64,000 nucleotides of DNA, from positions 1,998,089 to 2,062,088 of the forward strand of contig NZ_LR733312.1 in assembly GCF_902506295.1 (NCBI RefSeq), given 5' to 3'. Below the pieces are notes generated by a model. The model saw only the letters and a program-made list of their open reading frames with translations, had not been told where the DNA came from and did no database searches. Positions within the stretch are counted from its first letter, which is position 1. Each line of letters opens with the position of its first letter. The translations under genes were made by a program, and so were the position numbers. Positions 1 to 64,000 of the stretch are shown piece by piece. The stretch is from Luteimonas sp. 9C. GTDB lineage: Bacteria > Pseudomonadota > Gammaproteobacteria > Xanthomonadales > Xanthomonadaceae.

Positions 1-48
1 CCCCCATCCCAGCCTTCCCCCGCCTGCGGGGGAAGGCTGGGATGGGGG
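1..48. repeat. Perfect palindromic repeat (family A)
   Basis: Two 23-base arms (1-23 and 26-48) are exact reverse complements with a 2-base loop. The arms run from a CCCCCATCCC end to a CCTTCCCCCGC centre. Related copies, whole or half, lie at 27598-27616, 27696-27731, 35246-35281 and 35361-35396, always between genes. It lies just upstream of flgF, presumably after flgE outside the window. It could act as a terminator or RNA-stabilising hairpin, but there is no T-tract. Confidence 0.85.
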
Positions 49-108
49 CACGGGGCCAGGGCGAAGCAATCGGGAACCCAGGCGGGAAAGCACGCGAAAA
101 GCCACCCG

Positions 109-123
109 CGGCACAGCCCTTGC
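109..123 (+). promoter_or_regulatory. Sigma-54 promoter upstream of flgF
   Basis: CGGCAC-N5-TTGC matches the -24/-12 consensus TGGCAC-N5-TTGC at all but the first base, with the required GG-N10-GC spacing. Counting from the -12 C at 123, transcription should start near 135, one base before the flgF ATG, so the transcript would be almost leaderless. The same variant is found before fliL and, with one further change, before fliR. Confidence 0.7.
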
Positions 124-135
124 AAGTCCATTCCC

Positions 136-882
136 ATGGACAAGGCTCTCTACATCGCGATGACCGGCGCCAGCGCTTCGCTGCGCGCGCAGGCGAGCGT
201 CGCCCACAACCTGGCGAACGTCGACACCGTCGGCTTCCGCGCAACCCTGAGCGCCACGACGGCGATGCCGGTCACAGGCGACGGTTTGTCGTCGCGGGTG
301 GCCACGGCCGAGCGCGTGGTCGGGGTCAGCAATGCGACCGGCGCGCTCAGCACGACGGGCAGTCCGCTGGATGTCGCGCTCAATGCCGATCGCTGGTTCG
401 CGGTGCAGGACCCGACCGGCGGCACGGCGTACACCCGCGCGGGTGATCTGCGGGTCAGCCAGAACGGCTTGCTGACCACCGGCACCGGGCTTCAACTGCT
501 CGATGCGGGTGGGCAGCCGATGGCGATTCCGCCCAACGACGGCATGGAGATCGGCGCCGACGGCACGGTGTCGGTGATTCCGCAGGGCTCGCCGCGGTCG
601 TCGATGACCCAGGTCGGCCGGCTGCAGGTCGTCGAGACCACGACCGCGGATCTCGTCCGCGGCGAAGACGGGCTGTTGCGCGCGAGCGCGACGCGCCCGG
701 CGCCGGTGCCGGCCGCGGGCGCGGTGCTGCAGAACGGCGTGCTGGAAAGCAGCAACGTCGATGCGACCGGCGCGCTGGTGTCGATGATCCAGCTCTCGCG
801 CCAGTTCGAGATGCAGGTACGCGTCTTGCAGGCCGGAGACGAGTCCGCGCGTTCGTCCAACTCCCTGCTGTCCTCGCGCTGA
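136..882 (+). CDS. flgF: Flagellar basal-body rod protein FlgF
   Basis: FlgF is a proximal-rod subunit of the flagellar axle in the periplasm, exported through the flagellar type III apparatus. The 248-residue length is normal for the family. The N-terminus has the rod/hook signature HNLANVDTVGFRA (residues 24-36), and the C-terminus has the LESSNVD motif followed by a conserved helix with QLSRQFEMQ. The start is fixed by the family-typical MDKALYIAM. There is no clear Shine-Dalgarno, which fits the very short leader predicted from the sigma-54 site ending at 123. flgG follows after 25 bases. Confidence 0.95.
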   Translation: MDKALYIAMTGASASLRAQASVAHNLANVDTVGFRATLSATTAMPVTGDGLSSRVATAERVVGVSNATGALSTTGSPLDVALNADRWFAVQDPTGGTAYTRAGDLRVSQNGLLTTGTGLQLLDAGGQPMAIPPNDGMEIGADGTVSVIPQGSPRSSMTQVGRLQVVETTTADLVRGEDGLLRASATRPAPVPAAGAVLQNGVLESSNVDATGALVSMIQLSRQFEMQVRVLQAGDESARSSNSLLSSR

Positions 883-907
883 TCCCATTCTTCAGGAATA
901 GACCGCC

Positions 908-1696
908 ATGACCACACAGGCACTCTGGATCGCCAAGACCGGCCTCGACGCGCAGCAGACGCGCATGGCGGTGATCTCCAACAATCTGGCCAACGTCAAC
1001 ACGACCGGCTTCAAGCGCGACCGCGCGAACTTCGAAGACCTCCTATATCAGGTGCAGCGCCAGCCCGGCGGCGCGTCGTCGGAACAGACCACGCTGCCCA
1101 GCGGCATGGCGACGGGCACCGGTGTGCGCGTGGCGACGACCGCGAAGTCCTTCGTGCAGGGCAACCTGTCGCAGACCGGCAACGCGCTGGACGTGGCGAT
1201 CAACGGCCGCGCGTTCTTCGAAGTGCTGATGCCCGACGGCAGCAGCGCCTACACCCGCGACGGCGCGTTCCAGATCAACGCCGAAGGCGAAGTGGTGACC
1301 AACGAGGGCTACCCGGTGCAGCCGGGTCTGCAGGTGCCGGAAGGCACGCAGAGCATCACCATCGCCAGCGACGGCACCATCAGCGTGCAGCTGGCGGGCG
1401 CCAGCGAAGCCACCCAGATCGGCTCGCTCACGCTCACCGATTTCGTCAATCCCACCGGCCTGCAGTCGCTGGGCGGGAACCTCTACACCGAGACCAGTGC
1501 ATCGGGGCCGGCGCAGACCGGTGCGCCCGGCGAGAGCGGTGCGGGCCTGCTGATCCAGGGCTCGCTGGAAAGCTCCAACGTCAACACCGTCGAGGAGCTG
1601 GTGTCGATGATCGAGACGCAGCGCGCGTACGAAACCAACGCCAAGGCGATCTCGACCGTCGACCAGATGCTCGCCTACCTCAACAACAACATGTGA
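908..1696 (+). CDS. flgG: Flagellar basal-body rod protein FlgG (distal rod)
   Basis: FlgG builds the distal rod that crosses the periplasm to the L and P rings. It has 262 residues, the family's standard size. It starts [14 protein letters not shown], has the [13 protein letters not shown] signature at 25-37, and ends with the [20 protein letters not shown] helix that packs in the rod core. An AGGAAT stretch lies shortly before the ATG. Its stop codon overlaps the GTG candidate start of flgH, which suggests translational coupling. Confidence 0.97.
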
Positions 1697-2427
1697 TCGC
1701 GACTATGCGCCTGCTCCTGCCCACCTTCGTACTCGCCGCGCTGCCGCTGTCGGGCTGCGCCAGTTTCGTCGGCGACGTGGTGCCGTTCCCGACGCACCCG
1801 GCCGCGACGACCGCGGCCTACGGCCCGCGTGCGGCTTACGTGCAGCCGGTGTCGGGCGACGGCGGCGGTTCGATCTTCGCCGGCGCCACCGACGGCAGCG
1901 GCAATCCCGGCATCCGGCTGTTCCAGGACAACAAGGCGCGCGAGGTCGGCGACCTGCTGACCGTCGTGCTGGTGGAGAGCACCAGCGCGCGCAGCAACGC
2001 GCAGACCGGCATCAGCAAGAATTCGACCATCGGCATGGGCGCGCCCACGCTGTTCGGCCAGAACGTCACGCTCAACGGCCGCAACGTGCTCGAGGCCGAA
2101 GTGGAAGCCAAGCGCGGCTTCAACGGCCAGGGCAATTCGACCCAGAGCAACGCGCTGGCCGGCAACATCACCGTGACCGTCATCGAGCGCCTGCCCAACG
2201 GCAACCTGCGCGTCGCCGGGGAGAAACAGGTGCGGCTCAACCAGGGCGACGAGCTGGTGCAGGTGCAGGGCATCGTGCGTCCGTCCGACGTCGGCCCCGA
2301 CAACCGCGTGTCCTCCGACCGCGTCGGCAATGCGCAGATCCTCTACGGCGGTCGCGGTGCGATGGCCCGTTCGAACGCAATGGGCTGGCTCGGCCGCTTC
2401 TTCAATTCCGCCGCTGCGCCCTACTGA
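1693..2427 (+). CDS. flgH: Flagellar L-ring lipoprotein FlgH
   Basis: FlgH forms the L ring, the outer-membrane bushing around the rod. The sequence begins with a lipoprotein signal peptide ending in the lipobox LSGC, followed by the conserved block [19 protein letters not shown] and later [18 protein letters not shown]. Two starts are possible: a GTG at 1693 that overlaps the flgG stop, or an ATG at 1705 giving [18 protein letters not shown] with the acceptor Cys at position 18. The ATG gives the cleaner signal peptide, while the GTG gives tighter coupling. It sits between flgG and flgI in the usual order. Confidence 0.95.
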
Positions 2428-2439
2428 AGGCCCGCCGAC

Positions 2440-3582
2440 ATGTCGTTCGCTTCCCCGTCTTCCGTCTCACGCGTCCTCACAGCCTGCGCCGCACTGCTGG
2501 GCACGCTGGTCCTCGCGTTGCCGGCCGCGCCGGTCCACGCCGAACGCGTCAAGGACCTGGCGCAGGTCGCCGGCGTCCGCGGCAATCCGCTGGTGGGCTA
2601 CGGCCTGGTCGTCGGTCTCGACGGCAGCGGTGATCGCACCTCGCAGACGCCGTTCACCGTGCAGAGCCTGCGCACGATGCTCGACCAGCTGGGCGTGACG
2701 ATTCCGCCTGGCGTGAACCCGCAGCTCAAGAACGTCGCCGCCGTCGCGATCCAGGCCGAACTGCCGCCCTACGCCAAGCCGGGCCAGACGATCGACGTCA
2801 CCGTGTCGTCGATCGGCAACGCCGGCTCGCTGCGTGGCGGTGCGCTGCTGATGGCGCCGTTGCGCGGCGCTGACGGGCAGATCTACGCGATCGCGCAGGG
2901 CACGCTGGTGGTCAGCGGTTTCGGCGCGTCGGGCCGTGATGGCTCGAAGATCTCCGTCAACGCGCCCAACGGCGGCAGCATTCCCAACGGTGCGATCGTC
3001 GAGCGCGCCGTGCCCGGCGCCGCGCAGAGCGCCAGCGGCACGGTGACGCTCAACCTCCACCAGTTCGACTACACCACCGCCTCGCGCATCGTCGAAGCGG
3101 TGAACCGCAGCTTCGGCGTCGGCACCGCGCAGGCGATCGACGGCGTGACCATCGAGATCACCCCGCCGGCGATGGACCGCATCGGCTTTCTCGCCCAGCT
3201 CGAATCCCTGGACGTGAGCCCGGGCGCGGCTGCGGCCAAGGTCGTCGTCAATGCTCGCACCGGCACGGTCGTCATGGGCGGCATGGTCGCCGTGCTGCCG
3301 GCGGCGGTGTCACATGGCTCGCTGACGGTGTCGGTCGTCGAGGGCGCGGCGATCAGCCAGCCCGAAGCGTTCTCTCGCGGTGGCCAGACCGTCGTCGTGC
3401 CGCAGTCGACGGTCAGCGCGACGGCCGACGGCGGCAAGATGTTCATGTTCCAGGGCGGCACGTCGCTGGAATCGATCGTCCGCGCGGTCAATGCCGTCGG
3501 CGCGGCGCCGGGCGATCTGGTCGCGATTCTCGAAGCGCTCAAGCGCGCCGGCGCGTTGCGCGCCGAGCTCGAGATCATCTGA
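2440..3582 (+). CDS. flgI: Flagellar P-ring protein FlgI
   Basis: FlgI assembles the P ring in the peptidoglycan layer after Sec export. A signal peptide covers residues 1-34 with an AxA-type cleavage site (VHA before ERVKD). The mature protein opens with the family hallmark [31 protein letters not shown], spread over residues 35-65. The total of 380 residues is typical. It starts 12 bases after flgH and is followed after 10 bases by flgJ, so it lies within one operon. Confidence 0.97.
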
Positions 3583-3592
3583 CGCCCCCGCC

Positions 3593-4768
3593 ATGCGCAT
3601 CGCTGCCGCCACCGCCCTGCCGCTGGACGCCGCTGCGACACCGTCGCAGCCGCGCATCCGCGAGGCCGCGCGCGAACTGGAAACGCAGTTCGCGCACATG
3701 CTGGTGAAGTCGATGCGCAGCACGACGTCGGGCGATCCGCTCGGCGGCGACAACAGCACCTATCGCGACATGTACGACCAGCAGCTCGCGCGCGAGATCA
3801 CCAAGGGCAAGGGCCTCGGCCTGGCCTCGCAGATCGAGCGCCAGCTGCAGCGCAGCACCGGCGAAGCCGTCGACGAGGTGCCGCTGGATACGCGTGTGCC
3901 GGGCACGATCACCGCCCCTGCACTGCCGCTCGCGCAGCCCGCGGGCATGACGCTGGGCCTGCGTCCGGCGGGCGAACTCTCGAACGCGGGACGCAGCGCA
4001 CTGCCGAGCGCCGCGCCCGGCGGCACGCTGTCGCTCGCATCCACCCGCAGTGGCGTGTCGCTGCAGGCGCTGCCGCTGCCGTCGATGACTGCGCCGCCGG
4101 CCGACGCGGCGTTCGATGCCGGTCTGGCGCTGGACGCCAGCAGCCCCGAAGCCTTCGTGCAGTCGATCTGGCCGCACGCGCAGAAAGCCGCCGCCGAACT
4201 CGGTGTGCCAGCGAAGGCACTGGTCGCGCAGGCCGCGCTCGAAACCGGCTGGGGCCGGCGTCTGGCCGGCGAAAAAGGCGTGAACTCCAACAACCTGTTC
4301 GGCATCAAGGCCGGCAACCGCTGGTCGGGCGAGAGCGTCAGGACCGGCACCCACGAATACGTCGACGGCGTGCGCCAGACCGAACAGGCGCGCTTCCGCG
4401 CCTACGGCTCGCCCGCGGAAAGCTTCGCCGACTACACGCGCCTGATCGGCAACGACCGCTACGCCGCCGCGCGCGGCACCGGCGACGACGTGCACCGCTT
4501 CGCGACCGCGCTGCAGCGCGCCGGCTACGCCACCGATCCGCGCTACGCCGCCAAGCTCACCGCGATCGCCAACGGCCCGACCGTCACCCAGGCCATCGCC
4601 GGCCTGGAGCAACGCAGCCTGCCCGCCTACGACACCGGCCTGCGCTACGCCGGCGCGATGCCCGCGCCCGGCACACGTCTTGCAGCACTGGACGCGGGCG
4701 GCACCGACGTCGCCCTGCTCGCTTCGCTCGGCACGCGCCACCGCATGCCGATGGGTCCGCGGGACTAG
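3593..4768 (+). CDS. flgJ: Flagellar rod assembly protein / peptidoglycan hydrolase FlgJ
   Basis: FlgJ caps the growing rod and opens the peptidoglycan so the rod can pass. The 391-residue protein has two domains. The N-terminal rod-binding part is at about residues 15-85, with the conserved ELETQFAHMLVKSMR. The C-terminal glucosaminidase-type hydrolase starts near residue 183, with the likely catalytic Glu217 in ALETGWG. A low-complexity Ala/Pro linker joins them. ATG 3593 is chosen because the reading frame upstream overlaps flgI and does not look like FlgJ. flgK follows after 15 bases. Confidence 0.93.
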   Translation: MRIAAATALPLDAAATPSQPRIREAARELETQFAHMLVKSMRSTTSGDPLGGDNSTYRDMYDQQLAREITKGKGLGLASQIERQLQRSTGEAVDEVPLDTRVPGTITAPALPLAQPAGMTLGLRPAGELSNAGRSALPSAAPGGTLSLASTRSGVSLQALPLPSMTAPPADAAFDAGLALDASSPEAFVQSIWPHAQKAAAELGVPAKALVAQAALETGWGRRLAGEKGVNSNNLFGIKAGNRWSGESVRTGTHEYVDGVRQTEQARFRAYGSPAESFADYTRLIGNDRYAAARGTGDDVHRFATALQRAGYATDPRYAAKLTAIANGPTVTQAIAGLEQRSLPAYDTGLRYAGAMPAPGTRLAALDAGGTDVALLASLGTRHRMPMGPRD

Positions 4769-4783
4769 GCGTAAAGGATTCCG

Positions 4784-6673
4784 ATGACCGGCATGCTCTC
4801 CACTGGCAGTTCCGCCTTGCTCGCGTTCCAGCGCGCGCTGGGCACGATCAGCCACAACGTCGCCAATGCCACCACCGAGGGCTACAGCCGCCAGCGCGTG
4901 GACATGGCCGCGCGCGCGGGCACGCCGCAGGCCGGTGGCGGCTACATCGGCCAGGGCGTCGACATCGCGCGTCTGCAGCGCCTGGCCGATGGCCTGGTGT
5001 TCGGCCGCCAGATCGACAGCAGCGGCGAGGTCGGTCGGCTGGCCAGCCTGTCGTCGATGGCGACGCGTGTGGACAGCCTGTTCTCCGACGGCTCGACCGG
5101 TCTGTCGCAGCCGTTCAATGCGTTCTTCAACGCCAGTCGCGGCGTCGCCGCCGATCCCACGTCCAACACGGCACGCACCGCATTGCTGGCCGCCGCGCAG
5201 GCGCTGACCACGCGCTGGAATGCACTCGACACGCAACTGTCGACGATCGACGCCGAGACCAACGCCAGCCTGACCGGACGGATCGGCGACGCCAACCAGT
5301 TGATGCGCGAGATCGCCGATCTCAACCAGGCGATCGCCGCCAGCGGTCCGTCGGCGACGCCGGACATGCTCGACGCGCGCGACCTGCGCGTGGGCAGACT
5401 GGCCACCCTCACCGGCGCCAGCGTCGTCAAGGCCGACGACGGATCCCTCAACGTGTTCACCCTCGGCGGCCAGCCGCTGGTGCTCGGTGCCAAGGCGTCG
5501 ACGCTGACCACGCTGCAGGACCCCTACCAGCCCGACCGCCTGCAGCTGGGCCTCGACACCGGCAACGGCTCGCCCGTGCGCCTGGCCGACAGCAGCGTGT
5601 CGGGGTCCCTCGGCGGACTGCTCGAGTTCCGCGGCCGCGTGCTCGATCCGGCGCGCAACGAGCTGGGCCGTCTGGCCACCGTATTCGCCACCGAGTTCAA
5701 CGCGGCGCAGCGCGCGGGCGTGGACTACAACGGCGATGTCGGTGCGGACCTCTTCACCCTCGCACCGCCGCGCGTCACCGGCAATGCCGCGAACACCGGC
5801 TCGGCCGCGTTCCAGACCGGCATCGCCGACACGGGCGCGCTCAAGGGGCAGGACCTCACCCTGCGGTTCGACGGCAGCAGCTGGACCGCGCAGCGCACCG
5901 ATGGCGCGCCCGTCGCGATGACCGGCAGCGGCACTGCGGCCGACCCGTTCATCGTCGATGGCGTCTCGCTGGTGATGAGCGGCAGCGCAGCGGCGGGCGA
6001 TCGCTTCGCCCTGCGCCCGACCGCCGATGCCGCCGGCAGCCTGAGGCTGGCCTTCGATGATCCGGCGAAGATCGCCGCGGCCGGCACGATGACCTCGACC
6101 CGCGACCTCGCCAACCTCGGCAACGCGCGCGTCGCCTCGACCAGCGTGACGAACGCTGCCGCGTACGCCGGCTTCAATGGCGCGACCATCGAATTCCTCG
6201 ACAGCACCCAGTACACGGTCGACGGCGCCGGTCCGTTCACGTGGACGCCGGGCAGCCCGATCGACGATCCCGCAGGTGCGTGGTCGATCACGCTCGCCGG
6301 CACGCCGTCGCCCGGCGACGGATTCACCCTCGGCCGCACGCCCGCGCGTTCTTCGAGCAACGCCAATGCGCTCGCGTTCTCCGGCCTCGACACCGCCGGC
6401 ACGCTCAACGGCGGCACGGTCTCGCTGACCGTGGGCCTGAGCGAACTCGTCGCCAAGGCCGGCACCGAGTCGCGGCATGCCGCGCTGGGGCTGGAAGCGC
6501 AGCAGGCGATCGACGCCCAGGTCTCCGCCGAGCGCGAGTCGGTCAGCGGCGTCAACCTCGACGAGGAAGCCGCCAACCTCATGAAGTACCAGCAGGCCTA
6601 CCAGGCGGCGGCGCAGATCCTCAAGACCGCGGACACGCTGTTCCAGACCCTGCTGGTCTCGGTCAGTCGATAA
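4784..6673 (+). CDS. flgK: Flagellar hook-filament junction protein FlgK (HAP1)
   Basis: FlgK is the first junction protein between hook and filament, secreted by the flagellar export system. It has 629 residues, starts MTGMLSTGSSALLAFQRAL, and carries the HNVANATTEGYSRQRVD signature at 24-40. The C-terminal coiled helix NLDEEAANLMKYQQAYQAAAQ is typical of the family. The AAAGGA just before the ATG (in 4773-4778) is a good ribosome binding site. The central 300 residues are the variable surface domain. flgL follows after 9 bases. Confidence 0.96.
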   Translation: MTGMLSTGSSALLAFQRALGTISHNVANATTEGYSRQRVDMAARAGTPQAGGGYIGQGVDIARLQRLADGLVFGRQIDSSGEVGRLASLSSMATRVDSLFSDGSTGLSQPFNAFFNASRGVAADPTSNTARTALLAAAQALTTRWNALDTQLSTIDAETNASLTGRIGDANQLMREIADLNQAIAASGPSATPDMLDARDLRVGRLATLTGASVVKADDGSLNVFTLGGQPLVLGAKASTLTTLQDPYQPDRLQLGLDTGNGSPVRLADSSVSGSLGGLLEFRGRVLDPARNELGRLATVFATEFNAAQRAGVDYNGDVGADLFTLAPPRVTGNAANTGSAAFQTGIADTGALKGQDLTLRFDGSSWTAQRTDGAPVAMTGSGTAADPFIVDGVSLVMSGSAAAGDRFALRPTADAAGSLRLAFDDPAKIAAAGTMTSTRDLANLGNARVASTSVTNAAAYAGFNGATIEFLDSTQYTVDGAGPFTWTPGSPIDDPAGAWSITLAGTPSPGDGFTLGRTPARSSSNANALAFSGLDTAGTLNGGTVSLTVGLSELVAKAGTESRHAALGLEAQQAIDAQVSAERESVSGVNLDEEAANLMKYQQAYQAAAQILKTADTLFQTLLVSVSR

Positions 6674-6682
6674 GGGCCCGCC

Positions 6683-7885
6683 ATGACACTCCGCCTGTCC
6701 ACCGCCGGCATCCACCAGCAGGGCCTGTCGGCCATGCTGCGCCAGCAGTCGAACGTCGCCCGCGCGCAGCTCGAACTGACCACGCAGCAGAAGCTGATCA
6801 CCGGCGCCGACAATCCGTCCGGCATGGCGAACGCCAAACGCCTCGAACATGCGCTGTCGACACTGGAACAGCAGGACCAGGATTCGACGCTGCTCGAACA
6901 CCGCCTGCGCTCACAGGAGCAGGCACTGAGCGACGTCGGTAGCCAGCTCGACCGGGCGCGGCAGCTGACGGTGCAGGCCGGCAACGGCGCGCTGTCGGAC
7001 GCCGACCGCGCCTCGATCGCCGGCGAGCTGCGGCAGATCAAGGACGCGATCATCGCGATCGGCAATCGCGACGACGGCACCGGCAACCGCCTGTTCGCGG
7101 GTTCGCGCGATGGCGTGTCGCCGTTCGTCGTCGATGCGAATGGCGGCGTCAGCTACATCGGCGACGACGGGCGCAACCAGGTCGAAGTCGCACCCGGCCT
7201 GCGCGTTGGCGACACCGATCCCGGGAGCGATCTGTTTCTGCGCATCCGCACCGGCGACGGCCTGAGCCGCACGACCGCGGGCGTTGGCAACACCGGCAGC
7301 GGCGTGATCGGCAGTGGCGCGGTCACCGATACCGCGACCTGGGCCGGTCGCAGCCTCACCGTGCATTTCACCGCGCCAGACGCCTACGAACTCCGCGACG
7401 ATGCCGGCGGCGTGGTCGCCAGCGGACCGTACGTCGCAGGGACCACGATCGCTGCCGGCGGCATCCAGCTGACGCTCACCGGCGCGCCCGCGGCGGGGGA
7501 CCGCTTCACGATCGCGAAGGCCCCGAACCAGGACGTGTTCGCGACGATCGAGACACTGGCGATCGCACTCGACGCACCCGCGGTCACGGCGTCCGAGAAG
7601 GCCGCGCGCCAGAACGCGATCCAGGCCGCGCTCGGCGACATCGGCAGCGCCCAGGATCACTTCCTCTCCGCACGCAGCAGCACCGGCACCCGCCTCGCCG
7701 CGCTCGACGACGCGAAGGACGGCCGCGGCGCCTACGGCCTGAGCCTCGAGACGATGCTGTCGAACCTGCGCGACGTCGATCCGGCAGAGGCCGCGAGTCG
7801 TCTCGCACTGCAGTCGACCGCGCTGGAAGCCGCGCAACGCACGCTGATCAAGGTGCAGCAGATGTCGATCTTCGATCTGCTGTAA
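6683..7885 (+). CDS. flgL: Flagellar hook-filament junction protein FlgL (HAP3)
   Basis: FlgL is the second junction protein, placed between FlgK and the flagellin filament. The 400-residue protein starts MTLRLSTAGIHQQGLSAML and has flagellin-like N- and C-terminal coiled coils, including TGADNPSGMANAKRLE near residue 45 and a closing helix rich in Ala and Leu. The middle (about 170-290) is a variable domain. It is the last gene of the flgFGHIJKL run, and a large inverted repeat that may terminate transcription begins about 10 bases after its stop. Confidence 0.93.
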   Translation: MTLRLSTAGIHQQGLSAMLRQQSNVARAQLELTTQQKLITGADNPSGMANAKRLEHALSTLEQQDQDSTLLEHRLRSQEQALSDVGSQLDRARQLTVQAGNGALSDADRASIAGELRQIKDAIIAIGNRDDGTGNRLFAGSRDGVSPFVVDANGGVSYIGDDGRNQVEVAPGLRVGDTDPGSDLFLRIRTGDGLSRTTAGVGNTGSGVIGSGAVTDTATWAGRSLTVHFTAPDAYELRDDAGGVVASGPYVAGTTIAAGGIQLTLTGAPAAGDRFTIAKAPNQDVFATIETLAIALDAPAVTASEKAARQNAIQAALGDIGSAQDHFLSARSSTGTRLAALDDAKDGRGAYGLSLETMLSNLRDVDPAEAASRLALQSTALEAAQRTLIKVQQMSIFDLL

Positions 7886-7895
7886 CGCGAAGGGC

Positions 7896-8000
7896 AACCC
7901 TTACCCCAACCCCTCTCCCAAGGGGAGCGGGGCTACGAAGCAAACGCTCGCGATATCCGAGCCCCTCTCTCTCTCGGGGAGAGGGGTTGGGGTGAGGGCT
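7896..8000. repeat. Long imperfect inverted repeat after flgL
   Basis: The left arm (about 7896-7933) and right arm (about 7961-8000) pair over more than 30 bases. Each carries the motif CCCCAACCCCTCTCCC or its complement, separated by about 27 bases. It lies directly after flgL and may end the flg transcript or stabilise its 3' end. This motif resembles widely dispersed intergenic repeats of GC-rich Proteobacteria and differs from family A. The rest of the 437-base gap to fliC holds one REP element and the fliC promoter. Confidence 0.75.
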
Positions 8001-8059
8001 GACGCTCAAGCGAACCCGACTTCCCGCCCCAATTCGTCGCGAGCCACGCGCATCGCCAC

Positions 8060-8090
8060 GATGGGTTTCGCTGCGCTCTACCCATCCTAC
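8060..8090 (-). repeat. GTAG-type REP element (family B)
   Basis: Read on the minus strand this is GTAG followed by a palindrome with GATGGGT and ACCCATC arms around an AGAGCGCAGCGA centre. This tetranucleotide-plus-hairpin layout is typical of REPs mobilised by RAYT transposases. Five more copies occur in the window, three of them beside the RAYT gene at 23247-23780. Confidence 0.85.
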
Positions 8091-8196
8091 GCAGCGCCGA
8101 CGCGCGCGTCCGCTGCAACGACGCCTGCCTAGCACCTTCCCAACCCCGACAACAGCCTTTTCAGCCGATCGTCTGAAAATATTTCGCGATCCGCCC

Positions 8197-8223
8197 TAAA
8201 GGATCCCCCGGGGGTGCCGTTAT
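8197..8223 (+). promoter_or_regulatory. Sigma-28 (FliA) promoter of fliC
   Basis: TAAAGGAT-N11-GCCGTTAT compares with the FliA consensus TAAAGTTT-N11-GCCGATAA, with 12 of 16 positions matching and exact spacing. The 11-base spacer contains the palindrome CCCCCGGGGG. Transcription should start near 8230, leaving a leader of about 93 bases before the fliC ATG. FliA is encoded at 34475-35233. Confidence 0.8.
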
Positions 8224-8322
8224 CCATGTCAGCAGCGGCGAGGGCCAATCCCGGCCAACACCCTGCACAAGCCGGCAAAGGCCTACTCGTCGCCGCCGGA
8301 CCCAACCTCCAGGAGAGCTTCC

Positions 8323-9147
8323 ATGTCCCAAGTCATCAACACCAACGTGATGTCGCTCAACGCCCAGCGCAACCTGAGCGCGTCCGGCAACGATCTCGCC
8401 ACCTCGCTGCAGCGCCTGTCCTCGGGCCTGCGCATCAACAGCGCCAAGGACGACGCCGCCGGCCTCGCCATCGCACAGCGCATGACCACCCAGATCCGCG
8501 GCATGGACCAGGCCGCGCGCAACGCCAACGACGGCATCTCGCTGGCACAGACCGCCGAAGGCGCGCTGGGCTCGATCGGCGACAACCTGCAGCGCATCCG
8601 TGAGCTGGCCGTGCAGGCGTCGAGCGGCACCATCAGCGACGACGACCGCGCCGCGATCCAGAAGGAAGTGACGCAGCTGTCCGCCGAAATCACCCGCGTC
8701 ACCGACAGCGCTGAGTTCAACGGCACGAAGCTGCTCGACGGCACCACGACATCGTTTTCGATCCAGGTCGGCGCCAACAGCGCCGCTGAGAACCAGATCA
8801 GCATCGACACCGTCGACATGAGCGCCGTTGCGACGGCTGTTGCCGCAATCGACTTCACCGACGCCGCCGCTGCCCAGACCGCGCTCGACACGATCGACGA
8901 CAACCTGAAGATCGTCAACGACGGTCGCGCCGACCTCGGCGCCATCCAGAACCGCTTCAGCTCGGTCATCTCGAACCTGTCGGTCGGCTCCGAAAACCTG
9001 TCGGCCGCCCGCAGCCGCATCCAGGACGCGGACTTCGCCAAGGAATCGGCGGCGCTGACCCGCAACCAGATCCTGCAGCAGGCCGGCACCGCGATGCTGG
9101 CCCAGGCCAACCAGAGCTCGCAGAGCGTCCTCAGCCTGATCCGCTGA
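8323..9147 (+). CDS. fliC: Flagellin FliC
   Basis: FliC is the filament subunit, exported and polymerised at the tip under the FliD cap. The 274-residue protein has the conserved N-terminal D0/D1 segment (1-150) and C-terminal D1/D0 segment (from about 195) ending QSVLSLIR, with almost no D2/D3 outer domain. Residues 30-51 match the plant-recognised flg22 epitope at 19 of 22 positions and keep Asp43. A strong AGGAGA ribosome binding site at 8311-8316 precedes the ATG, and the sigma-28 promoter lies upstream. Only one flagellin gene is present in the window. Confidence 0.98.
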   Translation: MSQVINTNVMSLNAQRNLSASGNDLATSLQRLSSGLRINSAKDDAAGLAIAQRMTTQIRGMDQAARNANDGISLAQTAEGALGSIGDNLQRIRELAVQASSGTISDDDRAAIQKEVTQLSAEITRVTDSAEFNGTKLLDGTTTSFSIQVGANSAAENQISIDTVDMSAVATAVAAIDFTDAAAAQTALDTIDDNLKIVNDGRADLGAIQNRFSSVISNLSVGSENLSAARSRIQDADFAKESAALTRNQILQQAGTAMLAQANQSSQSVLSLIR

Positions 9148-9158
9148 TCGCAACACCG

Positions 9159-9224
9159 GGGCGTGGCGCTTGCGCCACGCCCTGTTCCGCTGCGGCTTCG
9201 GCGCCGCGGCCGCAGCGGAACAGG
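9159..9224 (+). terminator. Double hairpin after fliC
   Basis: Two consecutive stems follow the fliC stop. The first pairs 9159-9169 with 9172-9182 (11 bases). The second pairs 9181-9195 with 9210-9224 (15 perfect base pairs, CCTGTTCCGCTGCGG with its complement). They overlap by two bases, so they compete slightly. There is no T-tract, so function as a classical intrinsic terminator is uncertain; they may protect the abundant fliC mRNA. Confidence 0.6.
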
Positions 9225-9354
9225 GCGATACGACTCCACCCGCCTCATCCACCTCGCCAGACTGGGCTTTCATGACCGCAGACTTCGCCATCGCCATGCA
9301 GCAGCCCGGTCGCCCGGTGCGCGCGGGCGCGTCGCGGGCTGGAGCCCAACACTG

Positions 9355-10692
9355 ATGGCCGGCCTCGGCAGCGTTGGATCCGGCCTCGATCCGGCCACGA
9401 CCGCGCAGCAACTGGTCGCCGCCGAGCGTGCGGTCGCGGACAACCGTCTCGCCCGGACCGAAACCAAGATCAAAGCGGAGGTGTCTGCGGTCGCGACGCT
9501 TCGCTCGGCGATGTCGGCCCTGCAGTCCGCGCTCCGCACCTTGGCGGCGCCCGCCGCTTCGCAGCCGCGCAGCGTGGGCCTGTCCAGCGCCGGCGCGTTC
9601 ACGGCCACGGCGGCCTCGGGCGCGCCAACCGGACAGTTCGAGGTCGAGGTCCAGCAGCTCGCACGTGCGCAGAAGCTTGCATCGGGTCCGTTCGATACCG
9701 CCGCGGCCAGCGTCGTCGGCACCGGCACGCTGTCGATCTCGGCCGGCGCGCACCAGTTCGACATCGAGATCGTCGCCGGCAAGAACTCGCTCGGCGACAT
9801 CCGTGATGCGATCAACGCGCAGGCCGCCGGCAAGGGCGTGCAGGCCACCCTGGTCAACGGCGATGGCGGCACCCGCCTGGTGCTGAGCGCCGTCGACAGT
9901 GGCACCGCGAACACGATTACCGTGAGTGCGAACGGTGGTGATGGCGGACTGGCCCAACTCTCGACCGGCGCTGGCATGACGTCACTGGTCGCCGCACAGG
10001 ACGCAATGGTCGTCGTCGACGGCATCACCCGCACCAGCGCGTCCAACACCATCACCGATCTGCTGCCGGGCATCAGTTTCACGCTGACCGAAGCGAAACC
10101 GGGCACCACGGTGCAGATGAATGTCGGCATCGACACCGCGGCCCAGCTGGCGTCGGTCAAGACCTTCGTCGAGAAGTACAACGCGGCGCTATCGACGACG
10201 GCCAGCCTGACGTCCTACAACGCCGCCACCCAGACTGCGGCGGTATTGAACGGCGACTCGATGGTCCGCAGCCTGACGCGCGAGCTGCGCGACATGGTCG
10301 GTGGCGAGGTCACGATGCTCAAGGACATGGGGATCGCCATCGCGAAGGACGGCAAGCTGACGCTCAACGAAGCGGACTTCACCGCCGCGGTCGCCAGGGA
10401 TCCGTCGGTCGTGGGCAAGGGCTTCGGCACTGGCGACACCCTCGGCGCGAAGCTCAACGGCACGATGACCTCGCTGCTCGCAGCCGACGGGCCCCTGAAG
10501 ACCCGCGACGACAGCCTGACCCAGCGTACCAAGACGCTGACCCAGCAGCGCGACGCGCTCGACCGGCGCATGTCGCTGGCGGAAGCACGTTACAAGGCAC
10601 AGTTCATCGCCCTCGATACGCTGGTGACCAAGCTCCAGAGCAGCAGCAACTTCCTGTCCCAGCAACTCTCGTCCTCGACGAGTGCCACGTGA
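9355..10692 (+). CDS. fliD: Flagellar filament cap protein FliD (HAP2)
   Basis: FliD forms the cap that folds flagellin at the filament tip. The 445-residue protein starts MAGLGSVGSGLDPATTAQQL, the usual FliD opening, and ends in a long coiled coil with QRTKTLTQQRDALDRRMSLAEARYKAQF. ATG 9355 is chosen because the frame upstream encodes Arg-rich sequence unlike FliD; a GGAG stands 10 bases before it. A 27-codon frame (9272-9355) ends on a TGATG overlap with this start. No clear sigma-54 or sigma-28 site was found in the 207-base gap after fliC. Confidence 0.93.
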   Translation: MAGLGSVGSGLDPATTAQQLVAAERAVADNRLARTETKIKAEVSAVATLRSAMSALQSALRTLAAPAASQPRSVGLSSAGAFTATAASGAPTGQFEVEVQQLARAQKLASGPFDTAAASVVGTGTLSISAGAHQFDIEIVAGKNSLGDIRDAINAQAAGKGVQATLVNGDGGTRLVLSAVDSGTANTITVSANGGDGGLAQLSTGAGMTSLVAAQDAMVVVDGITRTSASNTITDLLPGISFTLTEAKPGTTVQMNVGIDTAAQLASVKTFVEKYNAALSTTASLTSYNAATQTAAVLNGDSMVRSLTRELRDMVGGEVTMLKDMGIAIAKDGKLTLNEADFTAAVARDPSVVGKGFGTGDTLGAKLNGTMTSLLAADGPLKTRDDSLTQRTKTLTQQRDALDRRMSLAEARYKAQFIALDTLVTKLQSSSNFLSQQLSSSTSAT

Positions 10693-10694
10693 GA

Positions 10695-11087
10695 ATGACC
10701 ATGCACGCGCGCAATCTCGCCAACCAGTACAAGCAGACCGGCGCCGCCAGTGCCGCGCTCGACGCCAGCCCGCACCAGCTGATCGCGATCATGCTGTCGA
10801 CCGCGCGCGAGCGCATCCGCCTGGCGCTGGCCTGTCTGGAACGCGGCGACGTGCCGCGCAAGGCGCATGCGATCACCGACGCCTGCGCGATCATCGGCGG
10901 GCTCAACAGCTCGCTGAACCTCGAGGCCGGTGGCGAGATCGCCGACGGCCTCTCGGCGCTGTACGACTACTGCCAGCGTCGGCTGCTGGAAGCCAATCTC
11001 AACAACGATGCCTCGCCGCTGCGCGAGATCGATGACATCCTCGGCGACATCGAAGGCGCCTGGCGCCAGATCGCTCCCAAGGACTGA
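10695..11087 (+). CDS. fliS: Flagellin export chaperone FliS
   Basis: FliS binds the C-terminus of flagellin in the cytoplasm to stop premature polymerisation. The protein of about 130 residues is all-helical with the family features NQYKQTGAASAALDASPHQLI near the start and a conserved YDYCQRRLLEAN segment near residue 90. Three starts are close together (GTG 10689, ATG 10695, ATG 10701); the middle one is used here. It follows fliD with almost no gap, in the classic fliD-fliS order. Confidence 0.93.
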   Translation: MTMHARNLANQYKQTGAASAALDASPHQLIAIMLSTARERIRLALACLERGDVPRKAHAITDACAIIGGLNSSLNLEAGGEIADGLSALYDYCQRRLLEANLNNDASPLREIDDILGDIEGAWRQIAPKD

Positions 11088-11091
11088 CCCG

Positions 11092-11400
11092 ATGGCGTCC
11101 CAGCACCCCGCGCTCGCCCGTGTGCCCGAACTGCCGACCGAGGCCGTGCGCGCGGCGATCGCCGCGGAGGACTGGGACACGGCAGCGTCGCTGCTCGAAT
11201 CGCATCACGGCGAGATCGTGCTCGCACTGGCCAGGGTCGATCTGAAGGTCGTCGCGCGCCAGCCCTGGCTGGACCTGCTGGCCGCGCACGGCGTGCTGAT
11301 CGAGGAACTGCGCGCCGCCCGCGATGCGGCCTCGGCAGAACTCGCGCGCCTGGGCCATGGCCGGCGCGGCGCCAACGCCTGGTTGCGGGCCCTCGCATGA
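11092..11400 (+). CDS. Small helical protein, FliT-like position
   Basis: This 102-residue acidic, Ala/Leu-rich protein is predicted to be helical, with no signal peptide or membrane segment. It lies directly after fliS and overlaps the next gene by ATGA, the position where FliT, the FliD chaperone, is found in other bacteria. Sequence similarity to FliT is weak by eye, so the role as a FliT-type chaperone is inferred from size, composition and neighbours. ATG 11092 is used because the frame upstream is inside fliS. Confidence 0.6.
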   Translation: MASQHPALARVPELPTEAVRAAIAAEDWDTAASLLESHHGEIVLALARVDLKVVARQPWLDLLAAHGVLIEELRAARDAASAELARLGHGRRGANAWLRALA

Positions 11401-11984
11401 GCGCCGCCGATCTTCCGACGCTGACGCCGGCGCAGGCGCGCGACGCGCTGTTCGGCGACATCCTCACCCTGCACGAGACGCGCTCGGCGACCTTTCTGCC
11501 CGGCGCGCTGGACGATGTCACACGCGAGCGCCTGGCCCTGCAGGGCGAAGCGCTGTTGCGTGGGCTGGCGGTCATCGACGACGGCGCGCCGCGGGCCGAG
11601 GATCCCGACCAGCCGGCCGACCCGGTGCTGCTGCGGCTCGAAGCCAAGCTCGACGTGCTGACCCTGCTGATGACCGGCTTCGCCGCCGCGCAGGGCGCGA
11701 TCGACGCGCCTGTCGTCCTGACCTGGTCGGCGCGCGGCGCCGAGGTGCAGGTGCGCGGTGCGTATGCGATCGGCACCGAAGGCGCCTTCCGCATGTCGGC
11801 CAGCGACTGGCTGCCGACCCCGCTCATGGTGCCGGCGACGGTCGTGGCGAGCGTCCCCGGCGACGACGGCGTGAGCCGCGTCTGGCTGCGCTTCGGACCG
11901 GTGTCGCCTTCGCTCGCCGATGCCCTCGAACGCCACGTGTTCCGTATCCATCGCCGCGAAGTCGCCGAGATTCGTCGACGTTGA
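11397..11984 (+). CDS. PilZ-like flagellar-cluster protein (tentative)
   Basis: This is a 195-residue soluble protein. It shows a helical N-terminal half with a possible coiled coil (about 72-100, LLRLEAKLDVLTLLMTGF) and a C-terminal half rich in beta strands (about 105-180). Xanthomonads carry PilZ proteins with added helices, and the layout is similar. However, the c-di-GMP motifs RxxxR and D/NxSxxG are not visible, so any PilZ domain here is degenerate. It overlaps the FliT-like gene by ATGA. Its position in the filament operon suggests a motility role, but the function is unknown. Confidence 0.45.
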   Translation: MSAADLPTLTPAQARDALFGDILTLHETRSATFLPGALDDVTRERLALQGEALLRGLAVIDDGAPRAEDPDQPADPVLLRLEAKLDVLTLLMTGFAAAQGAIDAPVVLTWSARGAEVQVRGAYAIGTEGAFRMSASDWLPTPLMVPATVVASVPGDDGVSRVWLRFGPVSPSLADALERHVFRIHRREVAEIRRR

Positions 11985-12073
11985 TCGCATCGCGAGCGTG
12001 ATGTCCAGCCTGTCGCGGCCTGCCGATCTTCGTTAAGGTGCAGGCCGGGGACACGAGGAGCAGGGTCACGGAC

Positions 12074-12706
12074 GTGATTCGGGTACTGATTTGCGACGAC
12101 CATGCGCTGATGCGCGCGGGCGTCCGCCGGCTGCTCGAAGCGATGGACGGCGTCGAGGTGGTCGGTGAGTCCGGCAACGCCGACGACGTGGTCATGCGCG
12201 CGCGCCAGACCCTGCCCGACATCGTGGTACTGGATCTGTCGCTCAAGGGCCGCAGCGGCTTCGACGCGCTGGCCGAACTGCGCCTGGCCGTGCCGGAGAG
12301 CCAGATCGTGATCCTGTCGATGCACGAGGACGTACTGCACGTGCGCGAAGCGCTGTCCCGCGGCGCACTCTGTTACGTGGTCAAGGATGCACAGCCGGCG
12401 GAGCTGGAAATCGCCCTGCGCGCCGCCGTCAATGGCCGGACCTTCCTGAGCCCGCAGGTCTCGGCGCCGCAGCTGCGCAGCTATCGCGCCGAACGCGCGC
12501 CGGGTGATGTCGAAAACCTGCCGCGCCGGCAACGCGAGATCCTCAACGCACTCGGCGCAGGCCGCAGCACCAAGCAGATCGCCGCGGATCTGGCGATCAG
12601 CATCAAGACGGTGGAAACCCACCGTTCGCGGATGATGGAAGCGCTCGGATGCCGGAATGCCGGCGAACTGCTGCGTATCGCGATGCGGCACCACGATCGG
12701 CCCTGA
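12074..12706 (+). CDS. NarL/FixJ-type DNA-binding response regulator
   Basis: The 210-residue protein has a receiver domain (1-120) with Asp8, Asp9, the phosphoacceptor Asp54 in VVLDLS and the conserved Lys in YVVKDA. A LuxR-type helix-turn-helix follows at about 145-205, with RQREILNALGAGRSTKQIA and KTVETHRSRM. The start is the GTG at 12074 (MIRVLICDDH); GAGGAG at 12055-12060 may be its binding site, although 13 bases away. No kinase gene is adjacent. The nearest candidate is the soluble kinase at 39508-40143. It lies just upstream of rpoN-fleQ, so it may control them, but this is inference. Confidence 0.85.
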   Translation: MIRVLICDDHALMRAGVRRLLEAMDGVEVVGESGNADDVVMRARQTLPDIVVLDLSLKGRSGFDALAELRLAVPESQIVILSMHEDVLHVREALSRGALCYVVKDAQPAELEIALRAAVNGRTFLSPQVSAPQLRSYRAERAPGDVENLPRRQREILNALGAGRSTKQIAADLAISIKTVETHRSRMMEALGCRNAGELLRIAMRHHDRP

Positions 12707-12723
12707 GCGCCGCAAACCGCTCT

Positions 12724-12754
12724 GCAGGATGGGTCGAGCACAGCGAAACCCATC
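12724..12754 (+). repeat. REP element (family B), left of an inverted pair
   Basis: GATGGGT and ACCCATC arms frame a CGAGCACAGCGA centre; the leading tetranucleotide is GCAG, not GTAG. It faces the copy at 12850-12880 across about 95 bases, making a BIME-like pair. Confidence 0.75.
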
Positions 12755-12849
12755 GCGCCATGTCCATGTGGCCTGCGTCGGAAAGGCGTCATCGTGCTGA
12801 TGCCGTCCCGACGCCCAGCGGCGCCACTCGACGCGTCATGCACACCTTC

Positions 12850-12880
12850 GATGGGTTTCGCTGCGCGCTATCCGTCCTAC
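12850..12880 (-). repeat. REP element (family B), right of an inverted pair
   Basis: On the minus strand it reads GTAG, then a GACGGAT arm, then the AACCCATC arm, so one arm has diverged. The gap 12707-13198 between the response regulator and rpoN holds this pair, a CRP/Clp-type site at 12987-13002 and a tandem 10-base repeat at 13012-13031. Confidence 0.7.
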
Positions 12881-12986
12881 GGCGGGCCGCAGGTAGGCTG
12901 CCCTGACATGAGCGCCCGCGGCACGCGTCTTGCCGGATGCGGCGGTCGATCCCGACATGATCGAAAAAAGCGTCGAAAACCCGACT

Positions 12987-13002
12987 TGTGATCGCCGTCA
13001 CA
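12987..13002. promoter_or_regulatory. CRP/Clp-type binding site upstream of rpoN
   Basis: TGTGA-TCGCCG-TCACA matches the CRP consensus TGTGA-N6-TCACA perfectly in both half sites. In Xanthomonadaceae this consensus is bound by Clp, a CRP-family protein whose activity is lowered by c-di-GMP. It lies about 200 bases before the rpoN start, in the only gap that can hold the promoter of the rpoN-fleQ pair. The regulatory role is inferred. Confidence 0.7.
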
Positions 13003-13198
13003 CGTGACGCGCCGCGTCATTCCGCGTCACTTCACACGGCTTTCACGTCATTTTCACGACACAAAGTCAGGGCTGCCCTGACACCCCGACAGGAACGCCC
13101 TGAATGGGCGACGGGTTTGCCCTGATTCGTGGGACAGGAACCCGACGTCACGATGTCTTCACTGGCTGACGGGGTGTCGGCCTTGGGGATTCGAAGTG

Positions 13199-14598
13199 AT
13201 GAAGGGCACTCTCCGCGCCGGGATGGCGCAGGGCGTCAATCTGACGCCGCAACTCCTCCAGTCCATCCGTCTGTTGCAGCTGACCTCGCAGCAGCTGGCG
13301 ACCGAACTCCAGCAGACCCTCGAGCGCAATCCGCTGCTCGAGCAGGACGAGCCGGAGCTGGACATCGAGACCCCCGAAGCCGACATCGCCGGCTTCGAAG
13401 CGGCCGCCTGGGACGAGCTGCCCGAGCCCGCATTCCTCGCCGGCCTCGGTGGCAACGGCAGCGCTGGCGGCTTCGATGACGATGCCACCGCGCGCATCGC
13501 CGACGGCGAATCCACCGACATGCGCCAGCGCCTGCTGTCGCGCCTGGCGCTGGAATGGGCCGCCACGGATCTGCCGCTGGCCGCGTTCTGGCTCGACCGC
13601 TGCGATGACAACGGCTACCTGGAACAGTCGCTCGTCGAACTGCAGGCCGAAGGCGAAACCGAATTTCCCGGCCGCGGCGACGATCTGAACATCGCGCGCC
13701 AGCGTCTGCTGCACGGCGAGTGGCCGGGCATGGCCGCGACCGATCCGACCGAATGCCTCTCCGCGCAGCTGCGCGTGCTTCTCCCCTCCGATGCCCGCTC
13801 GCTGGCGCTGCGCATCCTCGCCGAGCACGTCGACCTGCTGGCTGCGCACGACGATGCGGCCCTCGCGCTCGCGCTGTCGGTCGACACCACGGCGGTGCGC
13901 GACGCGGTCGCCCTGATCCTGTCGCTGCGCGCGCATCCGGTCGAAGCGCCGGCCGCGACCGAGGACAGCCACATCGTGCCCGACGTCGTCACCTGGCACG
14001 CGGGCGGCGCCTGGCGCGTCGCGCTGGGCCGCCACACCACGCCGCGCGTGCGCATCAGCGCGCATTGCGAGCGTGCGCTCGCCGGCAGTGACCACAGCGT
14101 GCTGCGTGGCCTGCTCGACGAGGCCCGCTGGCTGGTCCGCGGCCTGGCGATGCGCAACGACACGCTGTTCCGCACCGCGCAGCTTCTGGTGACGCGCCAG
14201 CGCGGTTTCCTCGAACAGGGCGACGAAGCGATCCTGCCGTTGACCCTGCGCGAGGTCGCCGATGCGATCGGCGTGCACGAATCCACCGTCTCGCGCATCG
14301 TCGCCGGCAAGTACATCCAGACCCCGCGCGGCACGATCGAACTCAAGCGCCTGTTCGCGGTGCGGCTCGAAGGCGCCGACGTGTCGGGCAGCGCGGTCCG
14401 CGCGATGGTCAAGCGCCTGATCGACGACGAGCCGCGCCACGCGCCGCTGGCCGACGACGTGATCGCCGGCATCCTCGCCCGCCAGGGCGTGCGCATCGCC
14501 CGCCGCACCGTCGCCAAGTACCGCGACCAGCTGTCGATCGGCCCCGCCAAGGCCCGCCATTCCAACCGCACCGCCGTCGCCCTGCAGGTCGCCGCCTG

Positions 14599-14599
<1 letters not shown>
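13199..14599 (+). CDS. rpoN: RNA polymerase sigma-54 factor (RpoN2-like)
   Basis: Sigma-54 directs RNA polymerase to -24/-12 promoters and needs an enhancer-binding ATPase. The 466-residue protein has region I (1-50, with [19 protein letters not shown]), an acidic region II (50-110), the core-binding region, a helix-turn-helix near 365-385 ([21 protein letters not shown]) and the RpoN box [12 protein letters not shown] at about 434-445. ATG 13199 is used; a GTG lies directly before it. It overlaps fleQ by one base. Xanthomonads often have a second rpoN elsewhere; this copy sits in the flagellar cluster and so is likely dedicated to motility. Confidence 0.95.
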
Positions 14600-16098
<1,499 letters not shown>

Positions 16099-16106
16099 CG
16101 ACCCGC

Positions 16107-16121
16107 TGGCACGGGAATTGC
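16107..16121 (+). promoter_or_regulatory. Sigma-54 promoter of the fliE operon
   Basis: TGGCAC-GGGAA-TTGC is a perfect match to the -24/-12 consensus. Transcription should start near 16133, giving a leader of about 23 bases before the fliE ATG. It would drive fliEFGHIJK, presumably activated by FleQ. Confidence 0.9.
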
Positions 16122-16155
16122 CTGAACAGCGTAGAGCCGCTGCGAAGCCACCCCG

Positions 16156-16518
16156 ATGACCGACGCCATTTCCTCGATCCTCAGCCAGATCCGTGCGCAC
16201 GAGACCCGCGCGCGTGGCGATGTCGGTCCCGGCAACGCGATCGACACCGCGCTCGGCAACGCGCAGCTGGGCCGCGTCGACAACGGCACCAAAGCGCCGG
16301 GATTCGGTGAACTGCTGTCGGGCGCGATCGACAAGGTCAGCCAGACCCAGGCCCACAGCGGTGCGATGCAGACCGCGTTCGAGCTGGGCGATCCACGCGC
16401 CGACCTCGCCCGCACGATGGTCGCGATGCAGCAGTCGTCGGTCGCCTTCCGCGCCACGGTCGAGGTCCGCAACCGCCTCGTCCAGTCCTACCAGGACGTG
16501 ATGAACATGCCGGTGTAA
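16156..16518 (+). CDS. fliE: Flagellar hook-basal body protein FliE
   Basis: FliE joins the MS ring to the rod. The 120-residue protein has the family's C-terminal half with DPRADLARTMVAMQQSSVAF and ends VQSYQDVMNMPV, as in other FliE proteins. The N-terminal 40 residues are variable. Only a weak GAAG precedes the start. It is the first gene behind the strong sigma-54 promoter and is followed by fliF after 66 bases. Confidence 0.94.
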   Translation: MTDAISSILSQIRAHETRARGDVGPGNAIDTALGNAQLGRVDNGTKAPGFGELLSGAIDKVSQTQAHSGAMQTAFELGDPRADLARTMVAMQQSSVAFRATVEVRNRLVQSYQDVMNMPV

Positions 16519-16584
16519 GTGCGACAGGCCTGATCGTCCGTTCCCGCTCGTCCACCTCCTTCCGCGAAGTCCGAATCCCCGCCC

Positions 16585-18297
16585 ATGAGCGCCGTCTCCG
16601 TTCCCAACGCAGGACTTCCGAAGGCCGCCGCCGCGCTGCGCGACCTCGGCCGTTTCCAGGACATTCCGGTCGTGCGCCAGGCAGGCCTGTTCCTGCTCGT
16701 CGCGGCGACCATCGCGCTCGGCCTGTGGCTGTTCTTCTGGACCCAGAAGCCCGACTACGTGATGGTCTCCGCGGGCCTCGACGCGAAGTCGACCAGCCAG
16801 GCCGCCGACACGCTGCGCACGGCGCAGATTCCGGTGCGTCTCGACGCGGCCACCGGCGGCCTGTCGGTGCCCGCCGACCAGGCCGGCGCCGCGCGCATGG
16901 CACTGGCCTCGGCCGGTCTGACCGCGGCCGGCCCGGCCGGCTTCGAATCGCTGCAGGGTGACCAGGGTTTCGGCACCAGCCAGTTCGTCGAGACCGCGCG
17001 CTACCAGCACGCGATGGAAATCGAACTGGCGCGCACCATTTCCAACCTGCGCCCGGTGCGCGAGGCGCGCGTGCATCTCGCGATTCCCAAGCCCTCCGCG
17101 TTCACCCGCCAGAACGAACCCGCCAGCGCGTCGGTCGTGCTGCAGCTGCATGCGGGCCAGGCGCTGGAGCAGAGCCAGATCGACGCGATCGAGCGCCTGG
17201 TCGCGTCCAGCGTGCCGGACCTCTCGCCCGAGCGCGTGACCGTGGTCGACCAGTTCGGCCGTCTGCTGTCCAATCCCGATCCCGACAGCGCCGACGCCGT
17301 CACCGGAAAGCAGTTCGAGCAGCAGCGCCGCCAGGAAGCACTGTACGTGCAGCGCATCGAGGAGCTGCTGGCACCGATGACCGGCCCGGGCCGCGTCAGC
17401 GCCAAGGTCAGCGTGGACATGGACTTCGCCACCACCGAGCAGGCCAGCGAAACCTACGGTCCGCAGGCGGCGATCGTGCGCAGCGAGCAACTGTCGGAGA
17501 GCGGCAACCTCGGCGCCACCGCGCCTGCGCAGGGCGTGCCCGGCGCCGTCGCCAACACGCCCAACGCCGCCAACACCACCGATCCGGCGAACCCGCAGGC
17601 ACAGCCCGCGCAGGCGACCGCCACCGGTCCGGGCAGCCGCAGTTCCACGCGCAACTACGAGATCGACCGCACCCTCACCCACACGCGCCAGGCCGTGCCG
17701 CGCATCCGCCGCGTCACCGCCGCGGTGCTGGTCGACAACGTGGCCGGTGCACCGGGCGCCGACGGCGCGGTGGCCGCGGCGCGTCCGCTCAACGAAGCCG
17801 AGATCACCCGCATCGAGACGCTGGTGCAGCAGGCGATCGGCTTCGATGCGCAGCGCGGCGATGCGGTCTCGGTCGTCAACGCACCGTTCGCCCGCGAAGC
17901 GATCGAGACGCCGGCCGGCCCGCCGATCTGGCAGGACCCGCAGATGCTGCAGATCGCACGCATGGTGCTCGGTGGCATCGCGGTGCTGCTGGTGATCCTG
18001 TTCGTCCTGCGCCCGGCGTTCCGCCAGCTGATCGGCGCGCGCCAGCGCAGCGCCGGCAGCGAACTCGTGCCCGTGGGCGCGGCCGCGGCCGGCACCAGCA
18101 ATCTCGGCACGGTGACCGCCGAAGTCGTCGACGACGACGAAGTGCCGGTCAAGCTGTCCGCCGCCTACTCCCCGAAGCCGGCGCTGCCGCCGGCGCCCGG
18201 GTTCGACCAGAACCTGCAGACGGCGCGCAACGCCGCGAGCGCCGATCCCAAGCGCGTGGCCCAGGTCGTGCGCGAAATGGTGGCCGCCGATGGCTGA
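16585..18297 (+). CDS. fliF: Flagellar MS-ring protein FliF
   Basis: FliF forms the MS ring in the inner membrane, the base on which rod and export gate are built. The 570-residue protein has a transmembrane segment at about 33-52, a large periplasmic part with ring-building motifs (for example GTSQFVETARYQHAMEIELARTI, spread over about 133-155), a low-complexity Pro/Ala stretch near 315-350, a second transmembrane segment near 459-478, and a cytoplasmic tail ending DPKRVAQVVREMVAADG that binds FliG. It overlaps fliG by 8 bases. Confidence 0.97.
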   Translation: MSAVSVPNAGLPKAAAALRDLGRFQDIPVVRQAGLFLLVAATIALGLWLFFWTQKPDYVMVSAGLDAKSTSQAADTLRTAQIPVRLDAATGGLSVPADQAGAARMALASAGLTAAGPAGFESLQGDQGFGTSQFVETARYQHAMEIELARTISNLRPVREARVHLAIPKPSAFTRQNEPASASVVLQLHAGQALEQSQIDAIERLVASSVPDLSPERVTVVDQFGRLLSNPDPDSADAVTGKQFEQQRRQEALYVQRIEELLAPMTGPGRVSAKVSVDMDFATTEQASETYGPQAAIVRSEQLSESGNLGATAPAQGVPGAVANTPNAANTTDPANPQAQPAQATATGPGSRSSTRNYEIDRTLTHTRQAVPRIRRVTAAVLVDNVAGAPGADGAVAAARPLNEAEITRIETLVQQAIGFDAQRGDAVSVVNAPFAREAIETPAGPPIWQDPQMLQIARMVLGGIAVLLVILFVLRPAFRQLIGARQRSAGSELVPVGAAAAGTSNLGTVTAEVVDDDEVPVKLSAAYSPKPALPPAPGFDQNLQTARNAASADPKRVAQVVREMVAADG

Positions 18298-19297
18298 TGC
18301 ATCCGACACCCTGAGCGGCACCCAGCGCGCGGCCGTCGTGCTGCTCTCGCTCGGCGAGGCGCAGGCCGCCGAAGTGCTGCGCCACATGGACGCCAAGGAC
18401 GTGCAGAAACTCGGCGTCGCGATGGCGACCGTCGGCGACATCCCGCACCGCACCGTCGAGCGCGTGATCGGCGAGTTCGCCGACGTCATCACCCAGCCGG
18501 CCAAGATCGGCGACGGCGCCGACGAATACGTGCGCGCGGTGCTGATGCAGGCGCTGGGCGAAGAACGCGCCAGCGGCGTCATCGACCGCATCCTGACCGG
18601 CCAGAACACGCCTGGCCTCGATGCGCTGAAGTGGATGGAGCCCAAGGCGATCGCCGATCTGGTGCGTCACGAGCACCCGCAGATCATCGCGATCGTGCTC
18701 GCGCATCTCGACGGCGACCAGGGCGCCGACGTGCTCAAGTGCCTGCCCGAGACGATCCGCGGCGACGTGCTGATGCGCGTGGCCACGCTCGACAGCATTC
18801 CCGCGCACGCGCTGACCGAACTCAACGACGTGATGGCGCGGCAGTTCTCCGGCACCCAGACCGCCAAGCCCGCCGTCGTCGGGGGCGCCAAGGTCGCGGC
18901 CGGCATCCTCAACTACATGGACGCGGGCAGCGACGAAGCCCTGCTGCAGTCGATCAGCGAAGCCGACGGCGCGCTGGGCGACGAGATCCGCGACCTGATG
19001 TTCACCTTCGACAACCTGGCGACGATGGAAGACCGCACGATGCAGTCGATCCTGCGCGAGGTGTCGTCCGACTCGCTGGCGCTGGCGCTGCGCGGCGCCG
19101 ATCCGCGCGTGCGCACCAAGGTCACCGGCAACATGTCGCAGCGCGCGGCCGAAATCCTGATCGACGACATGGAATCGCGCGGCCCGGTGCGCCTGGCCGA
19201 AGTGGAAGCGGCGCAGAAGGAAATCCTCGCACAGATCCGCAAGATGGCCGAGTCGGGTGACATCACGCTGCAGACCCGGTCGGAGGACTTCGTCTGA
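18290..19297 (+). CDS. fliG: Flagellar motor switch protein FliG
   Basis: FliG is the rotor protein that meets the stator and FliM. The 335-residue length is normal. It has the N-terminal FliF-binding domain (1-100), the middle-domain EHPQ motif near residue 128, and a C-terminal domain with conserved charged residues in LALRGADPRVRTKVTGNMSQRAAE that face the stator. The start lies inside fliF, giving an 8-base overlap. Confidence 0.97.
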   Translation: MADASDTLSGTQRAAVVLLSLGEAQAAEVLRHMDAKDVQKLGVAMATVGDIPHRTVERVIGEFADVITQPAKIGDGADEYVRAVLMQALGEERASGVIDRILTGQNTPGLDALKWMEPKAIADLVRHEHPQIIAIVLAHLDGDQGADVLKCLPETIRGDVLMRVATLDSIPAHALTELNDVMARQFSGTQTAKPAVVGGAKVAAGILNYMDAGSDEALLQSISEADGALGDEIRDLMFTFDNLATMEDRTMQSILREVSSDSLALALRGADPRVRTKVTGNMSQRAAEILIDDMESRGPVRLAEVEAAQKEILAQIRKMAESGDITLQTRSEDFV

Positions 19298-19314
19298 ACG
19301 CCGTTGCGCTCGAC

Positions 19315-19911
19315 ATGGACCAGGCCGAACGGTGGATCGCACCCGGTTTCGGCGAGGCGCCGCGTGCGCTCGCCCGTCCGGCCGATGTGCCGCGTCCGCC
19401 GACTGCGGCCGAGATCGAAGCGCTGCGCGACGCCGCGCAGCAGGACGGCCACGCCGCCGGGTATGCGGCCGGTCTCGCGGCGGGCGAAGCGGAAATCCAG
19501 CGCCGCATCGCCCAGCTGCAGGGCGTGCTCGACGGTTTCACCCGACCGCTCGCTCGGCTCGATGGCGAAGTCAACGACGCGCTGTCCGAACTCGCCGTGC
19601 GCATCGCCGGCGCACTGGTCGGTCGCGCCTACGCCGCCGATCCCACCCTGCTCGCCGATCTCGTGCGCGAAGCGCTCGACGCGGTCGGCAGCGCCTCGCG
19701 CGAGATCGAACTGCGCCTGCAGCCCGACGATTTCAACGTGCTCGCGCCGCACCTGTCCGGCCTCGCCGGCGTGCGCGTGACACCCGACCCGTCGCTCGGC
19801 CGTGGCGAACTCCGTCTGCACAGCGAGGGCGTGCGCATCGACGGCACCGTCGCCGCGCGACTGCAGGCGGTGCTCGACGCGCTGCAGGCCGACGAAGGCG
19901 ACGCGCCGTGA
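19315..19911 (+). CDS. fliH: Flagellar export stator protein FliH
   Basis: FliH binds the FliI ATPase and links it to the C ring and export gate. The 198-residue protein has an N-terminal aromatic segment, a Gly-rich AAGYAAGLAAGEAE repeat at about 48-61 (the GxxxG-type helix typical of FliH), and a C-terminal V-ATPase subunit E-like domain. ATG 19315 is used; no start codon lies between it and the fliG stop. It overlaps fliI by one base at an ATG. Confidence 0.9.
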   Translation: MDQAERWIAPGFGEAPRALARPADVPRPPTAAEIEALRDAAQQDGHAAGYAAGLAAGEAEIQRRIAQLQGVLDGFTRPLARLDGEVNDALSELAVRIAGALVGRAYAADPTLLADLVREALDAVGSASREIELRLQPDDFNVLAPHLSGLAGVRVTPDPSLGRGELRLHSEGVRIDGTVAARLQAVLDALQADEGDAP

Positions 19912-21350
19912 TGATGAGCCCGGCGATGCAGGCGACGGCGATCGCTCCGCACGACGACACGCTCGCCGGCTGGCACGGCGCGCGGAGTCTGCGCCTGGCG
20001 ATGCGCCTGCGCGGCGCGACGCCCGATGTCGAACATCGCGGCCTGGTGCGCGAAGGCGTACTGCGACGCGCGGTCGGGCTCACGCTCGAGGCGTCCGGCT
20101 GCACCGCACCGCTGGGTTCGCGCTGCCGCGTCGCCACGTCCGGCGACCGCTGGGTCGACACCGAAGTCGTCGGCTTCTCCGGCGACCGCACCTTCCTGAT
20201 GCCCACCGGCGACCTGCAGGGCCTGCTGCCGAATGCGCGCGTGCTCAGTACCCGGCGCAAGGGCGAAGTCGCGGTCGGCGAGGGCCTGCTCGGCCGGGTC
20301 ATCGACAACGATGGCGAGCCGCTGGACGGGCGTGGCCCGATCCGCGCCGAGAACTACGTCCCGCTCGCCGGCACCCCGATCAATCCACTGTCGCGCCAGC
20401 CGATCGAAGCATCGCTGGATGTCGGCGTCCGCGCGATCAACGCGATGCTGCCGATCGGTCGCGGCCAGCGCGTCGGCCTGTTCGCGGGCTCGGGCGTGGG
20501 CAAATCCACCCTGCTCGGCATGATGACCCGCTACACCCGGGCCGACGTCATCGTCGTCGGCCTGATCGGCGAACGTGGCCGCGAAGTGCGTGATTTCGTC
20601 GAAGCCACGCTGGGCGAAGAAGGTCTGCGCCGCGCCGTCGTCGTGGCCGCGCCTGCCGATCGGCCGCCGCTCGCGCGCCTGCACGGCGCGCTGCGCGCGA
20701 CCGCGATCGCCGAGTGGTATCGCGACCAGGGTCTCGACGTGCTGCTGCTGATGGATTCACTGACGCGCTTCGCCCAGGCGCAGCGCGAGATCGGCCTGTC
20801 GGTCGGCGAACCACCCACCACCCGCGGCTATCCGCCGAGCGTGTTCGCCAAACTGCCCGCGCTCGTCGAGCGTGCCGGCATGGGCGCCGACGGACGCGGC
20901 TCGATCACCGCATTCTACACCGTGCTCACCGAAGGCGACGACCAGCAGGAGCCGATCGCCGACGCCTCGCGCGCGATCCTCGACGGCCACATCGTGCTGA
21001 CGCGCCGCATCGCCGAATCCGGCCAGTACCCGGCGATCGACATCGAACAGTCGGTCAGCCGCGTCATGCAGGACATCACCGACGCGCCGTGGCGCGAGCG
21101 CATCCGCAAGCTCAAGCGCCTGATGGCGGCGCACGGCGCGCAGCGCGATCTCATCGCGATCGGCGCCTACCAGCGCGGCAGCGACCCGGTCGTCGACGAA
21201 GCGCTGCAGCGCTGGCCCGCGATCCTGCACTTCCTCGGCCAGGACGTGCGCGAATCGGCCGACGTGGCCGCCAGTCGCGACGCGCTCGCCCGCCTGCTCG
21301 ACGATGCCGCCGGCCAACCCTTTCCGCTCAACTCCGCCAACGGAAGCTGA
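19911..21350 (+). CDS. fliI: Flagellum-specific ATPase FliI
   Basis: FliI is the hexameric ATPase of the flagellar export apparatus. The 479-residue protein has Walker A GSGVGKST at 193-200, Walker B around VLLLMDSLTRFAQAQREI, and the type III ATPase signature ITAFYTVLTEGDDQQEPIADASR. It opens MMSPAMQATAIAP; GTG 19908 and ATG 19911 and 19914 are all possible starts. The first 30 residues are longer than in E. coli. It lies between fliH and fliJ, as usual. Confidence 0.96.
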   Translation: MMSPAMQATAIAPHDDTLAGWHGARSLRLAMRLRGATPDVEHRGLVREGVLRRAVGLTLEASGCTAPLGSRCRVATSGDRWVDTEVVGFSGDRTFLMPTGDLQGLLPNARVLSTRRKGEVAVGEGLLGRVIDNDGEPLDGRGPIRAENYVPLAGTPINPLSRQPIEASLDVGVRAINAMLPIGRGQRVGLFAGSGVGKSTLLGMMTRYTRADVIVVGLIGERGREVRDFVEATLGEEGLRRAVVVAAPADRPPLARLHGALRATAIAEWYRDQGLDVLLLMDSLTRFAQAQREIGLSVGEPPTTRGYPPSVFAKLPALVERAGMGADGRGSITAFYTVLTEGDDQQEPIADASRAILDGHIVLTRRIAESGQYPAIDIEQSVSRVMQDITDAPWRERIRKLKRLMAAHGAQRDLIAIGAYQRGSDPVVDEALQRWPAILHFLGQDVRESADVAASRDALARLLDDAAGQPFPLNSANGS

Positions 21351-21355
21351 TTCCC

Positions 21356-21802
21356 ATGCGTTCGCAACGGCTCGACCCGCTGATCAAGGTGGTGCAACAG
21401 CGCCAGGACGAGGCCGCGCGCCGCGTCGCGGAGCGCGAACGCGTCGTGCGCGAGCAGCAGGACCGGCTCGAGGCCCTGCGCCGCTATGCCGACGAATACG
21501 CCGCATCGCCGGGCACCGTCAGCATTTCGCCTGCGCTGCTGGTCAACCGCATGGCGTTCCGCGAGCGGCTCAACGCCGCGGTCGTGCAACAGGCCGGCAT
21601 CGTCGACCACAGCCGCCAGGTCAGTGATGTCGAACGCGCGCGGTTGATGCTCGCCAGCCGCGAGACGCTGGTCCTGGAGAAGCTCGCCGACAGCTATCGC
21701 GCGCAGGAAGCCAGGGTCGAGCAGGCCAAGACCCAGCGCGAACTCGACGAGATCGGTGGGCGTCGCCCGCGCAATGCCGCCACCGCGGAAGACGTCGCAT
21801 GA
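21356..21802 (+). CDS. fliJ: Flagellar export chaperone FliJ
   Basis: FliJ is a coiled-coil stalk inside the FliI ring and escorts export chaperones. The 148-residue protein is almost entirely charged helix rich in Arg, Glu, Gln and Ala, starts MRSQRLDPLIKVVQQRQDEA, and ends with a basic tail. ATG 21356 is used because the frame upstream is within fliI. It overlaps fliK by the four bases ATGA. Confidence 0.9.
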   Translation: MRSQRLDPLIKVVQQRQDEAARRVAERERVVREQQDRLEALRRYADEYAASPGTVSISPALLVNRMAFRERLNAAVVQQAGIVDHSRQVSDVERARLMLASRETLVLEKLADSYRAQEARVEQAKTQRELDEIGGRRPRNAATAEDVA

Positions 21803-23115
21803 GCGGGGCGCCTGCCCTGCAGCGCCTCGCGGCGACGCCTGCAGTCGCCGCGACGCCATCGCCGGCGCGCAGCGGTGTGACGAGCACGGACACCGGCACC
21901 GGCACCGATTTCGCACGCGTCGCGGCCGATCTCGCAGCCGCCCTGCAGACGGGCGGTGCGGCGACGACCACGCGCCCCGTTCCCGTCGACCCGGATGCCC
22001 CCATGAACCCGATGCCGACCACCGGCGGCTCCTCGCCGATCGTGCAATCCGGTGCGCCGACGACGCGACACGCCACGCCGATCGAAGCGCGGCTCGATGC
22101 GCGTCTGGTCGTGCCGACGGCGGACGCCACGATCGATCCCGCGTTGCGCACGTTGCCCGCCGACGCCGCCGCGCGGCTGCCGACACTGCCGGCGGCCGAC
22201 GAGCGCGACGCCGCCGTCACCGCATCGCCCGACGACGCGCTGTCGCAGCAGATGTTCGCACTGCTGTCGGGGCTCGCGCCGCCGACCGCGTCCACCGCAC
22301 CGACGCCGGCAACCGACGCCGCCGATCTGCTCGCCGGCATGCGCGCATCCCCAGGAGCCCTGCAGATCGTGCTGCCCGCGCAGGCAGACCCGGTCGCGAA
22401 CGCGGCGGCCGTCGCGATGCCCGATGCGGACGCCGGCGCGGGTGCGATCGACCTGGCGTCGCTGTTGTCCGAATTGCCGGCGATGCCGCGCGCGGGCGAG
22501 ACCGCCGCCGTCGCTGCACCGGGTGCCGCTGTGACGGCCGCGCAGATCGCGCTGGCCGCCGCGCAGACGGTCGAGCGCGACGAGGCTGCGCCGATCGACG
22601 GCCTCGATGCGCTGCCGCCCGGCATCCCGCTGGCCGTCCACGGATCGACCCGCGGCCCCAGCGTGCCCGTCGCGACGCTGCCGCCGCTGCAGATGCCCCG
22701 CGATCCCGACGCCGGCTTCGACGACGCCCTCGGCGCCCGCGTGGCCTGGGCCGCCGAACAGAAGCTCGGCCATGCCGAGATCCGCCTCAATCCCGAACAC
22801 CTGGGCCGCATCGACCTGAAGATCCAGCTCGACGGCACCCGCGTGTCGGCCGAGTTCGCCAGCGCGAACGCCGATGTGCGCCAGGCGCTCGAGTCGACGT
22901 TGCCGCGCCTGCGCGAGATGCTCGGCCAGCATGGCCTGCAGCTGGGCCAGGCGGATGTCGGCCAGCGCCAGCAGAACGCTCCGCAGTCGCAGGAGCAGAC
23001 TACGTCGGGCTTCGGCGGTAGCGGCGTCGGCGATGAGGGCCCGAGCGCGAATGTCGCGACATCGACGCCAGCGCCGATGCTGCGCGATCGTGGGCTCTTG
23101 GACGAGTACGCCTGA
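21799..23115 (+). CDS. fliK: Flagellar hook-length control protein FliK
   Basis: FliK measures the hook and switches export from hook to filament proteins. The 438-residue protein has a long Ala/Pro-rich, poorly conserved ruler region (1-310) and a C-terminal Flg_hook domain at about 310-395 with LGHAEIRLNPEHLGRIDLKI. A Gln-rich tail follows. It ends the fliE-fliK run. The usual next gene, fliL, is separated from it by a RAYT element. Confidence 0.88.
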   Translation: MSGAPALQRLAATPAVAATPSPARSGVTSTDTGTGTDFARVAADLAAALQTGGAATTTRPVPVDPDAPMNPMPTTGGSSPIVQSGAPTTRHATPIEARLDARLVVPTADATIDPALRTLPADAAARLPTLPAADERDAAVTASPDDALSQQMFALLSGLAPPTASTAPTPATDAADLLAGMRASPGALQIVLPAQADPVANAAAVAMPDADAGAGAIDLASLLSELPAMPRAGETAAVAAPGAAVTAAQIALAAAQTVERDEAAPIDGLDALPPGIPLAVHGSTRGPSVPVATLPPLQMPRDPDAGFDDALGARVAWAAEQKLGHAEIRLNPEHLGRIDLKIQLDGTRVSAEFASANADVRQALESTLPRLREMLGQHGLQLGQADVGQRQQNAPQSQEQTTSGFGGSGVGDEGPSANVATSTPAPMLRDRGLLDEYA

Positions 23116-23141
23116 GGTTCGCACCACTGCGAGATGGCAAT

Positions 23142-23223
23142 GATGGGTTTCGCTGCGCTCTACCCATCCTAAGGTCGCGCCGCCATGCCTTTGTAGGATG
23201 GGTGGAGCGCAGCGAAACCCATC
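23142..23223. repeat. Inverted pair of REP elements after fliK
   Basis: Two family B copies face each other: a minus-strand copy at 23142-23172 (tetranucleotide TTAG) and a plus-strand copy at 23193-23223 with GTAG and intact GATGGGT/ACCCATC arms. They lie between fliK and the downstream end of the RAYT gene, forming one flank of the element. Confidence 0.85.
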
Positions 23224-23246
23224 GCCTGCAGAGCAGGACGGCCAAG

Positions 23247-23780
23247 CTATTTACGTTCGCCGAATTCGTGCGCGTCGGATGCATCTCCTGCCCAATCGGC
23301 TGACAGGACGCCGCGACGCACATATCGATGAAAGCTCGACCACGGCCAATCCGCGACGCGCGCCACGTGCCCATGCTTCACCGGATTGAAGTGGATGTAA
23401 TCGACGTGGCGCATGAAGTCCCTCTCGTCCCGGATCCGATGCTCCCAGTACCGACGCTGCCAGATGCCACGCTCGCCAGCCGACACCCGGCTCCGTGATC
23501 GAGGCTCGTCCGCATCGAGCCCGCGCGAGAACGCTGCCTTGATCAGTCGCCAACGCAGCGGATAGTCCGCATCGCCTGCCGGCAGCGTCCAGACCGCGTG
23601 GAGATGGTCCGGCAGCACCACAATCGAATCGATCCTGAAGGGACGCCGGTCGCGCACGACTGCGAACGCTGATCTGAGCGCGGCGATCCGTTCGACCAGC
23701 AGGCGTTGCCGCCGATCGGCGAGATTGACCGTGAAGAACCAGGTGGCGCCTGGCGTGTGGTCGCGTCTGTAGCGGGTCAT
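23247..23780 (-). mobile_element. REP-associated tyrosine transposase (RAYT)
   Basis: RAYTs are single-strand Y1 transposases, related to IS200/IS605 TnpA, that are thought to spread REP elements. The 177-residue protein has the metal-binding HUH motif in LPDHLHAVWTLP (near residue 60) and the catalytic Tyr in VDYIHFNPVKHGH (near 127), plus the family block GIWQRRYWEHRIRD. It opens MTRYRRDHTPGATWFFTVNL. It reads opposite to the flagellar genes, is intact, and is flanked by REPs at 23142-23223 and 23802-23832. It lies between fliK and fliL. The gene seems domesticated, with no larger transposon ends seen. Confidence 0.92.
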
Positions 23781-23801
23781 CCTTGACCTCGGGATCCAGG
23801 T

Positions 23802-23832
23802 GATGGGGTTCGCTGCGCTCGACCCATCCTAC
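23802..23832 (-). repeat. REP element (family B) upstream of the RAYT gene
   Basis: On the minus strand it reads GTAG, GATGGGT, CGAGCGCAGCGA, then a slightly altered ACCCCATC arm. It lies 21 bases upstream of the RAYT start codon and together with 23142-23223 brackets the transposase gene. Confidence 0.8.
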
Positions 23833-23886
23833 GAAGGGCGCATTGGCGGGACTGTCGGCTTTCCGGCAGCCGCCCTGTCGGCGCTC

Positions 23887-23901
23887 CGGCACACGCCTTG
23901 C
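23887..23901 (+). promoter_or_regulatory. Sigma-54 promoter of the fliL operon
   Basis: CGGCAC-ACGCC-TTGC matches the -24/-12 consensus except for the first base. The start of transcription should be near 23913, before the fliL GTG at 23934. It lets fliLMNOPQ be transcribed independently of the fliE promoter despite the RAYT insert upstream. Confidence 0.8.
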
Positions 23902-23933
23902 ATCCGGTAGACATCCATCCCCGGAGTCGTCCC

Positions 23934-24428
23934 GTGTCCGCTGCCTCTGCCCAAGCCGCCGCCCCCAAGAAGAAGAGCAAGCTCCCGCTGATCATCGGCG
24001 CGGTGGTGCTGCTGGCCGGTGGCGCCGGCGGTGGCTGGTGGTGGACCCAGCGCAATGCCGCTGCGCATGCGCCCGAGGGCGAGGCCGCCGCGGCGACCAC
24101 CGCCAAGGCGGCCGCGACCTATTTCGCGCTCGACCCCGCGTTCGTCGTCAATCTCGCCGATACCGACATGGCCCGCTTCCTCCAGGCCGATGTGCAGGTG
24201 ATGACGCGCGACGCGCCGACGCTCGCGGCGATCGAGGCGCAGGCGCCGGCGATCCGCAACCGGCTGCTGCTGCTGTTCGGCCAGCAGACCGCCGCGCAGT
24301 TGGGCCAGCGCAGCGGCAAGGAACGCCTGCAGGAGCAGGGCCTGGCCGAAGTGCGCAAGCTGCTGCGCGAGGAAGGCCAGCCGACCAAGGTCGAGGCCGT
24401 CATCTTCACCAGCCTGGTTGTGCAGTGA
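23934..24428 (+). CDS. fliL: Flagellar basal body-associated protein FliL
   Basis: FliL is a single-pass inner-membrane protein that surrounds the stator and raises motor torque. The 164-residue protein has a Lys-rich start, a transmembrane helix (about 18-38, LPLIIGAVVLLAGGAGGG) and a periplasmic domain with YFALDPAFVVNLADTDMARFLQ. GTG 23934 is chosen since CGGAG stands 8 bases before it and any earlier start would lie inside the sigma-54 promoter. It overlaps fliM by one base. Confidence 0.92.
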   Translation: MSAASAQAAAPKKKSKLPLIIGAVVLLAGGAGGGWWWTQRNAAAHAPEGEAAAATTAKAAATYFALDPAFVVNLADTDMARFLQADVQVMTRDAPTLAAIEAQAPAIRNRLLLLFGQQTAAQLGQRSGKERLQEQGLAEVRKLLREEGQPTKVEAVIFTSLVVQ

Positions 24429-25444
24429 TGAGCACCGAGCTGCTGTCGCAGGACGAGATCGACGCGCTGCTGCACGGCGTCGACAGCGGCGCGGTCGGCA
24501 CCGACGCGCCGGCCGCGCCGGGCGAAGTGCGGCCCTATGATTTCGCCCGACAGGGCCGTGTGGTGCGGGGTCGTCTGCCGGGCCTGGACGCGGTCAACGA
24601 ACGTTTCGCGCTGGCCTTCAAGGTCGGCCTGTTCAACCTGCTGCGGCGCTCGTGCGAACTGACCATCCGTGGCGTCGACGTGGTGCGCTTCGACGAGTAC
24701 ATGCACTCGCTGCCGCAGCCGGCGAACCTCAACGTGATCCAGGCGCGACCGCTGCGCGGCAATGCGCTGGTGGTGTTCGAGCCGCGGCTGGTGTTCACCG
24801 TGGTGGACAACTTTTTCGGTGGCGGCGGGCGTTTCCCGGCCAAGGTCGCCGAGCGCGAATTCACCCCGACCGAGCAACGCATCGTGCAGCTGATGCTGCG
24901 CCAGGTGTTCGCCGACATGGCCACCGCGTGGCTGCCCGTGCAGGCGTTGGAATTCGCCCATACCGGTACCGAGAGCAATCCGCTGCAGGTCGAACTGATC
25001 GATCCGCGCGACCACATCGTCATCAGCCGCTTCAGCATCGCGCTCGACGGCGGCGGCGGTGATCTGCACATCGCCCTGCCCTACAAGATGCTCGAGCCGC
25101 TGCGCGACCACCTCGAGGCCACCGGCCCGCGCCGTCAGCGCAGCGATTCCGACGAGACCTGGGCGCGACACCTGCGCGCGGGTGTCGAAGCCGCGGCACT
25201 GGAGCTGAGCGTGTCGCTGGCGCATCGCCGGATCAGCCTGCGCGAACTCGCGCACCTGAAGGTCGGCGACGTGATTCCGATCGAGCTGGCACGCCCTGTG
25301 CAGATGGACGTCGAGTCCACGCCGATGTTCGAAGGCGAGTTCGGCACACACAACGGCTTCAACGCACTGAAGGTCACCCGGCTGAAGTTCCCGCAGGCGA
25401 CCCCGTCCAACGATTCCCACGAGTTCCAGGCCGCGACCCCATGA
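24428..25444 (+). CDS. fliM: Flagellar motor switch protein FliM
   Basis: FliM is the C-ring protein that binds CheY-P and sets rotation direction. The 338-residue protein has the N-terminal CheY-binding peptide ELLSQDEIDALLHGV, the middle domain with the conserved GGGGRF near residue 137, and a C-terminal SpoA domain that pairs with FliN. The CheY-docking peptide is intact although no cheY gene is in this window. It overlaps fliN by ATGA. Confidence 0.97.
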   Translation: MSTELLSQDEIDALLHGVDSGAVGTDAPAAPGEVRPYDFARQGRVVRGRLPGLDAVNERFALAFKVGLFNLLRRSCELTIRGVDVVRFDEYMHSLPQPANLNVIQARPLRGNALVVFEPRLVFTVVDNFFGGGGRFPAKVAEREFTPTEQRIVQLMLRQVFADMATAWLPVQALEFAHTGTESNPLQVELIDPRDHIVISRFSIALDGGGGDLHIALPYKMLEPLRDHLEATGPRRQRSDSDETWARHLRAGVEAAALELSVSLAHRRISLRELAHLKVGDVIPIELARPVQMDVESTPMFEGEFGTHNGFNALKVTRLKFPQATPSNDSHEFQAATP

Positions 25445-25773
25445 CCACCGACACCGCCACCACCGCCGCGTTCGACCCGCTGACCGACGAGGCCGCCACG
25501 GCGCCCGCCGGCGATCTGAACCTCGACGTCATCCTCGACGTGCCGGTGCAGCTGTCGCTGGAAGTCGGCCGTACACGCATGCCGATCCGCAACCTGCTGC
25601 AGCTCACGCCTGGCGCCGTGGTCGAACTGGAACGCGCCGCGGGCGAACCGCTCGACGTCTACGTCAACGGTACGCTGATCGCGCACGGCGAAGTCGTCGT
25701 CGTCAACGACCGTTTCGGCGTGCGCCTGACCGACGTGGTCAGCCCGGCCGAGCGCATCAAGCGCCTGAAGTGA
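25441..25773 (+). CDS. fliN: Flagellar motor switch protein FliN
   Basis: FliN is the C-ring base protein and docks FliH-FliI. The 110-residue protein is mostly one SpoA domain (about 32-108) with the signatures LDVPVQLSLEVGRTRMPIRNLL and VVNDRFGVRLTDVVSPAERI. The length is normal for the short FliN type. It overlaps fliM by four bases and fliO by four if GTG 25770 is the fliO start. Confidence 0.97.
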   Translation: MTTDTATTAAFDPLTDEAATAPAGDLNLDVILDVPVQLSLEVGRTRMPIRNLLQLTPGAVVELERAAGEPLDVYVNGTLIAHGEVVVVNDRFGVRLTDVVSPAERIKRLK

Positions 25774-25778
25774 CCGCG

Positions 25779-26396
25779 ATGCCCAGTGCCCTCGCCGCCC
25801 ACGCCACGCTCGCCGCGGCGCAGGCACCGGTCGCGATCGGCAGTGCGTCCGCGCCCGATGCGGTCGTCGATGCACCCGCGCCGCCGGCCACTGCATTCGG
25901 TGTGGACGCCTTCGTCGTCGACATGCCCGCCGCCACCGCGCCGGCCACCGCGATCGGCGCGCAGGCGATGACCGCCGCGCCGGCCGTTGCGCAGCCACTG
26001 GGTCGTCCCTCGACCGACAGGACCGCACAGGTCGCGACGCCCGGCAGCGCCACGACGGTCGCATCGGCCAGCAGCGCCGGCAGCATCGGTGGCGCAGTCC
26101 TTGCACTGGTCCTTGTCGTGGGCCTGATCGTGGCGCTGGGCTGGTTCGCCCGGCGCATGCCGGGCATCGGCGGCGCCAGCAATCCGGCGCTCCGCGTGCT
26201 CGGTTCGCTGTCGCTCGGCCCACGCGAACGCGTTGTGGTGGTCGCCGTCGGCGACACCCAGCTGCTCGTGGGCACCGGCGCGACCGGGACCCGCGTGCTG
26301 CACACGCTCGACACGCCCCTGCCGGTGCCCGAGGCGAAGCCGACACCGGTGTTCGCGCAGGTGCTCGCCCAACAGTTCGGAAAGAAGAAGCCGTGA
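25779..26396 (+). CDS. fliO: Flagellar biosynthesis protein FliO
   Basis: FliO is a small membrane protein that helps assemble the FliP pore. This one has 205 residues with a transmembrane helix at about 104-124 (GGAVLALVLVVGLIVALGWF) and the conserved cytoplasmic part LGSLSLGPRERVVVVAVGDTQLLVG. The roughly 100-residue Ala/Pro-rich stretch before the helix is longer than in most FliO proteins. ATG 25779 is used; GTG 25770 would overlap the fliN stop. Confidence 0.85.
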   Translation: MPSALAAHATLAAAQAPVAIGSASAPDAVVDAPAPPATAFGVDAFVVDMPAATAPATAIGAQAMTAAPAVAQPLGRPSTDRTAQVATPGSATTVASASSAGSIGGAVLALVLVVGLIVALGWFARRMPGIGGASNPALRVLGSLSLGPRERVVVVAVGDTQLLVGTGATGTRVLHTLDTPLPVPEAKPTPVFAQVLAQQFGKKKP

Positions 26397-27235
26397 CCAG
26401 CGCCACGTCCCGCATCCGCATCGCCACGCTGCTGCTCGCCGCGCTGCTGCCCTTCGCCGGCAGCGCGCTCGCGCAGACCGCGCCGTCGCCCACGCCCGCG
26501 CCGATCGCCGCGCCCGCGATTCCCGACAGCGGTGCACCCGGCTTCGCCGATCTCGCCACGCAGTCGATGCCGGCGGTGACCGTCGGCCAGGTCGGCGGCG
26601 AGACCGTCAGCATGCCGCTGCAGGTGCTGGCGCTGATGACCGGCATCACCCTGCTGCCGGCCGCGCTGCTGGGCATGACCGCCTTCACCCGCATCATCAT
26701 CGTGCTGGGCCTGCTGCGGCAGGCGCTGGGCACCGGCCAGACGCCGAGCAACCAGGTGCTGCTGGCGCTGGCGCTGTTTCTCACCTTCATGGTGATGACG
26801 CCGGTGTTCGACGCGTCGTGGAGCGCGGGCATCGCGCCCTATCTCGACGGCACCCTGGATTTCCGCAGCGCCTGGACCGCGGCCAGCGACCCGTTCCGCG
26901 GCTTCATGCTGGCGCAGGTGCGCGAGACGGACCTGATGACCTTCGCCGGCCTGTCCAACAGCGGCCCCTACAACAGCGCCGCGGACGTGCCCTTCGGCGT
27001 GCTCGCCGCGTCGTTTCTGACCAGCGAGCTCAAGACCGCGTTCGAGATCGCATTCCTGATCTTCATCCCGTTCGTGATCATCGATCTCGTCGTCGCCAGC
27101 GTGCTGATGTCGATGGGCATGATGATGATGTCGCCGATGCTGATCTCCGCGCCGTTCAAGATCCTGCTGTTCGTGCTGGTCGACGGCTGGGTGCTGGTGG
27201 TCGGCTCGCTCGCCGCCAGCTTCAACGCGGTCTGA
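26393..27235 (+). CDS. fliP: Flagellar export gate protein FliP
   Basis: FliP forms the core of the export channel with FliQ and FliR. The 280-residue protein has an N-terminal signal sequence (about 1-28, cleaved near ALAQ), followed by four membrane helices with the family hallmark LLGMTAFTRIIIVLGLLRQA and the late segment MGMMMMSPMLISAPFKILLF. The start is a GTG overlapping the fliO stop. fliQ begins 5 bases later. Confidence 0.96.
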   Translation: MTSATSRIRIATLLLAALLPFAGSALAQTAPSPTPAPIAAPAIPDSGAPGFADLATQSMPAVTVGQVGGETVSMPLQVLALMTGITLLPAALLGMTAFTRIIIVLGLLRQALGTGQTPSNQVLLALALFLTFMVMTPVFDASWSAGIAPYLDGTLDFRSAWTAASDPFRGFMLAQVRETDLMTFAGLSNSGPYNSAADVPFGVLAASFLTSELKTAFEIAFLIFIPFVIIDLVVASVLMSMGMMMMSPMLISAPFKILLFVLVDGWVLVVGSLAASFNAV

Positions 27236-27239
27236 TGCC

Positions 27240-27509
27240 ATGACGCCCGAGACCGCACTCACCGAAATCTCCCGCGGCATGCAGATGGCCCTGGTCCTCG
27301 GCGGCCCGCCGCTGGTCGCGGTGCTGGCGATCGGCGTGATCGTCGGCATCCTGCAGGCCGCCACGCAGATCAACGAGCCGACGATCGCCTTCGTGGTCAA
27401 GGCGATCACGCTGGTGGCGACGTTCGCGCTGGTCGGGAATTTCCTGCTGGGGCGGATGGTCGCGTTCACGACGGAGTTGTTCCATCGGATTCCGCATCTG
27501 ATCGGGTGA
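27240..27509 (+). CDS. fliQ: Flagellar export gate protein FliQ
   Basis: FliQ is the 89-residue, two-helix subunit of the export gate. It starts MTPETALTEISRGM and has the conserved QAATQINEPTIAFVVKAITL stretch (about 40-60). It is the last gene of the fliL-fliQ run. A 323-base gap with palindromic repeats and a new sigma-54 promoter separates it from fliR. Confidence 0.96.
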   Translation: MTPETALTEISRGMQMALVLGGPPLVAVLAIGVIVGILQAATQINEPTIAFVVKAITLVATFALVGNFLLGRMVAFTTELFHRIPHLIG

Positions 27510-27559
27510 TTCGATCGTTCTTGCGCTCGCGATCAACCTTGCTCGCGCATTGAACCGCC

Positions 27560-27731
27560 CCTTCCCACGCGCGCGGGGCATTGGGCCCTTCACGGGTCGA
27601 AGGCTGGGATGGGGGCGAACGGTCAGGCCGACGTGTCGACGAATCGGGCGGCAGGCACCGTCGCTCGGTTGCAGCGTCCGCCGACCTGACGCGTTGCCCC
27701 CACCCAACCCTCCCCCGCATGCGGGGGAGGG
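27560..27731. repeat. Two degraded family A repeats between fliQ and fliR
   Basis: A right arm GAAGGCTGGGATGGGGG at 27598-27614 remains from one copy whose left part (about 27563-27580) has decayed. A second copy at 27696-27731 keeps a perfect 11-base hairpin (27708-27718 with 27721-27731) and one long arm beginning CCCCCACCCAACC. They may mark the end of the fliL-fliQ transcript. Confidence 0.7.
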
Positions 27732-27764
27732 CTTGATCGGCGCGCCGGAAAGTCGAACCACCCC

Positions 27765-27779
27765 CGGCACAAATCCTGC
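27765..27779 (+). promoter_or_regulatory. Sigma-54 promoter of fliR-flhB-flhA
   Basis: CGGCAC-AAATC-CTGC keeps the essential GG-N10-GC and matches the -24/-12 consensus at 8 of 10 fixed positions. Transcription should start near 27791, 42 bases before the fliR ATG. Confidence 0.65.
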
Positions 27780-27832
27780 ATCCCGCCGTCACGGCCCTCC
27801 CGCCGCGATCGCCCGGACCGCTCGACTCCCCG

Positions 27833-28621
27833 ATGGATACCGTCACCCTCACCACCTCGACCGGCGTCGACATGTTCGCGATGCTCGCCGCCGTGCTGTG
27901 GCATGCGATCCGCATCGGCGCGGCGCTGCAGGTGCTGCCGGCGATCGGCGGACGGACGATGCCGGTGCGCGCGCGCCTGATCCTCGTGATCGCGCTGTCG
28001 GCGACCATGAGCACCGTGCTGCCGGCGCCGCCGCCGATGGCGGTGGATTCGGCGACGGTGCTCGGCGTGCTGCGCGAGTTCACGATCGGGGTGGCGATCG
28101 GGCTGGTGCTGCGGATGGCGTTCGAGGCCGGACAGCTGGCCGGTGAGCTGGTATCGCAGGGCATGGGCCTGTCGTTCGCGACGATGGCCGATCCGCTCAG
28201 CGGGGCCGCGTCGCCGGTGCTGTCGCAGTGGTTCTTCCTGGTGTTCTCGCTGCTGTTCTTCACCCTCGACGGGCACCTGGCGCTGATCGGGCTGCTGCAC
28301 GACAGCTACGCCAGCCTGCCGATCGGCCAGGCGTTGCCGGATCTGCAGGCGCTGCTGTCGGCGGTGCCGGCATTCTTCGCGACCGCGCTGCGCGCGGGTG
28401 TGCTGCTGGCCCTGCCGGTGGTGATGGCGTTGCTGTCGGTCAACATCGCGTTCGGCGTGCTCTCGCGCGCGGCCGCGCAGCTCAATCCGATGGCGATCGG
28501 TCTGCCGGTCTCGCTGCTGACCGGGCTGATCCTGCTGATGCTGCTGATGCGCCAGTTGCTGGCGCCGGTGCAGGCCTTGTTCGATTCGGCTTTTCTCGCC
28601 GCGCGCGGACTGATCGGCTAA
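27833..28621 (+). CDS. fliR: Flagellar export gate protein FliR
   Basis: FliR completes the FliPQR channel. The 262-residue protein is a multi-pass membrane protein with the conserved segments FEAGQLAGELVSQGMGLSFATM and GVLSRAAAQLNPMAIGLPVSLLTGL. It is the first gene after the candidate sigma-54 promoter at 27765 and lies 11 bases before flhB. Confidence 0.96.
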   Translation: MDTVTLTTSTGVDMFAMLAAVLWHAIRIGAALQVLPAIGGRTMPVRARLILVIALSATMSTVLPAPPPMAVDSATVLGVLREFTIGVAIGLVLRMAFEAGQLAGELVSQGMGLSFATMADPLSGAASPVLSQWFFLVFSLLFFTLDGHLALIGLLHDSYASLPIGQALPDLQALLSAVPAFFATALRAGVLLALPVVMALLSVNIAFGVLSRAAAQLNPMAIGLPVSLLTGLILLMLLMRQLLAPVQALFDSAFLAARGLIG

Positions 28622-28632
28622 AGGCCCGGGCG

Positions 28633-29805
28633 ATGAGCGAGACCGACCAGGACGACAAGACCGAACTTCCCACCGAAAAACGGCTGCGGGATGCGCGGGA
28701 GAAGGGCAACGTGCCGCGCTCGCGCGAGCTGGCCAACGTGGCCGTGCTCGGCTGCGCGGTGCTGGCCCTCAAGGCGACCGCGGGCGGCATCGGCGCGACC
28801 AGCCTAGACTGGATGCGCGACGCGCTGATCATCGACGCGTCGATACTCGGCACCCAGGACCGCCTGCTGCCGCATGCGGCCGGCCTGTTCGGACGCCTGC
28901 TGCTGGCGATGACGCCGCTGTTCGTCGCCGCGCTGCTGGCCTGCGCGATCGCGCCGGCGGCGATGGGCAGCCTGCGCTTCGCCGGGAAATCGCTGCAGCC
29001 CGATTTCAAACGTCTCAATCCGATGACCGGCCTGGGCCGGATCTACGGCAAGGAAGGCGCGGCCGAACTGGTGCGCTCGCTGCTGCGCGTGCTCCTGATC
29101 GGCGGCGTCGGCATCTACATGGTCCACCACGCGTTCTCGTCGCTGCTGTCGATGCCGCTGGCATCGCTGGAGCAGTCGGTCGCCGGCGGCATCGACATGG
29201 CGATGAACGCCTTGCTGGCAATGGTCGGCGCGCTCGGCTTCCTGGCACTGATCGACGTGCCCTGGCAGCACCTCCAGTACCGCAACAAGCTGAAGATGAC
29301 CAAGCAGGAGATCCGCGACGAGTTCAAGGAAAGCGAAGGCAATCCCGAACTGAAAGCGCGCGTGCGCCAGGTCCAGGCACAGATGTCGCGCGGCCGGATG
29401 ATGGACGCGGTCCCGACCGCCGACGTGATCCTGGTCAACCCGACCCACTACGCCGTCGCGCTGAAGTACACCGCCGACGGCGACATGCGCGCGCCGGTCG
29501 TCGTGGCCAAGGGCGTCGACGAACTCGCACTGGCCATCCGCGCGATCGCCGACCGCCACCGCATCGCGATCGTCGAGGCGCCGCCGCTGGCACGGTCCTT
29601 GTACAGACAGGCGCAGGTCGATCAGGAAATCCCGGTGAAGCTCTACGCCGCCGTCGCACAAGTGTTGTCCTACGTGTACCAGCTGCGCGCCTGGGCGCCC
29701 GGCCGTGGGCCGATGCCGGCGCTGGCCGAGCTCGACGCCGGGCCCGAGGGCGCGATCGACTTCGATCCCATCGCCGGCAACGGCGTCAACGGACCGGCGC
29801 GATGA
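28633..29805 (+). CDS. flhB: Flagellar export switch protein FlhB
   Basis: FlhB sets export specificity, switching from rod/hook to filament substrates after self-cleavage. The 390-residue protein starts MSETDQDDKTELPTEKRLRDAREKGNVPRS with the usual charged leader, has four membrane helices, and has the autocleavage motif N269-P270-T271-H272 in VNPTHYAVALKY. The tail after residue 365 is variable. ATG 28633 is used because the frame upstream is within fliR. It overlaps flhA by ATGA. Confidence 0.96.
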   Translation: MSETDQDDKTELPTEKRLRDAREKGNVPRSRELANVAVLGCAVLALKATAGGIGATSLDWMRDALIIDASILGTQDRLLPHAAGLFGRLLLAMTPLFVAALLACAIAPAAMGSLRFAGKSLQPDFKRLNPMTGLGRIYGKEGAAELVRSLLRVLLIGGVGIYMVHHAFSSLLSMPLASLEQSVAGGIDMAMNALLAMVGALGFLALIDVPWQHLQYRNKLKMTKQEIRDEFKESEGNPELKARVRQVQAQMSRGRMMDAVPTADVILVNPTHYAVALKYTADGDMRAPVVVAKGVDELALAIRAIADRHRIAIVEAPPLARSLYRQAQVDQEIPVKLYAAVAQVLSYVYQLRAWAPGRGPMPALAELDAGPEGAIDFDPIAGNGVNGPAR

Positions 29806-31886
29806 GCGCACAGCCGGGTCGGTTCTCCGTCGGCGGCGCGTTCGGCGCGATCAAGGCCGGCGCCGCGGCGCCGGTCGTGGTGCTCGCGCTGCTGGCGATG
29901 ATCATCGTGCCGCTGGCGCCGCCGGTGCTCGATGCGCTGTTCACCATCAACATCGCGCTGTCGCTGGTGGTGATGATGGCGGTGGTCTACGTGCGCAAGC
30001 CGCTGGACTTCTCGATCTTCCCCAGCGTGCTGCTGCTGGTCACGCTGCTGCGCCTGGCGCTCAACGTCGCGTCCACGCGCGTGGTGCTGCTGCACGGGCA
30101 CAAGGGACCGGGCGCGGCCGGCCACGTCATCGAGTCCTTCGGCCAGTTCGTCATCGGCGGCAGCTTCGCGGTCGGCATCGTGGTGTTCGCGATCCTGACC
30201 ATCGTCAACTTCATCGTCGTGACCAAGGGCGCGGGGCGCATCTCCGAAGTCTCGGCGCGCTTCATCCTCGATGCCCTGCCCGGCAAGCAGATGGCGATCG
30301 ACGCCGATCTCAACGCCGGCGTGCTGACCCGCGAGGAAGCCAAGGCGCGGCGCCAGGAAGTCCGCGACGAGGCCGACTTCTACGGCTCGATGGACGGCGC
30401 TTCGAAGTTCGTCCGCGGCGACGCGATCGCCGGCATCCTGATCCTGCTGATCAACATCGTCGGCGGCCTGCTGATCGGCATGATGTCGCACGACATGGGC
30501 TTCGCCGAATCGGCGCGCACCTACACCCTGCTGGCGATCGGCGACGGCCTGGTCGCGCAGCTGCCGGCGCTGCTGGTCGCCACCGCGGTCGCGATGCTGG
30601 TCACGCGCTCGACCGGCGAGCAGGAAATGGGCGAGGCGGTGTCGAAGCAGGTCTTCGGTCACCAGCGCGCGCTCACCGTCGCCGCCCTGCTGATGGGGCT
30701 GATCGGCGTGATCCCGGGCATGCCCAACCTGCCGTTCCTGATCCTGGCGGCGATCCTCGGCATTGCCGCGTGGAAGCTGCGCGCCGCGCCCGCGGCCGCC
30801 GAACAGGCCGAACGCGAAGCGGCGGCGACCGCGGCGCTGGCGGCGGCATCGCCGCTGGCCGAACTGAGCTGGGACGAGATCCGCCCGGTCGAGCCGCTGG
30901 CGCTCGAAGTCGGCTACAAGCTGATCGCGCTGGTCGACAAGACCCAGGGCGGCGAACTGCTGGCGCGCCTGAAGGGTGTCCGCCGCAAGCTCACCCAGGA
31001 CATCGGGTTTCTGATTCCCGCCGTGCACGTGCGCGACAACCTCGAACTCGCACCCGGCGCGTATCGCGTGATGGTGCACGGCGTGCCGGTGGCCGGCGGC
31101 GAGATCCACCCCGACCGCGAGCTCGCGCTCGATCCGGGCCGCGTGTTCGGACCGCTCGACGGCATTCCCGGCAAGGACCCGGCCTTCGGTCTCGACGCCA
31201 CGTGGATCCTGCCGAGCCAGCGCGCGCATGCCGAATCGCTGGGCTACACCGTCGTCGATGCGGCGACCGTCGTCGCGACCCACCTCTCGCACCTGGTGCG
31301 CGAACGCAGCGCCGAACTGCTGGGCCACGACGAAGTGCAGCAGCTGCTGTCCACGCTGGCGAAGGGCACGCCGAAGCTCGTCGAAGATCTGACACCCAAG
31401 CTGCTGCCGCTGTCGGTGGTGGTGAAGGTGCTGCAGTCGCTGCTGGCCGACCGCGTGCCGGTGCGGCAGATCCGCCAGATCGTCGAAACCCTGCTCGAGC
31501 ACGGCGTGCACACGCAGGACCCGGCGCAGCTCACCGCCGCGGTGCGTGTCGCGCTGGGCCGCTTCATCGTGCAGGAGCTCAACGGCATGGCCGAGGAGTT
31601 CCCCGTCTACACCCTGGCGCCGCAGCTGGAACGGGTATTGCAGGACTCGGTCAACGGCCAGGGCGCAGCGCTCGAACCGGGACTCGCCGAGCGTCTGCAC
31701 CAGAACTTGAGCGAGTGCGTCACCCGTCAGGAGAGCCGCGGCGAACCCGCCGTGCTGCTCGTTCCAGGCGGGGTCCGCGCCTCGGTGGCGCGGCTGGTGC
31801 GGCACAGCGTTCCGTCGCTGTCCGTACTCGCCTACGCCGAGGTTCCCGAAGACAAGCGTCTGCGTCTGGTCGGCGCCGTGGGATGA
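29802..31886 (+). CDS. flhA: Flagellar export gate protein FlhA
   Basis: FlhA is the export gate subunit that uses the proton motive force and docks chaperone-cargo complexes. The 694-residue protein has about eight membrane helices in residues 1-330, the conserved FHIPEP-type loop with SRFILDALPGKQMAIDADLNAG spread over about 147-170, and a large cytosolic domain to the end. It overlaps flhB by four bases. flhF follows after 68 bases, in which no clear promoter was found. Confidence 0.97.
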   Translation: MSAQPGRFSVGGAFGAIKAGAAAPVVVLALLAMIIVPLAPPVLDALFTINIALSLVVMMAVVYVRKPLDFSIFPSVLLLVTLLRLALNVASTRVVLLHGHKGPGAAGHVIESFGQFVIGGSFAVGIVVFAILTIVNFIVVTKGAGRISEVSARFILDALPGKQMAIDADLNAGVLTREEAKARRQEVRDEADFYGSMDGASKFVRGDAIAGILILLINIVGGLLIGMMSHDMGFAESARTYTLLAIGDGLVAQLPALLVATAVAMLVTRSTGEQEMGEAVSKQVFGHQRALTVAALLMGLIGVIPGMPNLPFLILAAILGIAAWKLRAAPAAAEQAEREAAATAALAAASPLAELSWDEIRPVEPLALEVGYKLIALVDKTQGGELLARLKGVRRKLTQDIGFLIPAVHVRDNLELAPGAYRVMVHGVPVAGGEIHPDRELALDPGRVFGPLDGIPGKDPAFGLDATWILPSQRAHAESLGYTVVDAATVVATHLSHLVRERSAELLGHDEVQQLLSTLAKGTPKLVEDLTPKLLPLSVVVKVLQSLLADRVPVRQIRQIVETLLEHGVHTQDPAQLTAAVRVALGRFIVQELNGMAEEFPVYTLAPQLERVLQDSVNGQGAALEPGLAERLHQNLSECVTRQESRGEPAVLLVPGGVRASVARLVRHSVPSLSVLAYAEVPEDKRLRLVGAVG

Positions 31887-31954
31887 CCCGCGGTTCCATT
31901 GCCCGCCACTGACACGGTCGGCGCGCCGGACTGCCGGCGGCCGCGGAGAGGACC

Positions 31955-33631
31955 ATGAAGATCAAGAGTTTCATCGCCCCGGACATGCGCACCGCGCTGC
32001 GGAAGATCCGCGAAGCGCTGGGCCCCGATGCGGTGATCCTGTCGACCCGCGGCGTCGCCGACGGGATCGAGGTGGTCGCCTCGCTGGGCTACGACGAGGC
32101 CGCGCTGGCCCGCGTGCTGCGCGCCGCCGAAGCCGACGACACACCGGCCGCCGATGCCGGAATCCCGACGCCTGCCGTCGTGCCCGCGCAGGTGGCCCCG
32201 GCTGCGCCTGCACCTGCGCGCAGCATGTTCGAACGCACCATCGTCGATCCGGCCGCGGCGTTCGCCGCTGCGCTGGGACAGGCGCGCCCCGCCGTCCCCG
32301 CCGTCGACGCGGCGGTGACCGCATCCGGCGACGCCGAGCAGCAGGCCGCCGCACTGCGCGACCGCGCGCGTGCCCGCCTCAAGGACAGCGACGGCCCCAC
32401 GCTGGCCGAACTCACCTCGGCGATCCGCCCGGCCGCCGCCGTGGCCGAAGTGGCCCGCGGCCTGCCGCTGCAGCCCGCCTCGCCGGCGCGCGCGACCGTC
32501 GCCGCCGCCAATGCCGAACTGCGCGCCGACGATGCCCACGCACTCGATGCCCTGATCGCCGACGAAGCGCCCTCCTTCGCCGCGTTGCTCACCGCGCGCA
32601 TGCCGCAGGCGCCGCAGCCGATGGCCCTCGACGACGCCGCGGCGTCCGACGCAGCGGTCGGGATCGTCCGGCCTGCAGTCGCCGCAGCGCCTGCACTGTC
32701 GCTGGTGCCGACGCCGGAGCCCGAAGCGCCGGCGATCGCCGCGATGCGCGACGAGATGGCGCGCATGCGCCAACTGATGGAAACCCAGATGGCGCAGTTC
32801 GAGCGCGAGCGGCTGCGCGGTTCGCCCGCACGCGCCGCAGCGTTCGATGCACTGCGCGCGTTCGGTTGCGAAGAGGCACTGGCGCAGTCGGTCGCCGCCC
32901 AGCTCGATCCGGCGCTGCCGGTCGACGCGATCCAGGGCCCGATGCTCGACGCCCTCGCGCGCACGCTCGAGGTCAGCGCCTGCGAGCCGATCGACGATGG
33001 CGGCGTGATCGCCCTCGTCGGCCCGACCGGCGCCGGCAAGACCACCACCGCGGCAAAGCTGGCCGCGCGTTTCGCCGCCCGCCACCGGGCGCGCGACGTT
33101 GCCCTGATCACCACCGACTGCGAACGTCCCGGCGCGCACGAACAGCTGCAGGCGCACGGCCGCAAGCTCGGCATCACCGTCTGCGAAGCGCGCGGCATGA
33201 CCGGCCTGCAGCAGGCGCTGACCCAGCTGGCCGACTATCCGCTGGTGCTGGTCGACACGACCGGCTACGCGCCCAACGACCGCGCGCTGTTCAACCAGAT
33301 CCTGTGGCTGCGCACCGCGCGCAAGGTCCGCAGCCTGCTGGTGCTGCCGGCCAACGGCAATCCGCAGGACATGCACGAGGTCATCCGCCGCTACCGGCCG
33401 TGTTCGCCGGAAGGCCTGGTCCTGACCAAGCTCGACGAGACCGGCTATCTGGGCTCGGCGCTGTCGGTGACCGTGCGCAACGGGCTGCCGATCGCCTACA
33501 CCGCCGATGGCCAGGATGCGACCGCCGACATCGCGCCGGGCAACCGCCTGGTGCTCGCCCAGGCGATGGCCGCCGGCCGCCACGCCGCCGTCGCCGACAC
33601 CGCCGCGCCCGAGGCCCGCCATGCCGTCTGA
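31955..33631 (+). CDS. flhF: Flagellar SRP-like GTPase FlhF
   Basis: FlhF places the flagellum at the cell pole. The 558-residue protein starts MKIKSFIAPDMRTALRKIRE, the family's B domain, then has a long Ala-rich linker (60-240), and then an SRP54-type NG domain with the P-loop GPTGAGKTTT near 356-365, DTTGYAPND and TKLDETGYLGSAL. An AGAGGA precedes the ATG. It overlaps flhG by 11 bases. Together with FlhG it points to a polar flagellum. Confidence 0.96.
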   Translation: MKIKSFIAPDMRTALRKIREALGPDAVILSTRGVADGIEVVASLGYDEAALARVLRAAEADDTPAADAGIPTPAVVPAQVAPAAPAPARSMFERTIVDPAAAFAAALGQARPAVPAVDAAVTASGDAEQQAAALRDRARARLKDSDGPTLAELTSAIRPAAAVAEVARGLPLQPASPARATVAAANAELRADDAHALDALIADEAPSFAALLTARMPQAPQPMALDDAAASDAAVGIVRPAVAAAPALSLVPTPEPEAPAIAAMRDEMARMRQLMETQMAQFERERLRGSPARAAAFDALRAFGCEEALAQSVAAQLDPALPVDAIQGPMLDALARTLEVSACEPIDDGGVIALVGPTGAGKTTTAAKLAARFAARHRARDVALITTDCERPGAHEQLQAHGRKLGITVCEARGMTGLQQALTQLADYPLVLVDTTGYAPNDRALFNQILWLRTARKVRSLLVLPANGNPQDMHEVIRRYRPCSPEGLVLTKLDETGYLGSALSVTVRNGLPIAYTADGQDATADIAPGNRLVLAQAMAAGRHAAVADTAAPEARHAV

Positions 33632-34478
33632 TGCCGCACCCGATTCCGCCGCGCCCCGCGTCATCGCCGTCGCCAGCGGCAAGGGCGGCGTCGGCAAGAC
33701 CACGACCTCGGTGAACCTCGCCGCGGCGATGGTCAATGCCGGCCAGCGCACGCTGCTGCTCGACACCGATTTGGGCCTGGCCAACGTCGACGTGATGCTG
33801 GGCCTGTCGCCGCGCTTCACCCTCGCCGACGTGTTCGCCGGCCGCTGCGAGCTCGCCGACACCATCCTCGAAGGTCCGAACGGACTGATGGTGGTACCCG
33901 CCGCGTCCGGCAAGCAGCACATGGCGCAGCTCACGCCGCAGGAGCACGTGGGCCTGGTGCATGCGTTCTCGGAACTCGATCGCTCGATCGACACGATGAT
34001 CGTCGACAACGCCGCCGGCATCGCCGATGGCGTGCTGACGTTCTGCCAGGCCGCACAGGACGTGATCGTGGTGGTCTGCGACGAACCGGCCTCGATCACC
34101 GATGCGTATGCGCTGATCAAGGTGCTCGCCCGCGACCGCGGCGTGCAGCGTGTGCAGGTGCTGTGTAACCAGGTGCAGGACGCGAGCGAGGGACCGGCGC
34201 TGTTCGAGAAACTGCAGCGCGTCACCACGCGCTTCCTCGACGTGACCCTGCACCACATCGGATCGATCCCGCGCGACGAATGGCTGCGCCGCGCCGTGCA
34301 GCGCCAGGAAGCCGTCGTCGATGCGTTCCCGTCGGCGCCGTCCGCGGTCGCCTATCGCGGGATCGCCCGTCGCGCACGCAGCTGGCAGTCGCCGGCGGTC
34401 GCGCGCGGCCATGTCGAATTCTTCGTCGACCGGCTGGTCGCCCCGGGCGCCCGGTCCACCGGAGGCCTGCCCGCATGA
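33621..34478 (+). CDS. flhG: Flagellar number regulator FlhG (FleN)
   Basis: FlhG/FleN is a MinD-like ATPase that limits flagellar number and, in Pseudomonas, restrains FleQ. The 285-residue protein has the deviant Walker A KGGVGKTT near 20-27 and the switch DTDLGLANVDVMLGL near 45-60. The C-terminus lacks a clear membrane-targeting amphipathic helix but ends in a basic segment. ATG 33621 lies within the end of flhF. It overlaps fliA by ATGA. Confidence 0.95.
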   Translation: MPSDAAPDSAAPRVIAVASGKGGVGKTTTSVNLAAAMVNAGQRTLLLDTDLGLANVDVMLGLSPRFTLADVFAGRCELADTILEGPNGLMVVPAASGKQHMAQLTPQEHVGLVHAFSELDRSIDTMIVDNAAGIADGVLTFCQAAQDVIVVVCDEPASITDAYALIKVLARDRGVQRVQVLCNQVQDASEGPALFEKLQRVTTRFLDVTLHHIGSIPRDEWLRRAVQRQEAVVDAFPSAPSAVAYRGIARRARSWQSPAVARGHVEFFVDRLVAPGARSTGGLPA

Positions 34479-35233
34479 ACGCCACCGCCACCGCCTGCTA
34501 CCGCGCGACCCAGACCGGTTCGCCGGCGGACATCGTCGAGCGTCATGGCGAGCTGGTGCGCCGGATCGCCCATCACCTCGCCGCGCGGCTGCCGGCCAGT
34601 GTCGAGATCGAGGACCTCGTGCAGGCCGGCATGCTGGGCCTGATCGACGCGGCGCGGAACTACCAGTCCGATCCCGGCGCGACCTTCGAGACCTATGCGT
34701 CCATCCGCATCCGCGGCGCGATGATCGACGAGATGCGGCGCGGCGACTGGACCCCGCGTTCGGTGCACCGCGGCTATCGCGACATGATCGCCGCGGTGCG
34801 CGCGATCGAGCAGGAGACCGGCCGCAGCGCGGTGCCGGCGCAGATCGCCGCGCACCTGGAGATCACCCTCGACGCGTACCACCGCCTGGTCGAGGACGCC
34901 GCCCGCGGCCAGCTGACCAGCTTCGATGCGCACCTGGAGGAACACGACGGCGAGGCCCGTCTCGCGGTCCGCGAGTCCGCGAGCCCGGCGCGCGCGTTCG
35001 AGGACGATGCCTTCCGGGTCGCCCTGGTCGAGGCCATCGAAGGCCTGCCCGAACGCGAGGCCCTGGTGCTGTCGCTGTACTACGAGCAGGAACTCAACCT
35101 GCGCGAGATCGGCGCCGTGCTGTCGGTCAGCGAATCACGGGTGTCGCAGATCCACGGCCAGGCCATGGTCCGCCTGCGCGCCCGCCTGTCGGACTGGAAG
35201 CGCGATCCGGACGAGGCACTGGGGCCGGAGTGA
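34475..35233 (+). CDS. fliA: RNA polymerase sigma-28 factor FliA
   Basis: FliA transcribes late flagellar genes such as fliC. The 252-residue protein has region 2 with EIEDLVQAGMLGLIDAARNY and TFETYASIRIRGAMIDEMRR, region 3, and region 4 with LPEREALVLSLYYEQELNLREIGAVLSVSESRVSQ. ATG 34475 overlaps the flhG stop. A family A hairpin begins 13 bases after the stop, and the usual cheY gene does not follow. Confidence 0.97.
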   Translation: MNATATACYRATQTGSPADIVERHGELVRRIAHHLAARLPASVEIEDLVQAGMLGLIDAARNYQSDPGATFETYASIRIRGAMIDEMRRGDWTPRSVHRGYRDMIAAVRAIEQETGRSAVPAQIAAHLEITLDAYHRLVEDAARGQLTSFDAHLEEHDGEARLAVRESASPARAFEDDAFRVALVEAIEGLPEREALVLSLYYEQELNLREIGAVLSVSESRVSQIHGQAMVRLRARLSDWKRDPDEALGPE

Positions 35234-35245
35234 TGCAGCTCCGAG

Positions 35246-35281
35246 CCCTCCCCCGCGTGCGGGGGAGGGTTGGGTGGGGGC
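35246..35281 (+). repeat. Family A hairpin after fliA
   Basis: CCCTCCCCCGC (35246-35256) pairs perfectly with 35259-35269, and one long arm continues to a TGGGGGC end at 35281. It is the mirror image of the 27696-27731 copy. It could end the fliA transcript. Confidence 0.75.
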
Positions 35282-35360
35282 AGCCATTCCGACACGGACC
35301 CGCGTCACCGGGCGCAAGCATCAGTCGGCGATTCCGATCTTCCCTCGACTCACCACTTCG

Positions 35361-35396
35361 CCCCCATCCCGACCTTCCCCCGCGCACGGGGGAAGG
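35361..35396 (+). repeat. Family A hairpin before motC
   Basis: The left arm starts with CCCCCATCCC as in the 1-48 copy, and CCTTCCCCCG (35373-35382) pairs with 35387-35396. With the copy at 35246 it fills much of the 373-base fliA-motC gap. The rest holds a possible sigma-54 site and no gene that I can support. Confidence 0.75.
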
Positions 35397-35472
35397 CGCA
35401 AAGCGCGCCGATCCGCATTGCCTTCACGGACCTGACAGTCCGTTCAGCGCCCCGCGCACCCGCGGCCGTCCA

Positions 35473-35487
35473 CGGCCCGTCTCTTGC
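35473..35487 (+). promoter_or_regulatory. Possible sigma-54 promoter upstream of motC
   Basis: CGGCCC-GTCTC-TTGC has the GG-N10-GC core and a perfect -12 box but a weak -24 box. It would start transcription near 35499, about 108 bases before motC. No sigma-28 site was seen in this gap. Confidence 0.45.
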
Positions 35488-35606
35488 ATCCCTCCTGCGC
35501 GTGCCCGGTATCGACGGAAATCCGTCGCCCCGACCGCGCGACGCCGGGGCGTGCCCGTGTGCACATCCCCTCTTCAGAAATCCCCGACCCGACCGTTAAC
35601 GACTCC

Positions 35607-36347
35607 ATGGACAAGCTCAGCGTCATCGGTGTGATCCTCGCGCTCGTCGCGCTGCTGATCGGCAGCGTGCTCAAGGGCGCGGGCCTGTCCAGCCTGTGGT
35701 CGCCGGCCGCGTTCGTCATCGTGATCTGCGGCACCATCGCCTCGATCCTGCTGCAGACCAGCCTGGTCACGTTCAAGCGGGCCATGAAGATCACCAAATG
35801 GGTGTTCAAGCCGCCGTCCCAGGATCGCGCGGCGATCCTGGCCCGCCTCGTCGAATGGGCCAATACCGCGCGCAAGCAGGGCCTGCTGGGCCTGGAATCG
35901 CAGGTCGCCGAGCAGCAGGACGACTTCACGAAGAAGGGCCTGCAGATGGTCGTCGACGGCATCGCGCCCGATTCGATCCGCGCCGTGCTCGAGACCGACA
36001 TGCATCACCAGAGCCAGGGCGATCTCGCCGCGGCCAAGGTGTTCGAGGGCATGGGCATCTACGCGCCGACGCTGGGCATCATCGGCGCGGTGCTGGGTCT
36101 GATCGCGGTGATGAAGAACCTCGCCGATCCGAGCAAACTCGGCGGCGGCATCGCGGCGGCGTTCACCGCGACGATCTACGGCATCGGCGCAGCCAACCTG
36201 TTCCTGCTGCCGATGGCCAACAAGCTCAAGGCGCTGATCAACGCGCAGACCGAGGAGCGCGAGATGATCGTCGAGGGGCTGATCGCGATCGCCCAGGGCG
36301 AGAACCCGCGCAACATCGAGTCGCGCCTGGCCGGATACGTGCACTGA
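35607..36347 (+). CDS. motC: Flagellar stator protein MotC (MotA family)
   Basis: MotA-type proteins form the proton channel of the stator with a MotB partner. The 246-residue protein has four membrane helices, the conserved cytoplasmic loop and the signature AAKVFEGMGIYAPTLGIIGAVLGLIAVM. ATG 35607 (MDKLSVIGVILALV) is the family start. The order fliA, motC, motD, parA matches the second stator of Pseudomonas, so MotC is preferred to MotA; the two cannot be told apart on sequence by eye. motD follows after 3 bases. Confidence 0.9.
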   Translation: MDKLSVIGVILALVALLIGSVLKGAGLSSLWSPAAFVIVICGTIASILLQTSLVTFKRAMKITKWVFKPPSQDRAAILARLVEWANTARKQGLLGLESQVAEQQDDFTKKGLQMVVDGIAPDSIRAVLETDMHHQSQGDLAAAKVFEGMGIYAPTLGIIGAVLGLIAVMKNLADPSKLGGGIAAAFTATIYGIGAANLFLLPMANKLKALINAQTEEREMIVEGLIAIAQGENPRNIESRLAGYVH

Positions 36348-36350
36348 GCC

Positions 36351-37295
36351 ATGGCCAGGAAGCACGTCCACGAGGAACACGCCAACCACGAAGCCTGGGC
36401 CATTCCCTACGGCGACCTGGTGACGCTGCTGCTCGCGTTCTTCGTGGTGATGTACGCGATCTCCTCGGTCAACGAGGGCAAGTACCGCGCGGTGTCCGAC
36501 TCGCTCAACGCCGCGTTCGGCGGACCGCCGCGTTCGGTCAGCCCGCTGCAGCTGGGCAAGACCCAGCGCCTGGGCTCGTCCTTCGACCGACCGTCGCTGA
36601 TGACCGCCGCCGCCAAGAGCGGCCCGGCCCCGGCGAGCGCGATGATCCAGGCGCGCCTGCAGCAGGCGCTGGACATGCCGCGCTATGCGAGCGGCGTCAA
36701 CGGCCACGGCCCCAGCGCGCTCGACGGCAGCGGTCGCGGCCGCCAGGAGGGCGAAAGCGAACTGGTCTCGCTGGGCCGCGATCTGCAGACCGCGCTGTCG
36801 GATCTGGTGCAGAAGAACCTGGTCACCCTGCGCCGCGGCCACAACTATCTGGAAGTCGAGATCCAGAGCGACATCCTGTTCTCCAGCGGCGTCGCCGCAC
36901 CCAGCGCCACCGCCACCGACACGATCCGCAAGGTCGCCACGGTCCTGCGCGAGGTGCCGAATGCGATGCGCGTCGAGGGTTACACGGACGACCAGCCGAT
37001 CCGCACCGCCGCGTTCCCGTCGAACTGGGAGCTGTCGACCGCCCGCGCCGCGAGCGTGGTGCACATCCTGGCGGCGGAAGGCGTGGCCCAGTCGCGCCTG
37101 GGCGTCGTGGGCTATGGCGAATTCCAGCCGATCGCGGACAATGCGACCGTGGAAGGTCGCAACGCCAATCGCCGCGTCATGCTCGTGATCCTCGCCGCGC
37201 CGCAGGGCCCCGACGCCGTGCCGCAGCCGGCGACGCGCGTGGCCGTCGCGAGCGTCGAGCGGCAGGCGACCGATCCCGCGGCCGGGGCGCACTGA
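36351..37295 (+). CDS. motD: Flagellar stator protein MotD (MotB family)
   Basis: MotB-type proteins anchor the stator to peptidoglycan and carry the proton-binding Asp. The 314-residue protein has a short basic start, one membrane helix (about 22-41) with the essential Asp22 in PYGDLVTLLLAFFVVMY, a plug/linker region and an OmpA-like domain (about 165-285) with VEGYTDDQPI and SNWELSTARA. It is followed after one base by the parA gene. Confidence 0.93.
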   Translation: MARKHVHEEHANHEAWAIPYGDLVTLLLAFFVVMYAISSVNEGKYRAVSDSLNAAFGGPPRSVSPLQLGKTQRLGSSFDRPSLMTAAAKSGPAPASAMIQARLQQALDMPRYASGVNGHGPSALDGSGRGRQEGESELVSLGRDLQTALSDLVQKNLVTLRRGHNYLEVEIQSDILFSSGVAAPSATATDTIRKVATVLREVPNAMRVEGYTDDQPIRTAAFPSNWELSTARAASVVHILAAEGVAQSRLGVVGYGEFQPIADNATVEGRNANRRVMLVILAAPQGPDAVPQPATRVAVASVERQATDPAAGAH

Positions 37296-37296
37296 C

Positions 37297-38082
37297 GTGC
37301 GCGTGTGGGCGATCGCGAACCAGAAGGGCGGCGTCGGCAAGACGACGACCACGCTGTGCCTGGCGCGCAACCTCGCCGAGGACGCGCGCGTGCTGGTGGT
37401 GGATCTCGATCCGCACGCGTCGCTGACCCGCGCCTTCGGCGTGCCGCGCCAGCCGCCGCCGATCGGCACCCACGAGGTCTTCGTCGCGCAGACGCCGTCG
37501 CTCGACGGACTCTCGCGCACCACCGCGATCGAACGCCTGCGCCTGGTCGCGGCGCAGGCGGCGCTCGCCACGCTGGAACGCCGCAGCGCGACCCAGCCGG
37601 GCCTGGGCATGGCCCTGCAGCGCGCGCTCGGCGGTGTGTCCGAACTCTACGATCACGTCCTGCTGGACTGTCCGCCGACATTGAGCCTGCTGATGGTCAA
37701 TGCGCTGGCCGCCGCCGACTGTCTCGTCGTGCCCACCCAGACTGATCCGCTGGCGCTGCACGGCCTGGCCGACATGCTGCGCACCGCCGACATGGTCGAG
37801 CGCTCGCGCAAACGGCCGCTGGTGCGGGCCATCCTGCCGACGCTCTACGACGGCCGCACCGGCAGCGGCCGGCAGAGCCTCGAACATCTGTATGCCGGCT
37901 ACGAAGGCCTGGTGTGGTCGGAGGCGATTCCGGTCGACACCCGCCTGCGCGACGCCCGCAGCATCGCCGGCAACGGACCGCTGACCGGCCGCGGCGCCGA
38001 AGGCTACCGCAGCGCGCTGGCCTGGCTGCGGACGCGCATCGCGAGCGCCGCACCACCGGCCACCGCGGCCGTCGCGGCATGA
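37297..38082 (+). CDS. ParA-family ATPase of the motility locus
   Basis: The 261-residue protein has the deviant Walker A KGGVGKTTTT near 10-19, DLDPHASLTRAFG near 39-51 and DCPPTLSLLMVNAL, all typical of ParA/Soj. The start is the GTG at 37297. In polar-flagellated relatives the gene after motD encodes a ParA that positions chemoreceptor arrays (ParC) or chromosomes. No ParB and no CheW are beside it here, so a ParC-like role is likely but not proven. It overlaps the GGDEF/EAL gene by ATGA. Confidence 0.85.
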   Translation: MRVWAIANQKGGVGKTTTTLCLARNLAEDARVLVVDLDPHASLTRAFGVPRQPPPIGTHEVFVAQTPSLDGLSRTTAIERLRLVAAQAALATLERRSATQPGLGMALQRALGGVSELYDHVLLDCPPTLSLLMVNALAAADCLVVPTQTDPLALHGLADMLRTADMVERSRKRPLVRAILPTLYDGRTGSGRQSLEHLYAGYEGLVWSEAIPVDTRLRDARSIAGNGPLTGRGAEGYRSALAWLRTRIASAAPPATAAVAA

Positions 38083-39500
38083 GCCCGCCGTCCGCCGACG
38101 AAGCGATGTCCGACTACGTCGAGGCGCTGCTCGACACGACCCGCGCGGACGAAGACCCGCTGACCGGACTGCCGAACCGCGCCGGCCTGCTGCGCGCGCT
38201 CGACTCCCGCCGCGCCGACCGGATTCCCACCGCGGTCGCGGTGCTCGGCCTCGACAATTTCCGCTCCATCAGCGTGACGCTGGGACCGGGCATGGCCGAC
38301 ACCATGCTGCAGGTCGTCGCCGCACGCCTGCTCGCGCGCTTGCCGATGGACGCGTTCCTGGCGCGCCTGGACGGCGACGAGTTCGCGATCGCGCTCTCGG
38401 TGCACGGGCAGAAGCCGCGTGCGACCGAAGCGCTGCTCAATGCGATCCTGCTCGACCTGGCGCAGCCCTGCGAAGTCGACATGCATCGCGTGCATCTCGA
38501 CGCCTGCGTCGGCGTGCTGCTCGACGCGGCGGACGACGACGCCAGCCCCGAGCCGCTGATTCCCGGCACGCCCGACGACGACGGCGCCACCGACAGTCTC
38601 GAACTCGTCGCGCGCGCGCAGCTGGCGATGCACTACGCCAAGCGCAGCCGCGGACAGATGCTGCGCCGGTTCGAACCCAGCATGCGCACCGAGGCGATCG
38701 ATCGCCGCCGGCTGGATCTGGAACTGCGCCGCGCCGCCAGCGAACACGAATTCGAACTGCACTACCAGCCGCAGATCGACCTGGAGACGGGCCGCCCGAC
38801 CGGCGCCGAGGCCCTGCTGCGCTGGCGCCATCCCGAACGTGGCCTGCTGATGCCGGCGAGCTTCATCGAAGCACTGGCGATGAGTGGGATCGCCGCGACC
38901 GTCGGCTGGTGGATCCTCGACCGCGCCTGCCGCGACGCGGCCACCTGGCCGCAGGTGGGCGGCCACGCGATGACGGTCAGCGTGAACCTGTTTCCCTCGC
39001 AGTTCGGCCACGAGGATTTCCTGCACGAGGTCGATGCCGCGTTGCGCGGGAGCGGTCTGCCGGCGTCGTCGCTGGAACTCGAGCTCACCGAAACCATCGC
39101 GCTGCGCGACGACGGCGCCGCGGCCGCGACGCTGCAGGCCCTGCGCCAGCGCGGGGTCAAGGCCGCCTACGACGACTTCGGCACCGGCTATGCGTCGCTG
39201 TCGATGCTGCACCACCTCGCGGTGGACCGGGTCAAGATCGACCGCAGTTTCGTGCGCGACGTCATGGAGGACCGCGGCGACGCGGCGATCGTGCGTTCGA
39301 TCCTGCTGATCGCGCGCAACTTCGACATGCAGGTCACCGCCGAGGGCGTGGAGTCCGCGCAGCAGGCGGACTTCCTGCGCAAGCTCGGCTGCGACGAGGT
39401 CCAGGGTTTCTACTATTCGCAGGCGCTGCCGCTGGTCGACTTCGGCCACTGGCTCAGTGGTTACGAACGCCGCCGCGCGAGCATCGCGGCGATCGAATGA
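38079..39500 (+). CDS. GGDEF/EAL protein, probable c-di-GMP phosphodiesterase
   Basis: The 473-residue cytoplasmic protein has a GGDEF domain (about 25-205) whose active-site motif is DGDEF at 98-102, so cyclase activity is doubtful. The EAL domain (about 215-465) has EALLRW at 244-249, the Asn of VNLFPSQF, the Glu of LTETIAL, DDFGTG, KIDRSF and AEGVES, and so looks able to hydrolyse c-di-GMP. It has no sensor or membrane part. Its overlap with parA places it in the motility operon, where it could lower c-di-GMP at the pole and favour swimming. Confidence 0.88.
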   Translation: MSPPSADEAMSDYVEALLDTTRADEDPLTGLPNRAGLLRALDSRRADRIPTAVAVLGLDNFRSISVTLGPGMADTMLQVVAARLLARLPMDAFLARLDGDEFAIALSVHGQKPRATEALLNAILLDLAQPCEVDMHRVHLDACVGVLLDAADDDASPEPLIPGTPDDDGATDSLELVARAQLAMHYAKRSRGQMLRRFEPSMRTEAIDRRRLDLELRRAASEHEFELHYQPQIDLETGRPTGAEALLRWRHPERGLLMPASFIEALAMSGIAATVGWWILDRACRDAATWPQVGGHAMTVSVNLFPSQFGHEDFLHEVDAALRGSGLPASSLELELTETIALRDDGAAAATLQALRQRGVKAAYDDFGTGYASLSMLHHLAVDRVKIDRSFVRDVMEDRGDAAIVRSILLIARNFDMQVTAEGVESAQQADFLRKLGCDEVQGFYYSQALPLVDFGHWLSGYERRRASIAAIE

Positions 39501-39507
39501 GGCCTTC

Positions 39508-40143
39508 ATGAGCACACGCGCGCCCGACTGGATGGACCGCCTCGACGCCGAACGGCGCGCGCTGGCCCGCGATCTGCACGACGACCTGGGCCAGATTCTC
39601 GGCGCGCTGCGCATGAGCGCGCATTCGCTGTCGGCCTCCCTGGTCGACGATCCGCGCGAGACCCTGGCCGACGACGTCGTCGTGCTCACCGACGCCGCAC
39701 TCGCGCGGGTGCGTGCGGTCGCCCATGGCCTGCATCCACCGCAGCTCGCCAGCCACGGGCTCGAGGCCGCGTTGCGGCAACTCGTCGATGGCGTGCCACT
39801 GGGCGAGGTCGACGTGCGTTTCGAAAGCGAGTCCGGTCTGCCGCGGCCCGCGCCGCCGGTGGAGATCGCCGCCTACCGCATCGCCCAGGAAGCACTGGCG
39901 AATGCCTTGCGCCATGCGCAGGCGCGGTGCGTGCGTATCGAACTGCAGGCGGATGGCGACGCGCTGCGACTGCGGATCACCGATGACGGGCGCGGCCACG
40001 ACCTCTCGGCCGCGCACGGATTCGGTCGCGCCGCGATGCGCGACCGGGCCGCCCTGGCCGGCATCGACTTCGACGAAACCGCATCGACGGGCGGTACCCG
40101 CATCACGCTGCGCCTGCCACCGGCCGGTCCCGATGCCGGTTGA
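39508..40143 (+). CDS. Soluble histidine kinase without sensor domain (NarX/DegS type)
   Basis: The 211-residue protein consists of a HisKA_3 dimerisation helix with the phospho-His24 in RDLHDDLGQILGAL, and an HATPase domain with the N-box QEALANALRHAQA and the G1 box DDGRG. There is no membrane or sensory segment, so input must come from another protein. This kinase class pairs with NarL-type regulators; the only one in the window is at 12074-12706. It lies 7 bases after the GGDEF/EAL gene, likely in the same operon. Confidence 0.85.
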   Translation: MSTRAPDWMDRLDAERRALARDLHDDLGQILGALRMSAHSLSASLVDDPRETLADDVVVLTDAALARVRAVAHGLHPPQLASHGLEAALRQLVDGVPLGEVDVRFESESGLPRPAPPVEIAAYRIAQEALANALRHAQARCVRIELQADGDALRLRITDDGRGHDLSAAHGFGRAAMRDRAALAGIDFDETASTGGTRITLRLPPAGPDAG

Positions 40144-40221
40144 GTCCACCGCGCCTGCGCGCTGCGCCGCGTTGCTATCATCCCGCCGATTCACATCGCG
40201 CAATGCGCACTGGGAGACGCC

Positions 40222-41292
40222 GTGCATCTGGTCGTAGCATGGGAACGCGGCGACGAGGTCGAGCGTCTGCAGGCGGAAATCGCCACACGGGGTCTCGACT
40301 GGCAGGTCAGCTGGCTGCCGCTGGATGACAAGGCGACGGGCTCGGCCGCCGATCTCGAACCCGACGCGCTGGTGTGCACCGCCGACAGCGGCTGGAGCCG
40401 CTGCCGCCTGCTGCTCGACGAAGTGCGCGTGCGCCACCCGCACGCGGTGCGCATCGTGCTGATGGAGGCCGGCGACAACGCGCGCGCGGTCGATGCGCTG
40501 GAGCACGCGCATCGCGTGTTGCCGGAGCCGCTGGACGCACAGACCGTCGTCGATGCGGTGAAGGGCGTGCTCGATTTGCAGCACCTGCTCGACGACGCAC
40601 AACTCAAGCGCGCGATCGAACGGGTCGGCGCGCTGCCGTCGGCGCCGAAGCAGTACCTCGCGCTGACCCGCCTGCTGCGCGATCCCGATGCCGGCACGCA
40701 CGCGGTCACCGCGATCATCGCCCAGGATCCGGCGCTGGCGGCGCGGGTGCTGCGGCTGAGCAATTCGGCCTACTACGCGATCGGGCGCGAGATCGGCGAC
40801 CTGCGCACCGCGGTCGTGCGGCTGGGCCAGGACGCCTTGCGCCGGCTGGTGCTGGCCAGCGAGGTGTTCGCCTCCGGTCCCGACATGGACAGCATGCGCG
40901 AACGCGCACTGCGCACGTCCTGGCTGGCCGGCCAGATCCTGCCCGGCAGCGGCGCCGGCGTGGCGGCGACCGCGGGTCTGCTGGCCGATGTCGGCCGCCT
41001 GCTGCCGCCCGACAGCCTCGGCGACGTGCCGCACAGCATCGCGGGCGCCTACCTGCTCGGGCTCTGGGGCTTGCCCACGCCGATCGTCGAGGCGGTCGCC
41101 TACCACCAGCACCCGACGCGGATGTCGGGCGCGTTCTGGATCACCGGCGCGGTGCACGTGGCCTCGGCCCTGGTCAACGGCACCGAGGTCGACCACGACT
41201 ATCTGCAGCGCGTCGGCGCGCTGCACCTGATGCCGCAATGGCGCGCGCTGGCCGCGGCGTCGCCGGCCGATGGCGGCAGCCACGCGGACTAG
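40222..41292 (+). CDS. HDOD-domain protein with receiver-like N-terminus
   Basis: The 356-residue protein has an N-terminal part (1-115) shaped like a receiver domain but with no acceptor Asp in the expected place. An HDOD domain follows (about 130-320), with LPSAPKQYLALTRLLRDP, QDPALAARVLRLSNSAYY and AVVRLGQDALRRLVL. HDOD proteins are regulators without known catalysis, and some in xanthomonads have been linked to motility. The start is the GTG at 40222 behind GGGAG. It is the last gene that can be tied to the motility region. Confidence 0.85.
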   Translation: MHLVVAWERGDEVERLQAEIATRGLDWQVSWLPLDDKATGSAADLEPDALVCTADSGWSRCRLLLDEVRVRHPHAVRIVLMEAGDNARAVDALEHAHRVLPEPLDAQTVVDAVKGVLDLQHLLDDAQLKRAIERVGALPSAPKQYLALTRLLRDPDAGTHAVTAIIAQDPALAARVLRLSNSAYYAIGREIGDLRTAVVRLGQDALRRLVLASEVFASGPDMDSMRERALRTSWLAGQILPGSGAGVAATAGLLADVGRLLPPDSLGDVPHSIAGAYLLGLWGLPTPIVEAVAYHQHPTRMSGAFWITGAVHVASALVNGTEVDHDYLQRVGALHLMPQWRALAAASPADGGSHAD

Positions 41293-41377
41293 CGGTCCGG
41301 CGCATCGGCGCCCCGCTGGCATCCGACGACGGGCGCGTCAGGGTTGTCCCCAGCGCGCGCCGCCGCGTTGCGCGGTC

Positions 41378-42139
41378 TCAGGCCTTGTAGCCGTCGTGGA
41401 TCGCGACGATCCCGCCGCTGAGGTTGCGATACCTGCAACGCGCGAAACCCGCCGCTTCCATCATGCCCTTGAGCGCATCCTGCGGCGGATGCTTGCGGAT
41501 CGACTCCGACAGGTACTGGTAGCTGTCGCTGTCGCGCGCGAACAGCTTGCCCAGGCGCGGCATGATCTGGAAGGAGTGGAAGTCGTAGATCGGCTTGAAC
41601 CAGTCCGCCTTCACTTCCGAGAATTCCAGCACGCGCGCCTGGCCGCCGACCTTCAGCACGCGCAGCATCTCGCGCAACGCGGCATCCTTGTCGGTGACGT
41701 TGCGCAGGCCGAAGGCGATCGTCACCAGATCGAAACTGGCGTCCGGGAACGGCAGCGTCTCGGCGTTGCACTGCACGTATTCGAAGCCGCGCACGTTGCC
41801 GCGGTCGGTCATGCGGTCGCGGCCGACCCGCAGCATGGAGGCGTTGATGTCGCCGAGCACCAGTTCGCCGGATTCACCGACGCGCGGTTTCAGCAGCGCG
41901 GCGATGTCGCCGGTGCCGCCGGCCAGATCGAGCACGCGGTCGCCGGTGCGCACCTGCGCGGTCGCGGCGAAGTAGCGCTTCCACACCCGGTGGATACCCA
42001 GGCTCATCAGGTCGTTCATCAGGTCGTAGTTGCCCGCGACCGAAGAGAACACCTCGCCGACCAGCTTCTGCTTCTCGCCGGTGGGGACGTCGCGGAAACC
42101 GAAATGGGTGGTGCCGGGCTTGCTGGAGTCGTCGTTCAT
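41378..42139 (-). CDS. ubiE: Ubiquinone/menaquinone C-methyltransferase UbiE
   Basis: UbiE transfers a methyl group from SAM in ubiquinone (and, where present, menaquinone) synthesis. The 253-residue protein starts with an N-terminal THFGFRDVPTGEKQKLVGEVF block, has the SAM loop DLAGGTGDIA at 71-80, and ends FARCRYRNLSGGIVAIHDGYKA, the standard UbiE tail. It converges with the HDOD gene across 85 GC-rich bases and diverges from the deaminase gene. Confidence 0.96.
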   Translation of the reverse strand: MNDDSSKPGTTHFGFRDVPTGEKQKLVGEVFSSVAGNYDLMNDLMSLGIHRVWKRYFAATAQVRTGDRVLDLAGGTGDIAALLKPRVGESGELVLGDINASMLRVGRDRMTDRGNVRGFEYVQCNAETLPFPDASFDLVTIAFGLRNVTDKDAALREMLRVLKVGGQARVLEFSEVKADWFKPIYDFHSFQIMPRLGKLFARDSDSYQYLSESIRKHPPQDALKGMMEAAGFARCRYRNLSGGIVAIHDGYKA

Positions 42140-42242
42140 GCCCGCGATTATCCCTCATCCGCCGATGCGCGCCCGTGTACGCGGCTCGACCGCAGCCTCC
42201 GCTGCCGTCAGACTCGTGCGCCACGTGCCCACGATGTGCCCG

Positions 42243-42698
42243 ATGATCGCCACGCCCGACTACCCCGCCCTGCTCGACACCGCCATTGCCGAAGCCCGCC
42301 AGGGTCTGGCCGAAGGCGGCATTCCGATCGGCGCGGCGCTGTACCACCAGGACGGACGCCTGCTCGGCTGCGGCCACAACCGGCGTGTGCAGGAAAGCGA
42401 TCCGTCGATCCACGGCGAGACCGACGCCTTCCGCAAGGCCGGCCGCCAGCGCTCCTACCGCGACACGATCATGGTCACGACCCTGGCGCCGTGCTGGTAC
42501 TGCAGCGGGCTGGTGCGCCAGTTCGGCATCGGCACTGTCGTCGTCGGCGAGTCGCAGACCTTCCAGGGCGGCATCGACTGGCTGCGCGAGGCCGGCGTCG
42601 AGGTGATCGACCTGCAGAGCCAGGCATGCGTGGACCTGCTCGGCGGTTTCATCGCCGCGTATCCCGAGGTCTGGAACGAGGACATCGGCGAGGACTGA
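42243..42698 (+). CDS. Cytidine/deoxycytidylate-type deaminase family protein
   Basis: The 151-residue protein has the zinc-binding pair HGE (57-59) and PCxxC (83-87, PCWYC), with Glu59 as proton shuttle. The layout SIHGETDAF and APCWYCSGLVRQFGIGTVVVGE is closest by eye to yeast-type cytosine deaminase and related nucleoside deaminases, so cytosine or a modified base is a likely substrate. It seems too different for TadA. ATG 42243 is used; ATG 42234 is also possible. Confidence 0.85.
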   Translation: MIATPDYPALLDTAIAEARQGLAEGGIPIGAALYHQDGRLLGCGHNRRVQESDPSIHGETDAFRKAGRQRSYRDTIMVTTLAPCWYCSGLVRQFGIGTVVVGESQTFQGGIDWLREAGVEVIDLQSQACVDLLGGFIAAYPEVWNEDIGED

Positions 42699-42858
42699 GG
42701 CCTGCCGCGACCCACTGCGCTAGACTGCGCACCCCGCGTCACCCGCCCTGCCCTTCGATGACGACCACGCCACCATAGCCGCCCCGTCCGCGCCGCCCAC
42801 CGGGCGACGCCGCGCTATGCCATGCACCGTCATTCCGCCGGCCACGCCGCCGTGTCCG

Positions 42859-42876
42859 GCCCTGCCAGGGCTTTTT
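42859..42876 (+). terminator. Small hairpin with T-tract before the SulP gene
   Basis: GCCCT-GCC-AGGGC followed by TTTTT ends two bases before ATG 42879. It has the form of a weak intrinsic terminator and could end the deaminase transcript or attenuate SulP. If SulP starts at ATG 42822, the structure lies within its coding sequence. Confidence 0.45.
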
Positions 42877-42878
42877 CC

Positions 42879-44357
42879 ATGCATCCCAGAATTCCGCTGC
42901 GCCAGCAATGGCTCGGCAATGTACGCGGCGACGTGCTCGCCGGACTCGTCGTCGCGCTCGCACTGATTCCCGAAGCGATCGCGTTCTCGATCATCGCCGG
43001 CGTCGATCCGCGCGTCGGCCTCTACGCCTCGTTCTCGATGGCCGTGGTCACCGCGATCGTCGGCGGCCGACCCGCGATGATTTCCGCCGCCACCGGCGCG
43101 ATGGCGCTCGTGATGGTGACGCTGGTGCGCGACCACGGCCTGCAGTATTTGCTGGTCGCCACGCTGCTCGCCGGCGCGTTCCAGATCCTCGCCGGCGTGC
43201 TCAAGCTCGCATCGTTGATGCGCTTCGTGTCGCGCTCGGTGATCACCGGCTTCGTCAATGCGCTGGCGATCCTGATCTTCGCGGCGCAGCTGCCGGAACT
43301 GATCGGCATGCCGTGGACGGTCTATGCGCTGTGCGCCGCGGCGCTGGCGATCATCTACGGGCTGCCGCGCCTCACCCGCGCGGTGCCGTCGCCGCTGGTG
43401 GCGATCGTCGCGATGACCGTGCTGGTCGCCGCGATGGGCATCGACGTGCGCACGGTGTCCGACATGGGCGCGCTGCCCGACAGCCTGCCGGTGTTCCTGC
43501 TGCCCGACGTGCCGTGGACGCTGGAGACCTTGCGCATCGTGCTGCCGGTGTCGGCGACGCTCGCCGTGGTCGGCCTGCTCGAATCGCTACTGACCGCGCG
43601 CATCGTCGACGACATGACCGACACGCCCAGCGACAAGCACCGCGAATGCGTGGGCCAGGGCGCGGCCAACATCGCCACCGGTTTCCTCGGTGGCATGGCC
43701 GGCTGCGCGATGATCGGCCAGTCGGTGATCAACGTGAAATCCGGTGGCCGCGGGCGGCTGTCGTCGATGGTCGCGGGCACCGTGCTGCTGGCGCTGGTGG
43801 TGTTCGCCGGGCCGTGGGTCGGCATGATTCCGATGGCCGCGCTGGTCGCGGTGATGATCATGGTCTCGATCGGCACCTTCAGCTGGCAGTCGCTGCGGGA
43901 CCTGCGCCGGCATCCGGCGGGCTCGAGCGTGGTGATGCTCAGCACCGTCGTCGTGACCGTGGCCACGCACGATCTCGCCAAGGGCGTGCTGACCGGCGTC
44001 CTGCTGTCGGCGCTGTTCTTCGCCCGGCGCGTCGGCCGGCTGCTCGATGTCGAGGATTCGCTCGAAGACGACGGCACCCGCCGCTACACCGTACGCGGCC
44101 AGGTGTTCTTCGCATCGGCCAATGCGTTCGGCGATGCCTTCGATCTGCTGGAACCGGCGCGGCGCGTGGTGATCGACCTGACCCATGCGCACTTCTGGGA
44201 CCTCAGCGCGATCGGCGCCCTCGACACCGTGGTGATGAAGCTTCGCGCGCGCGGCGTCGACGTCGACGTGCTGGGGCTCAATGCCGCGAGCGCGACGCTG
44301 GTCGAGCGGCTGGGCGTGCACGACAAGCCGGATGCGCGCCTGTCCTCGGGGCACTGA
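42879..44357 (+). CDS. SulP-family anion transporter with STAS domain
   Basis: SulP proteins carry sulfate, bicarbonate or dicarboxylates across the inner membrane. The 492-residue protein has about 11-12 membrane helices, starting with the hallmark [35 protein letters not shown] spread over about 17-50, and a short C-terminal STAS domain (from about 410) with [22 protein letters not shown]. The substrate cannot be told; the closest well-known bacterial types are bicarbonate and sulfate carriers. ATG 42879 gives a normal start; ATG 42822 would add 19 residues. Confidence 0.9.
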
Positions 44358-44468
44358 ACCACCTGCCCGCGGCGCGTGGCGGACGCGTGAAACCGGCCTC
44401 CGCGAGACCGGACACTGCATGCCGCCGCGCGGCTTGTCCTGATCCGGGCCGCGGCCCAGACTGGCGCC

Positions 44469-46178
44469 ATGTCGAGCCCGCCGCCTGCCACGCCGCCTGC
44501 CGCGGTTCCGGATCGGGCCGCGCTGCGCTACGCGCCCCGCGACTGGGCGCCGCACGAACGGCCGATGATGCCGGGCTCGCCGTCGACGCCGCTGCATTCC
44601 ATGCGGCGGCGTGTCGCGTTCGGCCTCGTCGGGTTCATCGTTGCGATCACCGGCGGCCTCGGCAACGCGCTGGTCACCGCGAACCTGGTCAACCTGCAGG
44701 GCGCGCTCGGCGCGTATGCATCGGAGATCGCGTGGCTGCCGGCGGCCTATGTGATGACCAACGTGTCGATGAACATCCTGCTGGTGAAGTTCCGCCAGCA
44801 GTTCGGCCTGCGGCTGTTCACCGAGGCGTTCCTGATCCTCTATGCGCTGATCACCCTGGCGCATCTGTTCGTCAACGATCTGGGCTCGGCGATCGCGGTG
44901 CGCGCCGGGCACGGCATCGCCGGCGCGGCGCTCAACACGCTGGGCCTGTACTACATGCTGCAGGCCTTTCCGCAGAAACATCGCCTGCGCGGCCTGGTGA
45001 TCGGCCTGGGCATCGGGCAGCTCGCATTGCCGCTGGCGCGTGTGTTCTCGACCGAACTGCTGGAGTTCGGCGAGTGGCGCGGACTGTACATGTTCGAACT
45101 CGGGCTGGCGCTGGTCGCACTCGGCGGCGTGCTGCTGCTGAAGCTGCCACCCGGGGACCGCCACAAGGCGTTCGAGCCCCTGGATTTCCTGACCTTCGGA
45201 CTGTTCGCGCCCGGCGTCGCCCTGCTGACCGCGGTGCTGGTGCAGGGCCGGCTCGCCTGGTGGACCGAAACCGCCTGGCTGGGCTGGGCGCTGGCCGCCT
45301 CGGTGGTGCTGGTGACGGCGGCGATCGCGATCGAACACGTCCGCGCGCGTCCGCTGCTCAACACGCGCTGGCTGGCGACCGGGCCGATGCTGCGGCTGGC
45401 GCTGGCGATCGTGCTGATCCGCATCGTGCTGTCGGAACAGGCCACCGGCGCGGTCGGCTTCCTGCAGGCGCTCGGCCTGGGCACCGAACAGATGCGCATG
45501 CTGTTCGGGATCGTGCTCGTCGGCAGCGTCGCCGGCCTTGCGACGAGCGCGCTGACGATCGATCCCGCGCGCACCTGGCAGCCGGTGCTGATCTCGCTGG
45601 CGCTGATGATGACCGGCGCGCTGATGGATGCGCAGGCCAGTAACGTCACCCGGCCCGAGCAGATGTACGTGAGCCAGTTCCTGCTCGCCTTCGGCAGCAC
45701 GTTCTTCCTCGGCCCGATGCTGATCGCGGGCATCGGCCCGGTGATCAGCCAGCCGCGCAACCTGATCAGTTTCGTCGTGCTGTTCGGCATGACCCAGAAC
45801 CTCGGCGGGCTGCTCGGCTCGGCGCTGCTGGGGACCTTCCAGACCGTGCGCGAGAAATTCCATTCCAGCGTGCTGACCGAGAATCTGAGCCTGCTCGATC
45901 CGCTGGTGGCCGCGCGCGTGCAGGCCACCGCCAACGGCTACGCCGCGACGATCGCCGATCCCGCCCAGCGCAACGCGCTGGCCGTGCGCGCACTCGGCAG
46001 CGCGGCCACGCGCGAGGCCAACGTGCTGGCCTACAACGACGTGTTCCTGCTGATCGCCTTCATCGCGTTCTGCACGCTGGTGTGGATCATCGCGTCGCGG
46101 ATCTGGGCGCACGTCCGGGCCACGCCGGCCGCTCCCGCACCGTCACCGCCCTCCGCCGCCGCCACGGAATCCGCATGA
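44469..46178 (+). CDS. MFS drug efflux transporter, DHA2 (EmrB-like)
   Basis: The 569-residue protein has a soluble N-terminus of about 45 residues and 14 predicted membrane helices in the DHA2 pattern. It overlaps by ATGA with an EmrA/HlyD-type adaptor, so the two likely form a tripartite pump with an outer-membrane TolC-like protein found elsewhere. The substrate is unknown. The helix-1 region VAFGLVGFIVAITGGLGNALVTANL differs from classical EmrB, which fits a divergent subgroup. Confidence 0.88.
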   Translation: MSSPPPATPPAAVPDRAALRYAPRDWAPHERPMMPGSPSTPLHSMRRRVAFGLVGFIVAITGGLGNALVTANLVNLQGALGAYASEIAWLPAAYVMTNVSMNILLVKFRQQFGLRLFTEAFLILYALITLAHLFVNDLGSAIAVRAGHGIAGAALNTLGLYYMLQAFPQKHRLRGLVIGLGIGQLALPLARVFSTELLEFGEWRGLYMFELGLALVALGGVLLLKLPPGDRHKAFEPLDFLTFGLFAPGVALLTAVLVQGRLAWWTETAWLGWALAASVVLVTAAIAIEHVRARPLLNTRWLATGPMLRLALAIVLIRIVLSEQATGAVGFLQALGLGTEQMRMLFGIVLVGSVAGLATSALTIDPARTWQPVLISLALMMTGALMDAQASNVTRPEQMYVSQFLLAFGSTFFLGPMLIAGIGPVISQPRNLISFVVLFGMTQNLGGLLGSALLGTFQTVREKFHSSVLTENLSLLDPLVAARVQATANGYAATIADPAQRNALAVRALGSAATREANVLAYNDVFLLIAFIAFCTLVWIIASRIWAHVRATPAAPAPSPPSAAATESA

Positions 46179-47299
46179 GCACACCCGCCCCGTCGCCTCT
46201 CCCCGAACAGCCGGCTGCGCCGTCGCGACGCAAGCGCGTGCTGCAGATCGCCGCGTTCGCCGCGGTCGCCCTGACCGGGGTGCTGCTGGTGCTCTACGCC
46301 TGGCGCCTGCCGCCGTTCGGCAGCAGCGTGCAGAGCACCGAGAACGCGACCGTGCGCGGCCGCGTCACGCTGATCGCGCCGCAGGTCTCGGGCTACGTCA
46401 CCGACGTCGCCGTGCAGGATTTCGAAGCGGTGAAGCGGGGCCAGCTGCTGGTGACGATCGACGAACGCATCTACCGCCAGCGCTTCGAACAGGCGGAAGC
46501 CAACCTGCGCGTGCAGCAGGCCGCGCTGGAAAACGCCACGCAATCGCGTCGCAGTGCCGAAGCCGGCATCGCGCGCAGCGCCGCCGACATCGCCGCGACG
46601 CGGGCGCAGTCGAACGTCGCCGCGATCGACCTGCGCCGCATCGAGGAACTGGCGGCGCAGCAACTGATCTCCGAACACGACCGTGACCTGGCCCGCGCCA
46701 GCAATGCGCAGGCGCGTGCGTCGGCAGCGCAGGCGCGCGCGGCGCTGGACATCTCCGAGCAGGACGCGCGCAGCGTCGACGTCAACCGCGACAGCCTCGA
46801 AGCCGCGGTCGCCAGCGCCGAGGCCGCGGTGCGGCTGGCGAAGATCGATCTCGACAACACGCGCATCACCGCGCCCGACGACGGCCGGCTCGGCCAGGTC
46901 ACCGTGCGCCAGGGCGCGCTTGTCAACGCCGGCACGCAGCTGATGGCGGTGGTGCCGGCCGATGTCTGGGTGCTGGCGAACATGAAGGAAACGCAGATGG
47001 TCGACATGCGCGTCGGTCAGCCGGCGAGCTTCACCGTCGACGCCCTCGGCGGGGCGCGGCTGTCCGGTCGCGTCGAACGTATTTCACCCGCGACCGGTTC
47101 GGAGTTCAGCGTGCTGCCGGCGGACAACGCGACCGGCAACTTCGTCAAGATCGCGCAGCGGATTCCGGTGCGCATCGCGGTCGATCGCGACCAGCCGCTG
47201 GCCGAACGGCTGCGGCCGGGCATGTCGGTCGAGGTGAGCGTGGATACGGGCGCGACGGCGCGCGAAGAGGCCGATGCGCCGGCGCCGCGCACGCCTTGA
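46175..47299 (+). CDS. HlyD/EmrA-type periplasmic adaptor
   Basis: The 374-residue membrane-fusion protein has a cytoplasmic Pro-rich start, one membrane helix (about 24-42), a biotinyl-lipoyl domain split by a long alpha-helical hairpin (about 95-220, rich in Ala, Arg and Gln), and a beta-barrel domain with DNTRITAPDDGRLGQVTVRQGALVN. It links the DHA2 transporter just upstream to an outer-membrane channel. It overlaps that gene by four bases. Confidence 0.92.
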   Translation: MSTPAPSPLPEQPAAPSRRKRVLQIAAFAAVALTGVLLVLYAWRLPPFGSSVQSTENATVRGRVTLIAPQVSGYVTDVAVQDFEAVKRGQLLVTIDERIYRQRFEQAEANLRVQQAALENATQSRRSAEAGIARSAADIAATRAQSNVAAIDLRRIEELAAQQLISEHDRDLARASNAQARASAAQARAALDISEQDARSVDVNRDSLEAAVASAEAAVRLAKIDLDNTRITAPDDGRLGQVTVRQGALVNAGTQLMAVVPADVWVLANMKETQMVDMRVGQPASFTVDALGGARLSGRVERISPATGSEFSVLPADNATGNFVKIAQRIPVRIAVDRDQPLAERLRPGMSVEVSVDTGATAREEADAPAPRTP

Positions 47300-47378
47300 G
47301 TCCGCTGCCGTTGTCCGTCGTTGCAGCGGCGCGTGCCAGTCGAGGGTCCGGTCACGCTGGAACCACGGGCCCGGTGAC

Positions 47379-48026
47379 TCAGCCACCCTGGTCTTCGTAG
47401 CCCAGCGCCGCTTCCAGTAACGGTTTCGCCCAGTCCGGCGTCTTTGCCAGCGCGGCCAGATCATCCGCATCCGGCACCACCAGCGCGCCGTCGATCATCT
47501 CCAGCAGCAGCACCGGGTCCGGCACCGCGCTGCCACGCGCGACATCGACACTGTTGTCATAGACCTGCAGCTGCGCGAGCACCGGCATCAACGCGATCAG
47601 GTTCTCGCGGGCCCGGGTCCAGTGCGCGCGGATGTGGGGGTCGGGAATGTCGTGACCACCCACCGCGACGCGCGCCTGCACGCGCGCGATGTGGTGCTCC
47701 GCCGACGACAGGCCGCAGAACCACATCAGGACGTCGTGCGTGCGCGCGGCCTCGGCAATGCGCGCCGGCACGGTAGTGCCACCGAGCGTGGTTTCGAATG
47801 CATGGCTGTGGCCGTGGGCCAGCGCGACGTCCAGCCGGCGCACGCCTTCCTGCCAGGCCTCCGCATTCGCTTCGGGCATCGTGCAGCCGGTCGCGGCGGC
47901 GAGTTCGCGCGCGAAGGTGTCGGGGTTGAACCATGTCATGCCGGCGCGTTCGAGCAGGTGGCCGCCGACCGAACTCTTGCCGGCGCCGTTGACGCCGGCC
48001 AGCACGTAGAGGACCGGACGCGCCAC
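47379..48026 (-). CDS. Zeta-toxin-like kinase (COG4185 type)
   Basis: Zeta toxins phosphorylate UDP-sugar precursors of peptidoglycan. The 215-residue protein has the P-loop GVNGAGKSS near 10-18, an acidic NPDTFAREL motif near 36-44 (possible catalytic Asp), HAFETTLGGT near 74-83 and the Arg-rich block RVQARVAVGGHDIPDPHIRAHWTRARENL in the second half. The start is a GTG at 48026, two bases after the stop of the Phd-like gene, so the pair is an operon. The toxin role is inferred from family and partner; some relatives are simply annotated as AAA ATPases. Confidence 0.75.
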   Translation of the reverse strand: MARPVLYVLAGVNGAGKSSVGGHLLERAGMTWFNPDTFARELAAATGCTMPEANAEAWQEGVRRLDVALAHGHSHAFETTLGGTTVPARIAEAARTHDVLMWFCGLSSAEHHIARVQARVAVGGHDIPDPHIRAHWTRARENLIALMPVLAQLQVYDNSVDVARGSAVPDPVLLLEMIDGALVVPDADDLAALAKTPDWAKPLLEAALGYEDQGG

Positions 48027-48028
48027 GC

Positions 48029-48379
48029 TCAGCAGGTCGCGCCGGCCTTGACCTTGCCGCGCAATCGCGCGGGACCGCGCATCGCCCCACGCAGCCGGGC
48101 GCCGGCGTCGTCGGCCTGCAGTGCGGCCAGACGCGTATCGAAGCGTGTGCGGAGCGTGTCGAGCGCCGAGCGCTGGGCCGCCCCTGCGGCGTCGAGCGCC
48201 TGGAGGATCGCGCCGTACTCCTCGGCCGACAGGATCACCGCCTCGGGCGTGTTGTGGTTCGTCACCACGACCTTGCCGCCGCGGGCGACGGTCTTCATCA
48301 CCCCGCGCCAGCCGAGCTTCTTGACGTCGGACGCGGGCGTGCGCGGCAGCACGTCGAGGGCATCGAGTTTGAGAGACAT
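48029..48379 (-). CDS. Phd/YefM-type antitoxin
   Basis: The 116-residue protein has the Phd fold pattern: an N-terminal DNA-binding part, then GKVVVTNHNTPEAVILSAEEYGAIL (about 35-59), the core signature. A basic C-terminal tail of about 55 residues probably wraps the toxin. Phd proteins usually pair with Doc, YoeB or VapC-like toxins, so the zeta-like partner is unusual. An inverted repeat at 48410-48433 over a likely -10 box suggests self-repression. Confidence 0.75.
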   Translation of the reverse strand: MSLKLDALDVLPRTPASDVKKLGWRGVMKTVARGGKVVVTNHNTPEAVILSAEEYGAILQALDAAGAAQRSALDTLRTRFDTRLAALQADDAGARLRGAMRGPARLRGKVKAGATC

Positions 48380-48409
48380 GGTCACGGCGGTCGCTCCTGC
48401 AGCGGTCAC

Positions 48410-48433
48410 GGGCCAATATACCCCAATTGGCCC
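48410..48433. promoter_or_regulatory. Operator/promoter of the toxin-antitoxin pair
   Basis: GGGCCAAT and ATTGGCCC are perfect inverted 8-base arms around an 8-base spacer. On the minus strand the spacer and right arm give TATATT, a good -10 box about 30 bases before the antitoxin start. AT-rich sequence is rare here, which makes the site stand out. Confidence 0.65.
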
Positions 48434-48471
48434 ATCTGGCCTTTCACGTGACGCCGCTCGCGCCGGCCGGC

Positions 48472-48915
48472 TCAGCGCCGGTTGAAATGCAGGACCAGCC
48501 ACAGCCCCAGGGCGAGCAGGTTCACGCCCAGCGCCGCGGTCGATGGACCGGCCAGTGCCAGCCGGAAGGCCTCCGACGGCACCGACCAGTCGAGGTCCAC
48601 GACCGTGCTGCGACCGAAGCGGACCTGCAGCGGCACCGTGGCGCCCGCGTGCCAAGCATAGCTCAGCCACGGTGTGGCGATGACCGGAATCTGCAGGGCC
48701 AGCGCGATCCGCGACAGGCGCGCGCCCAGCGCGTCGCCTTCGAGCAGCAGCACGCCGGCGATCATCGCGAACGTCGACAGCAGCAGGCCGATCACCAGGA
48801 CCAGCACCGCGCCACCACCGGCCGCGCCGGAGGCCAGACGCAGCAGCGTGCTGGCGAGGCCGTAGAAACCACCGGCGATCTGCAGGATCGCGACGAGTCG
48901 AAGCAGCACGGACAT
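48472..48915 (-). CDS. Hypothetical membrane protein
   Basis: The 147-residue protein has three to four predicted membrane helices, for example LVAILQIAGGFYGLASTLL at the start, VLVLVIGLLLSTFAMIAGVLLL, and a final LGVNLLALGLWLVLHF. A short polar loop with RFGRSTVVDLDWSVPSEA lies between the last helices. ATG 48915 is chosen; ATG 48951 would add a 12-residue polar leader. I do not recognise a family. It reads with the DUF1176 gene upstream and the antitoxin downstream, but no shared role is visible. Confidence 0.65.
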   Translation of the reverse strand: MSVLLRLVAILQIAGGFYGLASTLLRLASGAAGGGAVLVLVIGLLLSTFAMIAGVLLLEGDALGARLSRIALALQIPVIATPWLSYAWHAGATVPLQVRFGRSTVVDLDWSVPSEAFRLALAGPSTAALGVNLLALGLWLVLHFNRR

Positions 48916-48966
48916 GGGCGGCGCACCGGACAGGGCGGGCGATTGTGGCAATGTCGCCGCGCGCGC

Positions 48967-50169
48967 TCAAGGCGCGGCGGCAGGCTCGGCCACGCGCCAC
49001 AGCACCGGCCATGCATCGGCGCTCAGACCCCCGCACGTCTGCATCTCGGCGTAGTGCGACAGCTGGAACGCCCGGCCATCGAACTGCCACGTCGCTTCGA
49101 AGCCGCAGTCGCCGATGCCGCGGCCCTTCGCGAACTGCGCGAGCGTGCCGGTGACGGCATCCAGGCCCGGGCTCACCAGCAGGTCGAAATCCTCGCTGGG
49201 GTGCACGCTGTCGTCGGAGAACTCCGGCGCGGGCAGGGTCAGTCGCGTGACGTCGCTGCCGTCGCGCGCCGCGCGGAACACCAGGCTCGATCCCTGATAG
49301 GCGCCGCTGTAGCAGCTGATGAAGACCAGTGCGTGATCCACATCGAGCGGATACGCGGCGTCCTCGCGCGAGACATCGAAATCGCCGCCGGCCGCGTTGC
49401 ACTCCTGCGCGCGCAGCGCGGAGGTCTGCGACGCACGCACGCTGCGGGTCAGACGCGCGGCATCGGCGTCGGACAACGGCGGCGGTGCCGACGCGGGCCG
49501 CACCAGGACCGGCAGCGCCGGCGCCGCAGGGATGGCCGCGGGATCCCGATCCCCACGTCGCACCCACGCACCGGGCGTCTCGAGCCGCTGCTGGTGTTCG
49601 TCGATGTAGAGGAGCGCCGCATTGAGGCCCGACAACGACACGCTACGGTCCTGGTCGTCGCCCAGACGTGTGCCGTCGCGGACCAGATCGAGGAAGCGCG
49701 CGATCGCTGCAGGATCCTCGATGCGCAGGGCTGCGTTCTCACCGGCATCGCGCTGCCAGGGCAGCGCCGCAATCGCGGGTGCGACGATACCGTCCAGCTG
49801 CAATGTCGAGGCGTCCACGTCGGCCCACGGTGCACTGAGCAGCAGCACTTGCGCGCCATCGGCGCCAGCATCGCGGGTTAACGACAGCACCAGTCCCGGC
49901 GCGGCGTCGGTGACGCCGATCGCGGCGCAGCTGCGGACGTTGTCGCAGGCGACCGTGACGTCGCGGAAGGTCCGGTAGACCGGCGCGGCCGGCGTGCCGG
50001 CCGGTGCCGCGGGCCGTGCGGATGCGTCCGCGGAAGACGCGGCGTCGGTCTCCGGTGGCGCCGCAGGCGCGGCGCTGGATGCCGGCGTCTCCGCATCGCG
50101 CTGCGTGCACGCGCCCAGCGAAACCAGCAGCGCCACCAGAAGCACCGACTTGCGAGCAGCATTCGACAT
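48967..50169 (-). CDS. DUF1176-family lipoprotein
   Basis: The 400-residue protein has a lipoprotein signal ending LGAC (Cys21), a Pro/Ala/Ser-rich spacer to about residue 60, and then a domain that fits DUF1176, with YRTFRDVTVACDNVRSCAAIG near the start and CGFEATWQFDGRAFQLSHY, AEMQTCGG near the end. Four or more Cys residues suggest disulfides, consistent with a periplasmic or outer-membrane place. No enzyme activity is known for the family. It lies downstream of the hslU terminator on the same strand. Confidence 0.8.
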   Translation of the reverse strand: MSNAARKSVLLVALLVSLGACTQRDAETPASSAAPAAPPETDAASSADASARPAAPAGTPAAPVYRTFRDVTVACDNVRSCAAIGVTDAAPGLVLSLTRDAGADGAQVLLLSAPWADVDASTLQLDGIVAPAIAALPWQRDAGENAALRIEDPAAIARFLDLVRDGTRLGDDQDRSVSLSGLNAALLYIDEHQQRLETPGAWVRRGDRDPAAIPAAPALPVLVRPASAPPPLSDADAARLTRSVRASQTSALRAQECNAAGGDFDVSREDAAYPLDVDHALVFISCYSGAYQGSSLVFRAARDGSDVTRLTLPAPEFSDDSVHPSEDFDLLVSPGLDAVTGTLAQFAKGRGIGDCGFEATWQFDGRAFQLSHYAEMQTCGGLSADAWPVLWRVAEPAAAP

Positions 50170-50179
50170 CGCGATGTTT

Positions 50180-50210
50180 CCAACGAAAGGGCCCGCAATG
50201 ATGCGGGCCC
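50180..50210 (-). terminator. Intrinsic terminator after hslU
   Basis: GGGCCCGC (50189-50196) pairs with GCGGGCCC (50203-50210) around a 6-base loop. Read on the minus strand the stem is followed by TTTCGTTG. It lies 30 bases after the hslU stop and is the clearest Rho-independent terminator in the window. Confidence 0.8.
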
Positions 50211-50239
50211 GGGGTTCGAACGCGGTGAACGCGGAGGCG

Positions 50240-51625
50240 TCAGAGGATGTAGCGGCTCAGATCCTGGTCCTGCACCAGATCGCCCAGTTGCTGGTCGACG
50301 TAGGCACGGTCGATGAGCACGGTGCCGCCCTTGTCGGGCGCCTCGAAGCTCAGCGAATCGAGCAGGCGTTCGAGCACGGTGTGCAGACGACGCGCGCCGA
50401 TGTTCTCCTGCCGCTCGTTGACGTGCGCGGCGATCTCGGCGAGCCGGTCCACCGCGTCCGGTGCGAACGTCAGGCCGACGCCTTCGGTCTTGAGCAGTTG
50501 CACGTACTGCGTGGTCAGCGCCGCCTTGGGCTCGGTGAGGATGCGGACGAAATCGTCCTTGGTCAGCGCGGTCAGTTCGACCCGGATCGGGAAGCGGCCC
50601 TGCATCTCGGGAATCAGGTCGCTGGGCTTGGCGAGGTGGAACGCGCCCGACGCAATGAAGAGGATGTGGTCGGTCTTCACCGAGCCGTACTTGGTGCTCA
50701 CCGTGCTGCCTTCGACCAGGGGCAGCAGATCGCGCTGCACGCCTTCGCGGCTGACGTCTGCACCGCTCGACCCGCCTTCGCTGCGCTTGGCGACCTTGTC
50801 GATCTCGTCGATAAAGACGATGCCGTGCTGCTCGCAGGCTTCGATCGCCGCCTCGCGCACATCGTCCTCGTTGACCAGCTTGCCGGCCTCGTCCTCGACC
50901 AGCTGCGGACGCGCGGCGCGGATCGTCAGCTTGCGCTTGTGGGTCTTGCCGCCACCGAGATTGGCGAACATCTGCCGCAGCTGCTGGCCCATTTCCTCCA
51001 TGCCCGGCGGGGTCATGATGTCCATGCCCTGCCCGGCGCTGAGTTCGAGTTCGATCTCGCGATCGTCCAGATCACCGGCGCGCAGCTGACGGCGCAGCTT
51101 CTGCCGCGTCTCCGATTCCTTCGACGACGGCTCGGCGCCGATATCGACGGTCGCGCTCTGCGCACCGAAACCGAACGCCGGCTGCGCGGCTTCGCGCTTG
51201 GGCAGCAGCGCATCGAGGATGCGGTCCTCGGCGCGGTCCTCGGCCTGCGTGCGCACGCGCACCTTGGCCTGTTCGCGGTAGAGCTTGACCGCCGTGTCGG
51301 CGAGGTCACGGATGATCTGCTCGACGTCCTTGCCGACGTAGCCCACTTCCGTGAAGCGCGTGGCTTCGACCTTGACGAACGGCGCATTGGCGAGCGTCGC
51401 CAGACGGCGCGCGATCTCGGTCTTGCCGACGCCGGTCGGGCCGATCATCAGGATGTTCTTGGGCATGACCTCGTTGCGCAGATCGTCGTCGAGCTGCGCC
51501 CGGCGCCAGCGGTTGCGCAGCGCGATCGCGACCGCGCGCTTGGCCGCGTTCTGGCCGACGATGTGGCGGTCGAGTTCCTGCACGATCTCGCGCGGGGTCA
51601 TGGTCGAGGAATTGGCATTCGTCAT
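50240..51625 (-). CDS. hslU: ATP-dependent protease ATPase subunit HslU
   Basis: HslU unfolds substrates and feeds them to the HslV peptidase. The 461-residue protein has Walker A GPTGVGKT at 62-69, the GYVGKD pore motif near residue 90, Walker B with [14 protein letters not shown], and the conserved C-terminal DLSRYIL that docks into HslV. ATG 51625 gives a 9-residue leader before [17 protein letters not shown]; that inner ATG is an alternative. It follows hslV after 91 bases and ends before a strong terminator. Confidence 0.97.
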
Positions 51626-51716
51626 GGGAATCGGGTGTCCGTAGAAGCGTGGGCGGGTGCGCGCGACCGGCCGGCGCATGCGACCCGGGGGATCGACACG
51701 CGCCGCCGCAGATCGA

Positions 51717-52271
51717 TCACAGCTCTTCGACCACCACGTTGCGGTTGGTGTAGATGCAGATGTCGCCGGCGATGTTGAGCGACTCAACGGCGACGGTGCG
51801 CGCATCGAGTTCGGTATGCGCGAGCAGCGCGCGCGCGGCCGACAGCGCGTAGGAGCCGCCGGAACCGATCGCGATGATGCCGTCGTCGGGTTCGATGATG
51901 TCGCCGTTGCCGCTGATGATCAGCGAGGTCTCCGCATCGGCGACCGCGAGCAGCGCCTCGAGCTTTCCGTAGCGGCGATCGGTGCGCCAGTCCTTGACCA
52001 GCTCCACCGCGGCGCGCACCAGCTGGCCGCCGTGCTGCTGCAACTTGCCTTCGAACAGTTCGAACAGGGTGAACGCATCGGCGGCGGCGCCGGCGAATCC
52101 GGCGAGCACCTTGCCGCCTTCGCCCAGACGACGCACCTTACGCGCGTTGCCTTTCATGATGGTGTGGCCGAGCGTGACCTGGCCATCGCCGGCGACGACC
52201 ACCTTGCCGCCCTTGCGGATCGACACGATCGTCGTGGCGTGGAATACGTTGGGATTCTGGCTGGGGTCCAT
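51717..52271 (-). CDS. hslV: ATP-dependent protease peptidase subunit HslV
   Basis: HslV is the proteasome-like peptidase of the HslUV complex. The 184-residue protein carries a 12-residue leader before [23 protein letters not shown]; the N-terminal Thr of TTIV (residue 13) becomes the nucleophile after processing. ATG 52271 is supported by GGAGG eight bases upstream. The pair hslV-hslU is a typical heat-shock operon, although I could not define a sigma-32 promoter. Confidence 0.97.
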
Positions 52272-52339
52272 GCGGCCTCCAAGGATCGAATCCACTGGAT
52301 GGGGCCGCACCCGCCCGGATCAAGGCATCCGGGGCTGCG

Positions 52340-52729
52340 TCAGGGCGTCGCGTTGGCCGCAGGCCCGCGCACGTGGCGATCGAGCCGGCGTCCCGCGCGC
52401 ACGCCCAGTACCGTCGCGATGCCGGAGACGACGATCGCCATCGCGTTCGCACTCGCCGCATCGGCGAAGGTGAACTGCCCGCCACCGAGGCGCTGCACCA
52501 CCAGCACGCTCGACAGCCAGCCCACCGCCCACAGCACCAGCGCCGCGCGCATGAACGGCTGCCGCGCGGCGAAGGCACTGCCGGTCGACGACAGCACCCC
52601 GGCCTGCACCGCAGTCGACACGGGAGCCACGCCGGACGGCACCGGCGGAAACAGCGACGCAGCCAGCAGGCCCAGCAGCATCTGCAGGGAGACCGACACG
52701 GCCAGACCGATGACTGTGCGCAGGCTCAT
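52340..52729 (-). CDS. Hypothetical membrane protein
   Basis: The 129-residue protein has an N-terminal helix (TVIGLAVSVSLQMLLGLLAASL), a second near residue 60-78 (MRAALVLWAVGWLSSVLVVQ), and a third near 92-110, with a basic C-terminus. No family is recognised. It lies between a secreted-protein gene and hslV on the same strand. An unusual AT-rich stretch (TTTTCAAGATCTAAAG) just before its start may be part of its promoter. Confidence 0.6.
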   Translation of the reverse strand: MSLRTVIGLAVSVSLQMLLGLLAASLFPPVPSGVAPVSTAVQAGVLSSTGSAFAARQPFMRAALVLWAVGWLSSVLVVQRLGGGQFTFADAASANAMAIVVSGIATVLGVRAGRRLDRHVRGPAANATP

Positions 52730-52772
52730 GGGATGGTTTTCAAGATCTAAAGGCGGCGTAACCTAAGCCGAA

Positions 52773-53924
52773 TCAGCCCTTGACGGGTGAGAGACAGGCC
52801 TCGACCGGGTCGTCCGGCACGACGACATGGCCCAGGGGCTGCCGGCCGTCGGGGTGCTCTCGCTCGATGCGGTAGCGGCCGGGCGACAGCCACAGCGACG
52901 CGATGCGGGCATCCTTCGGGACGCGCATCTGATCGCGTGCGATCGCAAGCGCCGGATCGCCCGACGCGAAGGCGCGCAACAGGGTTTCACCTTCTACCGG
53001 CGCGATGCAGATCGCGGTCTGCGCACCGAGCACCGACTTCGCGGCTTCGACCGCTGCCGAGGGATGCAGGACCATCAGATCGGCATCTCCAGAGCCGCGT
53101 ACGGGCGCGCCATCACGCCACGCGACCTGCGCCGATGCGGACTGCATCGGCCATTCCTCCACGCTGTCTGGACACGCTGTCGCGGACTGCTGGATCGTCA
53201 GCGGTTCGATGCCGGTGTCCGCGATGAAACGCGCGGCCATCCAGCCATCCTCGGCCACTTTGGAAATGTGCGAGCCCCCGGCATACACGAGCAAGCGGCG
53301 TCCGGGATTGTGCTCGAGCCAGTCGGCGAGATTGCGCGCTTGCCCCGCCTCGCGCGCAGCGCGATCGTTGCCGTTCATCGCCTCGTAGTGGACGAAGTCC
53401 CAGCCCAATGCCTGTGCGCGACGCAATGCGGCAGCAAATACGGGATCTGGCGTGTAGAAGCCGATACCAACATCCACCGGACCGCGCTGGAGCTGCGCGG
53501 GCGCCTTGCGATTCAGGGTTTCTGCGGCGAGCGCATCGAAACCCTGTGCATGCAGGCGCTCGATCAAACGCAGGAGGAAGGCGCGATGGACCGTACGGAA
53601 GTGCGATTCGTTGAGCATCACCACCCGACGCCCGGACGCCGCCTCCGTGATCGCGTCGAGCGCATCGCGGTACTCGGCGCCATCGGGAAACGCGCTCCGG
53701 CCGAACAAGGTGCAGCCCCCAGTCTCATCACCGACGAACACGCCGAGCTGCGCCGCCACCTGATCCATCGCCGGCATCTGCCGCACACCGTGCAGAGCGG
53801 CAAGCGGCCGATTCTCCTGCAGCCGCTGGTACCAGTCGGACGGCGGCTCGGCTGCGGTCGTCGTCGCGCACGCGACGAAGATCAGAGACGCGACCCATCG
53901 CGCTGCAGTCGGGGATATCGGCAT
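52773..53924 (-). CDS. Secreted protein, possible ChaN/EreA-like superfamily
   Basis: The 383-residue protein has a signal peptide (about 1-25, ending TTAAE). Two blocks stand out: VVMLNESHFRTVHRAFLLRLIERLHAQGFDALAAE (about 100-135) and LVYAGGSHISK (about 212-222). This spacing of N/E-x-H and GGSH motifs resembles the ChaN/TraB/EreA superfamily of haem-binding or hydrolytic proteins, but I cannot name the family. Base composition is lower in GC than its neighbours. The C-terminal third (265-383) is a separate beta-rich part. No partner gene is evident. Confidence 0.6.
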   Translation of the reverse strand: MPISPTAARWVASLIFVACATTTAAEPPSDWYQRLQENRPLAALHGVRQMPAMDQVAAQLGVFVGDETGGCTLFGRSAFPDGAEYRDALDAITEAASGRRVVMLNESHFRTVHRAFLLRLIERLHAQGFDALAAETLNRKAPAQLQRGPVDVGIGFYTPDPVFAAALRRAQALGWDFVHYEAMNGNDRAAREAGQARNLADWLEHNPGRRLLVYAGGSHISKVAEDGWMAARFIADTGIEPLTIQQSATACPDSVEEWPMQSASAQVAWRDGAPVRGSGDADLMVLHPSAAVEAAKSVLGAQTAICIAPVEGETLLRAFASGDPALAIARDQMRVPKDARIASLWLSPGRYRIEREHPDGRQPLGHVVVPDDPVEACLSPVKG

Positions 53925-53954
53925 GACGGCTTCCTCCATGAAGTCGTTGTGGGA

Positions 53955-54839
53955 TCAGGCCTTGCGCCGCTTCGCCCGCGGATGCGCGGCGTCGTAGACC
54001 TTGGCCAGATGCTGGAAATCGAGATGGGTGTAGATCTGCGTGGTCGCGATGTCGGCGTGACCCAGCAGTTCCTGCACGCCGCGCAGATCGCCCGAGGATT
54101 CGAGCACGTGGCTCGCGAACGAATGCCGCAGCAGATGCGGATGCACGCGCTTGAACAGGCCCTGGCGCTGCGCCAGCAAGCGCAGGCGCAACTGCACGGC
54201 GCGGGCGGTGATCGGCGCGCCGCCACGGCCGGGGAACACCGGCGTCTCCGGCGTGCCGCCGCTTTCGCTGCGCCAGTCGATCAATGCGCGCAGGGCATGA
54301 CTGCCGACCGGCACGCTGCGCTGGCGGTTGCCCTTGCCGAGCACGGTCACCAGACCACCGTCGAGATCCAGCGCGCGCCAGCGCAGGCCGACCAGCTCCG
54401 ATAGGCGCAGGCCCGACGAATAGAACAGTTCCAGCAGCGCGCGATCGCGCAGGCCCAGCGGCGCGTCGACCGGCACTTCGACCAGTTGCGTGGCCTCGTC
54501 GACGTCGAGCACCTGCGGCAGCTTGCGCGGCGCTTTGGGACCACGCACGCCCGACGCGGGATTCGCGGTCACGTTCCCGTGCTTAAGCAGCCACTGGTAG
54601 AAGCTGCGGCATGCCGACAGCCGGCGCTGCAGGCTCTTGGGCGACAGGCCGCCGCGATGGCCGGCCGCGACGAATGCGCGGATGTCCTCCTCCTGCAGGC
54701 CGCGCAGATCGCCGCGCGCCTGCACATCCGTCCAGTCGACCAGCGCGGTCAGGTCGCGGCGGTAGGCGTCGAGGGTGTGCACCGACATCCGCCGCTCGAT
54801 CTGCAGATGGTCGAGGAACGCGTCGACGTCGGCGTGCAT
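53955..54839 (-). CDS. xerC: Tyrosine recombinase XerC
   Basis: XerC with XerD resolves chromosome dimers at dif. The 294-residue protein has the N-terminal SAM-like domain (1-95) and a catalytic domain with the complete set Arg145, Lys169, His235, Arg238, His261 and Tyr270. The length and the [15 protein letters not shown] linker are typical. Its place after DUF484 and dapF is the conserved order in gammaproteobacteria and argues for XerC over phage integrases. Confidence 0.95.
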
Positions 54840-54849
54840 GCGCGTGCGC

Positions 54850-55527
54850 TCAGGCGGCGGTGTCGAACCGTCGCATCGCGGTGGCGAACGCCTCGCACAT
54901 CATGCGCAGGAACAGCGTGCCCATGCCCGGATAGAAGCGGTTCGCGTCGCGGCTGCCCACCGCCACCAGGCCGACACCGGCCAGCGGCAGCAGCGCGCTC
55001 GACTGCACCTCGTCGACGCGCGGGCCGTACAGCAACGACTGCTTGTCCGGATGCAGGCGGCCGCACAGCGGCTCCTCGTCCTTGAGACAGTCGACGAAGG
55101 GCTGCAACAGGCGGTCGTCACGCGCGACGACCTGCAACCAGTCCTCCTCCAGTCCTGGCACCGGCGCGAACAGCACGAGGCGCACCAGATCGCCGTTGAA
55201 GTCTTCCGCCAGCGTGGCGGCGAGCGCGCGCACGGTGGACGCGGCGTCGGACTGGCGCATCAGCGCCAGCGTGAGCTGGTGGGTGCGCACCGCGAGACGT
55301 TCGTTCTCCTGCGAGATCGCATAGAGGTCGCGCAGGCGCTTGGACAGTTCGCGGTTCTTGTCGCGCAGCACTTCCAGCTGGTAGCTCGCCAGCGATGCCG
55401 CCGGCCCGTCCTCGCGCGGCACGACCAGCGTCAGCGCCAGATCCGGGAACTGCTGCAGGAACGTCGGGTGACGACGCAACCAGGTGGCGACTTCGTGTGC
55501 GCCGAGTTTCTCGGTCGTTTCGCTCAT
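54850..55527 (-). CDS. DUF484-family protein
   Basis: The 225-residue protein starts [30 protein letters not shown], as in the YigA/DUF484 family, continues with a coiled coil (about 45-80) and ends in a GAF-like domain (90-215) with [28 protein letters not shown]. No catalytic residues are apparent. It overlaps dapF by one base and lies 10 bases before xerC, so it is in the dapF-xerC operon. The function is unknown. Confidence 0.9.
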
Positions 55528-56366
55528 CACAACTCCCCTTCGAAAACGAATGCGGCCGGACCGGCCATCGACAAGGTGACATCGTCGGCCGGCCAGTCGA
55601 TCTGCAGCGTGCCGCCGGGCAACGAGACCGCGACCTCGCGCCCGGTGCGACCCCGCCGCGCGAGCACCGCGACGGCCGCGCACGCACCACTGCCGCAGGC
55701 CAGCGTCTCGCCGACGCCGCGCTCGAACACGCGCAGGCGGATGCGGTCATCGGCGATCACCTGGGCGAAGCCGACGTTGACCGATTCGGGAAACCACGGC
55801 GAGGCCTGCAGCGCGCGGCCGATGTGTTCGACGTCCGCAGAATCGACATCGTCGACTTCGATCACCGCATGCGGATTGCCCATCGACGCCGCGCCGAAGG
55901 CGAGCCTGCCCACGCCCTCGACCGGCAGCGTGTACAGCGGCAGCGGCGTGTCGACGCCGGCCATCGGAATCCGCGCGGGCGCGAACACCGGCACACCCAT
56001 CGCGATGCGGTAGCCGTCGCCGGCCCGCGTGACCGCGTGCAGACCGGCCGGGCTCTCCAGCACGAAGGCCTCCGTGTCCACCCCGTCGCGGACCAGCCAC
56101 GCGGCGACGCAGCGCGCGCCGTTGCCGCACTGCTGGGACGCCGACCCGTCCGCGTTCCAGATGCGGTAGCGCGCGACCGCGCCGGACGCGCGCGGGGTTT
56201 CGATGGTGAGGATCTGGTCGCAGCCGACGCCGGTGTGGCGGTCGGCCAGCGCGCGACACTGCGTGGCATCGGGCGGCGGCAGATCGCCGCGCAGGTCCAG
56301 CACGACGAAGTCGTTGCCGGCACCGTGCATCTTGGTGAAGCGCAGCGGGGACACGGTCCGGACCAT
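55527..56366 (-). CDS. dapF: Diaminopimelate epimerase DapF
   Basis: DapF converts LL- to meso-diaminopimelate for lysine and peptidoglycan. The 279-residue protein has both active-site cysteines, Cys80 in [10 protein letters not shown] and Cys224 in LACGSGACA, and the N-terminal [18 protein letters not shown] 56366 is used; the frame could extend two codons to a TTG. It lies 37 bases after the lptM-like gene and overlaps DUF484. Confidence 0.97.
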
Positions 56367-56403
56367 CAGCAACGGCAGGCGGGCGAACGGGTGTCGCGAG
56401 GAA

Positions 56404-56703
56404 TCACGGCGTTCCGGTGGCCGGCGGCACGTCGCGGATCATCGGCACCGGCGGCGTGCCGGTCGCATCGTCGGTGGCACTGTCGGTCGTGCCGTCGTCG
56501 GTGGCCTCTGCGTCGGCATCGTCCTCCCACGCCGCGTCTTCTTCGGCGTCGAGCTGTTCCTGGGTCGGAATCGACGACTTGAAGATGTAGCGGCCACGGT
56601 CTTCCGGCGGCACCTGGCGGGGCTGCAGGAGATCGGCCTTGTTGCCGCAGGCGGACAACAGCAGCGTGGCGGCGAGCATCGGCAGAAGAGGACGGGTAGG
56701 CAT
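56404..56703 (-). CDS. lptM: LptM-like small lipoprotein
   Basis: LptM is a small outer-membrane lipoprotein that helps the LptD translocon mature. The 99-residue protein has a signal peptide with lipobox LLSAC (Cys19) followed by GNKADLLQP, close to the family pattern C-G-x-K-x-x-L-x-x-P. The rest is an acidic, low-complexity tail longer than in E. coli LptM. Its place directly before dapF is the same as yifL/lptM in E. coli. Confidence 0.85.
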
Positions 56704-56857
56704 GCGCGGAAGTGTAGCCCGCCGCGTCGCGGTCGACACCACCGGCGATGCCGTTCAGATGACCGCGCGGTGACGGCGCACCAAGGGTCGCCCCCAGATT
56801 GTCCGGGTCCGAGGCGCCGCCCAGACTTGCGCGCATCCGCGCCGACAGGACCGCACG

Positions 56858-57958
56858 ATGGGCATTCTCGATGGGCTGGGCAACGCCGCCTCGCAGGCGG
56901 GCGGGTTCTTCAAGGGCGCCGGCGAAGTGCTCTGGGAGACCGGCGAAGGCGTGGTCACGCTCGGCGGCAACGCGCTCAAGACGAGTTACGACCTGGGCCC
57001 CGCGGGCTTCGCCGTCGATGGTGTGACCGGGCTGTACGAGCGTGCCACCGGCGACACGCTCGATGCGCCGGCGTGGCTGCCGTCGGCCGCGCGCGGCGGT
57101 GAGCGGATGGAAGCGGCCGCCGAGGTCGTCTCCACCCTCGCCCGCAATCCCGGACTGCTGGTCGACGCCGTGGTCGAGCCGATCAAGGCCGACTGGCAGG
57201 CCGGCCACTACGGCGAGGCCATCGGCCGCGGCGCGACCGAACTGGTGCTGGCCGTGGTCGGCACCAAGGGCGCCGACAAGGCGGCCAAGGGCGCGAAGGT
57301 GGCCGATGCGGTCGAGACCGCCGCCGACGCCACCCGCGCGAGCGGGCGCGTGGACGATCTCGGCGATGCCGGTCGCACCACCGCGGCGCACGGCGCCGAC
57401 GAGACGGCCCTAGGCGACATCCTCGCCGACGCCGACACCGGCCGCACCGTCGGCGGGCGCCCGGTGCTGGCGTTCGAATCGATGGACGACTTCAACCTCG
57501 CCGCGAACGCCGCACGCCCGGACACCGTCTACGAATTCGGCGCCTACCGCTGGACCACCGACGACCAGGCGCGCGTGATCCGCGCCGAAGGCCGCGTCGA
57601 TCTCGAGCCGGTGGGCCGCAACGACGCCGGCCTGCAGCGCGACATCGGCAACGAAGGTCGCGACACCGACGTCGGCTTCCACGTCATCGCCGACCGGCTC
57701 GCCGGACCGACCAACCGCCTGAACGTGGTGCCGGGCAACGGCAAGCCGATCGGCGACGGCCTGCCGAACCTCAACAACGGCGACTACAAGCGCTTCGAGA
57801 ACGAGCTGGCGCGGCTGGCCGGCGACGGGCACGCGGTGGATATGCGGGTATCGCCCCAATACAATCCGGGCAACACCAGCAACCGTCCCGACACCTTCGT
57901 TGCGGAATATCGCTTGGATGGCGGCGACTGGATCGACCAGACCTTCCCCAACAAGTGA
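56858..57958 (+). CDS. DNA/RNA non-specific endonuclease toxin
   Basis: The 366-residue protein has an N-terminal Gly/Ala-rich helical region (1-200) without signal peptide and a C-terminal domain (about 221-366) that fits the Endonuclea_NS_2 toxin class. Key signs are RVDLEPVGRN, then the catalytic-type His275 in DVGFHVIADR, LAGPTNRLNVVPGN, and LNNGDYKRFENELARLA. The closing YRLDGGDWIDQTFPN is also typical. It is followed after 12 bases by a YezG-like gene, the immunity family of the B. subtilis nuclease toxin YeeF. It may be a contact-dependent or secreted toxin; the export route is unknown. Confidence 0.8.
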   Translation: MGILDGLGNAASQAGGFFKGAGEVLWETGEGVVTLGGNALKTSYDLGPAGFAVDGVTGLYERATGDTLDAPAWLPSAARGGERMEAAAEVVSTLARNPGLLVDAVVEPIKADWQAGHYGEAIGRGATELVLAVVGTKGADKAAKGAKVADAVETAADATRASGRVDDLGDAGRTTAAHGADETALGDILADADTGRTVGGRPVLAFESMDDFNLAANAARPDTVYEFGAYRWTTDDQARVIRAEGRVDLEPVGRNDAGLQRDIGNEGRDTDVGFHVIADRLAGPTNRLNVVPGNGKPIGDGLPNLNNGDYKRFENELARLAGDGHAVDMRVSPQYNPGNTSNRPDTFVAEYRLDGGDWIDQTFPNK

Positions 57959-57970
57959 TGCGCACACGCC

Positions 57971-58405
57971 ATGGATGATCTCAACGCCGCCTATGCCGAC
58001 ACCGTGCGTGCCGTCGCGGCGAGCGTCCGCGACGTGAACGACGGCGAATGGGGCGCGCGTGACTGGCTGCGCCTGGTGGTCGATTTCGAATCGCTGTCCG
58101 AGGACGGCGGCGCGCCGCGCACCAGCAGCATTTCGTTCGCGATCGCGCGCGCAGGCGACGGCCCGCTGGAGAAGGTCGCGTTCCGCCTGTCGCCCGAAGC
58201 CAAGGCCGGCTTCGCGCAGATCGGCCGGATCATGCACGCGCAGAAGGGCCAGGACTGGACCACGAGCACGCTGGTCGTCGAGCGCGACGGCCAGTACGAC
58301 TTCCAGTTCGGCTACACCGCGCCGTACCGCCTGTCGGGCAACCTCAACGACACGCGCTATCGCGACTACCTCGAGCGCTACAAGGCCGAGACCGGCGCGC
58401 CCTAG
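57971..58405 (+). CDS. YezG-like (DUF600) immunity protein
   Basis: The 144-residue acidic protein has no signal peptide. The C-terminal half has WTTSTLVVERDGQYDFQFGY followed by a YRDYLERYKAE end, which resembles the pattern of YezG-family immunity proteins (W-x-x-x-T, GxxxxxFxY, then a WxxY-type helix). It starts 12 bases after the nuclease gene on the same strand, the usual toxin then immunity order, and so likely protects the cell from its own nuclease. Confidence 0.75.
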   Translation: MDDLNAAYADTVRAVAASVRDVNDGEWGARDWLRLVVDFESLSEDGGAPRTSSISFAIARAGDGPLEKVAFRLSPEAKAGFAQIGRIMHAQKGQDWTTSTLVVERDGQYDFQFGYTAPYRLSGNLNDTRYRDYLERYKAETGAP

Positions 58406-58408
58406 GGA

Positions 58409-58804
58409 TCACGCTGCCGGCGGCTCCGGCCGCAGCCACAGCCAGATCGCCACCGCGGCCATGCACGCGATCGGCAACGCGGTCATCCACCAGCGATGGG
58501 CGGGAATCCACAGCATCAGCGCGAGCAGGATCGCGGCGCAGACCGTCATCGTGCCGGTCGCGAGCCACTTCGCGCGGCGGCTGACCGCGCCATGCGCCTG
58601 CCAGTCGCGGATGGCCGGACCGAATCGTGGATGCGCGAGCAGCCAGCGATGCAGGCGATCGGAACCGCGCGCGGCGGCCCAGGCCGAGATCAGCACGAAC
58701 ACCGTCGTCGGCAGGCCCGGCACGAACACGCCGACGATGCCCAGCCCGAGGCTGGCGTAGGCCAGCAGCCACCAGGCCCAGCGGAAGCGCGCGCGTCGTT
58801 GCAT
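58409..58804 (-). CDS. DUF454 (YbaN-like) inner-membrane protein
   Basis: The 131-residue protein fits the YbaN family: LAYASLGLGIVGVFVPGLPTTVFVLISAWAAARGSDRLHRWLLAHPRFG spread over about 14-62, then DWQAHGAVSRRAKWLA and two more membrane helices. Function is unknown. ATG 58804 is preferred since the upstream extension is Arg-rich. It converges with the immunity gene, the two stops being 3 bases apart. Confidence 0.88.
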   Translation of the reverse strand: MQRRARFRWAWWLLAYASLGLGIVGVFVPGLPTTVFVLISAWAAARGSDRLHRWLLAHPRFGPAIRDWQAHGAVSRRAKWLATGTMTVCAAILLALMLWIPAHRWWMTALPIACMAAVAIWLWLRPEPPAA

Positions 58805-58852
58805 GACGCATTCTATGCGCGGCGCCCGTGAGCGCCGCGCGGCCTGCACCGC

Positions 58853-59443
58853 TCAGTCGACGCGGGTCGCGTCGGGCACGCGCGCCGGATCGGCCGCCGA
58901 CTGGGGGACGCGGCGGATCTTGGAGATGTCGTAGCCCAGCGCACTGATGCGCGCCATGTGCGCCGCGTAATCGGATTCCGGGATCGACGGCGTACGCGCC
59001 ATCAGCCACACGTAGTCACGCTTGCTGCGCCCGACGATGGTCTGCTGGTACGCGTCGTCGACGTAGACGATCACGTACTCGGCCTTGATCGGCCAGACGA
59101 ACTGCATGCCCCAGATCGCATTGCCGGTGCCTTCGCGCACCGTGCCGGTGGGGTGCATGGTCTTGATCTTCTCGTCGAAGCCGCCGTCGCGATAGCGGAA
59201 CGTCGTGTCGACCTTGCCGTCCTCGCGCAGCGTGTAGGTCTCCACCGAATCGAAGGCCTCCTTCTCGAGGCGCGTCGGGATCTGCGCGATGACGTACCAG
59301 TCGCCCATGAAGCGCGGTACATCGACGTGCGCGACCGGGGGAATCTGTTCCTTCACATTGCCGCCTCCACAGGCCGCGAGCATGCCGGTGGCGATGCCCG
59401 CGAAAATCAGGCCAGCGGCAAACCGCCGGTTCGAAGTCGCCAT
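58853..59443 (-). CDS. blc: Outer-membrane lipocalin Blc
   Basis: Blc is a lipoprotein that binds lysophospholipids and fatty acids and is often induced by envelope stress. The 196-residue protein has a lipobox LAAC (Cys25), the lipocalin GDWYVIAQIPT motif near 47-57, and a long C-terminal helix with LGYDISKIRRVPQ. AGGAGG stands just before ATG 59443. It lies 37 bases after a CFA-like gene and is probably the last member of the lipid-modification operon. Confidence 0.93.
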   Translation of the reverse strand: MATSNRRFAAGLIFAGIATGMLAACGGGNVKEQIPPVAHVDVPRFMGDWYVIAQIPTRLEKEAFDSVETYTLREDGKVDTTFRYRDGGFDEKIKTMHPTGTVREGTGNAIWGMQFVWPIKAEYVIVYVDDAYQQTIVGRSKRDYVWLMARTPSIPESDYAAHMARISALGYDISKIRRVPQSAADPARVPDATRVD

Positions 59444-59480
59444 GAAACCCCTCCTGCCGTGAGTGCGGCGTCGGTCGCGG

Positions 59481-60563
59481 TCAACCCGCGCGTGAGAACC
59501 GGTAATGCGCGACCAGCCACTGCTGGCCACGCTCGTATCCGAACAGCTCGGCGCAGGACATCCAGAACATGCGCCAGCGCTGGAACCACAGCTTCGCCCC
59601 GTCCGCGCCGTAGGCCTGCTCGAGCACGCGCATCACGGCATCGCGGTTGCGGTCCTGGTTGGCGAGCCAGTGGTTGGAGGTCTTTTCATAGTGCGTGCCG
59701 TCGAGCAGCCAGCGCTGTTCGATGCCGAGATCGCCCTGCTGGAAATGCAGCAGCGTGTCCGCCGCCGGCATCAGGCCGCCGGTGAAGAAATGCCGGCCCA
59801 TCCAGTTGTCCTCGCCCGCGGTCTCGTAGGGATACATCAGCGTGCGGTGCGCGAAGATGTGCACGAACAGCTTGCCGCCCGGTCGCAGCCACGTGCCGAT
59901 GCGCGTCATCAGGGTCTGGTAGTTGCGCATGTGCTCGAACATCTCGATCGACACCACGCGGTCGAAGGCCCCGGTGTCGAGCGACAGCTCGTTCACGTCA
60001 CAGGTGATCACCCGCACGTTGCCCAGGCCGCGCGCCTTGCACTGCGCTTCGATGTGCTGGCGCTGCGGGCGCGAGTTCGAGACGGCGGTGATGCGCGCGC
60101 CGGGAAACTGCTCGGCCATCCACAGCGTCAGCGAACCCCAACCGCAGCCCAGTTCGAGGATGTCCTGCCCGTTGGCGAGCTCCGCGCGGGCGCCGTACAG
60201 CGCCAGCATCGCGTCTTCGGCTTCGTCGAGCGTCTCGTTGCCGGTCGGGTAGTAGCAGCTGCTGTACTTGTAGCGGCGCCCGAGGCACAGCGCGAAGAAT
60301 TCCGGCGGCAGTTCGTAGTGCTGGGTGTTGGCCGCATCGGTGTGGATGGCGACGGGACTGGTGCGCAGCGACTGCAGCAGCGTGTCGAAGCGCGTCGACT
60401 GCGCCTCCATGCTGCCGGCCGTTTCTTCGGCCAGTCGTTGCGCGCACAGGCGACGGATGCCCAGGCGCAGCGCCGCATCGGGCACCAGTCCGCGTTCGGC
60501 CATGCCGATCAGGCCGGGCGCGGCGGTGTCGCGTTCGAGTTCGGGGCGAGCCACGGCATTCAT
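59481..60563 (-). CDS. CFA-synthase-like SAM methyltransferase 1
   Basis: The 360-residue protein has a helical N-terminus and a SAM-binding domain with ILELGCGWGSLTLWMAEQFPG (about 137-157), then VSIEMFEHMRNY and FVHIFAHRTLMYPYE. It belongs to the CFA/coclaurine N-methyltransferase superfamily and keeps the Glu and both His typical of it. It may methylate or cyclopropanate unsaturated fatty acyl chains of membrane lipids; the exact product cannot be told. It overlaps the DUF1295 gene by 4 bases. Confidence 0.88.
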   Translation of the reverse strand: MNAVARPELERDTAAPGLIGMAERGLVPDAALRLGIRRLCAQRLAEETAGSMEAQSTRFDTLLQSLRTSPVAIHTDAANTQHYELPPEFFALCLGRRYKYSSCYYPTGNETLDEAEDAMLALYGARAELANGQDILELGCGWGSLTLWMAEQFPGARITAVSNSRPQRQHIEAQCKARGLGNVRVITCDVNELSLDTGAFDRVVSIEMFEHMRNYQTLMTRIGTWLRPGGKLFVHIFAHRTLMYPYETAGEDNWMGRHFFTGGLMPAADTLLHFQQGDLGIEQRWLLDGTHYEKTSNHWLANQDRNRDAVMRVLEQAYGADGAKLWFQRWRMFWMSCAELFGYERGQQWLVAHYRFSRAG

Positions 60564-61351
60564 GCGGACGGTCCTCTGGAGTCGGATTTGGGGAACCACG
60601 GAAACAGCATCGGCGTGGTGCGCTGGTAGTCGCGGTAGTCGTCCCCGCGCGTCCGCAGTGCCTGCTGTTCGGTATAGGGAATGCCACTGACATAGCGCAG
60701 GAACAGGTACATCACCACCGGTCCGGCCAGCGCGAGCCACCACAGCGGCGAACCCGCCGCGAGGACCACGTAGGTCAGCCAGTGCAGCCATTCGAAGAAG
60801 TAGTTCGGATGCCGCGAGTAGCGCCACAGGCCATCCCTGCAGGTCTTGCCGCGGTTGGCGGGATCGGCGCGGAAGTCGGCCAGCTGCCGATCGGCCACCG
60901 CTTCACCGCCGACGCTGATCAGCCAGACCGCGATCGCGGCGAGCAGACCGAGCGAGGAGACGGGATTGGCCGCCACCGCGAGGAACGGCACCGCGAACAG
61001 TACGATCAGCAGCGCCTGGGCCTGGAAGAACAGGAAGAACTTGCGCTGGTCGCCGTGCCAGTGCGTGCGCAGATAGGCGTAGCGGCCATCCTCGTCCTCG
61101 CTGCGCACGCGCTTCCACAGATGCGCCGCCAGGCGCAGGCCCCACAGCCCGCCGAGCACGGCGAGCAGGATCCGTGGCAGCGGCGCGCCATCGCCCAACA
61201 ACGCGACCACGACCGCCGCGCCGCCGACGCCACAGGCCCACACCACGTCGACGATGCCGGCGTTGTCACGGGCCTTCTGCCAGCGCCAGGCGCCGGTCAT
61301 CGCGATCGCGGCGAGCGCCCAGACCACCAGCAGCGTCCACAGCGGGCTCAT
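60560..61351 (-). CDS. DUF1295-family membrane protein (steroid reductase-like)
   Basis: The 263-residue protein has six or seven membrane helices and the family block DGLWRYSRHPNYFFEWLHWLTYVVLA (about 170-195), like the C-terminal part of steroid 5-alpha reductases and isoprenylcysteine methyltransferases. It is expected to act on a lipid in the membrane, possibly reducing a double bond. It lies between two CFA-like genes with 4-base overlaps at each side, so it is translated with them. Confidence 0.9.
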   Translation of the reverse strand: MSPLWTLLVVWALAAIAMTGAWRWQKARDNAGIVDVVWACGVGGAAVVVALLGDGAPLPRILLAVLGGLWGLRLAAHLWKRVRSEDEDGRYAYLRTHWHGDQRKFFLFFQAQALLIVLFAVPFLAVAANPVSSLGLLAAIAVWLISVGGEAVADRQLADFRADPANRGKTCRDGLWRYSRHPNYFFEWLHWLTYVVLAAGSPLWWLALAGPVVMYLFLRYVSGIPYTEQQALRTRGDDYRDYQRTTPMLFPWFPKSDSRGPSA

Positions 61352-62592
61352 GACGCCACCAACCGCACATGGTCCGGCTTGCCGAACAGCAGGTGGGACA
61401 CGCCGATCGAGCGCTCGCGGAACCCGCCCTCGCAATACGCCAGATAGAACGTCCACATGCGCTCGAAGCGCCGGTCGAATCCCTGCCGGCGCACCTCCGG
61501 GAGCTGCGCCAGGAACCGCTCGCGCCAGATCTGCAGCGTGCGCGCGTAGGAGGGACCGAAATCGTCCTGCTGCAGCAGCTGCAGATCGCTGGCCGCGGTC
61601 TTGGCCTGCAGCATCGCGCTGATCGAGGGAATGAAGCTGCCGGGGAAGATGAAGCGCTTGATGAAGTCGACCGAATCGCGCGCCTGCGCGTAGCGGTGGT
61701 CCTCGATGGTAATCGCCTGGACCAGCGCGGTGCCGTCGGGCTTGAGCAGGCTGCCGAGCTTGCCGAAATACGTCTCGAGATACTGCGCGCCGATCGCCTC
61801 GATCATCTCGATGGAGACCAGCTTGTCGTAGGTGCCCTCGAGGTCGCGATAGTCCTCCAGCAGCAGCGTGACACGCTCCTGCAGACCGGCCTCGGCGATC
61901 CGCGCGCTCGCCAGCGCATGCTGCTCGCGCGAGATCGTGGTGGTGGTGACGTGGCAGCCGTAGTGCTGTGCGGCGTGCAGCGCGAAACCGCCCCAGCCGG
62001 TGCCGATCTCGACCACGCGGTCGCCCGGCCGCAAGGCCAGACGCGTACAGATGCGGTCGAGCTTGCGCGTGGACGCGGTTTCCAGCGTGTCGTCCTCGCG
62101 TTCGAACAGCGCGGAGGAATACATCAGGTCCGGCGAGAGGAACAGCGAGAAGAAATCGTTGCCGAGATCGTAGTGCGCGGCGATGTTGCGGCGGCTGCCG
62201 TCGCGCGTGTTCCGGCGCAGCGCGTTCCAGCCGCGCATCGCGAGCCCGCCAAGGCGCGCGATGCCGGTTTCCATGCCGTCGAGCAGATCGCGGTTGCGCA
62301 CCAGCAGGCGCACCAGGCCGACCAGATCGTCGCAATCCCAGTGTCCCTCCATGTAGGACTCGCCCGCACCGACGCTGCCGTTGGCGGCCACCAGGCGGTA
62401 GAACGCGGGATCGTGCACGCGCACGTGCACCGGTCGGATCGTCGCGTCGCCGAAGGTCTCGCTGCCGAGTGCGTCATCGAGCCGCAGCGCGTCGCCTTCC
62501 ATCCGGGCGAACTGGGTGACAAGGCGCGCACGCAGAGCCCGCTCGAGCGCGCCGGGCGGGCGCAGCGTCGCATGGGCGGCGATCTGGTTCAT
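61348..62592 (-). CDS. CFA-synthase-like SAM methyltransferase 2
   Basis: The 414-residue protein aligns along its length with E. coli cyclopropane fatty acid synthase, with VVEIGTGWGGFALHAAQHYG as SAM loop (about 193-212), SIEMIEAIG, YIFPG-like FIFPGSFIPS and a conserved CEGGFRER near the end. Glu265 matches catalytic Glu239, but the bicarbonate ligands Cys139 and His266 are Ser160 and Gln292 here. This could be a methylase such as UfaM of the furan fatty acid pathway and not a cyclopropane synthase. ATG 62592 is used. It overlaps DUF1365 by 4 bases. Confidence 0.88.
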   Translation of the reverse strand: MNQIAAHATLRPPGALERALRARLVTQFARMEGDALRLDDALGSETFGDATIRPVHVRVHDPAFYRLVAANGSVGAGESYMEGHWDCDDLVGLVRLLVRNRDLLDGMETGIARLGGLAMRGWNALRRNTRDGSRRNIAAHYDLGNDFFSLFLSPDLMYSSALFEREDDTLETASTRKLDRICTRLALRPGDRVVEIGTGWGGFALHAAQHYGCHVTTTTISREQHALASARIAEAGLQERVTLLLEDYRDLEGTYDKLVSIEMIEAIGAQYLETYFGKLGSLLKPDGTALVQAITIEDHRYAQARDSVDFIKRFIFPGSFIPSISAMLQAKTAASDLQLLQQDDFGPSYARTLQIWRERFLAQLPEVRRQGFDRRFERMWTFYLAYCEGGFRERSIGVSHLLFGKPDHVRLVAS

Positions 62593-63404
62593 CGGGAAGG
62601 CTCCTGTTCGGTCCGCGGCAGACGCGGGTGGTCGTGCACCGGATTGCGCTTGAGCCAGAGACGCAGCGCCTGCCAGTGGATCGCGGCGACGACCTGTGCG
62701 GTCATCGCGGGGTAGCGCCACAGCACGCGCGCAAGCGAGCCCGCGTCCAAGGGTCGCCGTTGCAGTGTCATCGTGGCGTCGAATTCGCGCACGTCATCGC
62801 GCAGCACGTCCATGTGGATGTGCAGATCCTCCACCGGTGGCGTCAGCCGCCAGCGGTAGCGGTGGTCCATCGCCATGAACGGCGAGACGTGGAAGACCTT
62901 GTCGAACGCCCACTGCAGCGCGCGGCCGTGCCGTTCGGCATCCGCGGCCGGCAGCACGTAGGCATGGCGCTCCTTCCACGGCGTATTGGTGATCTCGGCG
63001 ACGATGCAGTCGAGCGTCGTGCCATCGGCGCGATAGCAGTAGTAAAAGCTCACCGGGTTGAACACGAATCCGAAGTAGCGCAGATGCGTGAGCAGCCGGA
63101 TCGGGCCGTCGGGCCTGCGTCCCAGTGCGGCTTCGACGCGCAGGCGCACGGCCTCGGCGAGCGGCACGTCGGTCGGGCCGAGGTAATCGGCGCGGCGGAA
63201 CCGGGCCAGTGCCGGGCGTCGGGTCGACCACAGCCAGCGGCCCTCGAACACGCGATCGAGCTCGTCGAGATCGAGCCACAGCTGCGCGACGCGGTAGGAA
63301 AATGCGTGCGGCACCGGGTGGTAACGGCGATGGCGCACCACGCCTTCGTAGACCGCGCTGTGCAGCCCCGGGGCCGGCGTCGCGCGAATGCCGTCGCCGC
63401 TCAT
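62589..63404 (-). CDS. DUF1365-family protein
   Basis: The 271-residue protein has the family signatures VVRHRRYHPVPHAFSYRVAQLWLDLDEL near the N-terminus, YFGFVFNPVSFYYCY (about 110-124), EITNTPWKERHAYVLP, and DKVFHVSPFMAMDHRYRWRL. DUF1365 genes accompany FAD oxidoreductase and CFA-like genes in many Proteobacteria. The activity is unknown. It overlaps the genes on both sides by 4 bases. Confidence 0.93.
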   Translation of the reverse strand: MSGDGIRATPAPGLHSAVYEGVVRHRRYHPVPHAFSYRVAQLWLDLDELDRVFEGRWLWSTRRPALARFRRADYLGPTDVPLAEAVRLRVEAALGRRPDGPIRLLTHLRYFGFVFNPVSFYYCYRADGTTLDCIVAEITNTPWKERHAYVLPAADAERHGRALQWAFDKVFHVSPFMAMDHRYRWRLTPPVEDLHIHMDVLRDDVREFDATMTLQRRPLDAGSLARVLWRYPAMTAQVVAAIHWQALRLWLKRNPVHDHPRLPRTEQEPSR

Positions 63405-64000
63405 GCGACGGCGCTCACGGGCCGCGGCGCCGCCGGTTCGCGGGCTGCGTCGGCCAGTGGTCCGACTCCGAACGCACGCGCGACCTGGGCCGCGCTGCGG
63501 ATGCCGTCTTCGTGGAATCCCCAGCCCCAGTACGCACCGGCGTACCAGGTCCGGCGCGTGCCCTGGATCTCCTCGCGGCGGCCCTGCGCAGCCACCATCG
63601 CCGCGTCGTAGACCGGGTGCGCATAACGCATGCGCGCAAGCACGCGCGCCGGATCGATCGCACCGCTGCGGTTGAGCGTGACCACCAGCGGCTCGGGCGC
63701 ATCGAGGCCTTGCAGCTGGTGCATGCAGTAGCTCACCGTGCACGCCGCACCGGGCGTGGCGGGAATGTGCGCGTTCCACGCCGCCCAGGCCTTGCGGTTG
63801 CGCGGCAGCAGACGTGCATCGGTGTGCAGCACCGTCTCGTTGTGCTGGTAGCGGATCGCGCCAAGGATGTCGCGCTCGGCGGCATCGGCATCGTCGAGCA
63901 GGGCGAGTGCCTGGTCGCTGTGGCAGGCCAGCACGACCTGGTCGAAACGCTCGCTGCCGGCGGCGGACGTCACGAGCACGCCCTCGGCATCGCGGCGGAC
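63401..64000 (-). CDS. FAD-dependent oxidoreductase (amine oxidase-like), C-terminal part
   Basis: Only the last 199 residues are in the window; the gene continues past its end. They contain the FAD amine oxidase-type blocks FDQVVLACHSDQALALL, IRYQHNETVLHTDARLLPRN, AAWNAHIP and the C-terminal TWYAGAYWGWGFHEDGI that closes over the flavin. It heads the visible operon with DUF1365, the CFA-like genes and DUF1295. Related genes act as desaturases in furan fatty acid synthesis in Rhodobacter, so a lipid substrate is likely. Confidence 0.88.
   Translation of the reverse strand, partial: VRRDAEGVLVTSAAGSERFDQVVLACHSDQALALLDDADAAERDILGAIRYQHNETVLHTDARLLPRNRKAWAAWNAHIPATPGAACTVSYCMHQLQGLDAPEPLVVTLNRSGAIDPARVLARMRYAHPVYDAAMVAAQGRREEIQGTRRTWYAGAYWGWGFHEDGIRSAAQVARAFGVGPLADAAREPAAPRPVSAVA

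Follow-up and report, generated by a model that had tools for sequence, protein, structure and literature searches.

A Probable Furan Fatty Acid Operon of Luteimonas sp. 9C with an Adjoining SigK-Like/RskA Regulator Pair

Introduction

Furan fatty acids are described as radical scavengers. In the pathway known from Rhodobacter sphaeroides and Rhodopseudomonas palustris, UfaD is an NAD/FAD-binding, phytoene-desaturase-like protein and UfaO carries DUF1365, and in Rhodopseudomonas the genes follow each other as ufaD-ufaO-ufaM (RPA2571-2569) (PMC7380195). A nine-gene cluster of Stenotrophomonas, published in 2025, has an annotation matching that of the locus described here. It is up 165- to 697-fold without chrR, the ChrR-controlled cluster acts in superoxide and not in singlet-oxygen tolerance, both of its methyltransferase genes are named cyclopropane fatty acid (CFA) synthases, and the word furan is absent from the main text (PMC11832516).

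The window analysed here is a stretch of 64,000 nucleotides of Luteimonas sp. 9C, at one end of which an earlier note placed a lipid-modification operon related to the furan fatty acid genes of Rhodobacter. Our literature search for furan fatty acids in the order (Xanthomonadales) listed no paper with the term. We consider it likely that this is a stress-induced operon turning the acyl chains of membrane phospholipids into mono- and dimethyl furan fatty acids.

Samples and Scope

From the 173 other genomes of the order with a homologue of methyltransferase 2 (MT2), 80 relatives were picked by hand for diversity and for the length of the assembled piece, and 60 further loci were picked by hand among the matches listed in a search of the phylum. 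Thirty ordinary CFA synthases served as controls; they matched E. coli Cfa best and were the only matches for which loci were cut out. Genome counts of RskA and ChrR cover two families only, f1 (35 of its 36 MT2 genomes; G170 was left out) and f12 (29 of 29). Matches to RskA_C and ChrR from other families do not enter these counts, and the ChrR list includes one split match below the cut-off (genome G160). In the sigma factor tree, three rows (L061, L062, and L112) are short fragments whose positions were ignored; when rechecked, their sigma genes proved sufficiently complete to include the cysteine pair discussed below. The first query row of the scan with methyltransferase 1 (MT1) was closest to Burkholderiales.

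Results and Discussion

The six genes of Table 1 are codirectional on the minus strand, in the order FAD oxidoreductase, DUF1365, MT2, DUF1295, MT1, and lipocalin. Each of the first four overlaps the next by 4 bp, and an overlap of the same length joins the FAD gene to a desaturase gene directly outside the window. The operon continues beyond the window, where it includes the desaturase and a first gene encoding a periplasmic protein. The lipocalin does not share the tight overlap that the earlier note gave to all six genes: its likely start has AGGAGG upstream and a lipobox (LAAC) and lies 37 bp downstream of MT1, and the overlap came from taking GTG 59530 as the start, a choice that we dropped. 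The GC content of the operon (0.694) is not distinct from that of its flanks (0.709 and 0.701).

Table 1: Features of the operon in the window (minus-strand genes in order of transcription).
Feature	Positions	Strand	Length	Details
FAD (amine-oxidase type) oxidoreductase, UfaD-type	63401..64702 (in window 63401..64000)	-	433 aa	PF01593, 76.5 bits
DUF1365 protein, UfaO-type, putative furan-forming oxygenase	62589..63404	-	271 aa	PF07103, 291 bits
MT2, UfaM-type SAM methyltransferase	61348..62592	-	414 aa	PF02353, 275 bits
DUF1295 membrane protein, steroid-reductase-related family	60560..61351	-	263 aa	PF06966, 238.5 bits; Steroid_dh, 36.9 bits
MT1, CNMT-like SAM methyltransferase, probable FufM-type furan methylase	59481..60563	-	360 aa	
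Blc-type outer-membrane lipocalin lipoprotein	58853..59443	-		PF08212, 143.7 bits; ATG 59443

Of 250 genomes of the order, 174 have an MT2 match at E<=1e-60, which is not chance, and the operon is patchy inside the genus (14 of 52 genomes). In the 81 loci of the order examined, DUF1365 was present in 81, MT1 in 80, the FAD gene in 79, the desaturase in 76, and DUF1295 in 73, with a Blc-like lipocalin in 38. The FAD, DUF1365, and MT2 genes were linked in 127 of the 142 MT2 rows examined.

MT2 is the sole match to E. coli Cfa in this genome at E<=1e-30, with 38% identity, and its predicted model has the CFA-like two-domain fold (Z 41.5, rmsd 2.0 over 344 residues against 6bqc). In the alignment with 6bqc, Ser160 stands at the position of Cys139, which we take to be a bicarbonate ligand, and Gln292 at that of His266, just as the earlier note had read them, while Glu265, Ile294, and Tyr349 are kept at the positions of Glu239, Ile268, and Tyr317. 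The part of the Cfa literature consulted gives Glu239, His266, and Tyr317 as the bicarbonate contacts (PMC11387697). The change at this site is a family signature: Gln stands at the His266 position in all 127 MT2 homologues that have FAD and DUF1365 genes linked to them, and 125 of these homologues have lost Cys139, whereas the 30 ordinary CFA synthases all keep both Cys and His. Gln292 was also invariant across 30 sequences from several phyla.

It is improbable, in our judgement, that the locus holds two ordinary CFA synthases with accessory genes and makes cyclopropane lipids. Both methyltransferases do belong to the CMAS family, MT2 retains three site residues and the full CFA fold, and the Stenotrophomonas annotation calls both genes CFA synthases (PMC11832516). 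Against this stand the Gln for His substitution, seen in every linked row and in none of the controls, the linkage to UfaD- and UfaO-type genes, and the scores with the NCBIfam CFA profile (PRK11705, cut-off 400 bits), which are below the cut-off for both MT2 (287) and MT1 (132). The residue survey and the linkage bear out the suggestion of the earlier note that MT2 performs a methyl transfer other than cyclopropanation; it is very unlikely that MT2 is a cyclopropane synthase, and by fold and linkage the enzyme would fit UfaM (cis-vaccenate 11-methyltransferase). E. coli, the host in which the Halomonas UfaM was expressed, has a cfa of its own. According to the portion of that report consulted, 11-methyl-octadec-12-enoate was formed and cyclic fatty acids were detected too (PMC12089945).

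A CFA-like methyltransferase together with an FAD enzyme is also the pair described, in the parts of the literature consulted, for 10-methyl fatty acids (PMC7791843, PMC5660069), where MT2 would methylate and the FAD enzyme would reduce the methylene intermediate. Such an operon, like BfaAB or TmsAB, seems highly improbable here, and this identity was discarded: the 10-methyl enzymes were selected by a conserved Cfa bicarbonate site, as far as the same source goes (PMC7791843), but the site is not conserved in MT2, the FAD protein is of the amine-oxidase/phytoene-desaturase type, and DUF1365 and MT1 would be left without a role.

The FAD protein agrees with the description of UfaD (PF01593 and NAD_binding_8, with a weak crtI_fam match of 22 bits). 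The predicted model of the DUF1365 protein has a pLDDT of 91.7, and the fold search with it gave no clear structural relative: the best Foldseek E value was 7.1e-3, and at the best structural Z (7.5, rmsd 4.0, 127 residues) fatty-acid-binding, nitrobindin, and spirocyclase barrels were tied. Because the FAD, DUF1365, and MT2 proteins are of UfaD, UfaO, and UfaM type, the link to the Rhodobacter furan pathway drawn in the earlier note is a good one. Since RSP1087-1089 are dispensable in Rhodobacter, being linked to the pathway genes is by itself no proof that DUF1295 or the lipocalin performs a step.

The second methyltransferase is of another kind. MT1 is CMAS-related, and to that extent the earlier description of two different CFA-like enzymes holds, but it is closest to plant coclaurine N-methyltransferases (CNMT) and, strictly speaking, it is no CFA synthase: its best PDB match was 6gkv (252 bits), far above E. 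coli Cfa (77 bits), and its identification as a CFA synthase was rejected. Presumably, the plant protein AT4G33110 is CNMT-like and of the same clade as the plant relatives of MT1. FufM is 37.9% identical to AT4G33110 according to a paper that also lists the characterised proteins of the pathway as UniProt Q3J4I7, Q6NBA4, Q3IYV8, and Q3IYV7 (PMC10940516). Through these relatives, and not by direct alignment, MT1 probably fits FufM.

We regard it as unlikely, though worth weighing, that the pathway ends at monomethyl furans and that MT1 methylates another substrate, such as a head group or, like its plant relatives, an amine. Among solved structures, its nearest relatives are indeed N-methyltransferases, its comparison with FufM is indirect, and 30 of 80 named MT1 loci, some of them on short contigs, have no MT2 within 9 kb. 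However, MT2 does lie within that distance in the other 50, and FufM itself resembles the plant protein. Moreover, a full-length MT1 relative (43-49% identity) occurs in 7 of 11 genomes of a family of another class, probably alphaproteobacterial (f58); in one of these genomes (G404), some 300 kb separate it from the MT2 homologue, an arrangement comparable to that of R. palustris, where fufM is apart from ufaM. In 60 of the 80 named loci, no more than 9 kb separate DUF1295 from MT1. No Rhodopseudomonas appeared among the best 80 of 502 confirmed places in the MT1 scan of genome contigs.

Taken together, the operon probably encodes a complete dimethyl-furan pathway, in which the orthology of MT2, DUF1365, FAD, and MT1 with UfaM, UfaO, UfaD, and FufM probably holds on the strength of linkage, domains, and published identities. 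The membrane desaturase would introduce a cis double bond. MT2 would methylate one carbon of this bond, and a neighbouring C-H would lose its proton without closure of a cyclopropane, a course consistent with the altered bicarbonate site. The conjugated diene would then come from the FAD enzyme, the DUF1365 protein would add oxygen from O2 and close the furan, and MT1 would put the second methyl on the ring. DUF1295 and the lipocalin may be accessory, the latter perhaps as a lipid carrier. Members of the order have mostly iso-branched chains, so the products may differ from the 9M5 and 9D5 furans.

A check upstream for an ECF sigma factor with a ChrR-like anti-sigma factor, proposed in the earlier note, did reveal a pair, although not the one foreseen. 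The regulators adjoining the operon, which in this genome lie inside it, are a SigK-like sigma factor and an RskA-type anti-sigma factor. The latter has the only RskA_C domain found in the genome (71 bits, cut-off 29.4), and a search for solved structural relatives of it found none. The sigma factor is nearest to SigK 4nqw, and we call it SigK-like, not SigK, since it scored 153.3 bits with the NCBIfam SigK profile, under the cut-off of 226. The SigK cysteine pair, 50 residues apart, is present here and in 22 of 22 RskA-type loci and in none of the 21 ECF11 sigma factors of ChrR-type loci. ChrR was rejected as the local anti-sigma factor; the single ChrR match in this genome (C2:405015) belongs to an ECF11-ChrR pair 1.65 Mb from the operon. 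As the adjacent regulator is not ECF11-ChrR, singlet-oxygen control is unproven here.

Among the 81 loci of the order, the nearest pair was RskA in 22 and ChrR in 21, and on the MT2 tree this state needs at least 7 changes. In 41 of these 43 loci (21 of the 22 with RskA), a shared box, [TC]GCATC[CT]-N16-CGTA, stands ahead of the desaturase. The other 38 loci have neither pair nearby; the desaturase is present in 33 of them, and the box in just 6 of those 33. This genome has two GCATCC boxes, one before the periplasmic first gene, with a spacing of 17 and not 16, and one before the desaturase; genome-wide, 10 matches were found (N15-17) when 4 were expected from the reversed control. Two unrelated stress switches beside the same gene set appear to share one promoter type. 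Transcription would start from both boxes, which the SigK-like sigma factor, under restraint by the membrane-bound RskA, would read locally, perhaps along with the distal ECF11-ChrR pair.

The neighbouring pair could be there by chance, with the distal ECF11-ChrR pair exerting control of the operon in trans, as in Stenotrophomonas. We find this distinctly unlikely. The ECF11 gene does carry the same box upstream (L007:472), and ChrR is kept elsewhere in 3 of the 26 genomes with RskA near MT2; nevertheless, in 22 of these 26 genomes (families f1 and f12) no ChrR exceeds the cut-off, RskA is within 10 kb of MT2 in all 15 f1 genomes having both, the box precedes the desaturase in nearly all RskA loci, and in this genome the pair sits inside the operon.

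We favour local control by the SigK-like/RskA pair, and propose, tentatively and with doubt slightly outweighing confidence, a dimethyl furan pathway in one operon with its own desaturase, whose sensing pair was repeatedly exchanged, cupin-type ChrR with ECF11 versus membrane RskA with a cysteine-pair SigK-like sigma factor, while the promoter box stayed unchanged. No report of such an RskA/ChrR exchange was found in our literature search. If the proposal is true, one step would be enough, through promoter sharing, to place one output under a new stress signal, and both sigma factors of this genome would converge on the operon. The locus also makes it possible to test directly whether an ECF sensor has been replaced time and again on an unchanged promoter. 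Gln in place of His266 is a candidate sequence rule for telling cyclopropane synthases apart from furan-type methyltransferases, whose genes carry the former label in, for example, the Stenotrophomonas annotation (PMC11832516).

Comparison with Known Systems

E. coli Cfa (6bqc) shares with MT2 the two-domain fold and the Glu, Ile, and Tyr of the bicarbonate site and differs in having Cys139 and His266 where MT2 has Ser and Gln. The mycobacterial sigK locus, we assume, also holds FAD, DUF1365, ufaA1, and DUF1295 genes. As described in the part of the source consulted, the SigK-RskA systems of mycobacteria and Yersinia have, like the pair here, an RskA_C anti-sigma factor, a SigK-type sigma factor, and two conserved cysteines, whereas our sigma factor is below the SigK cut-off and its pair lies within a furan-type operon (PMC7509140). 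The consecutive ufaD-ufaO-ufaM trio is shared with Halomonas sp. YLGW01, in an account whose consulted part makes no mention of MT1, the desaturase, or RskA (PMC12089945).

The S. maltophilia cluster smlt2375-smlt2367 is alike by annotation, not by sequence, and runs through a periplasmic protein, a desaturase, an FAD enzyme, a hypothetical protein, a CFA synthase, two membrane proteins, a second CFA synthase, and a lipocalin; it differs in its divergent ECF11-ChrR pair (rpoEc-chrR-chrA) and in one more membrane gene (PMC11832516). With R. sphaeroides and R. palustris, the locus shares FAD, DUF1365, and CFA-like methyltransferase genes in the order of RPA2571-2569 and a second, distant methyltransferase, here MT1, which would fit FufM; in contrast to RpoE-ChrR there, here a local SigK-like/RskA pair accompanies a single operon that also holds the desaturase, DUF1295, and the lipocalin (PMC7380195).

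Operon Organization and Neighbouring Genes

The genome comprises 3.35 Mb in two contigs, with the window at C2:1998089-2062088. The six genes named in the earlier note, encoding an FAD oxidoreductase, DUF1365, methyltransferase 2 (MT2), DUF1295, methyltransferase 1 (MT1), and a lipocalin, are present and codirectional. The tight overlap proposed for all of them holds for the first five, linked by 4-bp overlaps; the lipocalin start lies 37 bp past MT1. Over 18 kb of this genome examined upstream of the window, a fatty acid desaturase gene overlaps FAD by 4 bp, and it is preceded by genes for an RskA_C anti-sigma, an overlapping ECF sigma, and a periplasmic-looking protein, all in the same direction. 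A relative of this last gene was found in 28 of the 81 loci of the order. The next gene beyond the upstream end encodes a glycerophosphodiester phosphodiesterase.

Within the genus, only 14 of the 52 genomes carry MT2, so the operon seems to have been gained or lost often. In one locus of the order, from genome G160, the ChrR gene and DUF1295 each matched in two pieces, by decay or an assembly frameshift. The nuclease gene and the small gene after it resemble a toxin-immunity pair of the polymorphic nuclease kind.

Location of features in the window and elsewhere in the genome (L005, the locus holding the first gene of the operon).
Feature	Location	Strand	Matches
Periplasmic-looking protein, first gene of the operon	L005 10355-11140	-	No match in the Pfam and NCBIfam searches
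DNA/RNA non-specific endonuclease domain protein	window 56858-57958	+	PF13930, 50 bits
Small gene after the nuclease gene	window 57971-58405	+	No Pfam match
DUF1365 protein	window 62589-63404	-	
Distal ECF11-ChrR pair	C2:405015		

The Bicarbonate Site of MT2

MT2 is 38% identical to E. coli Cfa over 357 columns, and its predicted model superimposed with a Z of 41.5 and an rmsd of 2.0 over 344 residues. The alignment confirmed the earlier reading that Cys139 and His266 of the Cfa bicarbonate site correspond to Ser160 and Gln292, and Glu239, Ile268, and Tyr317 of the site are retained. These positions were surveyed in 142 MT2-like rows, of which 81 came from the order and 61 from elsewhere in the phylum; 127 were linked, having both FAD and DUF1365 genes nearby in the same orientation. 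Gln occupied the His266 position in 127/127 linked rows. The Cys was kept in two of these and replaced in the other 125, by Ser in 114, Ala in 10, and Gly in 1. Among the 15 remaining rows, 13 had Ser and Gln, one (the second copy of locus L179) had the ordinary Cys/His, and one was not alignable. As control, E. coli Cfa was used to retrieve CFA synthases, and 30/30 of these kept both Cys and His. Gln292 was also invariant in 30 sequences that included loci titled Bacteroidetes, Planctomycetes, and Verrucomicrobia. As judged from these alignments, the change is the signature of a family and no local oddity. Gln in every linked row against His in every control CFA synthase leaves the predicted role of MT2 as something other than a cyclopropane synthase, as first suggested, well supported.

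At E<=1e-30 the sole match of E. coli Cfa in this genome was MT2, and the CMAS model matched MT2, MT1, and two further places, one scoring 37.6 bits, which is above its cut-off, and the other 23.4 bits, which is not. In contrast to MT2, the 10-methyl fatty acid enzymes keep the Cfa bicarbonate site, for which they were picked according to the cited part of PMC7791843.

Predicted Furan Fatty Acid Pathway

Judging from its genes, a furan fatty acid pathway is the best explanation of the operon. As described in the cited sections of PMC7380195, R. sphaeroides and R. palustris build furan fatty acids on phospholipids by UfaM, UfaD, and UfaO: UfaM methylates cis-vaccenate to 11-methyl-12-trans-18:1, UfaD is a phytoene-desaturase-like FAD enzyme, UfaO is a DUF1365 protein, the ring oxygen derives from O2, and FufM adds the second ring methyl.

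The predicted model of DUF1365 was confident (pLDDT 91.7) and showed a barrel followed by a long helix at the C-terminus. Compared with solved structures, it gave no clear relative, the loose matches being fatty-acid-binding, nitrobindin, and spirocyclase barrels, with NanoLuc further down. Speculatively, the UfaO-type oxygenase might be cofactor-free or haem-binding.

A like desaturase was present in 76/81 loci of the order versus 1/60 other loci of the phylum, and the genome holds two further FA_desaturase genes. Members of this order have mostly iso-branched saturated acyl chains, so the operon may supply its own unsaturated substrate, which the desaturase would make; if true, this predicts furans on iso chains.

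The best solved relative of MT1 was coclaurine N-methyltransferase (252 bits, versus 77 bits for E. coli Cfa), and MT1 and MT2 are 28% identical over 223 columns. The plant protein AT4G33110 is presumably CNMT-like. FufM is quoted as 37.9% identical to it in an excerpt of PMC10940516, and the identity between MT1 and MT2 agrees with that of FufM and UfaM, given as 26% in PMC7380195. A scan of named genomes confirmed 502 MT1 places, and the best 80 were retained; within 9 kb these had DUF1295 (60/80), MT2 (50/80), FAD (49/80), DUF1365 (47/80), desaturase (28/80), and lipocalin (28/80). Outside the class, 14 chosen genomes of families f58 and f61, probably alphaproteobacterial, were inspected; 7/11 f58 genomes held a relative of MT1 that was full-length and 43-49% identical, and in genome G404 it lay ~300 kb from the MT2 homologue. 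The CNMT-like match, the identity range, the gene linkage, and the f58 relatives together argue that MT1 is probably a FufM.

Local and Distal Regulators

An ECF sigma with a ChrR-like anti-sigma had been anticipated upstream. The sigma is there, but the adjacent anti-sigma is RskA_C (71 bits, cut-off 29.4), the only one found in the genome, and the full ECF11-ChrR pair lies 1.65 Mb away, so local control is not ChrR. This distal pair, adjoined by an MFS-transporter-like gene and another that we take to be SMP-30-like, might feed a second signal into the operon.

The local sigma was nearest to M. tuberculosis SigK (109 bits), then to R. sphaeroides RpoE (92 bits), and fell below the NCBIfam SigK cut-off. 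It carries two cysteines at a distance of 50 residues, as do Cys133 and Cys183 of SigK in the cited part of PMC7509140. The pair at that spacing was found in 22/22 sigmas of RskA-type loci and 0/21 ECF11 sigmas of ChrR-type loci.

Counting matches over the cut-offs in 250 genomes of the order, RskA_C was present in 40 and ChrR in 34. In family f1, among genomes having both genes, RskA lay within 10 kb of MT2 in 15/15 and ChrR in 14/17 (including G160, split and below the cut-off), and none had both regulators near MT2; in f12 the counts were 11/16 and 12/16, with one genome having both, and a Fisher value on these counts overstates the evidence because the genomes are related.

Proposed Regulator Exchange and a Shared Promoter Box

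The nearest regulator in the 81 loci was RskA in 22 and ChrR in 21, and neither lay within 9.5 kb in 38. Mapped onto the MT2 tree, these three states require 13 changes and RskA versus ChrR alone 7, and the starred branches force at least 5 changes for RskA. The two sigma groups formed separate clades with 99% SH-aLRT, at a point where, as the tool warned, long branches meet.

The box [TC]GCATC[CT]-N16-CGTA was found upstream of the desaturase in 21/22 RskA loci, 20/21 ChrR loci, and 6/33 loci with a desaturase but neither pair; its strict form, TGCATCC-N16-CGTA, in 18, 12, and 6, respectively. It also preceded the periplasmic gene, where found, in 11/15 RskA and 10/12 ChrR loci, and the ECF11 gene in 19/21 ChrR loci. 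Over the 1.56 Mb of the 81 loci, the strict box occurred 82 times at spacing 16 and 0-4 times at each other spacing from 8 to 29. The recognition helices of the sigmas are alike, mostly PLG-x-x-KS-x-x-RR. In this genome the desaturase box has N16 and CGTAT, that of the periplasmic gene N17 and CGTAC, and CGCATCC-N16-CGTAT lies upstream of the distal ECF11 gene. Genome-wide, the box with N15-17 gave 10 matches versus 4 in the reversed control, so most other matches mean little. Elsewhere in the class, locus L186 of family f29 carries sigma-RskA, DUF1295, MT1, lipocalin, FAD, DUF1365, and MT2, with four strict boxes.

Comparison with Known Systems

Literature searched for these regulators with these genes gave no paper on the regulator exchange, and a search pairing furan fatty acids and genera of the order, with 12 of 2,496 matches listed, gave none on furans in this order among those listed; this is weak evidence of novelty, as the searches extended only to papers free of subscription. 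According to the cited portions of PMC11832516, Stenotrophomonas maltophilia has a nine-gene cluster under an ECF11-ChrR pair, increased 165- to 697-fold without chrR; when the cluster is deleted from the chrR mutant, superoxide (menadione) tolerance and CAZ susceptibility are almost reverted. The annotations reported there follow the same order as in the operon, with Smlt2375 in the position of the periplasmic first gene; from order and annotation only, we infer that the operon is equivalent to smlt2375-2367. The words furan and RskA are both absent from the main text of that paper.

FAD-DUF1365-MT2 has the same order as ufaD-ufaO-ufaM (RPA2571-2569) in the R. palustris data cited. The ufa trio of Halomonas is consecutive; expression of its UfaM in E. 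coli yielded 11-methyl-octadec-12-enoate, cyclic fatty acids being detected too (PMC12089945). This kind of system is already known. We take three points as new: the residue rule, a complete single operon that includes a FufM-type gene, and a promoter box on which sensors have been exchanged repeatedly.
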